Assembly (NCBI RefSeq): GCF_030540645.1
Contig: NZ_JAUNVV010000003.1
Coordinates: 25,099-76,430 of the forward strand
DNA: 51,332 bases
Direction: 5' to 3'
Source of the DNA: Arthrobacter sp.
Lineage (GTDB): Bacteria > Actinomycetota > Actinomycetes > Actinomycetales > Micrococcaceae
In this document: in pieces, positions 1 to 51,332 of the stretch
Layout of the letters: the number at the start of each line of letters is the position of its first letter
Numbering within the stretch: the stretch's first letter is position 1
The notes under the pieces: model-generated
The model's database searches: none
What the model was told of the DNA's origin: nothing
The model's input: the letters and a program-made list of their open reading frames with translations, nothing else
Position numbers and translations under genes: made by a program

Positions 1-601
1 CAACCTTGACGCTCTGGCCGGGGTGGATGACGGAGCTGCCGCTGAGCCCATTCAGCGAAAAGATCGTCGCCAGGGAGATGTTGTGCTGGGCTGCAATACC
101 GCCCAAGGTGTCCCCGGCACGCACGGTGTAGTTGGACTCGGAAGACGGAGCCTCTTGCGCTGCTTCCTGGGCCGTTGCGGAACCTGAAATTTGCAGGACC
201 TTGCCGGGGTGAATGAGGGTGCTGGCCGTCAGGTTATTGGCCGAGAGTACAGACTCCGTAGACACCCCGAAGCGGGCAGCAATGGCTGAAACGGTTTCGC
301 CCGCCACAACTGTGTGCGTGATGGCCCCGGCCGTGGCCAAGACGCTCCGTGGTAAGGAGCTGGCCACCACAGCTGCCGCAATGCTGTTCCTGGCGGTGCG
401 TGCCTGAATGGCAGCGCGTACTGACAGTGAGTCGAGTGCGCCGTGCTTGCTTTGGTACAACTGCCCAGCCTTGGCGGGTGCGGGTGCCGCGGCGGCCGGG
501 TTGGCCAACGCCAGCGAAGAGAGCATGACTAAAGGAATGGCGGCGGTGGCGACAGCCACCAGCTTTTTACTGCCGGAGGTCAAAGGTCGTGAGTGCGTCA
601 T
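1..601 (-). CDS. LysM-domain exported protein (3' end outside window)
   Basis: Reading leftward from ATG at 601, the frame stays open to the window edge (200 codons). Residues about 10-35 form an Ala-rich signal peptide after a basic N-terminus (MTHSRPLTSGSKK), ending near ANPAAAA. Two LysM repeats follow, at about 95-140 (core THTVVAGETVSAIAARFGVS) and 154-199 (core NYTVRAGDTLGGIAAQHNIS), each with the IHPGK/Q end motif. LysM domains bind N-acetylglucosamine-containing glycan, so the protein should sit outside the membrane on peptidoglycan. The catalytic or other C-terminal part is outside the window, so an enzymatic role cannot be judged. TTGAGG lies about 9 bases before the start. It is divergent from the DNA-binding gene at 758. 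Confidence 0.85.
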   Translation of the reverse strand, partial: MTHSRPLTSGSKKLVAVATAAIPLVMLSSLALANPAAAAPAPAKAGQLYQSKHGALDSLSVRAAIQARTARNSIAAAVVASSLPRSVLATAGAITHTVVAGETVSAIAARFGVSTESVLSANNLTASTLIHPGKVLQISGSATAQEAAQEAPSSESNYTVRAGDTLGGIAAQHNISLATIFSLNGLSGSSVIHPGQSVKV

Positions 602-757
602 GGATGCGTACCTCAAGGTTTCGTTACGGATGGGGCCAATGATGATGGTGTTTCTAAAGCGACTAGAAGTGAATTTACACGAAAATACCAGTAAGTAGGC
701 TTTTGCCGTCTCGCAGCCCATCGCACATATCACCAAATTTGTACAGGAACAGGCAAA

Positions 758-1129
758 ATGTGGGAACCTGTCAGGGTGAGTAATGTTGAAACAGTAGTCA
801 GCGAATGGTTGCCCCTGCCCGATGTCGCCGAGATGCTTGATGTCTCGGTCACCAAAGTCCATGCCCTTGTCAAGGACGGTTCCTTGTTAGCAGCGCGCGT
901 GGGTGAGCGTTCCATCAGGGCCGTACCTGCGGAGTTCATTGACGGTGACCACGTCCTCGACAGCCTGAAGGGCACCATTACAGTGCTTCACGATGCAGGC
1001 TTTGAGGATGAGGAAGCCATCACCTGGCTCTACACCGCAGATGAGTCACTGCCCGGACGCCCTATTGACGCGCTGCGTGAGGGCCGTAAAACTGAAATTC
1101 GCCGTCGGGCTGCAGCCCTCGGCTGGTAG
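758..1129 (+). CDS. Rv2175c-family DNA-binding protein
   Basis: A 123-residue protein with an N-terminal winged-helix/excisionase-like DNA-binding segment (LPLPDVAEMLDVSVTKVHALVKDG, about residues 17-42) and a C-terminal helical domain ending in REGRKTEIRRRAAALGW, the hallmark of the mycobacterial Rv2175c family. In Mycobacterium Rv2175c is a DNA-binding substrate of the kinase PknL encoded next door. Here the neighbours are a LysM protein and a polyprenyl synthase, which matches the conserved actinobacterial context; no kinase gene is inside the window. The start could also be GTG at 776. It converges on the polyprenyl synthase gene through a shared terminator. Confidence 0.85.
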   Translation: MWEPVRVSNVETVVSEWLPLPDVAEMLDVSVTKVHALVKDGSLLAARVGERSIRAVPAEFIDGDHVLDSLKGTITVLHDAGFEDEEAITWLYTADESLPGRPIDALREGRKTEIRRRAAALGW

Positions 1130-1154
1130 CAGGACTGCAAGAAGCCAGAGCAGG

Positions 1155-1216
1155 AAAAAGCCTGCCAGCATCCCCGGAACTGAGAACCTCAGGATGGGGA
1201 AGCTGGCAGGCTTTTT
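1155..1216. terminator. Bidirectional intrinsic terminator
   Basis: A 15-bp perfect stem (AAAAAGCCTGCCAGC at 1155-1169 with its complement at 1202-1216) is extended by one A-A mismatch and five more pairs (TCCCC 1171-1175, GGGGA 1196-1200). A-tract and T-tract flank the stem, so it can end transcription of both convergent genes, at 758-1129 (+) and 1225-2328 (-). Confidence 0.9.
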
Positions 1217-1224
1217 GATGCCGT

Positions 1225-2328
1225 TTAGGCCGTTCTGGACACCGCAGCATTGCCCAAGGCGGCCAGGGCGGCAGCTGCATCGGCGCCAATCGGCAGCTGG
1301 GCCAATGCGCCAAAGGCTGCTTCGCCGAACTGTGTGATCAGTGCTTCCGTGCTCGCCAGTGCCCCGGAGTCCACCATGATGGCGCACATGCGCGCCACTT
1401 CGTCATCGCTGAGATCTTCACGGCCCAAGTTCTGATCCACAAAGTTGCGGTCTTCGGAGTCCGCCGCATCGATGGTCATGCCCACAAGAACTGTGCGCTT
1501 ACCTTCCCGGAGGTCATCGCCGGCGGGCTTGCCGGTTTTTACCGGATCCCCAAACACTCCCAAAACGTCGTCGCGTAACTGAAACGCCTGTCCAAGTGGC
1601 AAGGCAAACTCACTATAACCGGTGAGAAGCTGCTCGTTTGCTCCGGCGAGGGCTCCGCCCAACACCACGGGGTGCTCGGAGGAATACTTGGCACTCTTGT
1701 ACAAGATGATGGAGGAAGCCCGGACGACGGCGGTCGCATGCGGCTTGGTTGGTCCGGACACCTCCTCCAAGATATCCAGGTATTGCCCGGCCATGACCTC
1801 GGTCCGCATGAGGTTGAAGACAGCACGGCCACGGCTGTGCGCCCCGGAGCCAATACGGGCGAACATCTCTTCGCTCAGGGACAGACACAAATCCCCGGTT
1901 AAGATGCCGGCGGCCTGGCCAAAGCGTTCGGCATCCAAAGCCCAACCGGAATCGGCATGCAGAGTGCTGAATTGACGGTGCACACTGGGACCGCCACGGC
2001 GTGTGTCCGACCTGTCGATGATGTCATCGTGGATGAGGGCTGCGGCTTGAAACAGCTCGAGGGCGGCGCCTGCCTGGATGATGACGGGGTCGTCGGGCGC
2101 GCCCCCGGCTCCACGCCAGCCCCAGTAGCAAAGCAAGGCCCGCATCCGCTTTCCACCAGTGACAAGGGTCTTGATGGCATCAGCAAGAACAAGGGTGGCC
2201 GGTGAGATCTGCTGCAGCAACTCGCGTTTTTCGGCCAGGAAGACATGTAGTTCCGCCGCAACTGCTGCAACGAAGGCTTCGCTTTCGGCAGCAATTGCTG
2301 CGCCGTCGCGGACGGGCATGGCGTTCAT
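1225..2328 (-). CDS. Polyprenyl (prenyl chain-elongating) diphosphate synthase
   Basis: A trans-isoprenyl diphosphate synthase of about 367 residues that condenses isopentenyl diphosphate onto allylic primers to give longer prenyl diphosphates (geranylgeranyl or longer). The first Asp-rich motif is DDIIDRSDTRRGGPSVH and the second is AFQLRDDVLGVFGD; the DDxxG form of the second motif is common in actinobacterial enzymes. GGKRMRALLCYWG supplies the Lys/Arg diphosphate-binding residues. The start at 2328 is chosen because AAGGA lies 11 bases upstream; ATG at 2379 would add 17 residues but has no good ribosome site. Product chain length cannot be set from sequence alone; menaquinone or carotenoid supply are both possible. 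Confidence 0.88.
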   Translation of the reverse strand: MNAMPVRDGAAIAAESEAFVAAVAAELHVFLAEKRELLQQISPATLVLADAIKTLVTGGKRMRALLCYWGWRGAGGAPDDPVIIQAGAALELFQAAALIHDDIIDRSDTRRGGPSVHRQFSTLHADSGWALDAERFGQAAGILTGDLCLSLSEEMFARIGSGAHSRGRAVFNLMRTEVMAGQYLDILEEVSGPTKPHATAVVRASSIILYKSAKYSSEHPVVLGGALAGANEQLLTGYSEFALPLGQAFQLRDDVLGVFGDPVKTGKPAGDDLREGKRTVLVGMTIDAADSEDRNFVDQNLGREDLSDDEVARMCAIMVDSGALASTEALITQFGEAAFGALAQLPIGADAAAALAALGNAAVSRTA

Positions 2329-2416
2329 GCTTGTGGGATTCCTTGCTGTGGGGGCGGCATGGGGTTTGTGCTGTGGCATTAACTGGTGAGATGTGGTGCC
2401 GGTGGCGGGCAGCAGC

Positions 2417-3001
2417 TTATTTGAACGATGCGGGCAGCAGCGTGGCACCCAGCGTGAAGGTGGACGTAGCTGTTGTCTGGACAACGGAGACCGTCACGAT
2501 CTCCTGCCCGTCAGCACGGACAAACGTCTTCAAGGGCACCCCATCAACTGCGTCACCGGGCTGTGCCGTGAAGCCCTGCGCGGTCAAGACGGTCGTGTAG
2601 TTCTTCAAAACGTCCGCCGGAGTCGCTGTGATGGAGGCTGTCAGGGAGGCCGTGGAAACGGGGCTGGCATGTACCAGGCTGGAAGCCTGGATTTCGGCAC
2701 CCTTCATCAGCGGCAGCACACCCGATGGGAAACCTGCCACGAGTTCCTTGACGGCGGACTCCGCCGATGGCTTGGCCGTGCCGGTGGCAGGTGCCGTGCT
2801 TGCGCGGGTTGTGCCTGTCGGGGTGGAGGTGGCCGTGGCGGACGCCGTTGCTGACGAGTTGCTGGCTGTGGCGGAGGCAACAGGGGTTGCCGGGGCTGAA
2901 CATGCGCTCATCAGTGCGACGGCGGACACTCCGGCAGCTGCCAAGAGGCTCCTGCGAGTCAATGGCCGGTAGGCTCCGTGGCGCGGGGTGGGGCTGGTCA
3001 T
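2417..3001 (-). CDS. Tat-type lipoprotein, unknown function
   Basis: A 194-residue exported protein. The N-terminus has a twin-arginine motif (LTRRSLLAA, R16-R17), a hydrophobic stretch and a lipobox-like MSAC with the lipidated cysteine at about residue 34. A Ser/Thr/Ala-rich linker (about 35-75) leads to a compact C-terminal domain of about 115 residues (SAVKELVAGFPSGVLPLMKGAEIQ onward), which I do not recognise. AAGGA lies 7 bases before ATG 3001, which settles the start over a longer frame opening at 3091. It is transcribed toward the polyprenyl synthase, 88 bases upstream of that gene, so the two may be co-transcribed. Confidence 0.75.
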   Translation of the reverse strand: MTSPTPRHGAYRPLTRRSLLAAAGVSAVALMSACSAPATPVASATASNSSATASATATSTPTGTTRASTAPATGTAKPSAESAVKELVAGFPSGVLPLMKGAEIQASSLVHASPVSTASLTASITATPADVLKNYTTVLTAQGFTAQPGDAVDGVPLKTFVRADGQEIVTVSVVQTTATSTFTLGATLLPASFK

Positions 3002-3146
3002 GGTGGTTTCCTTAGCTGCCGGGGGCGGTGGCTTCGAACCCAGTTTACCCATGCCCGGCCGAAGTCCTCCCGCCCCTGTTGTCCGGCTCACTGGCAGGAT
3101 GCTCGTATGTCACTGGTCTGGACAGCTGAGTGTGGGTGCGGCTCAC

Positions 3147-3161
3147 TAGACTTGAGGTGTG
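3147..3161 (+). promoter_or_regulatory. Predicted leaderless promoter of dinB
   Basis: TAGACT (3147-3152), a -10-like hexamer, is followed by six bases and then the GTG start codon at 3159. The expected transcription start falls on the G of the start codon, so the mRNA would have no leader. The same TAGACT-N6-GTG arrangement precedes dnaE. No convincing -35 element is visible. Confidence 0.5.
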
Positions 3162-4379
3162 AGAGATCAACAGCAGTCATCGGTGGCCGGGCACGTCCCT
3201 GATCAAACAGGTTGCACCATTATGCACGTTGATATGGATGCGTTCTTTGTGTCCGTGGAGTTGCGCGACCGTCCCGAACTGCTGGGCAGGAAGGTCATTG
3301 TGGGCCAGCCTGAAGGGCGGTCAGTGGTGCTCTCGGCCCCTTATGAGGCACGGGCCCTCGGCGTTCGTTCCGCCATGCCCATGGTGACGGCGCTGCGGAT
3401 GTGCCCGTCCGCCGTCGTGATTGCCCCCCGGCAAAAGCTTTACCACCAGGTTTCGGTTCAGGTCATGGAGGTCTTTCGCTCCATCACCGATACGGTTGAA
3501 CAGCTCAGCGTGGATGAGGCATTTCTTGACATCAGCGGCTCATTGCGCAGGCTTGGGACGCCCTTGGACATTGGGGCGCTGATCCGTTCGCGCATCGCAG
3601 CCGAACTGGGCATCACGGCATCGGTGGGTATTGCCGCCAGTAAATTCGTAGCCAAGGTGGCTTCCACCAGGTGTAAGCCCGACGGCATGCTGCTGATTGA
3701 GAAGGGGCAAACAGTGGACTATTTGCACACCCTGCCTGTCGAGGCGCTGTGGGGTGTGGGAGCCAAGACGAGGGAAGTGCTCGCCCGGCTGGGCATCTTC
3801 ACGGTGGCCGACGTGGCTGCGACACCGAGCGCGTCCTTGCAAAAGGCGCTGGGAAGCACCGGTGTGGCGCTGCATGCACTTTCTTGGGGCATCGATCCGC
3901 GGCCGGTGACCACTGTCCACCAGGAAAAGAGCATTGGGGCGGAAGAAACCTTTGCGGTGGATACGTTTGAGAACGCGGTGCTCACCCGTGAACTCCTGCG
4001 ACTCTCGCACCGGGTGGCTGGGCGGTTGCGAGAAGCCGGGCTGAGTGGGCGAACCTTGTCGATCAAGATCAAGTACAGCGATTTCGCCACCATCACGCGG
4101 TCTAAGGCGCTCAGTGCGAACACCGACAGCGCAACGCAACTCTATGCTGGTGCCGTGTCGCTGCTGCAGGCGCTTGGTCAACGGCCGCAAAGTGTGCGGT
4201 TAATTGGGCTTCGCATGGAGCGGCTGGAATCAGTGGAGAATGCACCACTCCAGTTCACCCTGGACCCACGCGATGATCACTCACGCAACGCCGAAGTGGT
4301 GGGTGATGCCATTGCTGCCCGGTTTGGGAACGCCAAAATCGTGCCGGCACGACTCCTAAAACCGCCGGGAAATCCCTAG
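3159..4379 (+). CDS. dinB: DNA polymerase IV (Y family)
   Basis: A 406-residue translesion polymerase. Catalytic metal ligands are visible in MHVDMDAFF (D25, D27) and SVDEAFLD (D119, E120). A thumb/HhH segment (VGAKTREVLARLGIFTVADVAA) and a little-finger domain with SIGAEETFAVDTF follow. A possible beta-clamp contact, LQFTLD, lies near the C-terminus. It copies damaged templates with low fidelity. No LexA-type SOS box was seen upstream; instead a predicted leaderless promoter abuts the GTG start at 3159. If that promoter is not real, ATG at 3222 just before the first catalytic motif is an alternative start. Confidence 0.93.
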   Translation: MRDQQQSSVAGHVPDQTGCTIMHVDMDAFFVSVELRDRPELLGRKVIVGQPEGRSVVLSAPYEARALGVRSAMPMVTALRMCPSAVVIAPRQKLYHQVSVQVMEVFRSITDTVEQLSVDEAFLDISGSLRRLGTPLDIGALIRSRIAAELGITASVGIAASKFVAKVASTRCKPDGMLLIEKGQTVDYLHTLPVEALWGVGAKTREVLARLGIFTVADVAATPSASLQKALGSTGVALHALSWGIDPRPVTTVHQEKSIGAEETFAVDTFENAVLTRELLRLSHRVAGRLREAGLSGRTLSIKIKYSDFATITRSKALSANTDSATQLYAGAVSLLQALGQRPQSVRLIGLRMERLESVENAPLQFTLDPRDDHSRNAEVVGDAIAARFGNAKIVPARLLKPPGNP

Positions 4380-4622
4380 TTGCACCCACTGCCATACCTT
4401 GTGTCAACAGTATGTCGGTTGTGACTTTCAGTTCAGCTAAATCAAGCCTATTGTTGATAGTAGGAGTTGGCTTATCGACGACTTCAAAGTTTGTTGGCGC
4501 CCGACGCCATCAAGGCCGCACGCTGAAACAGCATGTGTGGAACCGGAGGGTTGGGAACCATCGACGCGATAAAGACGTTAATGAGCAAAGACGCCCATGG
4601 CCCTGACCTGAAGGAGGTCGTC

Positions 4623-5000
4623 ATGCCCCTCTCTGAGCACGAGCAGAGGTTGCTGGATCAACTGGAGCAGCAACTGCATGCCGAAGATCCCAAATTTGCC
4701 AACGCACTGTCAACAGCACCCACACGGTCGTTGTCAACACGCAACATCGTGATTGGTGTAGTGGTGATGATTGCAGGACTGCTGGTCCTGCTTGGTGGCG
4801 TGGCAACACAGCTAATCCCGTTAGGTATTCTAGGCTTCCTGATCATGGGTGGCGGCGTGTATATCGCGGTCTCCAAGCCGAAGTTTGGCGACGAAGGACA
4901 AAGCGCGGACAAGCAGGGCACGAAGTCAGGACCCAAACAGAAAAGTGGGTTCATGAACGGGCTGGAAGAAAAGTGGGAGGAACGCCGCCGCGACCAGTAG
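4623..5000 (+). CDS. DUF3040 family membrane protein
   Basis: A 125-residue protein beginning MPLSEHEQRLLDQLEQQL, the signature N-terminus of the actinobacterial DUF3040 family, with two membrane segments at about 42-60 and 66-85 and a Lys/Arg/Glu-rich cytoplasmic tail. AAGGAGG sits 8 bases before ATG 4623, which excludes the longer open frame from 4533. The family is regularly found just upstream of mraZ in actinobacteria, but its function is unknown. The 243 bases between dinB and this gene hold no gene that I can support. Confidence 0.85.
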   Translation: MPLSEHEQRLLDQLEQQLHAEDPKFANALSTAPTRSLSTRNIVIGVVVMIAGLLVLLGGVATQLIPLGILGFLIMGGGVYIAVSKPKFGDEGQSADKQGTKSGPKQKSGFMNGLEEKWEERRRDQ

Positions 5001-5041
5001 GCGCGCTACCAGAGTCCGCTCCCAAAGGAATTGAATATCTA

Positions 5042-5070
5042 AAGGCCACGGCGCGTTGCGCCGTGGCCTT
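5042..5070 (+). terminator. Intrinsic terminator after the DUF3040 gene
   Basis: A 12-13 bp perfect stem (AAGGCCACGGCGC at 5042-5054 with its complement ending at 5070) and a three-base loop, followed by a T-rich stretch (CGTTGTTGT). It separates the upstream gene from the mraZ promoter. Confidence 0.85.
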
Positions 5071-5308
5071 CGTTGTTGTACGCCGCTGTCTCCGTCTCTG
5101 TGGAAGCTGTGCTCCCGTTCCCTCCACTTTTCACCACCTGAGCACTTGCTGCACGGCAAATCGTGCCTTTTGGGTTCCCGGAACGTGTTGCCAGTGTCCT
5201 GCAGCGGCTATCTCTACCAAATTCCCTCCACCTGCCTTCCTTCGGCGAGTCCCTTGCAATGGCGGGCATTTTTCCTCCGACACGCCACGAACACGCCTTG
5301 GTATTGTG
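5071..5308. other. Non-coding stretch between terminator and mraZ promoter
   Basis: Several short frames are open here on both strands, but none has a ribosome site or recognisable protein content. Apart from the flanking terminator and the mraZ promoter I see nothing definite. Confidence 0.5.
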
Positions 5309-5340
5309 TTGACGGTGGAGGATTGTGGAGTAATGTGGAG
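5309..5340 (+). promoter_or_regulatory. mraZ promoter overlapped by three MraZ boxes
   Basis: TTGACG (5309-5314) and TAATGT (5331-5336) form a -35/-10 pair with 16-base spacing. Three exact GTGGAG repeats start at 5315, 5325 and 5335, a 10-bp period that puts them on one face of the helix. A weaker fourth copy (GTAGGAG) begins at 5344. MraZ is known to bind tandem GTGG-type repeats upstream of its own gene; their position across the spacer and -10 predicts repression of the cluster. Confidence 0.8.
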
Positions 5341-5402
5341 CGCGTAGGAGGGGGTGGGGTCAGCGTGATCCCTAAGACTCGACGAAAGAAGGTGGTGGTG
5401 AG

Positions 5403-5834
5403 TTGTTTCTCGGAACACATTCGCCTCGCCTCGATGAGAAGGGGAGGATCATTCTTCCGGCGAAGTTTCGGGAGGAACTTGCCAGTGGACTTGTCCTGAC
5501 CAAGGGCCAGGAAAACTGTATCTATGTCTTTAGTGCACGGGAGTTTGAAAAGGTTCTCACCCAGATGCAGGACGCGCCGCTGTCCAACATGGCAGCACGC
5601 GACTACATTCGAATCTTTCTGTCAGGAGCCTCCGATGAGGTCCCTGACAAGCAGGGAAGGGTGACCATACCGGCGACCTTGCGCGCCTACGCTGGTCTTG
5701 AGAAGGAACTGGTCGTCATTGGCGCCGGCAGCCGGGCCGAGATCTGGGACGCCACGGCTTGGCAGAACTACTTGGCAGCAAAGGAGACGGCTTTCTCTGC
5801 AACCGATGAAGTCGCCATCCCTGGCATTAGCTGA
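5403..5834 (+). CDS. mraZ: Transcriptional regulator MraZ
   Basis: A 143-residue protein starting [15 protein letters not shown], with two swapped-hairpin AbrB-like repeats: the first contains [11 protein letters not shown] and the second [10 protein letters not shown]. MraZ forms ring oligomers that bind the tandem GTGG repeats at the head of the dcw cluster. The start codon is TTG at 5403; the conserved N-terminal MFLG sequence leaves no other choice. The gene is followed by a 380-base gap before rsmH, with a 15-bp tandem repeat at the stop codon. Confidence 0.95.
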
Positions 5835-6214
5835 TAGGGAATTAGCTGACAGGGAACTGCCAGTGAACACCCGCAGTTGCAGTACACGTAGTTGGAAACA
5901 CCCGGAAAGTGTTGCTTCGCAGGACACTTTCCGTTGGCTCAGCCGGTGATCTTGAATGAGATCTCCAGCCGCCCAGCTCGTCCAATCCTGACTCACCTTC
6001 CCCGGAGTCAGGCGTGGAGCGGCTTTGGGGCGGAGGGGGATCTGGTTCAAGAACACACTTGGCAACGATGCGTTGCAGTGGCTCTGGGCCTGCGCCACCT
6101 GACACACCGCAGTACAAACGTTATTCGCAGTAAATGAGTTATTTGCCAGATTTGCACGCGCACCGGGGGAACGAATACCCCTTCCGGTTGATAACCAAGA
6201 GAAATGGAGTAGTG
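5835..6214 (+). other. 380-bp mraZ-rsmH intergenic region with tandem repeat and hairpin
   Basis: A 15-bp unit (ATTAGCTGAYAGGGA) occurs twice in tandem at 5826-5840 and 5841-5855, straddling the mraZ stop. A 10-bp perfect hairpin follows at 5903-5933 (CGGAAAGTGT paired with ACACTTTCCG, 11-base loop) without a strong T-tract. The remaining 280 bases show no supported gene and no convincing promoter for rsmH. Confidence 0.55.
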
Positions 6215-7213
6215 ATGACGTCGGAAGTTCCCACGCCACCCACTTCTGAACGTCACACCCCAGTTCTCAAAGACCGCTGCATCAATCTCCTGGCCCCCGC
6301 ATTTGAAAATGCCCGCCTGGCAGGGCGCACTCCGATCGTCATTGATGCCACTTTAGGCATGGGCGGCCATTCCGAAGCAATGCTGCAACGCTTTCCCGAC
6401 CTGCACTTGATCGGCATTGATCGTGATACCGAGGCCCTCGGGCTGGCGGGGGAGCGCCTCACCCCTTTCCAGGACCGTACTGACTTGGTGCACGCCGTCT
6501 ATGACGAGATCGCCGAGGTCCTCGAAGACTTGGGTATTCCGAGCATTGATGGCATCTTGATGGATTTGGGTGTGTCCTCCCTTCAGCTGGATGAGCGTGC
6601 CCGTGGCTTCGCCTACTCCTTCGACGCACCGCTTGACATGCGCATGGACACCAGCCGTGGTCAAACAGCTGCCGATGTGCTCAACAGCTACTCCGAAGAG
6701 GACCTGGTGCGGATCATTCGCAAGTGGGGCGAGGAGAAGTTTGCCGGCCGCATTGCGAACCATATTGTTGCCGCCCGCGACAAAGCCCCGTTGACCCGCA
6801 CTGGGGAACTGGTGGAAATCATCCGCAACGTTGTCCCCTCGGGTGCAGCAAAGACTGGCGGGCACCCGGCCAAACGCACCTTCCAGGCGCTGCGCATTGA
6901 GGTCAATGAAGAATTGAGCGTCCTGGAAACAGCCATTCCCGCCGCCGTTGAAGCGCTTGGGCTGCACGGACGCGCAGTCGTCATGTCCTACCACTCGTTG
7001 GAGGACAAGATCGTGAAGTCGGTGTTCGCCGCAGGATCAACGTCTTCGGCGCCGGCTGGGTTCCCAGTGGAACTTGAAGAGCACAAGGCCATTTTGAAGC
7101 GTCTGACCAAGGGGACGGAAATCCCCACAGATGAAGAAATTGAAGAGAATCCCAGAGCCGCATCCGCGCGGCTGAGGGCAGTGGAAAAAATCAGAATCAG
7201 GAGTGCCAAATGA
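6215..7213 (+). CDS. rsmH: 16S rRNA (cytosine-1402-N4)-methyltransferase
   Basis: A 332-residue protein. S-adenosylmethionine-binding motif [14 protein letters not shown] lies at about 47-60, acidic GIDRDTEAL follows, and [20 protein letters not shown] and [12 protein letters not shown] are diagnostic RsmH (MraW) motifs. It methylates C1402 of 16S rRNA in the decoding centre. ATG 6215 has GGAG 8 bases upstream; GTG at 6212 is also in frame. The stop overlaps the start of the next gene by four bases (ATGA). Confidence 0.95.
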
Positions 7214-7941
7214 GCCAGCTTGCATCACGCTCCACGCCAGTGAGTGTGGGCAATAATGCCCGTTCACTGAATGTGGAGTCGGCTGACCCAGACCTACCTT
7301 TCACAGGTACCGGGGCGAAACCGCGCAAGCCACGCACCCCCCTGTCCCTTGTGGTGTCCACCCCTGCACGCAATCGTTCTTCGCTCGTGGTGATCTTGTT
7401 CCTGGTGGTTGTTGCGGCACTGACCGTGGTGCTGGTGATGAGCATCTCCCTCACCAAGGGACAGTACGAGCTGGTTGATTTGAAGAGCCAGCAGGCGGAC
7501 TTGCATAAGTCGAACCAGGAGCTGGAGCAGAGCATCGCCTCCAAACAGTCGCCACAGGAACTTGTCGCACGCGCCGTCAGCCTGGGCATGGTTCCTGCTG
7601 GAACAACTGGACAGATTGATGTTCGTTCCGGCAAGGTCAGCGGATCCCCGCAGCCAGCCTCTGCGGACACCAAGGGTCTGGTGATTATTCCTCCAGCCAG
7701 CATCGACAAGCCGGCCGCAGCCCTTACAGTGGCCGGATCGTCAACGGTGCCGCTCAGCCCCGCAGCCAAAGTCCAGAAGGCCGCCGCCGAGCAGGAAGCA
7801 AGTCAGCAGGCTGCGGGCAAGAGCAGTGCAGAATCCGGGACGCCTGTGGCCGTGGTTCCACCCGCACCCGTTCCTGCGGAGGCCGCAGCACCAGAACTTC
7901 ACGGCGGCACCATCCCCGCGCCAGCCCAGAAGGACAGCTAG
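7210..7941 (+). CDS. ftsL: FtsL-like septal membrane protein
   Basis: A 243-residue bitopic protein in the ftsL position between rsmH and ftsI. The cytoplasmic N-terminal part (1-57) is followed by one membrane segment (about 58-80), a short coiled coil (about 85-112, [20 protein letters not shown]) and a segment with [14 protein letters not shown], as in FtsL/DivIC-type proteins. The Pro/Ala-rich outer tail of about 100 residues is longer than in classical FtsL. Such proteins bridge FtsQ/FtsB and FtsW/FtsI in the divisome. Assignment rests mostly on topology and position because the family is poorly conserved. Confidence 0.8.
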
Positions 7942-8002
7942 GGTTTAACTAGGATCAGGCAGCCTCGACTGTCCCAGCAAAGAACGCAAGGAAAAAGCAG
8001 CA

Positions 8003-9823
8003 GTGGCACAAAAATCCACCCAGTCCGCACGTGGTGCAACTGCACAACAATTGAACAAGGTCGGACGCACCCGCATGCGTATCGGCTTTGTCCTGATGCT
8101 CGCGTTCCTGCTGGTCATTGCCGGCAGACTCGTCATGGTGCAGGGACTGGACGTGGGCAACTTGGCTCAGGCTGCCGAGAATCAGCGAACTGTGGTGCAG
8201 AGCCTTCCCGCAGTCCGCGGAAAAATTGTCGATGTCAATGGCAAGGTCCTCGCTGAGAGCATCATCCGCTACAACATCACCGTCTCGCAGATCAACTTGG
8301 CCGACTACACGAAGTACAAGCACCGGAATGTCGATCCGAAAACTGGCGATTCAACCACCGTCGAGTACACCAAGGATGAAGGGCTGCAACAACTGGCCAA
8401 CGTCTTGAGCATGGACTTCGCGGACGTCAAGAAGAAGTCCACCGGAGAAGCGAACTTCAACTACATCACTCAGGATGTCAGCCCGCAGATTGAGAAGAAG
8501 GTTGCCGAACTCGGCATCCCGGGCATTTACTCAGAAGCTGTCACCAAGCGCGTCTATCCCATGGGAGCCGTTGGCGGGCCCATCGTCGGCTTCGTTGACA
8601 CTTCAGGAAAGCCGTTGGCCGGCATTGAGCAGACCATGAATGACAAGCTCACGGGCACTGATGGCTCACGCACGTTCCAAGCAGGTAAGAATGGAATCAT
8701 CATCCCCACGGCCCCTGTACGGACAGTGCCTGCCGTCGATGGGGAGACGGTGAAGCTGACCATTGACCAGGACATTCAGTACTACGCCCAGCAGGCTGCC
8801 CAGCAGCAGAAGGAACAGTACAGCGCACAGTGGGCGAGCATCACCGTCATTGAGGCCAAGACCGGCAAGGTCGTTGCCATCGCAGACAGTGATTCCTATG
8901 ACCCCAACAATGTTGCTGCCTCCGATCCGAAGAACATTGGTTCACGCACTGTCAGTTCGGTGGTGGAGCCGGGATCCACCAGCAAGATCATGACTGCTGC
9001 AGCCTTGGTCCAAGAAGGCCTGGCCACGCCGATGAGTGAATACCTGGTGCCGCCGACGTTGACCATTGACGGGCAGAACTTCTCCGACTCGTTCGTCCAC
9101 GGCACGGAAAAGCGCACATTGGCCGGCATTATTGCCGACTCCATGAACACCGGCACCGTCATGGCAGGGTCGAAGCTGAGCCTTCAGCAGCGTTATGACT
9201 ACATGCGAAAGTTCGGCGTCGGGGAAAAGACCGGCATAGCGCTTCCGGGTGAAAGCCCTGGCATCCTTGCCGACTGGAGCAAGTGGGACGGCCGCCAGCA
9301 GTACACGGTGCTGTTTGGCCAGGGCGTGGCACAAACACCGCTGCAGACCACCATGATCTTCCAAACGATCGCCAACGACGGAGTCCGGCTCAAGCCCCAG
9401 ATCATCGACTCCTTCACTGATGCCAATGGCAAGGTCGACACCGTTCCGCAGGCCGCGGGGGTTGAAGTAGTCAGCCCCAAGACGGCCCAGGAATCCCGCG
9501 ACATGCTCGAAGGTGTGGTGACCATGACGGACTACAAGGTGGTGGACATTCCCGGCTACCGTACCGGCGGCAAGACCGGCACCTCCGAAGCGCCGGCAGA
9601 CAACGGAGTCGGCTTTGACGGGTACACCTCGTCCTTCATCGGCATGGCGCCCATGGACGACCCCAAGTATGTGGTTGGCATTACCGTCCAACGCCCGCAG
9701 GGCAGCATCTATGGCGTCACCCAGGGGTATACCTTTAACCAGGTGATGGGACAGGTACTGCGCACTTACGATGTTCCGCCGTCGACCACGCCGCCTGTCA
9801 TGTTGCCGAAGTTTTACAAGTAG
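8003..9823 (+). CDS. ftsI: Septal peptidoglycan transpeptidase (penicillin-binding protein)
   Basis: A 606-residue class B penicillin-binding protein: basic N-terminus, one membrane anchor (about 26-46), a dimerisation domain beginning RGKIVDVNGKVLAES, and a C-terminal transpeptidase domain. Active-site motifs are S325-T-S-K328 (SxxK), S380-M-N (SxN) and K524-T-G (KTG). It cross-links peptidoglycan at the septum with FtsW. The start is GTG 8003 with AAGGAAAA about 8 bases upstream. It is the only penicillin-binding protein gene in the window. Confidence 0.95.
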   Translation: MAQKSTQSARGATAQQLNKVGRTRMRIGFVLMLAFLLVIAGRLVMVQGLDVGNLAQAAENQRTVVQSLPAVRGKIVDVNGKVLAESIIRYNITVSQINLADYTKYKHRNVDPKTGDSTTVEYTKDEGLQQLANVLSMDFADVKKKSTGEANFNYITQDVSPQIEKKVAELGIPGIYSEAVTKRVYPMGAVGGPIVGFVDTSGKPLAGIEQTMNDKLTGTDGSRTFQAGKNGIIIPTAPVRTVPAVDGETVKLTIDQDIQYYAQQAAQQQKEQYSAQWASITVIEAKTGKVVAIADSDSYDPNNVAASDPKNIGSRTVSSVVEPGSTSKIMTAAALVQEGLATPMSEYLVPPTLTIDGQNFSDSFVHGTEKRTLAGIIADSMNTGTVMAGSKLSLQQRYDYMRKFGVGEKTGIALPGESPGILADWSKWDGRQQYTVLFGQGVAQTPLQTTMIFQTIANDGVRLKPQIIDSFTDANGKVDTVPQAAGVEVVSPKTAQESRDMLEGVVTMTDYKVVDIPGYRTGGKTGTSEAPADNGVGFDGYTSSFIGMAPMDDPKYVVGITVQRPQGSIYGVTQGYTFNQVMGQVLRTYDVPPSTTPPVMLPKFYK

Positions 9824-9869
9824 CTTGACCTGGATTGTGAAAATTGTGAATGAAAAGGATGTAGTGCCT

Positions 9870-11555
9870 GTGCCGCAAAACCATGCCCCTGCCCCGCTGC
9901 GACCGCTCCACAACGGTGGAGCGGACCTGGGGCAGCTGGCGCAATTGCTGGGTGTGGTTCTGGATGGCAGCGAGGCCAGGCTGCTGGCTGAAACGCCGGT
10001 GCACGTGAGCGGTGTCAGTCTTGATTCGCGTTCCATTGTGCCCGGGGACCTGTACACTGCGTTGCCGGGTGCCCACGCCCACGGTGCGAAATTTGCTGCC
10101 CAAGCGATAGCGGCAGGTGCCGTGGCAATTTTGACGGACGACGCCGGAGCCCACCTTGTGGGTGCGGCGTCGGCAGTGCCGGTGCTGATCGTGGCAGACG
10201 CCCGTGCCGCAGTGGGAACCGCCTCAGCTGCCGTTTACGGAACGGGCGGGAAAACGCACGGGACCGGGCTGGATTTGTTTGCCGTGACCGGGACCAACGG
10301 CAAGACCACCACCACCTATTTTCTGAACTCCCTGCTGCGGGCGCTTGGCAACACTACCGGGCTCATTGGCACCATCGAGATCCTGGCCGGCAGCGAGGCC
10401 ATTCCGAGCAAGCTCACCACACCGGAATCCACGGATGTGCATGCACTGCTGGCTGTCATGGCCGAGAGAGGCCTGGACTGCGCGTCCATGGAAGTTTCCT
10501 CCCACGCGCTGGCCTTTGGCCGGGTTGACGCCGTCGTCTTCAACATGGCCGGCTTCACGAACCTGACCCAGGACCACCTGGATCTGCACGGCAGCATGGA
10601 CGAGTACTTCGCCACGAAGGCGGCGCTCTTCACACCCGCTCACGCGCGGGCCGCCGTCGTCAGCGTTGATGATGACTGGGGCAGGCGCATGGCCGCGTCC
10701 AGCACGGTGCCAGTTGTCACGTTGGCCACTTCCGGTCAAGAACAAGGCGAACCAGCCGCCGACTGGCAGGTATGCGATGTGCGCCGCGACGGGGTCGGCT
10801 CGCGCTTTAGCGTGCATGGACCACATGGCGCCCTCCTGCGCGTGCACACAGGCTTGCCGGGTGGCTTCAACGTTGCAAACGCCGCTCTGGCGCTGGTCAT
10901 GGTGCTGAGTGAGTTGCAGTTCGCGCAGCAGTCCAAGCAGCTGTCCACACCGGAGCATCAGGACGTGACGGCCATGCTGCAGGATGTGCTTGACGCCCAT
11001 GACCCCTTCACGGTGGAAGTGCCCGGACGCATGCAGCTTATTGGCACGGCCCCCGTGGCCGTCGTTGATTTTGCCCACAATCCGGATGCTCTGGCACGGG
11101 CCTTGGAAGCCGTCAGGCCGGACACACCCGGTGCCCGCGTGATCGCCGTATTTGGCGCCACGGGTGAACGTGACGCCACCAAGCGGCCCATCATGGGAGC
11201 CGTGGTGGCCCGCGGGGCAGACGTGGTCATTATTACCGATGACGACCCCCACGACGAGGACCCGGCAGTCATCCGCGCAGAGGTCCTGGCCGGTGCCCTG
11301 GCGGCCAATGCGCAGGAACGGTTGGGTTGCGTGGTGGAAGAAGTCGGCCACCGTGCAGATGCCATTGCCCGGGCTGTGGAGCTTGCATCCGAGCAGGATG
11401 TCATCCTGGTCGCCGGACGCGGTCACGAAGTTTTCCAAGAAGTCAAAGGGGTCAACCTTTCCCTCGATGACAGGGTTGAACTGCGGTCGGCACTGGCAGC
11501 CCGCGGATTCCCGCTCACCGAGGCAATCACGATAGAGTCCACAACTAATGATTGA
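9870..11555 (+). CDS. murE: UDP-MurNAc-tripeptide synthetase (probable L-lysine-adding)
   Basis: An ATP-dependent Mur ligase of about 561 residues that adds the third amino acid to UDP-MurNAc-L-Ala-D-Glu. The ATP site is GTNGKTTTTYF (from residue 141), with later FAHNPDALARALE and GERD motifs. The specificity loop reads DDDPHDEDP: at the place where meso-diaminopimelate enzymes have DNPR there is D458-D459-P460-H461. Loss of the Asn and Arg suggests a lysine-type enzyme, matching Arthrobacter cell walls. The start is uncertain among in-frame GTGs at 9846, 9864 and 9870; 9870 fits best with AAAGGA upstream. It overlaps murF by eight bases. Confidence 0.93.
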   Translation: MPQNHAPAPLRPLHNGGADLGQLAQLLGVVLDGSEARLLAETPVHVSGVSLDSRSIVPGDLYTALPGAHAHGAKFAAQAIAAGAVAILTDDAGAHLVGAASAVPVLIVADARAAVGTASAAVYGTGGKTHGTGLDLFAVTGTNGKTTTTYFLNSLLRALGNTTGLIGTIEILAGSEAIPSKLTTPESTDVHALLAVMAERGLDCASMEVSSHALAFGRVDAVVFNMAGFTNLTQDHLDLHGSMDEYFATKAALFTPAHARAAVVSVDDDWGRRMAASSTVPVVTLATSGQEQGEPAADWQVCDVRRDGVGSRFSVHGPHGALLRVHTGLPGGFNVANAALALVMVLSELQFAQQSKQLSTPEHQDVTAMLQDVLDAHDPFTVEVPGRMQLIGTAPVAVVDFAHNPDALARALEAVRPDTPGARVIAVFGATGERDATKRPIMGAVVARGADVVIITDDDPHDEDPAVIRAEVLAGALAANAQERLGCVVEEVGHRADAIARAVELASEQDVILVAGRGHEVFQEVKGVNLSLDDRVELRSALAARGFPLTEAITIESTTND

Positions 11556-13077
11556 ATTTACTGCGGCCCAGATCGCCGAACTGACCAGCGGAACCCTCTC
11601 ACCAGGCACCGATCCCCACGCTCTTGTTGACGTGGCCCTCATTGCCACCGATTCCCGGGACGTGCAGCCTGGCAGCATGTACGTGGCCAAGTCGGGGGAG
11701 CACGCCGATGGCCATGATTTTCTGGCGCCCGCCTTCGCTGCCGGTGCCGTGTTGGCGTTGGCGGAGCGGAAGGTGTCCGCGGACGACGCCGGCACCTTCT
11801 TCCCGGCTGTCATCGTTGCCAATGCCGTGCTGGCCATGGGGACGCTGGCAGCCGAGGTGGTCCGGCGCATCCGTGCGCACTCACCGTTGAGTGTCATCGG
11901 CATTACCGGTTCCGCCGGCAAGACCACCACAAAGGACCTTTTGGCGGGCATTTTGTCCCCTTTGGGCGAAACGGTGGCGCCGGTGGGCTCCTACAACGGT
12001 GAAGTCGGCGTGCCGCTGACAGTCTTCCGGGCTGTGGAAAGCACCCGCTACCTCATCATTGAAATGGGTGCCACCAAGATGGGCCAAATCGCCTATCTCG
12101 GGAACATGGTCCACCCCGACGTCGGTGTTGTGCTGTGTGTGGGAAGCGCCCACGCAGGCGAATTCGGCTCCATCGACAACATTGCCGTGGCCAAGGGCGA
12201 GCTTGTGGAGTCGCTGCCCGCTGAAGGCCGGGCCCTGCTGAACTTCGACGATGCACGCGTTCGTGCCATGGCCAGCCGCTCCGGTGCGCCTGTCACGTTC
12301 TTCAGCAGCGCTGATGCCCCCGTCACTGCCGAGGCGCAGACATTGGCAAGTACTCCAGAGCAACTTTTCCTGCAGGCTCGCAATGTGCACACCAATGCCG
12401 ACGGCCAGCCGGAATTCGACCTGATTTTTCCCGGAACCACCGAAGCCCTGCCAGTGCGCAGCAAGCTCCTGGGCCTGCACCACGTGGCGAACCTGCTTGC
12501 CGCAGCGTCGGCCGCGCATGCCGTCGGTGCATCGCCGGAACATATTGTCGCCTCGCTGAACGAACAGCGGGCAGCCAGCCGCTACCGGATGGAACGCACG
12601 GACCGCAGCGACGGGGTAAGCATCATCAACGACGCCTATAACGCCAATCCGGAGTCCATGCGGGCAGCCCTGCGCACCTTGGCAGAACTTGGTGGCAGCG
12701 GGGCCAGACGGACCTGGGCCGTGTTGGGGGAGATGCTTGAACTAGGTGAGGACTCGGTGCTGGAGCACGACGCCGTGGGTCGGGTGGCCGTGCGTTTGAA
12801 CATCTCCCGGCTGCTGGTCGTCGGCGCTGGTGCCCGTGCCATGCACGTCGGTGCGGTCATGGAAGGGTCGTGGGGGAACGAATCCATGTTCGTCCCCGAT
12901 GCTGACGCCGCCTTTGAAGTGCTGGAGGCCGAATTGGCCCCGGGCGACATTGTCCTGCTGAAATCTTCCAATGGCGCTGGCCTGCGGTTTCTGGGCGATC
13001 GGATAGCATTACCCACGGGGAACGCCCCAACCAACACCTCAGATGCCTCCTCAAGCGAAAGGACTGCCCAGCCATGA
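11548..13077 (+). CDS. murF: UDP-MurNAc-tripeptide--D-Ala-D-Ala ligase
   Basis: A 509-residue Mur ligase that adds the D-Ala-D-Ala dipeptide to complete the stem peptide. Visible motifs: N-terminal ATDSRDVQPGSMYVA substrate domain, ATP loop GITGSAGKTTTKDL (about 113-126), and NDAYNANPESMRAAL, which is characteristic of MurF. It starts within the end of murE and overlaps mraY by four bases (ATGA), so the genes are translationally coupled. Residues past about 490 form a Ser/Thr-rich tail of no clear role. Confidence 0.95.
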   Translation: MIEFTAAQIAELTSGTLSPGTDPHALVDVALIATDSRDVQPGSMYVAKSGEHADGHDFLAPAFAAGAVLALAERKVSADDAGTFFPAVIVANAVLAMGTLAAEVVRRIRAHSPLSVIGITGSAGKTTTKDLLAGILSPLGETVAPVGSYNGEVGVPLTVFRAVESTRYLIIEMGATKMGQIAYLGNMVHPDVGVVLCVGSAHAGEFGSIDNIAVAKGELVESLPAEGRALLNFDDARVRAMASRSGAPVTFFSSADAPVTAEAQTLASTPEQLFLQARNVHTNADGQPEFDLIFPGTTEALPVRSKLLGLHHVANLLAAASAAHAVGASPEHIVASLNEQRAASRYRMERTDRSDGVSIINDAYNANPESMRAALRTLAELGGSGARRTWAVLGEMLELGEDSVLEHDAVGRVAVRLNISRLLVVGAGARAMHVGAVMEGSWGNESMFVPDADAAFEVLEAELAPGDIVLLKSSNGAGLRFLGDRIALPTGNAPTNTSDASSSERTAQP

Positions 13078-14186
13078 TCGCATTGCTCATCGGTGCAGGC
13101 TTGGCCTTGGCCTTCGCCATGATCGGCACCCCGTTGTTCATCCGCTTCCTCGTGAAGAAGGGCTACGGGCAGATCATCCGCGAGGACGGTCCCACCACCC
13201 ACCAGGTCAAGCGCGGTACACCCACCATGGGTGGGACGGTGGTGGTCGGCTCCGTGGTGGGAGCCTATTTCATCACGCACCTGATCGTGTGGCTGCTGAA
13301 CCACAACTCACCCGGGCCCTCCGCATCCGGACTGCTCATGATCTACCTCATGGTCGGTATGGGCTTGGTGGGCTTCCTTGACGATTTTTTGAAAATCACG
13401 AAGCAGCACAACACAGGGCTGAACCCCAAGGGAAAGCTGATCGGGCAGGCCGTGGTGGGCATTTCCTTCGCCATCATGGCGCTGGGCTTTCCCAATGAAA
13501 ACGGGCGAACCCCTGCCAGCACGTTCATTTCCTTCGCCCGTGATATTCCCAGCCTGAACCTGGCGTTTGCCGGGGCAGCCCTGGGTGTGGTGCTGTTCGT
13601 GATCTGGTCCAACCTGATCATCACCGCTGCCACGAACGGCGTGAACCTGACCGACGGCCTTGATGGCCTGGCCACCGGTGCCGCCATTCTCGTGTTTGGC
13701 GCCTATACGCTGATGGGCCTGTGGCAGAGCAGCCAGGCGTGCGGATCACGCAAGGTGCCCTCGGAGACCGTCTGCTACGAGGTCCGCGACCCGTTGGACC
13801 TGTCGCTGCTGGCAGCGATCATGTTCGCAGCCCTGATCGGCTTCCTGTGGTGGAACACGTCACCGGCGAAGATCTTCATGGGGGACACGGGCTCACTGGC
13901 CATTGGCGGAGCCATGGCAGGTTTTGCCATCCTCTCCCGCACCGAGATCCTGCTGGCCATCATCGGTGGACTGTTCGTGCTGATCACCTGCTCGGTGATC
14001 ATCCAAGTGGGCTTCTTCAAGCTCACCAAGGGCAAGCGTGTCTTCCTCATGGCGCCGTTGCAACACCACTTTGAGCTCAAGGGCTGGCGGGAAGTGACGG
14101 TGGTGGTCAGGTTCTGGATCCTGGCCGGCCTGATGGTCGCCGTCGGGCTTGGAGCCTTTTATGCTGAATGGATTGTTCGATTGTGA
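13074..14186 (+). CDS. mraY: Phospho-MurNAc-pentapeptide transferase
   Basis: A 370-residue polytopic membrane enzyme that transfers phospho-MurNAc-pentapeptide to undecaprenyl phosphate, giving lipid I. Diagnostic motifs are TPTMGGTVV near residue 43, the Asp-rich FLDDFLKI loop near 100, and NLTDGLDGLATG; the C-terminal APLQHHFELKGW motif is also intact. About ten membrane segments are expected. The gene overlaps murF and murD. Confidence 0.96.
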   Translation: MIALLIGAGLALAFAMIGTPLFIRFLVKKGYGQIIREDGPTTHQVKRGTPTMGGTVVVGSVVGAYFITHLIVWLLNHNSPGPSASGLLMIYLMVGMGLVGFLDDFLKITKQHNTGLNPKGKLIGQAVVGISFAIMALGFPNENGRTPASTFISFARDIPSLNLAFAGAALGVVLFVIWSNLIITAATNGVNLTDGLDGLATGAAILVFGAYTLMGLWQSSQACGSRKVPSETVCYEVRDPLDLSLLAAIMFAALIGFLWWNTSPAKIFMGDTGSLAIGGAMAGFAILSRTEILLAIIGGLFVLITCSVIIQVGFFKLTKGKRVFLMAPLQHHFELKGWREVTVVVRFWILAGLMVAVGLGAFYAEWIVRL

Positions 14187-15697
14187 GTTACGAAGAAAAC
14201 CGGCTTGACGCACTGCGCAGCTGGGACGCTGACTGGTCGGGGCTGCGCGTGGTGGTCACGGGCATCAGTAAAACCGGCTTTTCCGTGGCGGACACCCTGG
14301 CCGAACTGGGCGCACGCGTTGTGGTGGTTGCGGCCTCGGACGACGACGACGCCCGGGCCCACGCCGACACGCTGCGAATAGTGGGCGTCAGTGACGTCAT
14401 CCTGGGGGAGGCCACTTCCACTGTGCTGCCTCTCGTCGACGGGCAGCAGGCGGAGCTTGTCGTCACCAGCCCCGGTTTCAAGCCCACCCACCCGCTACTG
14501 GCCGCCGCCGCGGACGCCGGCATCCCCATTTGGGGCGATGTTGAGCTGGCCTGGCGTGTGCAAACCAAGGCAGGGCGCAAAACGGCCCAGTGGATTACCA
14601 TCACAGGAACCAACGGCAAGACCACCACCACCACCATGGTGGAATCCATGTTGCAAGGTGCCGGGCTGCGCGCCATTGCGGCAGGGAACATCGGCACCCC
14701 CATCCTCGACGCCGTCCGCGATCCCCAAGGCTATGACGTGCTCGCCGTGGAACTTTCCACCTTCCAGCTGCACTGGACCGAATCCTTGGAGCCGGTTTCC
14801 AGCGTCTGCCTGAACCTGGCCGAAGACCATGTGGACTGGCACGGCAGTTTCGCCGCCTATGCTGCGGACAAGGCGAAGATTTACGAAAACACGCGGGTTG
14901 CCTGCATCTACAACGCCGAGCAGATTGAAACCGAGCGCATGGTTCAAGAAGCTGATGTGTTGGACGGCTGCCGTGCTGTGGGCTTCACCACTGGCTTGCC
15001 TTCCATCAGCATGGTGGGGGTGGTGGAGGGCCTGCTCGTTGACCGCGCCTTCATCGCTGAACGCAAGGACTCAGCCGTAGAACTGGCGAACGTCAGCGAC
15101 ATTGGCGATCTTGTTCCACGTCACTTGGTGGCCAATGCCGCCGCCGCTGCTGCCCTGGTCCTCGCGTATGGGCTGAGCCCGGCGGACGTGCGCAAGGGCC
15201 TGCAAAAATACCACAACGGCGAACACCGGATCCAGCCGGTAGCCAGCTCCGAAGGGGTCTTGTGGGTCAATGACTCGAAAGCAACGAACCCGCACGCGGC
15301 TGCGGCCTCGCTGGCGGCGTTCAACCCCGTCGTCTGGATCGCCGGGGGCCTGTCCAAGGGTGTCGACTATGACGAGCTTGTCCAGGCACAAGCCGCCAGG
15401 CTGAAGGCAGTGGTTCTCATTGGCTCCGACAGCAGCGCCCTGGCGGCCTCTTTGGCGCACCACGCGCCCAACGTTCCGGTTATTGCCGTGAGGAAGCCCC
15501 TCTTGGACGGCGACGCCGTCATGGCCTTGGCCGTTGCCGAGGCGGCGGCCCTGGCAGCCGACGGTGACACCGTGCTGATGGCACCGGCGTCGGCCTCCAT
15601 GGATCAATTCACTTCCTATGCCCACCGCGGCCAGGCGTTCATGGACGCGGTCCGGGAACTCATGGAGTCCCGGGCAAGCGCCAAAAAGGAGTCATAG
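14183..15697 (+). CDS. murD: UDP-MurNAc-L-alanine--D-glutamate ligase
   Basis: A cytoplasmic Mur ligase of about 504 residues that adds D-glutamate. An N-terminal Rossmann-like segment (LRVVVTGISKTGFSVADTLAELGARVVVV), ATP loop TGTNGKTTTTTMVE, NLAEDHVDWHG, and NDSKATNPHAAAASL are all present. GTG 14183 overlaps the mraY stop by four bases (GTGA) and is the preferred start; ATG 14168, 15 bases earlier, would overlap mraY more. Neither has a clear ribosome site, consistent with coupling to mraY translation. Confidence 0.94.
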   Translation: MSYEENRLDALRSWDADWSGLRVVVTGISKTGFSVADTLAELGARVVVVAASDDDDARAHADTLRIVGVSDVILGEATSTVLPLVDGQQAELVVTSPGFKPTHPLLAAAADAGIPIWGDVELAWRVQTKAGRKTAQWITITGTNGKTTTTTMVESMLQGAGLRAIAAGNIGTPILDAVRDPQGYDVLAVELSTFQLHWTESLEPVSSVCLNLAEDHVDWHGSFAAYAADKAKIYENTRVACIYNAEQIETERMVQEADVLDGCRAVGFTTGLPSISMVGVVEGLLVDRAFIAERKDSAVELANVSDIGDLVPRHLVANAAAAAALVLAYGLSPADVRKGLQKYHNGEHRIQPVASSEGVLWVNDSKATNPHAAAASLAAFNPVVWIAGGLSKGVDYDELVQAQAARLKAVVLIGSDSSALAASLAHHAPNVPVIAVRKPLLDGDAVMALAVAEAAALAADGDTVLMAPASASMDQFTSYAHRGQAFMDAVRELMESRASAKKES

Positions 15698-16983
15698 TGG
15701 CCAAGACCTCCTCGCAGCAAGGCAAGTCCGTGGCAGGGGCCGACCAAAGCAATGTTCTCGCGGAGGCGGCCGGGAAGACTCCCACCAGCGGCTGGAAGGG
15801 TTTGCGTGGCAGGCTGTACGCATTTTCCGGGCATCCCACTGCCTCGTACTACTGGATCATCGCCACGACGGTGACGTTGACGTGCATCGGTTTGATGACG
15901 GTGCTCTCCGCGTCGGCGGCAGAGTCGATCTCCGCTGGGATTGACCCGTATTCGCTATTCCTGAAGGCGGCCATGTTTGCCGGTTTGGGCTTTGTCCTGA
16001 TGATGGTGCTCTCCTTTGCCACACCGTCGTTGCTGAAGAAGCTGGCCTGGCCCGCCCTGGGGCTTTCCTTCGTCCTGCTGGTTGCTGTTTTCACGCCGCT
16101 GGGCAAATCCGTCGGTGGAAACCGCAACTGGCTGAACTTGGGCGAGTTCAGCTTTCAACCATCCGAGGCGGCTAAACTGGCGCTGGCATTGTGGATAGGC
16201 ATGGTCCTGGCCCGCAAGGGCCGGCTGGTGGGGGACTGGCGGCACACCCTGCTGCCGGTGGTGCCTGGGGGCATGATCCTTGTGGGCTTGATTCTGCTGG
16301 GGCACGACTTGGGCACCGCTGTCATCGTCATGGGTGTTGTGGGCGCCGGACTGTTCTTTGGTGGTGGCAGCAAGCGGGTGCTGCTGGGTGCCGTGGGCGT
16401 CGGCCTTGTTTCGGCCATCGTGATGGCGGCCATCAGTGGAAACAGAACTGCCAGGCTGTCGGGCTGGCTCGGTAATTGCAACGACGGACAAGGATTGTGT
16501 GACCAGGCCCAAAACGGCTTGTACGCACTGGCTTCCGGCGGCTGGTTTGGGGTTGGGCTGGGCCAGAGCCGGCAAAAGTGGAGCTGGATTCCAGAAGCCC
16601 ACAACGACTTCATCTTCGCCATCATCGGGGAGGAGCTGGGCCTGCTGGGCTCCTTGGTCGTCATCGCCCTCTACGCGGTGCTGGCTTTCGCCGTGTTCCG
16701 TGTGATCATGACTCGCAATGATACGTTTGCACGCGTGGTGTGTGGCTGCATCCTGATTTGGATTATTGGCCAGGCATTTGTGAATATCGCCATGGTGGCA
16801 GGACTTCTTCCGGTTATCGGCGTTCCACTGCCGTTCATCTCCTATGGGGGCAGTTCACTGGTGATGGTGCTTGGTGCCATTGGCATAGTCCTGTCGTTTG
16901 CCCGTACCGATCCAGCCCTGGCTGAACCAGCCCGTACCGACCCTGCCCTGGCTGAACCAAAAGGAACTTTGAAGACCACATGA
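15697..16983 (+). CDS. ftsW: Septal peptidoglycan glycosyltransferase FtsW (SEDS)
   Basis: A 428-residue SEDS protein with about ten membrane segments; SEDS proteins polymerise lipid II together with a partner class B penicillin-binding protein, here FtsI. Conserved segments include [18 protein letters not shown], the HDLGTAVI loop, and [14 protein letters not shown] near the end. The GTG start overlaps the murD stop by one base, with AAAAAGGAG upstream. The C-terminal tail carries a 10-residue tandem duplication ([10 protein letters not shown], residues 402-411 and 412-421) that lies beyond the last membrane helix. Confidence 0.95.
16900..16959 (+). repeat. 30-bp tandem duplication in the ftsW tail
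   Basis: Two adjacent 30-bp units (16900-16929, 16930-16959) differ at only two bases, both at third codon positions (GAT/GAC, CCA/CCT), so the encoded [10 protein letters not shown] repeats are identical. Confidence 0.95.
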
Positions 16984-18128
16984 CGCAGAACGTAGACCAG
17001 CCATTGCCGGAACTGCCCCAACCGGAAGCCCCGCTGTCTGTGGTGCTGGCCGGGGGAGGCTCGGCAGGGCACGTGAGCCCGCTGCTGGCCATTGCGGCTG
17101 CCATCCGCCTGCGCGTACCCGATGCAGCCATTAAGGCTGTGGGGACTAGAGACGGTTTGGAGACCACGCTGGTGCCTGCCGCAGGGTATGAGCTTGTTTT
17201 CATTGACCGCATCCCCCTGCCGCGTAAGCCCTCCCTGGACCTGGCGAAACTGCCGTGGCGTATGCGTCGGGCCGTCACCACGGCCAAGAAGATTCTCCAG
17301 GAGGCCCGGGCTGACGTCTTGGTGGGGGTGGGTGGCTACGTGTGCACCCCGATGTACCTCGCCGCCAAGTCGCTGCGGGTGCCCATCGTGATTCACGAAG
17401 CAAATACGAAGGCGGGACTGGCCAACAAGGTCGGGGCCAGGTACACCACGTATGTGGGGACTGCCTTTGCCGCCACTGCGCTCCGCCACGCACATCTTGT
17501 GGGCATGCCCATGCGCCGGGCCATCGCAGCACTTGACCGTGTTCAGGCCCGGGCCGGGGCGCGGGAACGTCTTGGACTTGAAGTTGGGCGGCCAACGCTC
17601 ATCGTGACCGGCGGTTCCCTCGGTGCGCTGCGATTGAACAAAGCGGTGGCCGACTCGGTGGAAGCCCTGGCTGGTGCAGGCATCCAAACCCTTCACATCA
17701 CCGGCAAGGGAAAAGCTCTCACACGGGCAGACGGCTCGCCATTGACAGCCGAGCTGTACCGCCAAGTGGAATATGTTGACGGAATGGAAGATGTGTACGC
17801 TGCAGCCGATCTTCTGCTGTGCCGTTCCGGGGCAGGGACGGTTTCCGAAGTGGCCGCTGTGGGGCTGCCCGCTGTCTTTGTTCCGCTGCCCATTGGCAAC
17901 GGTGAACAGGCGCGCAATGCTGCTGAACTTGTCCAGTCAGGGGCAGCCCTTCTGCAACCCGATGCAGGCCTTGACGGGCCGTGGATCCAGGAGAACGTGA
18001 TCCCCTTGTGCCTCGATGAGCCACGGCTGACGCGGATGGCCGGCTCAGCCGCAAAACTTGGTATTAGGGATGCTGCTGAGCGCATGGCCGACATGGTCCT
18101 TGCTGCAGCGGAAATGCCCATCAAATGA
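16980..18128 (+). CDS. murG: UDP-GlcNAc:lipid I N-acetylglucosaminyltransferase
   Basis: A 382-residue GT28 glycosyltransferase converting lipid I to lipid II at the inner face of the membrane. The N-terminal Gly-rich loop [11 protein letters not shown] (about 24-34), the second domain's [12 protein letters not shown], and [27 protein letters not shown], which binds UDP-GlcNAc, are present. A proline-rich N-terminal extension of about 18 residues precedes the fold. It overlaps ftsW and murC by four bases each (ATGA). Confidence 0.95.
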
Positions 18129-19567
18129 CACAGGAAGAATCGACCGTGGCCTACATTCCCCCAACGCTGGCCGAACTGGGCCGCGTCCACTTCATCGGCA
18201 TGGGAGGCGCTGGCATGTCTGCCATTGCCCGCATCATGCTGGGTCAAGGCGTGCCCGTCAGCGGTTCGGATGCCAAGGACTCGATGGGGCTGCGTGAACT
18301 GGGCGCCTTGGGCGCCACCGTCTATCTTGGCCAGCTGGCAGGCAATGTAGCCACTGCGGACACTGTTGTGGTTTCCACGGCCATCCGTGAAAGCAACCCC
18401 GAGCTTACCGCCGCCCGTGCGGGCGGACTGCGCGTACTGCACCGCTCTCAGGCGCTGGCCGCCGCCATGGCAGAGGACGTCGTCGTGGCGGTTGCCGGAA
18501 CACACGGTAAAACCACCACCACCTCGATGATCACGGTCATGCTCAAGGGTGCAGGGGTGGATGCCTCCTTCGCAGTTGGCGGCACAGTCCAGGGACTCGG
18601 TGTGAATGCTGCGCACGGCACTGCTGGCGTGTTTGTGGCCGAGGCGGATGAATCCGATGCATCCTTTTTGAACTATCGCCCGCACATTGCCGTCGTGACG
18701 AATCTCGAGGCCGACCATCTTGACCACTACGGCACGGCTGAGGCCGTGTTCGCCGCCTTCGAAAAGTTCATGGACCTGCTGCCAGCTGACGGAACGCTCG
18801 TTGCCTGCGCCGATGACCCCGGATCGGCCCACCTGGCCGCACAGGCTGCGGACGCAGGAAAGCGGTGCCTGAGCTACGGTTTTGCCGAGGGGTCGGATAT
18901 CCGCCTTGTACCGGGGAGCCAGGATGGATTGCACACGACGGCCAGCATCGAACTCCGCGCGGATCTGCTCCCGGTGGGAGCTGTAACCCCGCTGATGCTT
19001 GCCTTGCAGGTGCCCGGGAACCACAATCTCAGCAATGCCGCTGCCGCAGTGGCTGTCGCCCTTTCCCTCGGGGTGGACGTGGAGGCAGCTTTGGCAGCGC
19101 TTGCCACGTTCAGCGGCGCCGCACGACGCTTTGAAGCCAAGGGCGAAGCCAGGGGAGTCGCGGTCTTTGACGACTATGCCCACCACCCCACGGAAGTGAC
19201 CGCAGCGCTGCGGGCGGCAAGGACAGTCGCCGGAGAGCACAAGGTCCATGTCCTGTTTCAGCCACACCTGTTCTCCCGGACACAAGAATTTGCGAAGGAA
19301 TTTGCCCAGGCGCTTGACTTGGCGGACACCGTGGCCGTACTCGATATTTATCCGGCACGTGAAGACCCCATCCCGGGCGTGACCAGCGAACTCATCACCA
19401 AAGAATTGCTGAAGCCATTCGGCTACGCCCCCGACAGTGCTGCCGCAGTGCAGCAGCTAACTGATGCTGCCGTGGCCGGAGACATTATCTTGACCATTGG
19501 AGCAGGGGACGTAACTGAGTTCGGCCCTGCCCTGGTTGAAGCGTTGAACGGCCCTGTCAATGGTTGA
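18125..19567 (+). CDS. murC: UDP-N-acetylmuramate--L-alanine ligase
   Basis: A 480-residue Mur ligase catalysing the first amino-acid addition (L-Ala) to UDP-MurNAc. Motifs: [18 protein letters not shown] near the N-terminus, ATP loop [23 protein letters not shown], and [11 protein letters not shown]. It overlaps murG by four bases and ftsQ by eight, so expression is coupled to the upstream genes. Confidence 0.96.
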
Positions 19568-20633
19568 ACCACGCAAGCCACGAGTCATCCGAACCCGGCC
19601 GGGAACCGTCCCACCGGCGGGAGCCAAGTCAACACCGGCCGTGCAAGGCCCCTCTGTTCCGCCACCCGTGCGCAGCACCAGCACGAAGGTCTCCGTTGAG
19701 CCGCTGCCCAGCGAGGCGCAGCCTGCCAAGGAGAAGCCTGCAGCGGCTGCTGCTAGGGAGAGCCCCAAGAAGGTTCCACGGATACCATCCATGAGGCGGC
19801 GCCCCGAGAGTGCCAGCCGCAACACAGCTGACTCCGACACTACCGGCCAAGTCAATGCTGGGGACGAGAATGACGGGGTTGAACAAGGCGCCAAGGTGCT
19901 GGCCTTCCCGGTCTCCAGTTACAAGCGCCGTCGCCGCAACATCTTGTTGGCTGTAGCCGGTATTGTTGCCACGCTTGCCCTAGTGATGGGGGTGGCCATT
20001 TTCTCACCCGTTTTGGCCGTTCAAAAGGTCGTTTTCGAGGGTAATAAGCTGGTCGGGGCGGACGTATTGCAGAAAGCTGTTGCACCGATCCTGTCCAAGC
20101 CGCTTCCCCAAGTGACGGAAAGGGAGGTGCAGGACTTGCTGGCCCCGGTCATTCAAGTCAAGAGTGCCCGCATCGAGGCCAGGCCGCCGTCAACCCTGCT
20201 CGTGCACATTGTTGAACGGGTGCCCGTTGCCGTGATTCAAGTTGATGACACGTACCTGTTGGTTGATCAGGATGGTGTGGAACTCGGTTCCACACCTGAC
20301 CTCGAAGCTGCGGCGCTTCCGTTGATCGACGGTGGCAAGGCCGCCATTGGCCAGGACACGTTCCGGGCCATCACGGCCGTGCTGGCGAATCTACCGCAAC
20401 CCATTGTGGCGCAGCTGGCCAATGCATCAGCTAAGTCCCCGGATGCAGTGGAACTGAAGTTGACGGACGGGCGCACGGTGATCTGGGGTAATGCCAGCGA
20501 CATGGAACTCAAGGCAGAAGTACTGACGGCTCTGCTGACCGCTCCGCCGCCCACCCCTGAGCCCGGCAAGCCCCTACCCGCGCCTGCGCAGGTCTTTGAT
20601 GTCAGTGCTCCACGTCACCCGGTGACACGTTAA
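19560..20633 (+). CDS. ftsQ: Cell division protein FtsQ
   Basis: A 357-residue bitopic protein. A long, basic and Pro-rich cytoplasmic region (1-122) ends in SYKRRRRN, followed by one membrane segment (about 126-148), a POTRA domain (VLAVQKVVFEGNKLVGADVLQ onward) and a beta domain with VAVIQVDDTYLLVDQDGVEL. It links early divisome proteins with FtsL and FtsW/FtsI. The cytoplasmic extension is much longer than in E. coli but usual in actinobacteria. It is probably the last gene of the operon that starts at mraZ, since ftsZ has its own promoter. Confidence 0.92.
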   Translation: MVEPRKPRVIRTRPGTVPPAGAKSTPAVQGPSVPPPVRSTSTKVSVEPLPSEAQPAKEKPAAAAARESPKKVPRIPSMRRRPESASRNTADSDTTGQVNAGDENDGVEQGAKVLAFPVSSYKRRRRNILLAVAGIVATLALVMGVAIFSPVLAVQKVVFEGNKLVGADVLQKAVAPILSKPLPQVTEREVQDLLAPVIQVKSARIEARPPSTLLVHIVERVPVAVIQVDDTYLLVDQDGVELGSTPDLEAAALPLIDGGKAAIGQDTFRAITAVLANLPQPIVAQLANASAKSPDAVELKLTDGRTVIWGNASDMELKAEVLTALLTAPPPTPEPGKPLPAPAQVFDVSAPRHPVTR

Positions 20634-20782
20634 CCCGGCGACTGTAGGACAATGGTCTTTGGACAATGCGAGCCATGTGACCCCAATCGAGGGCAGGCAT
20701 GGCTGATTAAATGGTTTTTGGGCCTATTCGGGCGACACGCGGCAGCAGAAATTGCATGCGGCGCCGATGCACCGTAGCGTCA

Positions 20783-20812
20783 TTGACACGAGTTAGTTGA
20801 CATAACTATAAC
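20783..20812 (+). promoter_or_regulatory. ftsZ promoter
   Basis: TTGACA at 20783-20788 and TATAAC at 20807-20812, separated by 18 bases, make the best sigma-70-type promoter in the window. The predicted start near 20819 gives a leader of about 150 bases before GTG 20967. Confidence 0.75.
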
Positions 20813-20828
20813 CTTCAACTTGAAGGTT
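20810..20828. promoter_or_regulatory. Palindrome over -10 and start site of ftsZ
   Basis: AACCTTCAA (20810-20818) and TTGAAGGTT (20820-20828) form a perfect 9-bp inverted repeat around one base. It overlaps the -10 hexamer and the predicted +1, a typical operator position; the binding protein is unknown. Confidence 0.5.
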
Positions 20829-20966
20829 AAGCCTCCAAGGTTTCAAGTACTGCTTCAAGGTTGTTCCTCCGAGCAATGCCGGCACCTTGAAACAGCATCA
20901 TTCCCTTGGCGGCTAAGTGCAATTTTTTTTGATCTTTCAGCAACATACGAACAAGGGACACGTAAC

Positions 20967-22139
20967 GTGGCAGCACCCCAGAATTACTTGGCAGTCATCA
21001 AAGTCGTCGGCATCGGCGGTGGCGGCGTAAATGCAGTGAACCGCATGATTGACGTGGGTCTTCGCGGCGTGGAGTTCATCGCCATTAACACGGACGCCCA
21101 GGCGCTGTTGATGAGTGACGCCGACGTCAAGCTCGACGTCGGCCGAGAGCTGACACGCGGACTCGGCGCCGGAGCCAACCCGGATGTCGGCCGTCAGGCA
21201 GCCGAAGACCACGCAGAAGAGATCGAAGAGGTCCTGCGTGGGGCTGACATGGTCTTCGTGACGGCAGGCGAAGGCGGCGGCACCGGCACCGGCGGCGCCC
21301 CCGTCGTGGCCCGCATCGCCCGCACGCTGGGCGCGCTGACCATTGGTGTTGTCACGCGCCCCTTCACTTTCGAAGGCCGCCGTCGCGCATCAAGCGCCGA
21401 CAATGGCATCGAAGCGTTGCGCGATGAAGTGGACACGCTCATCGTGATCCCCAATGATCGCCTCTTGTCCATCAGTGACCGCAACGTCTCAGTGCTTGAC
21501 GCCTTCCGCTCCGCCGACCAGGTGTTGTTGTCAGGTGTCCAGGGCATCACCGACCTCATCACGACCCCGGGCCTGATCAACCTTGACTTTGCGGACGTGA
21601 AGTCAGTGATGCAGGGTGCCGGTTCGGCCTTGATGGGCATCGGCTCCGCAAGGGGCGAGGACCGTGCCGTGAAGGCGGCGGAACTCGCGATCGCCTCTCC
21701 GCTGCTTGAAGCGTCCATTGATGGCGCACACGGCGTGCTGCTGTCCATTCAGGGTGGCTCAGACCTGGGCTTGTTTGAAATCAATGAGGCAGCCCGCCTG
21801 GTGCAGGAAGTTGCACACCCCGAAGCCAACATCATCTTTGGTGCCGTCATTGACGACGCCCTGGGAGACGAGGCCCGCGTGACGGTCATCGCTGCAGGCT
21901 TCGACGCCCCTGACGCCGAACCTGAAAAGGCAGAGCCCGCAGCCGCAGTTGCACCACCGGCACCTTCCACGGTGCCCGCAAGCGCCAACAACGTGACGAA
22001 CCTGAATCAGTGGGGCCAGCAGTCCGGTTCCCAGGTTCCGGCTGACGGCGGCTTCGACGTGGAGCTTCCGGCCATTGTGGAACCCGATCTCACCGGACAC
22101 CGTGCCGACGACCTGGATGTTCCGGACTTCTTGAAGTAG
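20967..22139 (+). CDS. ftsZ: Cell division GTPase FtsZ
   Basis: A 390-residue tubulin homologue that polymerises into the Z-ring. N-terminal [16 protein letters not shown], the tubulin signature [12 protein letters not shown] (about 101-112) and the T7 loop with [11 protein letters not shown] are intact. A Pro/Ala-rich linker (about 315-375) leads to the conserved C-terminal peptide [10 protein letters not shown], the docking site for SepF. GTG 20967 is preferred because AGGGA lies about 9 bases upstream and homologues begin [15 protein letters not shown]; the frame is open further upstream into the leader, but that part is not conserved-looking. Confidence 0.97.
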
Positions 22140-22166
22140 GAACAGCCTTTAGTTAAATTACATTCC

Positions 22167-22188
22167 GCCGGCGGCAACATCCGCCGGC
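22167..22188 (+). terminator. Hairpin after ftsZ (weak terminator or attenuator)
   Basis: A perfect 8-bp GC stem (GCCGGCGG with CCGCCGGC) and six-base loop lies 27 bases after ftsZ. No T-tract follows, so read-through into pgeF is likely. Confidence 0.5.
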
Positions 22189-22212
22189 ACCCTGAAGGGT
22201 CAGGTTGTTTGC

Positions 22213-22962
22213 ATGTGGTCTTCGACGCAGGTGCGCCCAGGCGTAGTCATTGGTTTCACCGACACCACAGCAGGCAACCTGGCTTTTCACGTGGGGGATG
22301 AGCCCGGCCTGGTTGCAGAGCGTCGGGCAGCCGTGGAGCATGCTTTAGCTCAGGGCGTCGGCACACCCCCTGCCGGCGCCATGACCTTGGCCTACATGGA
22401 GCAAGTGCATGGTGCCGACGTGGCCGTACTTGACGCTCGAGTCCGAGCGCCAACACCCACGGCAGATGCCATGGTGCTCACACTCGAGCTTGGGACGGAG
22501 TCCGGGCTGGCCGTAATGGTCGCCGACTGTGTCCCGGTTGTTCTGCTCGGAGAAGCGCCCAGCGGCAAGATCGTTCTGGCAGTGGCCCACGCAGGACGGC
22601 CCGGCGTTGAAAAAGGTGTCATCACCGCCGTCGCTGATCAAATGCGCCGCAGCGGCGCACAGTCCATCGAAGCTTGGCTTGGACCCAGCGTGTGCGGGCG
22701 CTGCTACGAAGTACCGTATGCCATGCGGGAAGCTGTAGCAGCGCAGGTACCGGAATCCTGGTCGACCACCTCTGCCGGAACGCCGGGCCTTGATCTGCCA
22801 GCGGCTGTGCTGGCCCTGTTGGCTGCATCCGGTGTGAAAGCGCACCCCTCAGGTATTTGCACGCTGGAAGACGAACGGTATTTCTCGCACCGCCGTTCGC
22901 AGCGTGACGGCGTGGACGAAGGTCGCTTCATCGGTTTCATCGTTGCATCCGCGCCCGCCTAG
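22213..22962 (+). CDS. pgeF: YfiH/PgeF-type multicopper-oxidoreductase-like purine/peptidoglycan editing protein
   Basis: A 249-residue member of the YfiH (DUF152, LACC1-like) family. The zinc/active-site residues occur in EQVHG (His), VADCVPV (Cys) and VAHAGRPG (His), the usual triad. Family members have been described as purine nucleoside phosphorylase/adenosine deaminase-like enzymes, and E. coli PgeF/YfiH as preventing misincorporation of serine into the peptidoglycan stem. Its place between ftsZ and yggS is conserved in actinobacteria and fits a cell-wall role. Which activity applies here cannot be told from sequence. Confidence 0.85.
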   Translation: MWSSTQVRPGVVIGFTDTTAGNLAFHVGDEPGLVAERRAAVEHALAQGVGTPPAGAMTLAYMEQVHGADVAVLDARVRAPTPTADAMVLTLELGTESGLAVMVADCVPVVLLGEAPSGKIVLAVAHAGRPGVEKGVITAVADQMRRSGAQSIEAWLGPSVCGRCYEVPYAMREAVAAQVPESWSTTSAGTPGLDLPAAVLALLAASGVKAHPSGICTLEDERYFSHRRSQRDGVDEGRFIGFIVASAPA

Positions 22963-23025
22963 CCCCCTACCTTGGCTCCTTACTCGTGCACCTAGCGGTG
23001 CCTTTCTTGAAAGCACCTTCGTACA

Positions 23026-23808
23026 ATGACTTTGCCGGATCCCCGCACCACGGAACTCGCCCAGCACCTGGGTGCTGTCAGGGAACGAATCGAAACTGCC
23101 GTGGCATCCCGCCAAGCTTCAACTGTGGCAGCTGCGGCCGCGGCGCCCCCAACCCTCATTGTGGTGACGAAGTTCCACCCCGCCGCTGATGTGCTGCGGC
23201 TGCGCAGCCTTGGGGTGGGGGACGTTGGTGAGAACCGCGACCAGGAGGCGGCAGCGAAGGCCGCCGAAGTGGCGGGAACTGACCTGCGCTGGCACTTCAT
23301 CGGGCAGCTGCAAAGCAACAAGGCCAAGTCGGTCGTTGGCTACGCGCACTCTGTTCACTCAATCGACAGAGCCCCCGTTGCCACTGCGCTGGGCAAGGCC
23401 ATGGCCCGACAGCAGGAAAAGAATGGCCGCTCGGACCTGGAGTGCTTCATCCAGGTTGAACTCACCGAACCCTACGCATCATTTGCGGCGGAGGGCCACG
23501 ACTCCCCAGCCGGGCCCAGCGGCAGGGGAGGGGCGGCGCCGTCGTCCGTCCTGCAACTCGCTGAGCACATTGCCGACACACCCGGCCTGGTGCTGGCCGG
23601 TGTCATGGGCGTGGCACCACTGGGCGTCAGCCCGGGACCGGCGTTCGAACTGCTGGCGACCGTGTCCGCCCAACTGCGTTCTGCTCACCCAGGTGCAACC
23701 GGAATTTCAGCCGGGATGAGCCACGATCTTGAAGCCGCACTGGCTGCAGGGGCGACACACCTGCGTGTCGGTTCCGATATCCTCGGTCCCCGTCCTGCCG
23801 TGCTGTAG
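23026..23808 (+). CDS. Pyridoxal-phosphate homeostasis protein (YggS/PROSC family)
   Basis: A 260-residue single-domain alanine-racemase-fold protein. The cofactor lysine is in LIVVTKFHPAADV, and GENRDQEAAAKA, WHFIGQLQSNKAK and GMSHDLEAALAAGATHLRVGSDILG are classic family motifs. It binds pyridoxal phosphate and controls its free level, with indirect effects on amino-acid pools. It carries an extra Gly/Ser/Pro-rich loop (about residues 160-175, EGHDSPAGPSGRGGAAP) compared with the usual 230-residue length. It lies in the ftsZ-sepF interval, as in many Gram-positives. Confidence 0.93.
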   Translation: MTLPDPRTTELAQHLGAVRERIETAVASRQASTVAAAAAAPPTLIVVTKFHPAADVLRLRSLGVGDVGENRDQEAAAKAAEVAGTDLRWHFIGQLQSNKAKSVVGYAHSVHSIDRAPVATALGKAMARQQEKNGRSDLECFIQVELTEPYASFAAEGHDSPAGPSGRGGAAPSSVLQLAEHIADTPGLVLAGVMGVAPLGVSPGPAFELLATVSAQLRSAHPGATGISAGMSHDLEAALAAGATHLRVGSDILGPRPAVL

Positions 23809-23884
23809 CGTTTTATCTGACGGCAACTGCACAATCTGCCAAACAACCATCCGGATGAAGAATTTTGTGCTTTGCAGATTTACG

Positions 23885-23904
23885 TAGACTAATGAGGAGC
23901 TACC
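23885..23904 (+). promoter_or_regulatory. sepF -10/ribosome-site module shared with divIVA
   Basis: TAGACT (23885-23890) then AATGAGGAG with the ribosome site, and ATG exactly 14 bases after the hexamer. The same layout, with 13 of the first 15 bases or so identical, precedes divIVA at 25030. No strong -35 is visible. Confidence 0.5.
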
Positions 23905-24426
23905 ATGGCTGGCGCTATGCGCAAGACAATGATCTTTCTTGGGCTCGCCGACGGTGACGAGCACTACGACGCCGAGCATGCCCCGCCCTTGACCAAGGAC
24001 GACGACTATGCCGAGGTGTCTGAGCGCGAGGTAGCGCCTGCACCTGTCGTGGAGCCTGCCGCCCCCAAGGCCGGCGACGAAGAATACAGGGCTCCGGTGA
24101 CCCCCATCAAGCGTGCCGCATCAAATCGGGAAGAGGCTGAAAGTTTGCGCCAGATCACCACTGTCCACCCCCGTTCCTACAATGACGCAAAAATCATTGG
24201 GGAGAGCTTCCGGGACGGAATTCCAGTCATCATGAACGTCACCGACATGGGTGAGGCAGATGCCAAGCGCCTGGTGGACTTTTCCGCCGGTCTGGTGTTC
24301 GGACTGCGCGGTTCCATAGAGCGCGTGACCAGCAAGGTGTTCCTGCTCTCACCGTCATACATTGAAGTTCTCGGAGATGACAAGAAGGTTTCCGATACGC
24401 AGGCAAGCTTCTTCAACCAGAGCTAA
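23905..24426 (+). CDS. sepF: Cell division protein SepF
   Basis: A 173-residue protein. The N-terminal amphipathic membrane-binding helix ([18 protein letters not shown]) is followed by a flexible acidic/Pro-rich linker (about 20-80) and the SepF/DUF552 domain (about 83-160, with [21 protein letters not shown] and [22 protein letters not shown]). SepF polymerises and anchors FtsZ to the membrane; this matters because actinobacteria, as here, lack ftsA. GAGGAG lies 7 bases before ATG 23905. Confidence 0.96.
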
Positions 24427-24462
24427 CAGTAAAGAGCCACGAGCTCTGCAATGCTGCTTTTT

Positions 24463-24493
24463 CACTGCCCGGGCACTTTGTGTCCGGGCAGTG
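24463..24493 (+). terminator. Hairpin terminator after sepF
   Basis: A 10-bp perfect stem (CACTGCCCGG at 24463-24472, CCGGGCAGTG at 24484-24493) with an 11-base loop; only a short T-containing stretch follows, so termination may be partial. Confidence 0.65.
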
Positions 24494-24616
24494 CGTTGTA
24501 CGGAGTATTGAATGGATCTGCCTGCCAACGGAGAATCACTAAAACTGTCTTGGGGTTGGTCTATCCTTGTAGTCAAGGTTTCCATTTCCGCCACCTAACG
24601 GATTGAGTGCACGCGC

Positions 24617-24907
24617 GTGACAATAGTTTTTGCCCTTCTCTACCTGCTGCTGCTGCTGTACTTTCTGACACTGCTGCTACGCATGGTGTTTGACTGGATA
24701 CAGGTCTTTGCTCGCGATTGGCGCCCCAAAGGTGTTGCCTTGATCGGTGCCTCGGTTGTGTATCGGCTCACAGACCCCCCGCTGCGCAAACTGCGTGCCA
24801 TGATTCCACCGCTGCGAATCGGCTCCATGGCTTTGGATATTGGCTTCCTTTTATTGCTGGTGGCTGTTGGTATCGGCATGGGTGTGACAAAAAGTTTAGT
24901 CAGCTAG
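24617..24907 (+). CDS. YggT family membrane protein
   Basis: A 96-residue protein with two hydrophobic segments (about 3-23 and 73-93) and the central RLTDPPLRKLRAMIPPLRIGSMALDIGF motif typical of YggT. The start is GTG 24617. The family is almost always next to sepF or divIVA and is thought to act in septum or osmotic functions; the exact role is not known. The preceding 190-base gap contains the sepF terminator and a small hairpin (CCTTG-N4-CAAGG at 24566-24579). Confidence 0.88.
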   Translation: MTIVFALLYLLLLLYFLTLLLRMVFDWIQVFARDWRPKGVALIGASVVYRLTDPPLRKLRAMIPPLRIGSMALDIGFLLLLVAVGIGMGVTKSLVS

Positions 24908-25029
24908 CGCCGCGCCGTTCGTTTTCGCCAGAGAAAAGTTATATTGTAAAAAGAGAGACCACGGTGCGTGCTGATAGGCATGCATTCTGTACCGCAGTCG
25001 GTAGGGCCTAGGCCAGTTCCAGACTCACT

Positions 25030-25049
25030 TAGACCAATGAGGTGACTAC
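25030..25049 (+). promoter_or_regulatory. divIVA -10/ribosome-site module shared with sepF
   Basis: TAGACC (25030-25035), AATGAGGTGACTAC, then ATG 25050, aligned base for base in spacing with the sepF module. A 10-bp palindrome, GGCCTAGGCC, lies just upstream at 25005-25014. Confidence 0.45.
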
Positions 25050-25832
25050 ATGGCGCTTACGCCAGAAGACGTTGTCAACAAGCGGTTCCAGCCGACCAAG
25101 TTCCGTGAAGGCTATGACCAGGACGAAGTCGACGATTTTCTTGACGAAATCGTCGTAGAGCTTCGCCGCCTGCATGAGGAAAACGACAGCTTGCGTCAGG
25201 AGAGCGACAGCCTGCGCAAGCAGATTGCTGAGAGCGGTACAGAAAAAGCCTCTGTCCAGACTCAGTCAGCTCCCGTGCTTGCCAAGGCTCCCGATGTTGC
25301 TGAAGTAACTGCCAAGACCGGGCCTATGGCCTCTGAGCCTTCAGTAAGGGGCAAGGCGAAGGTCAGGGGCAAGGGCAAGCAAGCGCCAGTCGTGGAGACG
25401 GTTGCCGCCGAAGCGCCGGCACCCGCCAAGCCCGAACCTGTCGTTGAGACGGTTGTTGTTGCCGCAGTACCTGAGCCTGTGCCTGCAGCTGCTCAAACCC
25501 CGGCTGAGACTGCCTCAGGCGTCATTGCACTGGCTGAGCGACTCCACGACGAATACGTCAATGCAGGTGTTGAGCAGCGCGACAAGATCATCGCCGAAGC
25601 GCAAATCGAGGCCAGCACGCTGGTCAACGATGCCCAGGAGAAGAGCCGTAAGACGCTCGGTGCCCTGGAGCAGCAGCGCTCGGTACTCGAACGCAAGGTG
25701 GAGCAGCTGCGCGGCTTCGAGCGTGACTACCGTTCACGCCTGAAGACGTACATCGAAGGTCAGCTGCGCGACCTGGATGCCCGTGGTTCGGTGGCAGCAC
25801 CGGACTTCTCCGAGAGCAAATCGGACTCCTAG
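25050..25832 (+). CDS. divIVA: Polar growth/septum-site protein DivIVA (Wag31)
   Basis: A 260-residue cytoskeletal protein. The N-terminal membrane-curvature-sensing domain (ALTPEDVVNKRFQPTKFREGYDQDEVDDFLDEIV) is followed by a coiled coil (about 32-70), a Pro/Ala/Val-rich spacer (about 75-165) and a second coiled coil (about 170-250: RLHDEYVNAGVEQRDKII onward). It recruits cell wall synthesis to curved membrane at poles and septa. GAGGTGA precedes ATG 25050. Confidence 0.95.
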   Translation: MALTPEDVVNKRFQPTKFREGYDQDEVDDFLDEIVVELRRLHEENDSLRQESDSLRKQIAESGTEKASVQTQSAPVLAKAPDVAEVTAKTGPMASEPSVRGKAKVRGKGKQAPVVETVAAEAPAPAKPEPVVETVVVAAVPEPVPAAAQTPAETASGVIALAERLHDEYVNAGVEQRDKIIAEAQIEASTLVNDAQEKSRKTLGALEQQRSVLERKVEQLRGFERDYRSRLKTYIEGQLRDLDARGSVAAPDFSESKSDS

Positions 25833-25842
25833 GCAAAATCAG

Positions 25843-25880
25843 GAAGCCGGTGGTGCAAGGTAACTTGTCCCACCGGCTTC
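25843..25880 (+). terminator. Intrinsic terminator after divIVA
   Basis: An 11-bp perfect stem (GAAGCCGGTGG at 25843-25853, complement at 25870-25880) with a 16-base loop and TTGCTGCTT after it. It closes the division cluster before lspA. Confidence 0.8.
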
Positions 25881-25998
25881 TTGCTGCTTAAGGCAGCCCC
25901 CAAGCTCCAGCCATAAGCCTGCCAGCCTCTGTGGCTGGTGCCACGGCCAGCGAGCTTATGATGGAATCTATCCCTTTGCCGCAACTACTGAAAGCACC

Positions 25999-26553
25999 AT
26001 GAGCGAGAACTCTCTGCCGGACACGCAATCTGCCCCCTCCCCCCATCGCCGCACCTACTGGTTCCTGTGGGCAGGCTTTGCCGCGTTCGCCTACATCTGT
26101 GACCAACTGACGAAGTGGTGGGTGACCTCGACCATGGTTGAAGGACAGACCACCCCGGTGATCCCCGGTGTCCTGCAGTGGTATTTCATTCGGAATTCCG
26201 GTGCAGCGTTCTCCATCGGTGAGAATTTCACCTGGTTCTTTACGTTGATCATGGCGGCAGTGTCCGTTGCCATCATCGTGCTTGCACGGCGCATCCGATC
26301 GGCCTGGTGGGCCATCGGCTTGGGCCTTGTCTTGGGTGGCGCCCTGGGCAACCTGACGGACAGACTGTTCCGTCCGCCGTCGTTCGCCATGGGACATGTG
26401 GTGGATTTCATTTCCTTCCCCAACTTCGCCATCTTCAACATGGCGGACATGGCCGTGGTGGGCGGCGTGATCACCATTTGTTTGTTGACCTTGTTCGGCG
26501 TGCCGCTGACCGGGACCAAAGCCGCTGTGAAGGATGTAACCCTCGATGACTGA
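25999..26553 (+). CDS. lspA: Lipoprotein signal peptidase II
   Basis: A 184-residue membrane aspartic protease with four membrane segments that cleaves prolipoproteins before the lipidated cysteine. Motifs: [28 protein letters not shown] (D121), and the catalytic aspartates in VVDFISFP (D136) and FNMADMAVV (D150). The loop between the two catalytic Asp residues is short. It overlaps the pseudouridine synthase start by eight bases. TATGAT at about 25957 may be its -10. Confidence 0.95.
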
Positions 26554-27469
26554 AACCTTCAACGTGCCCGAGGACGTGGCCGGACGACGGGCTGACGCTG
26601 CACTTGCTGTGCTGCTGGGCATCTCACGCTCTGCAGCTGCACTGCTCTGCGTGGAGGGCAATGTCCTGCAAAACGGTGTGCTGTTGGGCAAGAGTGAAAA
26701 ACTCACTGCCGGCGCCAGTGTGCAGGTCACCATACCCGAGCGCCGCGATCCGCTTGCCGTCGTTGTGGAACCCGTGGAAGGCCTTGACATCCTCCTCGAC
26801 GACGATGACTTCGTGGTGGTGGACAAACCAGTCGGCGTGGCTGCACATCCGTCACCGGGATGGGTGGGGCCCACTGTGGTGGGCGGGCTGGCTGCCGCCG
26901 GGTACCGCATTTCAACATCCGGCGCCCAGGAGCGGGTCGGTATTGTGCACCGCCTGGACGTGGGCACTTCCGGTGCCATGGTGGTGGCCAAGACTGAGCA
27001 CGCGTACACCGTCCTGAAGCAGGCTTTCCGCGAACGGACGGTGGAGAAGATCTACCACGCCGTGGTGCAGGGACTCCCGGACCCGTTGAAGGGCACCATC
27101 GACGCGCCCATCGGCCGCCACCCCGGCCACGACTGGCGCTTCGCCGTCATCGAGGACGGGCGTCCCTCGGTGACCCATTACGAAGTTCTTGAGGCGTTCG
27201 GGAAGGCGTCGCTGGTGGAAGTCCACCTTGAAACCGGGCGCACACACCAGATCCGTGTTCACTTTTCGGCGCTGCGCCATCCTTGCGCCGGTGACTTGAC
27301 GTACGGGGCAGACCCGAAACTGGCTGCCGAGTTGGGCCTGACCAGGCAGTGGTTGCACGCCCACCAGCTGGGCTTCACACACCCGTCATCGGGGGAATGG
27401 GTGTCAGTGACAAGCCCCTACCCGCAGGATCTGGAGTACGCACTGGACCACCTGCGCGGCGAACACTAA
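26546..27469 (+). CDS. RluA/RluD-family pseudouridine synthase
   Basis: A 307-residue rRNA pseudouridine synthase: an N-terminal S4 RNA-binding domain (about 10-65, [28 protein letters not shown]) and a catalytic domain with [16 protein letters not shown] and [15 protein letters not shown], where D138 is the catalytic aspartate. [12 protein letters not shown] completes the RluA signature. The lspA-rluD order is conserved in many bacteria. Substrate site (for example 23S U1911/1915/1917) is inferred from family only. Confidence 0.92.
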
Positions 27470-27479
27470 CCCCTACCGA

Positions 27480-27663
27480 CGCTCCCGCACCTTCCGGGGT
27501 CCTTCCTCTGACCCTCCTGCACCTTTTGGGGTGTTTTTCCCGGCGCTCCAGCACCTTCGCGTGGTGAGCTAGATCGTTGCCTCACCACCTGCAGGAGGGT
27601 CCGCGTTTTGACCCCAGAAATTGAAAGAGCGTCAGGGTTTGCTGCCCCGAAAGTGCAGGAGCG
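27480..27663. repeat. Six-copy nested inverted-repeat cluster upstream of dnaE
   Basis: A 21-bp unit close to CGCTCCTGCACCTTTCGGGGT occurs three times in forward orientation (27480-27500, 27512-27532, 27544-27564) and three times inverted (partial, about 27590-27599; diverged, 27611-27631; 27643-27663). Between the arms an 8-bp perfect stem (GTGGTGAG 27561-27568, CTCACCAC 27581-27588) forms the tip, so the whole 184 bp can fold back on itself. Confidence 0.8.
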
Positions 27664-27694
27664 TTGGTGGGGGGGAGGGCTGGGATTGGGGACG

Positions 27695-27709
27695 TAGACT
27701 AGTCGGGTG
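27695..27709 (+). promoter_or_regulatory. Predicted leaderless promoter of dnaE
   Basis: TAGACT at 27695-27700, six bases, then the GTG start codon at 27707: the same geometry as at dinB. No ribosome-binding sequence lies before the start, which supports a leaderless mRNA. Confidence 0.55.
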
Positions 27710-30700
27710 GCTAGCTCATCGACTGACAGTTTTGTCCATCTTCACTCACACACCGAATACTCCATGCTGGACGGTGCTGCGCGCCTCACGGAATTGTTCG
27801 ACGAGGCCAAGCGGCTTGAAATGCCCGCACTGGCCACCACCGACCACGGCTATCTATTTGGGGCCTTCGACTTTTGGCAAAAGGCCACCGACGCCGGCAT
27901 CAAGCCCATCATCGGCGTTGAAGCCTACGTCACCCCCGGCACCGCCCGCACCGACAAGACCAGGGTCAAGTGGCGTACCGACGAAAGCCAACGCAAGGAC
28001 GACGTCTCCGGCGGCGGTTCCTACACGCACATGACACTGCTCAGCTACAACAACCAGGGCATGCGGAACTTGTTCAGGGCCTCTTCGCTGGGTTCCCTCG
28101 ATTCGCCGTTGGGCAAGTACCCGCGCTTGGACCGGGAACTGCTCAACGAATACCACCCGGGGCTCATCGCCACCACCGGCTGCCCCTCGGGTGAAGTCCA
28201 GACGCGTCTGCGGCTGGGTCAATACAACGAGGCCAGGGCGGCCGCCGCCGAGTTCCAGGACATCTTCGGGGCGGAAAACTACTTCTGCGAGCTCATGGAC
28301 CATGGACTGGACATTGAACGCCGGGTCACGAAGGACCTGCTGCGCCTGGCCAAGGATCTCAACATTCCGCTGGTCGCCACCAATGATCTTCACTACACAC
28401 ACGAGCATGACGCAAAGGCCCACGAAGCGCTGCTGGCCCTGCAGTCCGGCTCCACGTTGGCCGAACCCACCTATGACCAGGGTGGAAAGCGTTTTGCGTT
28501 CAGCGGCAGCGGCTACTACCTGAAGTCCGCAGCGGAAATGCGCTCCCTCTTCTCCGAACTGCCCGAAGCCTGCGACAACACGCTACTGATCGCCGAGCGC
28601 TGCGATGTCTCCTTCAACACCGACGCCAACTACATGCCGCGGTTCCCCTGCCCGGAAGGCGAGGACGAAACGTCCTGGCTGGTCAAGGAAGTGGACACGG
28701 GCCTGAAGTACAGGTACCCGGCTGGCATCCCCGACGACGTCCGCAAGCAGGCGGACTACGAACTGGACGTCATCATCAAGATGGGCTTCCCCGGCTACTT
28801 CCTCGTGGTGGCCGACTTCATCAACTGGTCCAAGGACCATGGCATCCGGGTTGGCCCCGGGCGTGGTTCCGGCGCCGGGTCCATGGTGGCCTATGCCATG
28901 CGTATCACCGACCTTGACCCGCTGCGCCACGGGCTGATCTTTGAGCGCTTCCTGAACCCCGAGCGCGTGTCCATGCCCGACTTCGACGTGGACTTTGATG
29001 ATCGTCGTCGCCATGAAGTGATCAAGTACGTGACGGAAAAGTATGGTGACGAGCGTGTTGCCATGATCGTGACGTACGGCAGCATCAAGACGAAACAGGC
29101 GCTTAAAGACGCCTCCCGCGTCCTGGGACACCCCTTCAGCATGGGTGAAATGCTGACAAAGGCGCTGCCGCCAGCCGTCATGGCCAAGGATATTCTCCTC
29201 AATGACATTGAAAACCCGGAGGCCAAGCGTTACAGCGAGGCAGCTGACTTTCGCAACCTGATGAACACCGACCCCGAGGCGGCGAAAGTCTTTGAGCTGT
29301 CCAAGGGGCTGGAGGGGCTGAAGCGCCAGTGGGGCGTGCACGCAGCCGGTGTGATCATGAGTTCGGATCCCATCATCGATGTCATCCCGATCATGCGCCG
29401 TTTCCAGGACGGCCAGGTCATCACCCAGTTCGACTACCCCACCAGTGAAGGCCTCGGCCTGATCAAAATGGACTTCCTGGGGTTGCGAAACCTCACGATC
29501 ATCACCGACGCACTGGAAAACATCAAGGCGAACAAGGGCTTTGACCTTGACCTTGAGCGCTTGGAGCTCGACGACGCACCCTCCTACGAGCTCATGGCGC
29601 GAGGGGACACGCTGGGTGTCTTCCAGCTCGACGGCGGCCCCATGCGCTCCCTGCTCAAGCTCATGCGCCCCGATAACTTTGAAGACATTTCCGCCGTCTT
29701 GGCGCTGTACCGGCCAGGACCGATGGGCGCGGACTCGCACACGAACTATGCGCTGCGCAAGAACGGCCTGCAGCCGATCACGCCCATCCACCCGGAATTG
29801 GAAGAGCCCCTCGCGGACATCCTGGGCGGTACCTATGGCCTGATCGTGTATCAGGAGCAGGTGATGTCCATCGCCCAGAAGCTGGCTGGCTACTCGCTGG
29901 GCCGGGCAGATATTTTGCGCCGTGCCATGGGCAAGAAGAAGAAGTCGGAGCTGGACAAACAGTATGCCGGCTTCCATCAGGGCATGCTCGACAACGGCTA
30001 TTCCGATGCTGCCGTGGCCACCTTGTGGGCCATCCTGCTGCCGTTCTCCGATTACGCCTTCAACAAAGCGCACTCAGCGGCGTACGGAGTCATCAGTTAC
30101 TGGACCGCGTACCTGAAGGCGCACTATCCCGCCGAATACATGGCGGCTCTGCTGACAAGCGTTGGCGACGACAAGGACAAACTGGCCCTGTACCTCAACG
30201 AGTGCCGCCACATGGGCATCACGGTGCTGGCCCCCGACGTCAACGAGTCGGCGTTGAATTTCACCCCGATCGGCCATGATATCCGCTTCGGCATGGGGGC
30301 CATCCGCAACGTGGGCGCCAACGTGGTCAACGCGTTGGTGGAAGCCAGGACGGGTGCGGGCAACTTTGAGAACTTCCCCGACTTCCTCATGAAGGTCCCG
30401 GCCGTGGTGTGCAACAAGCGCACCATCGAATCGTTGATCAAGGCAGGTGCCTTCGACTCCCTGGGCCACCCCAGGCGCGCCTTGGCCATGATCCATGAAG
30501 AAGCCGTCGACTCGGTCATCACCATCAAACGCAACGAGGCCGTGGGCCAGTTTGACCTCTTCGCCGGCCTTGGTGACGCAGAGCCTGAATCGGCCCTGGC
30601 CACGGAGATCCCGGATCTGCCCGAATGGGAAAAGAAGGACAAGCTGGCGTTCGAGCGCGACATGCTCGGGCTCTACGTCTCGGACCACCCACTCCAAGGC

Positions 30701-31270
30701 CTTGAAGGCATCCTGAGTCAAAACGCGGACATGTCCATCACCCAGGTGCTGGCCGACGACGGTCCCTCAGACGGGCACATCTTCAGCATCTCCGGCATGA
30801 TCACCAACCTCCAGCGGCGCATCGCCAAGAGCAGTGGCAACCCCTATGCCCGTTGTGAGGTTGAGGACCTGGGTGGCTCGATCGAAGTCATGTTCTTCGG
30901 GCAGGTGTACGGGCCCATTGCCACGGTCCTGGCCGAAGACTTGATCGTGGTGGTCAAGGGAAGGCTGCAAAAGCGCGACGACGGTGCCATCACCCTGAAC
31001 GCCATGGAACTCTCCGTCCCGGACCTGAGTGAAGGCCTGGCCGGGCCGCTGGTGATATCCATGCCGGAGCACAAGGCCAATGAGCAGGTGCTGGGGGCGT
31101 TGAAGGACATCCTTGGCGATCACCGCGGCAACACCGAAGTCAAGATGCATCTTGCCGGCAGCCGTGGCGTCAAGGTCATGAAGCTGCCGCTGCACCACAG
31201 GGTCAACCCCACCCCGGCGCTCTTCGGCGACCTGAAGGTCCTGCTGGGCCCCACCTGTCTGGAGGGCTGA
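27707..31270 (+). CDS. dnaE: DNA polymerase III alpha subunit
   Basis: A 1187-residue replicative polymerase (DnaE1 type). The N-terminal PHP domain begins FVHLHSHTEYSMLDGAARL. The palm domain has GRGSGAGSMVAYAM and the metal-binding PDFDVDFDD (about 424-432). A tandem HhH region and a C-terminal OB-fold (about 1000-1090, ISGMITNLQRRIAKSSGNPYA) follow. It synthesises both strands as the core of the holoenzyme. The start is GTG 27707, just 7 bases past a TAGACT hexamer. Its stop codon shares one base with the next gene's ATG. Confidence 0.97.
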   Translation: MASSSTDSFVHLHSHTEYSMLDGAARLTELFDEAKRLEMPALATTDHGYLFGAFDFWQKATDAGIKPIIGVEAYVTPGTARTDKTRVKWRTDESQRKDDVSGGGSYTHMTLLSYNNQGMRNLFRASSLGSLDSPLGKYPRLDRELLNEYHPGLIATTGCPSGEVQTRLRLGQYNEARAAAAEFQDIFGAENYFCELMDHGLDIERRVTKDLLRLAKDLNIPLVATNDLHYTHEHDAKAHEALLALQSGSTLAEPTYDQGGKRFAFSGSGYYLKSAAEMRSLFSELPEACDNTLLIAERCDVSFNTDANYMPRFPCPEGEDETSWLVKEVDTGLKYRYPAGIPDDVRKQADYELDVIIKMGFPGYFLVVADFINWSKDHGIRVGPGRGSGAGSMVAYAMRITDLDPLRHGLIFERFLNPERVSMPDFDVDFDDRRRHEVIKYVTEKYGDERVAMIVTYGSIKTKQALKDASRVLGHPFSMGEMLTKALPPAVMAKDILLNDIENPEAKRYSEAADFRNLMNTDPEAAKVFELSKGLEGLKRQWGVHAAGVIMSSDPIIDVIPIMRRFQDGQVITQFDYPTSEGLGLIKMDFLGLRNLTIITDALENIKANKGFDLDLERLELDDAPSYELMARGDTLGVFQLDGGPMRSLLKLMRPDNFEDISAVLALYRPGPMGADSHTNYALRKNGLQPITPIHPELEEPLADILGGTYGLIVYQEQVMSIAQKLAGYSLGRADILRRAMGKKKKSELDKQYAGFHQGMLDNGYSDAAVATLWAILLPFSDYAFNKAHSAAYGVISYWTAYLKAHYPAEYMAALLTSVGDDKDKLALYLNECRHMGITVLAPDVNESALNFTPIGHDIRFGMGAIRNVGANVVNALVEARTGAGNFENFPDFLMKVPAVVCNKRTIESLIKAGAFDSLGHPRRALAMIHEEAVDSVITIKRNEAVGQFDLFAGLGDAEPESALATEIPDLPEWEKKDKLAFERDMLGLYVSDHPLQGLEGILSQNADMSITQVLADDGPSDGHIFSISGMITNLQRRIAKSSGNPYARCEVEDLGGSIEVMFFGQVYGPIATVLAEDLIVVVKGRLQKRDDGAITLNAMELSVPDLSEGLAGPLVISMPEHKANEQVLGALKDILGDHRGNTEVKMHLAGSRGVKVMKLPLHHRVNPTPALFGDLKVLLGPTCLEG

Positions 31271-31806
31271 TGGCGGAGCACAGGACCCCCGAGCCTTCTG
31301 CCGGGAAGATCCGGAGCGGTGCCACGTGGCGCCGCGGCCTGGGTGTTTCGGCCATAGCTGGTGCAATAGGCGGGATCGTGTGGTGGCTCGCAGCCCCCAC
31401 TGGTGCCTTCTACGGTGACGGCAAGGACTATGCCACCTGGTTCCCACGTGACGCCACGCTGGCAGTGATACTGGTACTGGCAGGGGCGGCTACGGCCGTC
31501 ATAGCGCTTCGTGCCGAGCGGACCCGACGTCGAAAGGGCGACGGCGCGGCGGTGCCAGCGGGTGCGTTTGTCCTGGTCCTGGCGGTGTGCGGCTTGGTGG
31601 GTTCTGTCATTGCCTGGCGCATGGGCGTCTTTGCCGGCGACCTCTTTGGAAATCCGCCCTCGCCGCTGCCCAACCCCAGCATGGTGTTCTCGCTGCGGTC
31701 CGGCTCGGTCCTGTTGTTGTGGCCGCTGGTGAGCGTGCTGATCGTCTTCCTGCGCACCATGTACGCCTACAGCTTCATCCCGGCACGCGCAGGGGAACGC
31801 CCGTAG
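31270..31806 (+). CDS. Four-helix membrane protein, unknown function
   Basis: A 178-residue protein with membrane segments at about 24-42, 61-80, 97-117 and 145-163, a basic loop (RAERTRRRKG, 81-90) that should face the cytoplasm, and a conserved-looking outer segment FYGDGKDYATWFPRDA. It starts on the last base of the dnaE stop codon (TGATG) and is therefore likely co-translated with it. It resembles small actinobacterial membrane proteins of the DUF2567 type, but I do not recognise it with certainty. It lies directly before hisD. Confidence 0.75.
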   Translation: MAEHRTPEPSAGKIRSGATWRRGLGVSAIAGAIGGIVWWLAAPTGAFYGDGKDYATWFPRDATLAVILVLAGAATAVIALRAERTRRRKGDGAAVPAGAFVLVLAVCGLVGSVIAWRMGVFAGDLFGNPPSPLPNPSMVFSLRSGSVLLLWPLVSVLIVFLRTMYAYSFIPARAGERP

Positions 31807-31829
31807 ACGCAGGCTCGGGCAGCAGCAGG

Positions 31830-31846
31830 TAAACTCAACTGTTGTG
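31830..31846 (+). promoter_or_regulatory. Possible leaderless promoter of hisD
   Basis: TAAACT at 31830-31835 lies eight bases before the GTG start at 31844. There is no ribosome site between them, so transcription may begin at or one base before the start codon. Confidence 0.4.
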
Positions 31847-33241
31847 AGCAATCTTGAATCCCCCGTATCCAGCCCGGAAAATGATGTAGCTGCGCAGACG
31901 GCCGTTGTTGCCCTGCGCCGCACGGATCTGCGCGGGCGCACCCTCAGCCTGGCGGAGTTGAAGCACGCCGTGCCCCGCACCGCGCAGTCCACCGTCACCA
32001 CGGCCGAAGCAGCCGTCCAAGGCATCATCGCCGACGTGCGCGGGCGCGGCCATGTCGCCTTGGCAGAGCTGGCGTTGAAGTTCGACGGCGTCGCCCAGGA
32101 CCATCCGCGGGTCCCGGCCGCGGCACTCGCCCAGGCCCTTGACACTCTTGACCCGAAGGTTCGCGCGGCTTTGGAGGAATCCATTGCCCGGGCCAAGGCC
32201 TTCGCCCACGCGCAGAAGCCCGCAAATGTGGATTTTCAGGTCGCAGAGGGCGCCGTGGTTTCCTCTCACTGGATCCCCGTGCGCCGCGTGGGCCTGTACG
32301 TTCCCGGCGGCTTGGCTGCCTACCCGTCGTCGGTCATCATGAACGTTGTCCCGGCCTTGGCTGCCGGAGTCCAGTCCGTTGCCCTGGCTTCACCACCGCA
32401 AAAGGAATTTGGTGGGCTGCCCGACCTCACCGTCCTTGCCGCAGCGGCCCTCTTGGGCGTTGAGGAGGTCTATGCCATGGGCGGAGCCCAAGCGATTGCA
32501 GCGTTCGCCTACGGTGTGGCTGCCGGCAGCAGCGCCAGCGGTGCCGGGGAGGCCATTGAGCCCGTTGACGTAGTCACCGGCCCTGGCAATATTTTCGTGG
32601 CCACCGCCAAGCGCCTCGTCAAGGGTGTTGTCGGCATCGACTCCGAGGCCGGCGCCACCGAAATTGCCGTGCTGGCCGATGAGAGCGCCAACCCCGTTTA
32701 TGTTGCTGCCGATTTGATCAGCCAGGCTGAACATGATCCCAATGCGGGCTCCGTCCTGGTGAGCACATCTGTGGAACTGGCTGACGCCGTCGAACGTGAA
32801 GTGGTGCGCCAGGCGGCGTTGACCACCCACCGGGAGCGGGTGACAACGGCGTTGAACGGCCCGCAATCCGGCATTGTCCTGGTGGATGACGTGGATCAGG
32901 GGGTGGCCGTATGCAACGCCTACGCCGCCGAGCACTTGGAAGTCGTCACCGAAAACGCCGCCGCCGTGGCTGCCCGGATCACCAACGCCGGTGCCATCTT
33001 CGTGGGTGACTACAGCCCGGTGAGCCTGGGCGACTACTGCGCCGGGTCAAACCATGTGCTGCCCACCAGTGGAACGGCCGCCTTCTCCTCCGGGCTGAAT
33101 GTGACGACGTTCCTGCGCGCAGTCCAACTTGTCAACTACAACAAGGCAGCGTTGGAGCAAGTTGCCGGGCACGTGATGACGCTATCCAAGGCCGAGGGGC
33201 TGCCAGCCCATGGAGATGCCGTGGCGGTGCGCTTCCCCTGA
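31844..33241 (+). CDS. hisD: Histidinol dehydrogenase
   Basis: A 465-residue NAD- and zinc-dependent enzyme for the last two steps of histidine synthesis (L-histidinol to L-histidine). Visible are VGLYVPGGLAAYPSSVIMN, VTGPGNIFVATAKRLVKG, ADESANPVYVAADLISQAEHDPNAG (zinc/catalytic His and Glu residues) and the C-terminal GLNVTTFLRAVQLVNYNKAALE. No other his genes are in the window, although the operon often continues elsewhere in actinobacteria. An N-terminal extension of about 30 residues precedes the family domain. Confidence 0.95.
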   Translation: MSNLESPVSSPENDVAAQTAVVALRRTDLRGRTLSLAELKHAVPRTAQSTVTTAEAAVQGIIADVRGRGHVALAELALKFDGVAQDHPRVPAAALAQALDTLDPKVRAALEESIARAKAFAHAQKPANVDFQVAEGAVVSSHWIPVRRVGLYVPGGLAAYPSSVIMNVVPALAAGVQSVALASPPQKEFGGLPDLTVLAAAALLGVEEVYAMGGAQAIAAFAYGVAAGSSASGAGEAIEPVDVVTGPGNIFVATAKRLVKGVVGIDSEAGATEIAVLADESANPVYVAADLISQAEHDPNAGSVLVSTSVELADAVEREVVRQAALTTHRERVTTALNGPQSGIVLVDDVDQGVAVCNAYAAEHLEVVTENAAAVAARITNAGAIFVGDYSPVSLGDYCAGSNHVLPTSGTAAFSSGLNVTTFLRAVQLVNYNKAALEQVAGHVMTLSKAEGLPAHGDAVAVRFP

Positions 33242-33273
33242 CGGGGACCCGCAGCACAGAGATAATTACACAA

Positions 33274-33311
33274 TTGTTATTTGCTGTTTTCCCAGCCTAG
33301 ACTGGGAAAAC
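33274..33311 (+). promoter_or_regulatory. nrdR promoter with inverted repeat centred on the -10
   Basis: TTGTTA (33274-33279) and TAGACT (33298-33303) form a promoter with 18-base spacing. GTTTTCCCAG (33286-33295) and CTGGGAAAAC (33302-33311) are perfect 10-bp arms separated by six bases, so an operator-like inverted repeat encloses the -10 hexamer. It does not resemble the NrdR box consensus. Confidence 0.65.
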
Positions 33312-33334
33312 TACGACCCGAAGGGAGCAGCTGA

Positions 33335-33811
33335 ATGTATTGCCCGTTTTGTCGCAATCCCGACTCCCGTGTAGTTGACTCCCGTCTGTCCGACGACGGC
33401 TCGTCCATTCGACGGCGCCGGCAGTGCACAGACTGCGGCCGCCGCTTCAGCACCATGGAGACAGCCAGCCTCTCAGTCAGCAAGCGCTCCGGAGTTGCCG
33501 AGCCGTTCAGCCGCAGCAAGATCATCAGCGGTGTGCGGAAGGCCTGCCAGGGCCGTCCCGTGACCGACGACGACCTGGCCAAGCTGGCTCAGGAAGTCGA
33601 AGAGAGCATTCGGGCCAGCGGCGCGGCTGAAATTGAGGCCAATGAGGTGGGCTTGGCCATCCTCGAGCCACTTCGCCGCCTCGATGTGGTGGCGTACTTG
33701 CGTTTTGCCAGTGTGTATCAGGCGTTCGAGTCGTTGGAAGACTTCGAAGCGTCCATCGCCAGGCTGCGCAGCGGGAATGCTGCACAGCCGGCTGTGGATG
33801 CTATTTCGTAA
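33335..33811 (+). CDS. nrdR: Transcriptional repressor NrdR
   Basis: A 158-residue regulator of ribonucleotide reductase genes. The N-terminal zinc ribbon has C3-P-F-C6 and C31-T-D-C34; the following ATP-cone domain (about 48-138, [22 protein letters not shown]) senses ATP/dATP. AAGGGAGCAG lies just before ATG 33335. The 3' end overlaps the convergent polyphosphate glucokinase gene by 11 bases. No nrd target gene is in the window. Confidence 0.95.
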
Positions 33812-34595
33812 GTTTGAAGTGCACCGCTGCTTGAAGCGCTCCGCCCACAATGCCTGCATTGTTCTTTAGCTGGGCCGTGATGATCTTAGTGCGCAGGTTC
33901 AGCTTGGGCAGGTAGTCTTCGCTGCGCTTGGAGATACCCCCGCCAATGATGAACAGTTCCGGCGAGAACAGGAACTCCACGTGGGAGAAGTAGCGTTGCA
34001 GGCGCTGCGCATACTCATCCCAGTCCAGGCCATCGCGTTCGCGGGCGCTGGCGGAGGCCCTGCTTTCGGCGTCGAAACCGTCGATCTCCAAGTGGCCCAA
34101 CTCGGCGTTGGGAACGAGCTTACCGTCGTGGATGAAAGCTGAACCGATGCCCGTGCCCAACGTGATGACCAGAACGGTGCCGTTGACACCCTTGCCAGCG
34201 CCATAGCGGGCTTCAGCCAATCCTGCGGCGTCGGCGTCATTCATGACCTGCACTTCGCGGCCAAGTTCTTTAGTGATGATGGCGTCCACGTCGGCGTCAA
34301 TCCACGACTTGTCAATGTTGGCAGCTGAGAGGGCCACGCCGTGGGAGATGATCGCCGGGAACGTAATGCCGATGGGGGAGTCCTTGCTGGGTGCCTCCGG
34401 GCGCTTCATCAGCTCGTCCACGATTTCCTTGACCACCTTTGCCACGGCCAGAGGAGATGACGGGCTGGGGGTGTCGATCCGAAAACGACTACCGAGCATC
34501 TCACCGCTGCTGATCTCGACTATTCCGCCCTTGATGCCGGTGCCGCCGATGTCGATGCCAATGACGTTTCCGGTGAAAGGGTGCTTCTTTGACAT
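33801..34595 (-). CDS. ppgK: Polyphosphate (ATP) glucokinase
   Basis: A 264-residue ROK-type sugar kinase of the actinobacterial polyphosphate glucokinase family. Phosphate loop [15 protein letters not shown] is at about 13-27, followed by [16 protein letters not shown] with the catalytic Asp and [28 protein letters not shown]. It phosphorylates glucose using polyphosphate or ATP. GGAG lies 8 bases upstream of ATG 34595. It is downstream of map in the same direction, 57 bases apart. Confidence 0.9.
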
Positions 34596-34652
34596 GAGTG
34601 CTCCAGTCGTAGAGAGATGGTTGTGGAAGTGCAGGGAAGAACAGGGAAGTGT

Positions 34653-35531
34653 TTAGGGAAGTGTCAGGACTTCTGCGCCGCTTGCAGTGACCACCATGGT
34701 GTGCTCAAACTGGGCGGTGCGCTTGCGATCGCGGGTGACAACAGTCCAGTCATCCGCCCACATGTCCCACTCAATGGAGCCCAGCGTGAGCATCGGTTCG
34801 ATGGTGAAGACCATGCCCTCTTCCAACACCGTGTTGTAGGCCGGGGCGGCGTCGTAGTGCGGAATGATAAGGCCCGTGTGGAACGCTTCGCCGACGCCGT
34901 GGCCGGTGAAGTCCCGCACCACACCGTAGCCGAAGCGTTTGGCGTAGGAGGCAATGGTGCGGCCGATGACGTTGATTTCACGCCCCGGCGCGACGGCGCG
35001 GATGGCCCGGTTCAAGGACTCCTGGGTGCGCTCCACCAGCAGCCGCGATTCCTCGTCGACGTCGCCGACGGTGAACGTCCAGTTCGTGTCGCCATGCACG
35101 CCGTTCTTAAACGCGGTGATGTCAATGTTGATGATGTCCCCGTCCTGAACGACGGTGGAGTCGGGAATGCCGTGGCAGATCACTTCATTCAGCGACGAGC
35201 ACAAGGACTTGGGGAAGCCCCGGTAGCCCAGTGTGGACGGGTAGGCCTGGTGGTCCAACAGGAATTCGTGACCAATCCGGTCCAGCGCATCCGTGGTGAC
35301 ACCGGGAACAATGTTCTTTCCCACTTCCACGATGGCCTGGGCCGCAATTTTGGAGGAAATACGGATCTTCTCCAACGTCTCGGCGTCCTTCACCTCGGAC
35401 CCCTTGAAAGGCGCCGGGCCTGCCTTTCCCACATATTCGGGGCGGGCAATTGAGTGTGGAACGAATAGCTGAGGGCTGATGGTGCCGGGAACAAGCGTGC
35501 CGATGGGTGCCGTAAGTGCTGTGGAAGACAT
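34653..35531 (-). CDS. map: Methionine aminopeptidase, type I
   Basis: A 292-residue metallopeptidase that removes N-terminal methionine from new proteins. Metal ligands occur in [21 protein letters not shown] (two Asp), [12 protein letters not shown] (His), VFTIEPML (Glu) and [11 protein letters not shown] (Glu). It has an N-terminal extension of about 40 residues with [10 protein letters not shown]-like sequence ([14 protein letters not shown]), as in mycobacterial MapB. ATG 35531 has no ribosome site and is preceded by TAGGAT plus six bases, suggesting a leaderless mRNA. Confidence 0.95.
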
Positions 35532-35543
35532 GAAACCATCCTA
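35529..35543 (-). promoter_or_regulatory. Predicted leaderless promoter of map
   Basis: On the minus strand TAGGAT (35543-35538) is followed by six bases and the ATG at 35531, the same geometry as at dinB and dnaE. Confidence 0.45.
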
Positions 35544-35645
35544 TAAGTTTTAGTCGGCTCTTGTGGTGTACCGGGCGCGGACCAGCCGGTCGGCCTAGGA
35601 TGTCAACAGGCGAACAAGGAACCCCGCGCAGAGATGGAGAGCACC

Positions 35646-35819
35646 ATGGCACAGTATTGGTACAACGTGGAAACGCACGAAGTGGAAAAGAACGCCCAGT
35701 CAGGATGGAAGTCCCTCATTGGCCCGTACGACAGCCGCGAAGAGGCCGAAGCGGCCCTGACGAAGGTGCGTGAACGCAATGAAGCCGCTGACGCCTTCGA
35801 CGAAGAAGACGACGCCTAA
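35646..35819 (+). CDS. Small SPOR-like protein
   Basis: A 57-residue acidic cytosolic protein beginning MAQYWYNVETHEVEKNAQSGW and containing LIGPYDSREEAEAALTKVRERN, which looks like the end of a SPOR fold; it is seen as a stand-alone small protein in Micrococcaceae. GGAG lies 6 bases before ATG 35646; ATG 35634 is in frame but overlaps that ribosome site. It has no signal peptide, so a peptidoglycan-binding role is doubtful. Divergent from map. Confidence 0.75.
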   Translation: MAQYWYNVETHEVEKNAQSGWKSLIGPYDSREEAEAALTKVRERNEAADAFDEEDDA

Positions 35820-35846
35820 CCAAGCGCACCTGGCATGCCGGACAGG

Positions 35847-36779
35847 CTAGAACGTGTGCTCGGGGCCGGGGAACACGCCGCTGCGCACTTCCTGGCCGTA
35901 CTCCTTCGCGGCGTCAGCAAGAACAGTGCGCAGCTGCGCGTACTGCTTCACGAACTTGGCCATCTTTCCGGTCCGCAGCCCTGCCATGTCCTGCCACACC
36001 AACACTTGGCCCGTGGTGGAGTTTCCAGCCCCAATACCCACGGTGGGTACTTCAACAGCGGCATCCACGGCGGCGGCCGTCGTGGCCGGAACCATTTCCA
36101 TCAACACACAAAATGCACCGGCGTCAGCCAACGCCACGGCGTCGTCAATCATTGCCTGCGCCATGTCGCCGCGGCCCTGCACCCGGTAGCCGCCCAACAT
36201 GTGCTCACTTTGCGGTGTGAAGCCGATGTGGGCCATGACGGGGATTCCGGCTTGGGTCAGCGCGCGCACGGTGGGGGCGTAGTAGGCGCCGCCCTCCATT
36301 TTCACCGCGTGCACCAGGCCTTCCTTCATGAGGCGCACACAGGAAGCCACGGCCTGTTCCGTGGATGCTTCGTAGCTGCCAAAGGGCAGGTCAGCCACCA
36401 CGAGGGCCCGCTTGGCACCAGCTGTGACGGCGCGGCAAAAGATGATCATTTCATCGAGTGTGATGGGCAGCGAGGTTTCATTGCCAAGGACGTTGTTGGA
36501 GGCCGAGTCGCCCACCAACAGCACCTCAATGCCGGCTTCGTCGAAAATCTGTGCGGTGTACTGGTCGTACGCGGTGAGCATGGCAAACTTCTCGCCGGCC
36601 TGTTTGGCAGCGTGCAGGTGGTGCGTACGGATCTTGGCCGCCTTGGCTGGAATGCCCGCAGCCGTGGCTGTAGCGGCGCCGGCGCCGTAGGGGGCTGCCA
36701 GTTCAGCAGGCTCTGCCGCCGCATCGGGAACTGCCGTTGCTGTGGACAGGGGTGAATCAGGGGTGCTTGTCGGTGACAT
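35847..36779 (-). CDS. panB: 3-methyl-2-oxobutanoate hydroxymethyltransferase
   Basis: A protein of about 310 residues that makes ketopantoate in pantothenate (CoA) biosynthesis. The TIM-barrel core starts at IRTHHLHAAKQAGEKFAMLTAYDQYTA; metal and substrate residues are in VGDSASNNVLGNETSLPITLDEM and DLPFGSYEAS. An Ala/Pro-rich extension of about 50 residues, of unknown role, precedes the core. GGAGGG is only one base before ATG 36779, too close to act normally; TAGGCT seven bases upstream hints at a leaderless or near-leaderless mRNA. Confidence 0.94.
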   Translation of the reverse strand: MSPTSTPDSPLSTATAVPDAAAEPAELAAPYGAGAATATAAGIPAKAAKIRTHHLHAAKQAGEKFAMLTAYDQYTAQIFDEAGIEVLLVGDSASNNVLGNETSLPITLDEMIIFCRAVTAGAKRALVVADLPFGSYEASTEQAVASCVRLMKEGLVHAVKMEGGAYYAPTVRALTQAGIPVMAHIGFTPQSEHMLGGYRVQGRGDMAQAMIDDAVALADAGAFCVLMEMVPATTAAAVDAAVEVPTVGIGAGNSTTGQVLVWQDMAGLRTGKMAKFVKQYAQLRTVLADAAKEYGQEVRSGVFPGPEHTF

Positions 36780-36828
36780 GCCCTCCAGCCTATTACGAGT
36801 CCGGGTGCGAAGCGGGCAATGCACCCGG
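36777..36828. promoter_or_regulatory. panB promoter region and hairpin between panB and glnA
   Basis: For panB (minus strand) TAATAG at 36795-36790 with TTGCCC at 36819-36814 (18-base spacing) is a plausible promoter; alternatively TAGGCT at 36792-36787 lies seven bases before ATG. A perfect 8-bp inverted repeat (CCGGGTGC 36801-36808, GCACCCGG 36821-36828) covers the -35 zone. Downstream toward glnA, TTGAGT (36836) is a possible -35. Confidence 0.4.
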
Positions 36829-36943
36829 CACCGGGTTGAGTAGAGTATTCACAGTAGGAAATATTCCTGTTCGCAATCTTGCCCACCGCTTGTCCGGTAT
36901 GCGGCGGCAGGGGGCCGGGCGGCAAAGAGAAGAGGCAGCGAGA

Positions 36944-38284
36944 ATGAACCGTCAGCAAGAATTTGTGTTGCGCACCATTGAAGAGCGTGACGTGCGGTTT
37001 GTGCGGCTCTGGTTCACCGACGTCGTGGGCAGCTTGAAGTCGGTGGCGTTGGCCCCGGCTGAAGTTGAAGGCGCTTTTGAGGAGGGCCTGGGCTTTGATG
37101 GTTCCTCCATTGAAGGCCTGGCCAGGGTTTTCGAATCGGACATGCTGGCCATGCCGGACCCTTCAACGTTTCAGATCCTGCCGTGGCGCGGGGCCACGGA
37201 TCAGACATCGCGCATGTTTTGCGACATTCTCACGCCCGACGGCGAACCCTCCACCGCTGACCCGCGTAACGTTCTCAAGCGCACGCTGGAGAAGGCCGCG
37301 GACATGGGGTTCACCTGCTACACCCACCCTGAGATTGAGTTTTACCTGCTGAAGTCGGACAAACCGGGGCCGGACGGCATCCCAGTCCCTGTTGACCAGG
37401 CCGGCTACTTTGACCACGTGCCCGGTGGCGTGGCACAGGATTTCCGCCGCACGGCGGTCACGATGCTTGAAAATGTTGGCATCTCAGTGGAGTTCAGCCA
37501 CCACGAGGCCGGCCCGGGTCAAAACGAGATTGACCTGCGCTACGCCGATGCCCTGCAGACGGCGGATAACATCATGACGTTCCGCACGGTGATCCGTGAG
37601 GTGGCCATCCAACAGGGAACGTATGCAACCTTCATGCCCAAGCCGTTTTCCGACCATCCGGGTTCAGGCATGCACACCCACTTCTCCTTGTTTGAAGGTG
37701 ACAGTAACGCCTTCCACGAGCCGGGGGCCGAATACCAGCTTTCCAAGACGGCCCGGCAGTTCATGGCCGGAATCCTGCGCCATGCACCGGAATTCACGGC
37801 TGTCACCAACCAGTTTGTGAACTCCTACAAGCGACTGTGGGGTGGTGGGGAAGCCCCCAGCTATGTGTCGTGGGGACACAACAACCGTTCGGCACTGATG
37901 CGTGTGCCGCTATACAAGCCGGGCAAGGGCCAGGCAGCCCGGCTTGAATACCGGGGGATTGACTCGGGCGCCAACCCCTACCTCGCCTACTCCGTGCTGC
38001 TGGGTGCCGGTTTGAAGGGGATCGAGGAAGAGTACGAGCTTCCGGAAGCGGCCGTAGAGGACATCAGCGCCCTGACCAGCGCTGAACGCCGCGCACTGGG
38101 GCACGACCCGCTGCCGTCCAGCCTGCACGACGCCGTGCGCCAGATGGAGGAATCTGAATTGATGCCGCAAATTCTCGGTGAGCAGGTCTTTGAGAACTTC
38201 CTGCGCAACAAGCGTGAGGAATGGCAGGAATACCGCCTCCAAGTCACCCCCTATGAAATCAACCGCTACCTGGGAGTGCTCTAG
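36944..38284 (+). CDS. glnA: Glutamine synthetase type I (GlnA2-like)
   Basis: A 446-residue GSI, the same length as mycobacterial GlnA2, and it starts MNRQQEFVLRTIEERDVRFVRLWFTD as that subgroup does. Signature GFDGSSIEG, the KPFSDHPGSGMHTHFSL ATP motif and NRSALMRVPLY are present. It joins ammonia to glutamate using ATP. Y364 in EEYELPEAA lies where GSI-beta enzymes carry the adenylylated Tyr of NLYDLP, but the surroundings differ. It is followed after eight bases by glnE, as in mycobacteria. The longer open frame upstream to 36737 is not conserved-looking. Confidence 0.95.
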   Translation: MNRQQEFVLRTIEERDVRFVRLWFTDVVGSLKSVALAPAEVEGAFEEGLGFDGSSIEGLARVFESDMLAMPDPSTFQILPWRGATDQTSRMFCDILTPDGEPSTADPRNVLKRTLEKAADMGFTCYTHPEIEFYLLKSDKPGPDGIPVPVDQAGYFDHVPGGVAQDFRRTAVTMLENVGISVEFSHHEAGPGQNEIDLRYADALQTADNIMTFRTVIREVAIQQGTYATFMPKPFSDHPGSGMHTHFSLFEGDSNAFHEPGAEYQLSKTARQFMAGILRHAPEFTAVTNQFVNSYKRLWGGGEAPSYVSWGHNNRSALMRVPLYKPGKGQAARLEYRGIDSGANPYLAYSVLLGAGLKGIEEEYELPEAAVEDISALTSAERRALGHDPLPSSLHDAVRQMEESELMPQILGEQVFENFLRNKREEWQEYRLQVTPYEINRYLGVL

Positions 38285-38292
38285 GACCTGCC

Positions 38293-41200
38293 ATGAGCTC
38301 GCTGACCCGCACCCTCATCTCCCGTGGCTTCTCCGACCTGGAAACCTGCGAGAGGTTCCTGGGGTTTTCCGAACTGGCGGAGCTGGACCAGGCCTGGCTG
38401 CTTGATGCCCTGTCCGTGGCTGACAACCCCGACCTGGCGCTGCAGTCGCTGGTGAGGCTGCTCAGCGCCGTGCCCACATGCGCTGACCGGTTGAGAGTCC
38501 TTGATCCGGACACGGGCAAGCAGGTCCCCAATGAGGCGCTGTTCAGGCTCTTGGGTGCCTCGGAGGCGTTGGCAGATTTTTTGATGCGCCACCCCGAAAA
38601 TCTTGACGTGTTCGACGCCGTGGCGTCGCCCGAGCCGGTTCCTCTTGACGGCGAGGTGCTGCGGGCGTCGCTGCTGCGCGCGGTGGGTGCGGACCCGGAG
38701 TCGGATCAGCCGGTGGCGGCACTCTGCGGAACCGAGGCGCGCATCGCTTTGCGCACCAGGTACCGCCGCCACCTGTGTGAGCTGGCGTTGCGGGACCTCG
38801 GCGCAGCTTCACCGCAGGCGGCCATGCCCATGGTGGGGGCCGAATTGGCGGATCTTGCCGCCGCCGCCGTGGAAGCGGCCCTGGCCGTGGCCCGCACCGA
38901 GGTGGGTGCTGCAGCAGGTGTGGAGAACGTGGCCGCCGTGCGCCTGGCCGTCATCGGCATGGGCAAGTGCGGGGCACGGGAGCTGAACTATATTTCCGAT
39001 GTGGACGTCATGTATGTCGTCGCCCTCAGGCACGACGGCGCACCCTCCACTGAGGGTGCCGACGGCCCGGGTGCGGGACCGGGTTCGGGTGCGGGACCAG
39101 TGGAAGGCATGGATGAGGGACAGGTGGCCCGTATTGGCAACGCCTTGGCCGGAGCCATCTCGCGCACCATCTATGCGGCCGAACGTGAGCCGGGCCTTTG
39201 GGAGGTTGACGCGAACCTGCGCCCGGAAGGCAAGGACGGGCAGATGGTGCGGACGTTGGAGTCCTACCTCGCCTATTACCACCGCTGGGCACAAAGCTGG
39301 GAGTTCCAAGCACTCCTCAAGGCACGGGCCATGGCGGGAGACAAGGAACTGGGCGATGAGTTTGAGCGGGCCGTCGCACCTCTAATTTGGTCCTCGTCAG
39401 AGCGGGATGGCTTTGTGGCAGCTGTCCAGGCCATGCGGCGGCGGGTCACGGCCCACATTCCCGATGCCGAGTCGGCCCGCCAGATCAAGCTTGGCAGGGG
39501 AGGGCTGCGGGATGTGGAATTCACCGTCCAGCTGTTGCAGCTTGTCCATGGCAAGACTGACACGAGTCTGCGTGTCCGCTCCACGACGGCCGCCATTGAC
39601 GCGCTGGTGAAGGCCGGATACGTGGGCCGCACCGACGCCGCGCTGCTGCGTGAGCACTACACGTACCTGCGAGTGTTGGAGCACAGAATCCAGCTCGTGC
39701 AGATGCGCCGCACGCACACCATGCCCACGGCACCTGACCAACTGCGGGCGCTGGCTCGGGCGTTGGCCGGTCCGCTCAGCGTGAAAAGACCCAGTGCGGA
39801 GTCGCTCTTGGCGGATTGGGCCAAAGTGAAGCGTTCCGTCAATTCCTTGCACAAACAGATCTTCTACCGCCCCATTCTGGCCAATGTGGCGAACCTCAGC
39901 GCGGAGGACGCAGCCTTGACCACCGATGCTGCAAGGGCGCGTTTGGCGGCGCTCGGGTACCGGGACACGGAGGGAGCCGTTCGCCACCTCGAGGCTTTGA
40001 CGGCAGGGGTCAGCCGTCGCGCAGCACTGCAGCGGCAGTTGCTGCCGGTTTTGCTTGGCTGGCTGGCCGACGGTGTGGACGCCGACGCCGGACTGCTCGC
40101 GTTTCGCCGGGTCAGCGACGCCTTGGGCACTTCACACTGGTACCTGGGCATGCTGCGCGATCACCAGGCGGCTGCCGAGCGGCTGTGCCACCTGCTCTCA
40201 AGTTCGCGGTTGGTCAGTGACCTGCTGGAGGTGTCCCCGGAGGCCACGGCGTGGCTGGGAAACTCCAAGGAACTGGTGCCACAGAGTTTCGCAAACCAGT
40301 GGGCGGAGATCCGTTCGACTTTTGTGCGCCATGGGGAAACCCTCGAATCCATCCGGTTGATCAGGCTCCTGCGGCAGCGTGAAATCCTGCGGGTGGCCAT
40401 TGCCGACTCGTGCGGCCTGCTGGATCAGGACCAGGTTGCAGAGGCACTCAGCGACACGGACAGGGCCGCTATCCTGGGCAGCCTCATGGTCGCTGAAGCT
40501 GAGGTTCAAGCTGGTGGCCCTGCCTTGACGAAGATGCTGGTGGTGGCCATGGGGCGCCAGGGCGGGCGGGAAATCGGCTACGGCTCGGACGCGGATGTCT
40601 TGTTCGTGCACCGTCCGGTGGATGGCCTGCCGGAAGAGCTGATGGAGGAGGCGGGGAAACAAGCCAAGGCCATTGCGCAAAAGCTGGTGTCGTTGCTGAC
40701 GTCCCCGGTTCGCCCGGCCATCCAGGCTGAACGGGTGCTCAGTGTCGACGCTGATCTGCGCCCTGAAGGGCGCCAGGGACCTTTGGTTCGTTCGCTGGAA
40801 GCCTACCGGGAATACTACGCCCGCTGGTCGTCGCCCTGGGAAGCACAGGCGCTTTTGCGGGCCAGGCCCCTGGCTGGCTCAGACAGCCTGGCTGAGGGCT
40901 TTGTGGAGATGGCCGACCCCATCCGTTATCCGAAGAATATTTCCGAAACGGACCAGCGTGAGATCAAACGCATCAAGGCCCGCATGGAGGGCGAGCGGCT
41001 GCCGCGCGGTGCCGATCCATCCCGCCATGTGAAGCTGGGTCGGGGCGGGCTCAGCGATGTTGAATGGCTGGTCCAACTGTGGCAGCTGCAGCACGCCCAT
41101 GCCCATCCGGAGCTGCGAACCACGCAAACCATTCCCGCCTTGCATGCGGCTGTCTCCATAGGCCTGGTGGAGGCTGCCGACGCGGAAATCCTTGAGTCAG

Positions 41201-41406
41201 CTTGGCGGTTGGCAGGAAAAATCCGCAACGCCATCGTCATGTGGACGGGGAAAAACTCAGACGTGCTGCCCTCGGCCCGGCATGACCTGGAAGCAGTCGC
41301 GCGTTGGTGTGGCTACGAGCCAGGCCAGGCAGCTGCTTTCGAAGAGGACTACCTGAGCCTGACCCGCCGCGCCCGCGGCGTCTTTGAGCACTTGTTTTAC
41401 GGTTAG
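38293..41406 (+). CDS. glnE: Bifunctional glutamine synthetase adenylyltransferase/deadenylylase
   Basis: A 1037-residue enzyme with two nucleotidyltransferase domains. The N-terminal removing domain has IGMGKCGARELNYISDVDVMYV (from about 221); the C-terminal adding domain has VAMGRQGGREIGYGSDADVLFVH (from about 751). Each is followed by a GlnD-PII-uridylyltransferase-type helical domain with KLGRGGLRDVEFTVQLLQL and KLGRGGLSDVEWLVQLWQL. It switches glutamine synthetase activity by AMP on Tyr. A Gly/Pro-rich insertion (GADGPGAGPGSGAGP, about 255-272) interrupts the first domain. Its stop overlaps the convergent sulfatase stop. Confidence 0.96.
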   Translation: MSSLTRTLISRGFSDLETCERFLGFSELAELDQAWLLDALSVADNPDLALQSLVRLLSAVPTCADRLRVLDPDTGKQVPNEALFRLLGASEALADFLMRHPENLDVFDAVASPEPVPLDGEVLRASLLRAVGADPESDQPVAALCGTEARIALRTRYRRHLCELALRDLGAASPQAAMPMVGAELADLAAAAVEAALAVARTEVGAAAGVENVAAVRLAVIGMGKCGARELNYISDVDVMYVVALRHDGAPSTEGADGPGAGPGSGAGPVEGMDEGQVARIGNALAGAISRTIYAAEREPGLWEVDANLRPEGKDGQMVRTLESYLAYYHRWAQSWEFQALLKARAMAGDKELGDEFERAVAPLIWSSSERDGFVAAVQAMRRRVTAHIPDAESARQIKLGRGGLRDVEFTVQLLQLVHGKTDTSLRVRSTTAAIDALVKAGYVGRTDAALLREHYTYLRVLEHRIQLVQMRRTHTMPTAPDQLRALARALAGPLSVKRPSAESLLADWAKVKRSVNSLHKQIFYRPILANVANLSAEDAALTTDAARARLAALGYRDTEGAVRHLEALTAGVSRRAALQRQLLPVLLGWLADGVDADAGLLAFRRVSDALGTSHWYLGMLRDHQAAAERLCHLLSSSRLVSDLLEVSPEATAWLGNSKELVPQSFANQWAEIRSTFVRHGETLESIRLIRLLRQREILRVAIADSCGLLDQDQVAEALSDTDRAAILGSLMVAEAEVQAGGPALTKMLVVAMGRQGGREIGYGSDADVLFVHRPVDGLPEELMEEAGKQAKAIAQKLVSLLTSPVRPAIQAERVLSVDADLRPEGRQGPLVRSLEAYREYYARWSSPWEAQALLRARPLAGSDSLAEGFVEMADPIRYPKNISETDQREIKRIKARMEGERLPRGADPSRHVKLGRGGLSDVEWLVQLWQLQHAHAHPELRTTQTIPALHAAVSIGLVEAADAEILESAWRLAGKIRNAIVMWTGKNSDVLPSARHDLEAVARWCGYEPGQAAAFEEDYLSLTRRARGVFEHLFYG

Positions 41407-42899
41407 CCGGCCATGCGGGCCCGGGCGTGCGCGAGCATGGTGGTCACCGGCACCCCGATGACCAGTTCGCCGTCGTGCACGAATCCTTCCTCGCGGCCGG
41501 TGAGATCAGCGATGAGACGGCCTTTCCACAGGGCGAGAAGCCCTGTGTGTTCCGGCAGCGGGGCAAGGTTGTGCATTTCCTCCGGGTCCTCGTCGAGGTT
41601 GAACAGTTCCTCGGTGCCCCATTCCGAGGCCCACAGGTACTTTGTGTGGCCGTCTGTCACCCATTGCAGTGACTGGCCGAAGTAGACGTGCTCGCCATGG
41701 AGCCACTCCCTCCACTGCTCCTGCTTTTCCTGATGCTCTACGGCGGACGGCCCGTCGCGCAGGAACCTCACCAGGGATTTCCCATCACAGGACTCGGGGA
41801 CGGGGACGCCTGCCAAGTCCAGTAAAGTCGGCATGATGTCGCGCAGTTCCACCACTTCATCCACGACGGCCCCACGCAGCGCAGCTTCGTCGTTGGGTGC
41901 CGGGCATACGATCAAGGGCACACGGGCAGAGCCCTCATAGCCGACGGACTTGCGGTAGAAGTCGTGGTCACCGAGCATCTCGCCATGGTCCGAGGTGAAC
42001 GCCAACACCGTATCATCCGCAAGCCCAAACTCGTTCAGGGCCTCAACAAGGCGCATGAGTTGGAAGTCGATCTGGGTCATGAGCCCGTAGTATCCGGCGC
42101 GGGCCCGGTGTGTGACCGCCTCCGAAAGCTTGCCAAAGGCCAGCTGGTGGTTACCGTCGGTGCGCACGGACTCATAGTGGTGTTCCCAATCGCCCAAGCG
42201 ACGCTTGAAGGCGGGCAGGTCAAGGTACATGTCCATTGCCCAGGCCGGCGGATCGTACGGCGGATGCGGGCGGTGGAAGGACAAATACAGGAAGAACGGG
42301 CGGGTGGGGTCACGGCGGTACAGCCACTCGACGGCCTGACTTCCTGTCCACGAGGTGGGATGCAGCCTTTCTGCCTTGTCCCATGGCCTGGCCACAGTTG
42401 AATTGCAGCCTGCACCGTGGTCAAAATACTCCTCGTCGGCGGTGACGCCGGGCTGGCGGCGCAGCCACGGAACATAGTCGTCGAAGAACTTGAAGTCGCG
42501 CTTGTGCTCCTTGCGCGCGAAGTGCAGGAAGCCGTCGTGCAGGATGACATCGTCAAAGCCCACCCGGCTGCGTTCAGGATAGACATGCAGCTTGCCGATG
42601 GCATGGGTTTGGTAGCCGGCCTTGCGGAACTCGCCCTGCAGTGTGACGGGATGGACGTCGTCGAAGTTCACGCCTTCCTGGTAGCCCACCCGACCATGAC
42701 GCTCCTGGGATTGTCCGGTAAACAAGGCCACCCGGGCGGGCACACACGTGGGTGTGGCCGAATAGGCGTGGCGGAAGCGGGCGCCCTTGCCCGCCAGCTC
42801 GTCCAGATGCGGTGTTTGCACATACGGATGACCCTCCGCACCCAGCGCGTCGCCGCGCCATTCATCGGCACAAATAAGGATCACATTGGGCTTGTCCAT
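41403..42899 (-). CDS. Type I sulfatase (formylglycine-dependent)
   Basis: A 498-residue hydrolase of the sulfatase/alkaline phosphatase superfamily without signal peptide, so cytoplasmic. The metal site starts with NVILICADEWRGD (D12), and the sulfatase motif is C52-V-P-A-R in TPTCVPARVALFTGQ: C52 should be converted to formylglycine, which requires a separate formylglycine-generating enzyme not found in the window. FTSDHGEMLGDHDFYRKS is the second metal motif. The closest known type is choline-sulfatase/arylsulfatase; substrate unknown. Divergent from the alpha/beta hydrolase at 43077. Confidence 0.9.
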   Translation of the reverse strand: MDKPNVILICADEWRGDALGAEGHPYVQTPHLDELAGKGARFRHAYSATPTCVPARVALFTGQSQERHGRVGYQEGVNFDDVHPVTLQGEFRKAGYQTHAIGKLHVYPERSRVGFDDVILHDGFLHFARKEHKRDFKFFDDYVPWLRRQPGVTADEEYFDHGAGCNSTVARPWDKAERLHPTSWTGSQAVEWLYRRDPTRPFFLYLSFHRPHPPYDPPAWAMDMYLDLPAFKRRLGDWEHHYESVRTDGNHQLAFGKLSEAVTHRARAGYYGLMTQIDFQLMRLVEALNEFGLADDTVLAFTSDHGEMLGDHDFYRKSVGYEGSARVPLIVCPAPNDEAALRGAVVDEVVELRDIMPTLLDLAGVPVPESCDGKSLVRFLRDGPSAVEHQEKQEQWREWLHGEHVYFGQSLQWVTDGHTKYLWASEWGTEELFNLDEDPEEMHNLAPLPEHTGLLALWKGRLIADLTGREEGFVHDGELVIGVPVTTMLAHARARMAG

Positions 42900-43076
42900 T
42901 GGCTGCTTTCTTCGGGCCGCCACGCAGCGGACATATTTCCGGAACACCTCCACGTTACTAGAGAAGCAATTTCGAAGTGGAGTACGGAGGGGCAAGTGCC
43001 TACCCGGCCTATGGACAGTACTGGGTGGCCTAGGTACCGTCGATAGAAAATGGGAATAAATAAGGAGACGAGTTCC

Positions 43077-44330
43077 ATGACGCAGCCACCAAGCCCATCG
43101 GACCGGCCGGATCGGCGCAACAAGTTCTTTGACTCTGAGTTCCATGACGGGTTCGGCCAGTGGCCAGTGGCGTACATTCCGGTGGGCGGGGCGGATATGG
43201 GGGACATTGTCGCAGTGGCAGATGAGGTAGCCGGCGGTGACGATTCCGTCTTCCACCAGGCATGGGTCGCAGCCGGAGACCGGAAGAGCGCAGAAGCTGT
43301 GTCGGTGCTGGCTGCCGGGCACCGGGCCAGCGCACGGTCGCTGTTCCTGCGGGCCAGCTGCTTGTATTCATCGGCCAATCATCCGCTGTACGGTGGGCCG
43401 GTGGACCCTCGGCTGATCGCGGCCTACGACAAGCAGATGAATGCCTTCCAGCGCGCCATGGAACTGTCAGCGGTGCCCGTACAGCCGATCAGCATCCCCT
43501 ATGAGGGCACGGAGCTTCCGGGGTGGCTCATCCCTGCCCACGGACGCGAAAGTGAGGTTCTGCCCCTCATCATCTTGAACAACGGCTACGACGCAACGAT
43601 CACCGACCTCTATTTCGCTTCAGGCGTGGCCGCGTTGGAGCGCGGCTATCACGTGCTCATGTTCGACGGTCCCGGCCAGGGTGAGATGTTGTACAAGCGG
43701 GGGGTGCCTTTGCGCCCGGATTGGGAGGTGGTGATCTCCGCAATCGTTGACTATGCCATGAGCGTGGAGATCGTCGACCCGAAGAAGATCGTGCTCAGCG
43801 GTTGGAGCCTTGGGGGCTATCTGGCACCCCGGGCGGCATCGCGTGAACACCGGCTTGCGGCCTGCATCGCAGACCCGGGGCAATGGGACATTGCCGAAGC
43901 ATTCCGCAGCTTCGCTGTACAGCTCGGTGCAAGCGCCGATGAGGTGGCGGACCTGAATGCTCTCAGCGAGACGACGATTGAGCGGATGTGGGGCGCGATC
44001 CAAAAGAACCGGCAACTGCGCTGGAGCATCGTGCAACGCGGTTTCTGGGCCAACGGCGTGACAGACTTGCGGGCGTTCATTCAGGCGTCAGCCCAGTTCA
44101 CGCTGAAAGACCAGGTCGGCGACATCCGCTGCCCGACTCTGCTGACATCGGCAGAACTGGACCCGCTTGGGGCAGCGACGAGGGCGTTCCATGAGGCGTT
44201 GACTTGCCCGAAGACACTCTTGGAGTTCACGGCAGCCGAGGGTGCTGGAGGGCATTGCGAGATGGCGAACCGGTCATTGCTCAACCAGCGGGTACTTGAT
44301 TGGCTCGATGACACCCTTGCCACCTCGTAG
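43077..44330 (+). CDS. Alpha/beta hydrolase (FrsA/pseudooxynicotine-hydrolase-like)
   Basis: A 417-residue enzyme: a helical N-terminal domain (about 1-135) and a C-terminal alpha/beta-hydrolase core. The catalytic triad is visible as S244 in SGWSLGGY, D362 in TSAELDPLG and H393 in GAGGHCE; the oxyanion region is ILNNGYDAT. This layout fits the FrsA-like family that includes the C-C hydrolase of nicotine breakdown in Arthrobacter, as well as esterases and peptidases. AAGGAG lies about 9 bases before ATG 43077. With the divergent sulfatase it may form a small catabolic pair; the substrate is unknown. Confidence 0.87.
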   Translation: MTQPPSPSDRPDRRNKFFDSEFHDGFGQWPVAYIPVGGADMGDIVAVADEVAGGDDSVFHQAWVAAGDRKSAEAVSVLAAGHRASARSLFLRASCLYSSANHPLYGGPVDPRLIAAYDKQMNAFQRAMELSAVPVQPISIPYEGTELPGWLIPAHGRESEVLPLIILNNGYDATITDLYFASGVAALERGYHVLMFDGPGQGEMLYKRGVPLRPDWEVVISAIVDYAMSVEIVDPKKIVLSGWSLGGYLAPRAASREHRLAACIADPGQWDIAEAFRSFAVQLGASADEVADLNALSETTIERMWGAIQKNRQLRWSIVQRGFWANGVTDLRAFIQASAQFTLKDQVGDIRCPTLLTSAELDPLGAATRAFHEALTCPKTLLEFTAAEGAGGHCEMANRSLLNQRVLDWLDDTLATS

Positions 44331-44436
44331 CGTCGAGATCCGTGGCACCTATCGCATGGTGGAAGCAAAACCTGTAACGTCGAGGAGTACTTAAACCGCC
44401 ACTAGAGGCGTGAAACTCCATAACAAGGGAAAATAT

Positions 44437-45918
44437 ATGCTAAGACGCCCACCCATGTGGCGGCGCAGAGGCGGCACGTTTGCTGCCCTTGCCGCTTTTT
44501 TTACGGTCGCCATCATGTTCTTCGGGATCGGCGGAGCATCCGCGCTGGCAGTCCCCACCGCGCCCACAGATGTCAAGGGCAAGACGTTCGCGATTGCCAC
44601 CGACACCACGTTCGCTCCGTTTGAATTCCGCGACGGCAGCGGCGAACTCGTCGGCATTGACATGGACCTGCTGCGGGCCATCGCCACGGAACAGGGCTTC
44701 CAGGTTGACATCAAGTCCCTGGGTTTTGACGCGGCCTTGCAGGCGGTGCAGTCAAACCAGGTGGCCGGCGTGATCGCCGGCATGTCCATCACGGACGAAC
44801 GCAAGAAGGTCTTTGACTTCTCCGAACCCTACTTTGACTCCGGCGTGCAGATGGCCGTTGCCAAGAACAACGAGGACATCAAAACCTACAAGGACCTCAA
44901 AGGCAAAACGGTCGTCGCCAAGCGGGGTAGTGAGGGCGAGACGTTCGCCAACTCCATCAAGGACGAGTATGGCTTCACGGTCAAGGCGCTTGCCGACTCC
45001 GCCACGATGTACGACGACGTCAAGGCCGGCAATTCCGTGGCCGTGTTCGACGACTACCCGGTGCTTGCCTACGGTGTCAGCCAAGACAACGGGCTGAAGA
45101 TCGTCACTGCGAAGGAACAGGGTAGTTCCTACGGTTTCGCCGTCAACAAGGGCCAAAACCAGGATCTGCTGAAGGCTTTTGATGCTGGCCTGGCCAACCT
45201 GAAGGCCAATGGTGAATACCAGAAGATCCTCGATAAGTACCTGGCCAAGGCCGAGGTGCAGGAGCAGGGCGGCTTCTTCCAGCTCGTCAAGGACAGCTTC
45301 CCGGCCCTCATGAAGGGCCTGTGGCTGACCATGGTCGCCACCGTCCTATCGCTGGCCATTGCGCTGGTGCTCGGCGTTGTCTTTGGCTTCTTCAAGGTGG
45401 CTGAAAGCAGGATTCTGCGTGGCATCGCCACCACTTATGTGGCGATCTTCCGAGGCACGCCGCTGCTGGTTCAGGCGTTCTTCTTCTACTTTGGTCTGCC
45501 CCAGATGACGGGACAGCCCCTTGATGTGCTCACCGCCGGTGTCATTACGCTGAGCTTGAACGCCGGCGCCTACATGACCGAAATTGTCCGCGGCGGTATC
45601 CAGTCCGTTGACGCCGGCCAGTTGGAGGCCAGCCGCAGCCTGGGCCTGGGCTACGTCACTTCCATGCGCAGGGTGGTGGTGCCGCAGGCGATCAAGATCA
45701 TGACGCCGTCGTTCATCAACCAGTTCGTCATCACGTTGAAGGACACCTCCCTGCTGGCCGTCATCGGCTTCGCGGAACTGACCTATCAGGGCCAGCAGAT
45801 CTACGCCACGAACTTCCGCACCGGTGAGACCCTGCTAATCGTGGCGGCGCTGTACTTCATTGTCATCACCGCCCTGACCCAGCTTTCCAACCTCGTGGAC
45901 AGGAAGTTCAACAAATGA
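44437..45918 (+). CDS. Fused amino-acid-binding protein/ABC permease
   Basis: A 493-residue fusion: signal/anchor segment (about 14-38), a type 3 solute-binding domain (about 45-270, [31 protein letters not shown]) and an amino-acid permease domain (about 285-490) with five or so membrane helices and the EAA-type loop [24 protein letters not shown]. Such GlnP-type fusions place binding domain and channel in one chain. AAGGGA lies six bases before ATG 44437; GTG 44410 is less likely. It overlaps the ATPase gene by four bases. Glutamine or glutamate is the likely substrate given the neighbours, but not proven. Confidence 0.93.
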
Positions 45919-46655
45919 GCGCAAGCAACGCAAAAATCAGTGTCAAGGGCCTGAAGAAGTCCTTTGGCGCCAATGAAGTGCTCAAGGGTCTCGATGTTGA
46001 TATTGCCGAGGGCGAGGTGGTGTGCGTTATTGGTCCGTCAGGTTCGGGCAAGTCAACGTTCCTGCGGTGCCTGAACAAACTGGAGGACATCAGCGGCGGG
46101 ACGGTGTCGGTCAATGGTTTTGATCTGACGGACCCCAAGGTTGACCTGAACGCCGTGCGCCAGAACATTGGCATGGTGTTCCAGCACTTCAACTTGTTCC
46201 CGCACATGACGGTGCTGCAGAACATCATGCTGGCGCCAGTGGAGCTGAAGAAGCTGGACAAGGCCGCCGCCCGGGCCAAGGGCATGGAACTGCTCAAGCG
46301 TGTGGATCTGGTTGAGAAGGCCGATGCCCGTCCCGGTTCACTCTCCGGCGGGCAGAAGCAGCGTGTGGCCATTGCCCGAGCGTTAGCGATGAACCCCGGC
46401 ATCATGCTCTTCGACGAGGCCACCAGCGCCCTTGACCCGGAGATGGTGGGTGAGGTGCTCCAGGTCATCCGCGACCTGGCCGCCGAGGGCATGACCATGG
46501 TGGTGGTGACCCATGAGATGGGCTTCGCCCGTGAAGTGGCCGACCGTGTCATCTTCATGGATGCGGGATACATTTGCGAGGAAGGCACCCCGGATGCCAT
46601 CTTCTCCAATGCCCAGCAGCCGCGGTTGCAGGAGTTCCTGGCCAAGGTTCTGTAG
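45915..46655 (+). CDS. glnQ: Amino-acid ABC transporter ATP-binding protein (GlnQ type)
   Basis: A 246-residue ABC ATPase: Walker [10 protein letters not shown] (about 38-46), Q-loop [18 protein letters not shown], signature LSGGQKQR, Walker [14 protein letters not shown] and the H-loop in VVVTHEMGF. It powers the fused permease encoded immediately upstream with ATGA overlap. A strong terminator follows 8 bases after the stop, so the transporter operon is two genes. Confidence 0.95.
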
Positions 46656-46662
46656 CGTTTTT

Positions 46663-46699
46663 GGCAGGGGCCGGCACGATGGCTGGCCCCTGCCTTTTT
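46663..46699 (+). terminator. Strong intrinsic terminator after the ABC transporter
   Basis: A 10-bp GC stem (GGCAGGGGCC 46663-46672, GGCCCCTGCC 46685-46694) with 12-base loop, directly followed by TTTTT (46695-46699). Confidence 0.93.
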
Positions 46700-46761
46700 G
46701 AACTCAGCTTTTTTGTACAGGTTGAAAGTACGACGACGGCACAACAGTTTTGGAGCGCGCG

Positions 46762-47673
46762 ATGGACATGCAGGGGATCCTGGAGGAGATAGTGGAAGAC
46801 ATTGGCCTGCTGGGCCGGCACGGCGAGGTGGCCTCCTATATTCCCAGCCTGGGTGAAGTTTCCCCGGACAAGTTCGGCATCTGCGTGGCCATGGCCGATG
46901 GCTCCGTGTTTGGGGCAGGGGACTGGCTCACACCATTCTCGATTCAAAGTATTTCGAAGATCTTTTCGCTTGCCTTGGTGATGTCATACGACTATGACTC
47001 CATCTGGAAGAGAGTCTTTCGTGAACCGTCAGGCACCCCTTTCAACTCGATGATCCAGCTTGAGGCGGACCTGGGCATTCCTCGAAACCCGTTTATCAAT
47101 GCCGGTGCGCTGGTGGTGACCGACAGGCTGCTGACCTTGACGGGGGACGCGGCAGCGTCGGTGCGCGGACTGTTGCGCAGCGAGTCCGGGAATCCCGAAG
47201 TTGATGTGGATGACGTGGTTGCCGCTTCCGAGGCGGACCACGGGCACCGAAACGCCTCCATGGCGCATCTGCTGGCCAGCTATGGCAATCTGGAGAATCC
47301 GGTGGAGGATGTGCTGTCGAACTACTTCAAGCAGTGCGCACTGGAGATGACGTGCGAAGACTTGGCCAAGGCGTCGTTGTTCCTGGCCCGGCATGGAGTT
47401 TCATCCGGCGGTACCCCGTTCCTGAGCCCCAACCAAAGCAAGCGCGTCAACGCGGTGATGCTGACGTGTGGCACCTACGATGCTGCAGGGGAGTTTGCCT
47501 ATCGGGTGGGCGTTCCGTGCAAGGGCGGCGTGGGTGGAGGCATTGTGGCGATCGTCCCCGGCCGCTGTTCGGTAACCGTATGGGGGCCGGCGCTGGGGCC
47601 GAATGGGAACTCCATGGCTGGCATTGCAGCCCTGGACCAGTTCACTGCCAAGACAGAATGGTCCATCTTTTGA
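46762..47673 (+). CDS. glsA: Glutaminase (serine-dependent)
   Basis: A 303-residue beta-lactamase-fold glutaminase that hydrolyses L-glutamine to glutamate and ammonia. The S63-I-S-K66 catalytic motif is in FSIQSISKIFSLA; NPFINAGAL, the VKGGVGGGIVAIVP-like loop (PCKGGVGGGIVAIVPGR) and the C-terminal GNSMAGIAAL are conserved. GGAG lies six bases before ATG 46762; TTG 46750 is in frame but has a poorer site. It is separated from the Gln-type transporter by a terminator and so has its own promoter. Confidence 0.94.
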   Translation: MDMQGILEEIVEDIGLLGRHGEVASYIPSLGEVSPDKFGICVAMADGSVFGAGDWLTPFSIQSISKIFSLALVMSYDYDSIWKRVFREPSGTPFNSMIQLEADLGIPRNPFINAGALVVTDRLLTLTGDAAASVRGLLRSESGNPEVDVDDVVAASEADHGHRNASMAHLLASYGNLENPVEDVLSNYFKQCALEMTCEDLAKASLFLARHGVSSGGTPFLSPNQSKRVNAVMLTCGTYDAAGEFAYRVGVPCKGGVGGGIVAIVPGRCSVTVWGPALGPNGNSMAGIAALDQFTAKTEWSIF

Positions 47674-47678
47674 GTACT

Positions 47679-48017
47679 GTGTTTTCGAACGGCAATGTTC
47701 ATCTGGTGCCTTTGAAGTTCGTTGACGGGGACGTCCTTCAACGGCTGTTGGTGGCAGTGGCTGGGTTGTAGCTAGCGCCTGGCCAGAACGACTTTGTGGG
47801 GGAGCCTGCCGCCATGGGCGTGCTTCAGCTAGGCGCAGCCACGGAGGCTGGCTGGCCGGATGCCGATGGTGCAGTGCTTTTGCGCGGCTTCCTCATTGAC
47901 AAAGATCTCCAGGAAATCGGGTATGGCTCACAGGCCACCATGGCCGCCGTCGAACTGGCGGAAGAGCTGGTGCGGGTGTCCGGGCCGGACCGCAACGGAT
48001 CCTCTACCGCGCGTTGA
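47679..48017 (+). pseudogene. Decayed GNAT-type acetyltransferase
   Basis: One frame reads VFSNGNVHLVPLKFVDGDVLQRLL then hits TAG at 47769 and continues, still in frame, with FVGEPAAMGVLQLG and VLLRGFLIDKDLQEIGYGSQ, the acetyl-CoA-binding region of GNAT proteins. About 112 codons remain where about 165-180 are usual, so an internal deletion plus a stop is likely. No ribosome site is clear. The glutaminase gene ends just upstream. Confidence 0.5.
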
Positions 48018-48034
48018 CCACGAACTAAATCCCA

Positions 48035-49255
48035 CTACAGTGTCGACACCAGAACTGAGGCGACTAGGATTGAGGCGGTGGTGACCGTGGTGAATCCGGC
48101 CACCAGCATGGGGGTGACGAGTTCGTCGAAGATGGCCTTGCGTTCGTGTTCATTCCGGCCGACTGACCGGCTGACTTCCTGACAGAGCATGAAGTCTCCC
48201 GGGAAGCCGAAGAGCGCAGTCAGGGCGATGGGCATGCCCTTCAACGGATCCCACCGGAATAGCTTGGAGGCCAGCCAACCGCCGATCATGATGCCGATGG
48301 CTCCGACGGCCAGGATGAGGATGGCCGGACCGAGGGTGGCCTTAACAGTCTCGAACGTCACGCTGCTGACAGAGGCCATGATCACGACGATGACGGCGAT
48401 GAGCCCGAAGCCGAAGGCGTTGGCCTTCTCCATTGCCTTTTCGGGAAAGATCCCCAGGACCCGGCCCAACAGTCCCAGCAGCAGCGCCCAGACCCCGTAG
48501 TTGAGCCCGGTCAGCGAGTCCAGCCAGGTCGCGAGACTGGCCGCGACGAACAGCAGAAACAGCAGCGTGGAGGGTTGCTGGTATTTCTCCGGGACGAGTT
48601 GGAAGGTGCGCTTCGGCTGTGCCTCGAGCAGTTGTTCCACGGATGCGGGGGCATCAGCGCGGAGTTTGCCCCTTGAGGCGAGAGCCGCAGCATGGGCAAC
48701 AGGGGCATCGAAAGCGCCGTTGTCGCGGAGCTTGGTCGCGTACTTGCGCAGCAGGATGTTGGCTAGCGGCAGGCCGACAAGGCTTTGCAGCCCCAACACG
48801 ATTGCAGCGACGGCAACCAGAGACGGGAACCCGGCCTCTGTGAGCTTTTGCGCGGTAATGAGGTACGCGATGAGCCCGCCCGTGACGGGCCCGGTCCCGG
48901 CAACGGCGGTTGGGTAGCCCAGCAAGGGCCCGAGCACCACCAGAATCAACACTGCTCCGACGATGATTCCGGACAGCGCGATCAGGATTGCTTTGTACTG
49001 CGTCTTGATCTGCCGCAGCGGGATCAATGTGCCCATGTGGGCGATGACGGCACCGACCAGCACCACCCCCACCGAGGTAAACGCCGATTTGGGGATTAGG
49101 TCCGGTGGCAGGACCCCGGTCCACAGCAGCACCAGATAACCGGCAATGATGATCAGCAGCGAGGGCACCCATGCCTTGGTGGCCAGGGAAAGAACTTCAG
49201 CGATAGCCAGCAAGGCCAAAATGATGGTGACCACATAGACCGGTGATGCGAACAT
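48035..49255 (-). CDS. Multi-pass membrane protein, putative transporter
   Basis: A 406-residue protein with about ten membrane segments in two halves, separated by a hydrophilic loop (about 175-225, ALASRGKLRADAPASVEQLLEAQPKR). Gly-rich motifs GTGPVTGGLIAY in the first half and GFPGDFMLCQE in the second suggest a symporter with re-entrant loops, similar in layout to sodium/glutamate (GltS) or DUF3100 proteins; I cannot name the family with confidence. GAAGGA is 8 bases before ATG 49255. It lies 16 bases downstream of the amidohydrolase gene in the same direction, so the two are probably one operon. Confidence 0.78.
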   Translation of the reverse strand: MFASPVYVVTIILALLAIAEVLSLATKAWVPSLLIIIAGYLVLLWTGVLPPDLIPKSAFTSVGVVLVGAVIAHMGTLIPLRQIKTQYKAILIALSGIIVGAVLILVVLGPLLGYPTAVAGTGPVTGGLIAYLITAQKLTEAGFPSLVAVAAIVLGLQSLVGLPLANILLRKYATKLRDNGAFDAPVAHAAALASRGKLRADAPASVEQLLEAQPKRTFQLVPEKYQQPSTLLFLLFVAASLATWLDSLTGLNYGVWALLLGLLGRVLGIFPEKAMEKANAFGFGLIAVIVVIMASVSSVTFETVKATLGPAILILAVGAIGIMIGGWLASKLFRWDPLKGMPIALTALFGFPGDFMLCQEVSRSVGRNEHERKAIFDELVTPMLVAGFTTVTTASILVASVLVSTL

Positions 49256-49271
49256 GGTGTTTGTCCTTCGA

Positions 49272-50534
49272 TCAGTGCTGCTGGTGGGTATCTGGGGCAA
49301 ACTGCTGGACGCCATTCTGGAACACCAGCTCGATCATTGACCGGAGGCGGGGCAGTTGTTCGGCGGATTCCAACTTTTCGTTGAGGAGGACGGCGTCGGC
49401 CAGGTAGTTTTTGGCCAGCCGACCCACGGAGTCAGTTGGCGTGATGAGTTCCCCGGCGATCGACGTGGTGGAGGCCAGCACCTGGCGCAGTGTCATGCCC
49501 GCGCCGGCCAGCAGGGCAAGTTCCTCAAGGTTCTCGCCATGGACGCCAACGCCCGAGTCGGTGCCCATCCCAATCTTCACTCCTGCCTCGATGGCACGGC
49601 TCACCGATGCAAGATGGTCGTCGTACACACGGTATGCCTTGTCGATCACCTGCTGTGGCAGGCCGCTGTTGCCGGCTTCGGCCTTCTTGATGACTGCAGC
49701 CGGGGCAGCCAGCGTAGGGACAAGAAAAGCATCGTGGTCCAAGAACATTTGTATGGTGGCGTCGTCCAGGTAGATGCCGTGCTCGATGGTGCGCACTCCG
49801 GCGGTGAGCGCGTTGCGGATGCCCGCGGTGCCTTGTGCGTGCGACATGACGTACTTGCCCTGGGTCTCGGCCTCTTCGACAATTACCTTGATTTCTTCGA
49901 GACTGAACTGCGAATGACGTGGATCATCGGCGGGAGAGAGGACTCCTCCGGTGGAGCAGATCTTTATTTGGTCGGCACCGGCGCGCAGCAGGGTGCGTAC
50001 GGACTTGCGGACTTCCTCGACTCCGTCGGCCACGCCGCTGGGCCGTCCGGGGTGCGGTCCCAGCGCGGGGGAGGAGACGCCGGAGGGCATCCAGAAGTCG
50101 CCGTGGCCGCCCGTCTGGGACATGATGCTGATGGCAAGGCGCAGCCGCGGCCCCTTGATCAGGCCGGTCTCTTGGGCGACTTTGGCACCCAGATCCGCGC
50201 CACCGGCGTCGCGCGCGGAGGTGATGCCTGCCCGAAGCGTGGCCTCGAGGTTGCGTACGGACTCGTAGAATTGCAGTGAGAACGGCTCGACGAAGGCCTT
50301 CACGGATCCAGGGTTGGATGAGGTTGCATGGATGTGCAGGTCGATCATGCCTGGCAGCAGCGTTTTGCCGGCGCAGTCGATGACGGTCGCCGTTGCCTGC
50401 TGTTCAGCGTTGCCGGCACCAGCGCCCACGGCGGCGATCACTCCATCGACAAAGACGACGTCGGTCGGTTCGGGGAGGAAATCCTCGCCGTCGAACACAT
50501 GGGCATTCTTGAAAATTGTTGAGGTGGTGCTCAT
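49272..50534 (-). CDS. Metal-dependent amidohydrolase (Xaa-Pro dipeptidase/Sgx9260-like)
   Basis: A 420-residue member of the amidohydrolase superfamily. The binuclear site is visible: H67-I-H69 in GMIDLHIHATS, carboxylated K191 in ADQIKICSTGG, H232 in MSHAQG, H252 in IEHG and D326 in GTDSG. Close relatives hydrolyse N-acylated amino acids or X-Pro dipeptides; substrate here is unknown. GGAGG is six bases before ATG 50534. The downstream membrane protein may import its substrate. Confidence 0.9.
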   Translation of the reverse strand: MSTTSTIFKNAHVFDGEDFLPEPTDVVFVDGVIAAVGAGAGNAEQQATATVIDCAGKTLLPGMIDLHIHATSSNPGSVKAFVEPFSLQFYESVRNLEATLRAGITSARDAGGADLGAKVAQETGLIKGPRLRLAISIMSQTGGHGDFWMPSGVSSPALGPHPGRPSGVADGVEEVRKSVRTLLRAGADQIKICSTGGVLSPADDPRHSQFSLEEIKVIVEEAETQGKYVMSHAQGTAGIRNALTAGVRTIEHGIYLDDATIQMFLDHDAFLVPTLAAPAAVIKKAEAGNSGLPQQVIDKAYRVYDDHLASVSRAIEAGVKIGMGTDSGVGVHGENLEELALLAGAGMTLRQVLASTTSIAGELITPTDSVGRLAKNYLADAVLLNEKLESAEQLPRLRSMIELVFQNGVQQFAPDTHQQH

Positions 50535-50757
50535 CGTTGCCTCCGGTGACTCGTTGGTGGCATTGCCTCACGGCGAATGTGTCCTATCACCATAGCCCTG
50601 GGGCTGTTCGCTGGCACGGGCATTCCTTTGGGCAGCCGCATTTCGGGTTGTCGGTGATGTCTTTCCAGCAGTTTTTCTTCGACGTTCAGGTTATTCTCAG
50701 GTTCGGTTATTACATTCGAATGCGTAAACCAGTTGGATTCATATTGAAGGAGGTCCC

Positions 50758-50943
50758 ATGGGACTCGGAGATAAGATCAGCAACAAGGCAGAAGAACTCA
50801 AGGGCAAAGCCAAGGAAGCTGCTGGCGACGCAACGGACAACACGAAGCTTCAAGCAGAAGGCGCAGCTGACCAGGCCTCGGCGAAAGCCAAGCAGGCCGG
50901 AGAGCACGTCAAGGACGCTGCCAAGGATGTTTTTGGCAAGTAG
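50758..50943 (+). CDS. CsbD-family stress protein
   Basis: A 61-residue highly charged, Ala/Lys-rich helical protein, MGLGDKISNKAEELKGKAKE onward, typical of CsbD, a family induced under general stress in many bacteria; molecular role unknown. AAGGAGG is a near-ideal ribosome site just before ATG 50758. The 223 bases upstream hold no other gene. A long hairpin terminator follows after 23 bases. Confidence 0.92.
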   Translation: MGLGDKISNKAEELKGKAKEAAGDATDNTKLQAEGAADQASAKAKQAGEHVKDAAKDVFGK

Positions 50944-50966
50944 GCACTAAGAGCTGCTTGGCACCA

Positions 50967-51001
50967 CTCAGGGGCCGGAACAAATTGTTCCGGCCCCTGA
51001 G
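50967..51001 (+). terminator. Long hairpin terminator after the CsbD gene
   Basis: A 17-bp inverted repeat (CTCAGGGGCCGGAACAA at 50967-50983, complement at 50985-51001) around a single central A. Its core GGGCCGGAAC recurs in the hairpin at 51238. Confidence 0.85.
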
Positions 51002-51052
51002 CCGTCTAACACCATCGCTTAACAGTTTTTGGATTTTCCCCCACTGTGCAGG

Positions 51053-51067
51053 TAGATTTTCGGCATG
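51053..51067 (+). promoter_or_regulatory. Predicted leaderless promoter of the 52-residue membrane protein
   Basis: TAGATT (51053-51058), six bases, then ATG 51065. TTGGAT at 51029-51034 is a fair -35 with 18-base spacing. No ribosome site precedes the start. Confidence 0.5.
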
Positions 51068-51223
51068 ATGGGATTAATAGTTGCTTTACTTGTTATCTGG
51101 GTCGTCTTGGCCGTCTTGGGCTTTGTTGTCAAAGGCCTGCTCTGGCTGGCCGTTCTCGCAATTGTCTTGTTCGTTGCAACAGCTGCGATTGGCTGGGTGC
51201 GGCGGAACATCACATCCAAGTAG
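51065..51223 (+). CDS. Small hydrophobic membrane protein
   Basis: A 52-residue frame beginning MMGLIVALLVIWVVLAVLGF, with two hydrophobic segments (about 3-20 and 26-43) and a basic end (GWVRRNITSK). It matches the pattern of short actinobacterial hydrophobic proteins of unknown function often found near stress genes. It is flanked on both sides by long hairpins with the same core, and by a predicted leaderless promoter, which supports it as a real single-gene unit despite its size. Confidence 0.7.
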   Translation: MMGLIVALLVIWVVLAVLGFVVKGLLWLAVLAIVLFVATAAIGWVRRNITSK

Positions 51224-51237
51224 TTCACAGCGTGGCA

Positions 51238-51277
51238 TGAGGAAGGGCCGGAACGTAAACGTTCCGGCCCTTCCTCA
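51238..51277 (+). terminator. Long hairpin terminator after the 52-residue gene
   Basis: A stem of up to 19 bp (TGAGGAAGGGCCGGAACGT at 51238-51256 with its complement at 51259-51277); in practice 17 bp with a small loop. It shares the GGGCCGGAAC core with the hairpin at 50967 and is the likely landing site of the intron that follows. Confidence 0.85.
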
Positions 51278-51279
51278 TG

Positions 51280-51332
51280 GTACGCCCAGCATGGGCATTT
51301 GCTTGGAGGTGAAAGTCCTCTGAAGGAGAAGG
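51280..51332 (+). mobile_element. 5' end of a group II intron (truncated by window)
   Basis: The last 53 bases start GTACGCCCAGCATGGGC and contain GGAGGTGAAAGTCCTC. This matches the 5' end of bacterial group II introns as I remember it from class C examples (GUGUGCCCGGCAUGGG followed later by a GGUGAGAGUCC stem). The small stem GCCCA-GCA-TGGGC (51284-51296) and the GAGG/CCTC stem around TGAAAGT are both present. Class C introns insert just behind terminator hairpins, exactly the position seen here. The reverse transcriptase gene would lie beyond the window. Confidence 0.72.

Follow-up and report, generated by a model that had tools for sequence, protein, structure and literature searches.

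Class C (IIC) group II introns habitually insert behind terminators, according to passages of PMC4424553 and PMC8919778. Their boundary consensus sequences are given in an excerpt of PMC4028801 as GUNYGCCNRGCAUGG at the 5' end and CCUACYCGAU at the 3' end. Near the 5' splice site a GC dinucleotide forms a long-range Watson-Crick contact with domain I, termed epsilon-epsilon' (PMC8637638, in extract).

The intron described here starts at the very end of the window, by which we mean the whole analysed stretch of 51,332 nt of Arthrobacter sp. DNA, and its 3' end was found on another contig, C100. It has both boundary consensuses in common with the B.h.I1-type class C introns (as described in extracts of PMC4424553 and PMC4028801): GTACGCCCAGCATGG at 51280 agrees with the 5' consensus, and CCTACTCGAT at the end of C100 agrees with the 3' one. 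The lineage also resembles the class in its hairpin-flanking insertion, in the CGC in domain V of the relatives, and in a reverse transcriptase (RT) that in the relative L044 has no endonuclease domain. We observed no class-defining difference; nt 3 is A, which falls inside the published GUNYG.

Close similarity was found to an intron of plasmid pYJN5-2 from Paenarthrobacter sp. YJN-5 (L003:4001-5905), with matches of 90.6% over the 5' 53 nt (E 2.9e-13) and 90% over the 3' 50 nt, and with the same start and the same hairpin-flush target. The RT of the plasmid copy (L003:4496-5870) is split in two frames, with no gene annotated there in the plasmid table, whereas any RT of the window copy would lie in the part missing from the assembly. 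The IIC-attC introns of Gammaproteobacteria (class name as in an excerpt of PMC7923331) are represented by a Klebsiella copy (L004) with a 48-nt match. This copy shares the GTACG start, RF02001 and RF01998, an RT with RVT_1 and GIIM, and a T at the site of the nt 3 partner described below; it differs in that it adjoins aadA2, not behind a perfect hairpin, and in that its RT is 44% identical to that of L044.

Our reading, to which we assign a probability of about 96%, is that the window ends in a mobile class IIC intron inserted just 3' of a terminator-like hairpin, which has a 52-aa ORF on one side and the convergent glnA on the other; the GTACG start of the intron is regular in the lineage and appears to be compensated by a partner base in domain I. 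The intron itself is ordinary, and nothing categorically new. The features concerned are the following.

51065..51223, + strand: 52-aa hydrophobic ORF upstream of the hairpin, with no Pfam match
51236..51279, + strand: target site, a perfect terminator-like 20-bp hairpin with loop TAAA, flush with the intron; the 5' exon ends in CATG; kept in the empty site
51280..51332, + strand: first 53 nt (start of domain I) of a class C (IIC) group II intron, truncated by the contig end; assigned from the pYJN5-2 match and the empty site in genome G016
51282, + strand: intron nt 3, an A, vs G in the general GUGYG; one side of a covarying pair, read on relatives, whose partner lies past the contig end
C100 3388-4863, strand opposite to the intron: glnA, glutamine synthetase (TIGR00653, 647.5 bits)

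The two intron ends and the relatives

The first-pass annotation had proposed a group II intron 5' end behind a terminator-type hairpin. The layout that it described, GTACGCCCAGCATGGGC at the start and a GGAGGTGAAAGTCCTC stem next, is indeed what 51280-51332 reads, and the proposal is borne out by the empty site in G016, the intron 3' end on C100, and full-length relatives in which an RT/maturase, domain V and a target of the same type are present. The final base of the window is the last base of contig C24 (76430 of 76430), one of the 164 contigs that make up the 3.55-Mb draft genome, and the window stops 53 nt into the intron because the contig stops there. With so little of the intron present, the lack of any Rfam match in the window at gathering thresholds is expected. 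The pattern GTACGCCCAGCNTGGGCATT, with up to two mismatches, occurred once in the 3.55-Mb genome; control matches numbered 0.

With the pYJN5-2 intron (L003, from 4001) as a query against the genome, the first 53 nt matched 51280 (91%, E 2.9e-13), and the stretch ending at base 1905 of the intron matched the end of C100 (4919-4870, minus strand, 90%, E 1.2e-11); the next best among the 21 matches listed had an E of 0.011. The last 50 nt of C100 (4919 bases) are an intron 3' end of the same lineage, with the 3' strand of domain V (CGTACGGTGGTGTG), a G+C-rich domain VI hairpin and the terminal CTACTCGAT, and these are followed by the 3' end of glnA, whose stop codon is 6 nt away. The genome thus yielded one intron 5' start and one 3' end, while the interior (≈1.8 kb) is absent from the assembly, in which domain V is represented by just 14 nt of its 3' strand. 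Searches of this assembly without the intron interior produced no match with RF00029 (domain V) and none with part of the L003 RT.

The same part of the L003 RT was used in a search of 395 family genomes, 35 of which had a match at E 1e-20 or better. In a set of 15 loci (L044-L058), all carrying an RT, the 5' end could be located every time; it was always GTACG and always directly behind an inverted repeat, and domain V and CTACTCGAT-type ends were present wherever the locus extended far enough. Two pairs of intron rows were identical, L046 and L074 (Paeniglutamicibacter psychrophenolicus) as well as L051 and L076 (Arthrobacter sp. VKM Ac-2550). For example, L044 has the RNA domains RF02001, RF01998 and RF00029 in this order (matches at 1087-1256, 1307-1396 and 2840-2912), with a complete domain V scoring 43.1 bits against a cut-off of 40. 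Its RT consists of RVT_1 and GIIM with no further Pfam match and passes the NCBI cut-off for group II RT/maturases (403 bits vs 300). The CGC of the relatives lies in the 5' strand of domain V (GAACCGCCG).

Within the genus, 5 of the 22 other genomes contain the 5' end, at six more sites in total; these copies start with GTACG (L037, L038, L041 and L042), GTATG (L040) or GTATC (L021). Two of them, L037 (genome G011) and L038 (G018), keep the 5' end and have no RT frame in ≈2.5 kb, and are likely 5' fragments or heavily rearranged copies. Three contig ends in same-genus drafts (L040, L041, L042) likewise fall inside an intron copy, by 121-174 nt.

The GTACG start had been called unusual. It does depart from the general GUGYG, having A at 51282 where that motif has G at nt 3; within class C it is ordinary, as GUNYG in the excerpt of PMC4028801, all 15 loci of L044-L058 and four copies of the genus demonstrate. 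Among 118 distinct IIC introns nt 3 was A in 36 and U in 3, so that a G at this position is not required in the class. A full-text literature search for GUACG together with group II intron returned no paper that concerned such introns by title. To judge from the sequences compared, this lineage regularly has GTACG at its 5' terminus, and the boundary is not aberrant.

The simplest reason for the contig end, and the most likely one, is that near-identical copies of the intron broke the assembly 53 nt into it. The site could also be a damaged or internally deleted intron, with the 5' 53 nt and the 3' 50 nt as remnants and no working RT, a possibility that we regard as unlikely but not negligible. 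It would agree with the lack of an RT relative of this lineage in the genome, with L037 and L038, and with the split RT of pYJN5-2. On the other hand, an assembly would normally run through a single short remnant, whereas here both contigs stop at ≈50 nt, as at a multi-copy repeat, and both intron ends are intact to the base.

A separate observation concerns the only RVT_1 match of the genome, a 522-aa retron-like RT on contig C2 (15365-16933; L007:2366-3934). This protein was ruled out as the missing intron RT, its best NCBIfam match being retron_St85_RT at 143.7 bits, below the cut-off of 235; it is possibly a retron or defence RT.

Covariation of nt 3 with domain I

Among 60 aligned intron 5' regions we found one column that splits all 26 introns with A at nt 3 from all 34 with G. 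This column corresponds to nt 257 of the intron, numbered as in L044, and belongs to the motif TTAYCYGGGGAG towards the end of domain I; introns with A3 have T there, and those with G3 have C. When introns from genomes, viral contigs and plasmids were added, the sample grew to 118 distinct introns, where the combination of nt 3 and nt 257 was G-C in 79, A-T in 35, T-A in 3 and A-A in one (L270); 117 of the 118 are therefore Watson-Crick. In the window copy position 257 lies past the contig end, and the pair is read on the relatives.

The 5' ends of the later sets were picked by comparing nt 5-17 with class consensus strings and by the GTNNG frame, a procedure blind to nt 3 and 4. The set behind a tree of 104 rows comprised 152 hits with the 12-nt element, of which 125 were kept (5' end missing in 27). 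A further set covered 93 loci, 69 of them without a domain I match, since short search patterns hit mostly other sequence; L274, L282 and L288 (matches of the GTTCG, GTTTG and GTATG patterns) are among these 69 and were left uncounted. Of 25 hits in this set, 2 had no 5' end and 5 more no element, leaving 18. The final set, used for a tree of 108 rows, retained 112 of 119 (7 without a 5' end); this tree excludes L202, L059, and RT stretches shorter than 250 aa or duplicating another one. L059 was not counted either, since the 5' end picked for it belonged to other sequence; it is the same copy as L021, with a GTATC start and T at the partner site.

Mutual information between nt 3-40 and the 12-nt element was computed for 90 distinct introns. 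The pair 3-257 ranked top at 0.94 bits, followed by 9-259 (0.91) and 8-260 (0.76); the latter two, together with 10-258, look like the basal stem of domain I. Between nt 4 and nt 256 there was no covariation, 256 being A in all 90 introns. Neither nt 3 nor nt 257 of L044 (intron start 1005) falls inside the three Rfam matches of that locus. The GNGA loop of a domain I hairpin was rejected as the partner of nt 3, as it reads GTGA or GCGA regardless of nt 3.

Such a correlation could reflect shared descent instead of a base pair. An earlier tree of 57 rows required a single change of the nt 3 label, and in an AU test on 83 rows, for which 22 named loci (L059, near-copies and long branches) had been set aside, a single A3 clade was not rejected (p 0.151). 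The 104-row tree gave two independent pairs, both concordant, a number too small to test. Wider sampling argues against descent as the explanation: in the 108-row RT tree nt 3 and nt 257 each change nine times, all six independent pairs on its starred branches agree in direction (sign test p 0.031), and the third pair type, U-A, is found in three introns. We therefore consider it quite improbable that descent produced the pattern.

Three viral contigs and one Cohnella plasmid (L158, L154, L157, L301) hold a small group of introns in which the A3-U and G3-C states stand side by side. The viral-contig introns L184, L346 and L356 start with GTTCG or GTTTG and have A at the partner of nt 3, the third Watson-Crick state.

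It is probable, in our view, that nt 3 of IIC introns forms a long-range Watson-Crick pair, its partner lying immediately within the basal stem of domain I, and that the pair has changed between the states G-C, A-U and U-A on six or more occasions. GUGYG would then represent a single state of two co-evolving bases and would not be an invariant signal. The covarying base lies ≈254 nt downstream of nt 3, near the 3' end of domain I, and the covariation (G-C where the intron starts with GUGYG, A-U in the present lineage) implies that the departure from GUGYG is compensated. We take the pair to be probably the IIC form of epsilon-epsilon'; since the neighbouring nt 4 and nt 256 do not covary, it may also be a separate contact.

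The empty site and the target hairpin

The first-pass annotation suggested comparing the site with related strains, and one genome of the same genus, G016, turned out to carry the hairpin joined straight to glnA. It matches window positions 50950-51279 at 92%, the match ending exactly at 51279, and C100 from the first post-intron base is 97% identical to the directly adjoining sequence of G016. There the end of glnA, CGGTGTCTAGCAGCC, comes directly after the hairpin (...CTTCCTCATG), and the intron is absent. Between the flanks no base has been lost or gained, so the breakpoints are 51279|51280 and the intron 3' end, with the insertion point between CATG and CGG. The intron is GTACG...GAT, and its boundaries are unambiguous.

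This empty site establishes the insertion, and because both flanks share it, C24 and C100 are taken as the two ends of one copy. The assembly leaves the two contigs unjoined, as it would if they ended in different intron copies and were not neighbours in this genome; we hold this to be very unlikely, given that the flanks adjoin in G016 with no base missing or added and that the genome yields one 5' start and one 3' end. That the 53 nt belong to a conserved non-intron gene or RNA common to all relatives can be dismissed, as they are absent at this site in G016, and since unrelated sites hold them in 5 of the 22 other genomes of the genus. The empty site and the differing target sites of the relatives suggest that the intron is mobile; by analogy with its family, it would have inserted immediately 3' of the palindromic hairpin by reverse splicing of the intron RNA into DNA.

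The hairpin has arms at 51236-51255 and 51260-51279, loop 51256-51259 and 20 perfect pairs. The intron had been placed two bases after it; the distance is in fact zero, the stem reaching 51279. The 50 nt upstream of the junction have a folding energy of -41.1 kcal/mol, a stability equalled by 0 of 1080 random 50-mers, and the folding of 51215-51332 had z = -8.4 against 200 shuffles. No T-run follows the hairpin in the empty site of G016. The stated preference of class C introns for terminator hairpins is a known habit in passages of PMC4424553 and PMC8919778, and we see it in the lineage as well: at 27 target sites, the one in this window among them, the upstream 50 nt had a median of -33.6 kcal/mol, compared to -12.6 for 1080 random 50-mers of the same sequences, and 26 sites (all except L049) were more stable than the 5th percentile of the background.

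A second inverted repeat of the same kind, yet with no intron behind it, is present at window positions 50967-51001 (15 bp, perfect, loop AAATT), behind a CsbD-like gene (50758-50943, PF05532).

Consequences for the locus and for class C introns

The odd contig end thus comes down to a routine mobile intron that sits at a terminator-like hairpin, and the empty site fixes both of its boundaries. Being palindromic and, in the empty site, 6 bp away from the glnA stop codon, the hairpin may serve as a putative terminator for glnA as well as for the 52-aa ORF. If the intron is full-length as in L003, the insertion would displace the hairpin from glnA by ≈1.9 kb; the domain VI hairpin of the intron, now directly behind glnA, could replace it.

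For class C introns in general, 39 of the 118 distinct introns would escape a search restricted to GTGYG, in a non-random sample with some loci fetched by GTACG or GTYCG patterns, and the variability of nt 3 helps in placing intron 5' ends in genomes. A partner base that changes along with nt 3 would be a simple reason why the class tolerates bases other than G at this position, and the pair 3-257 is open to test by compensatory mutation.
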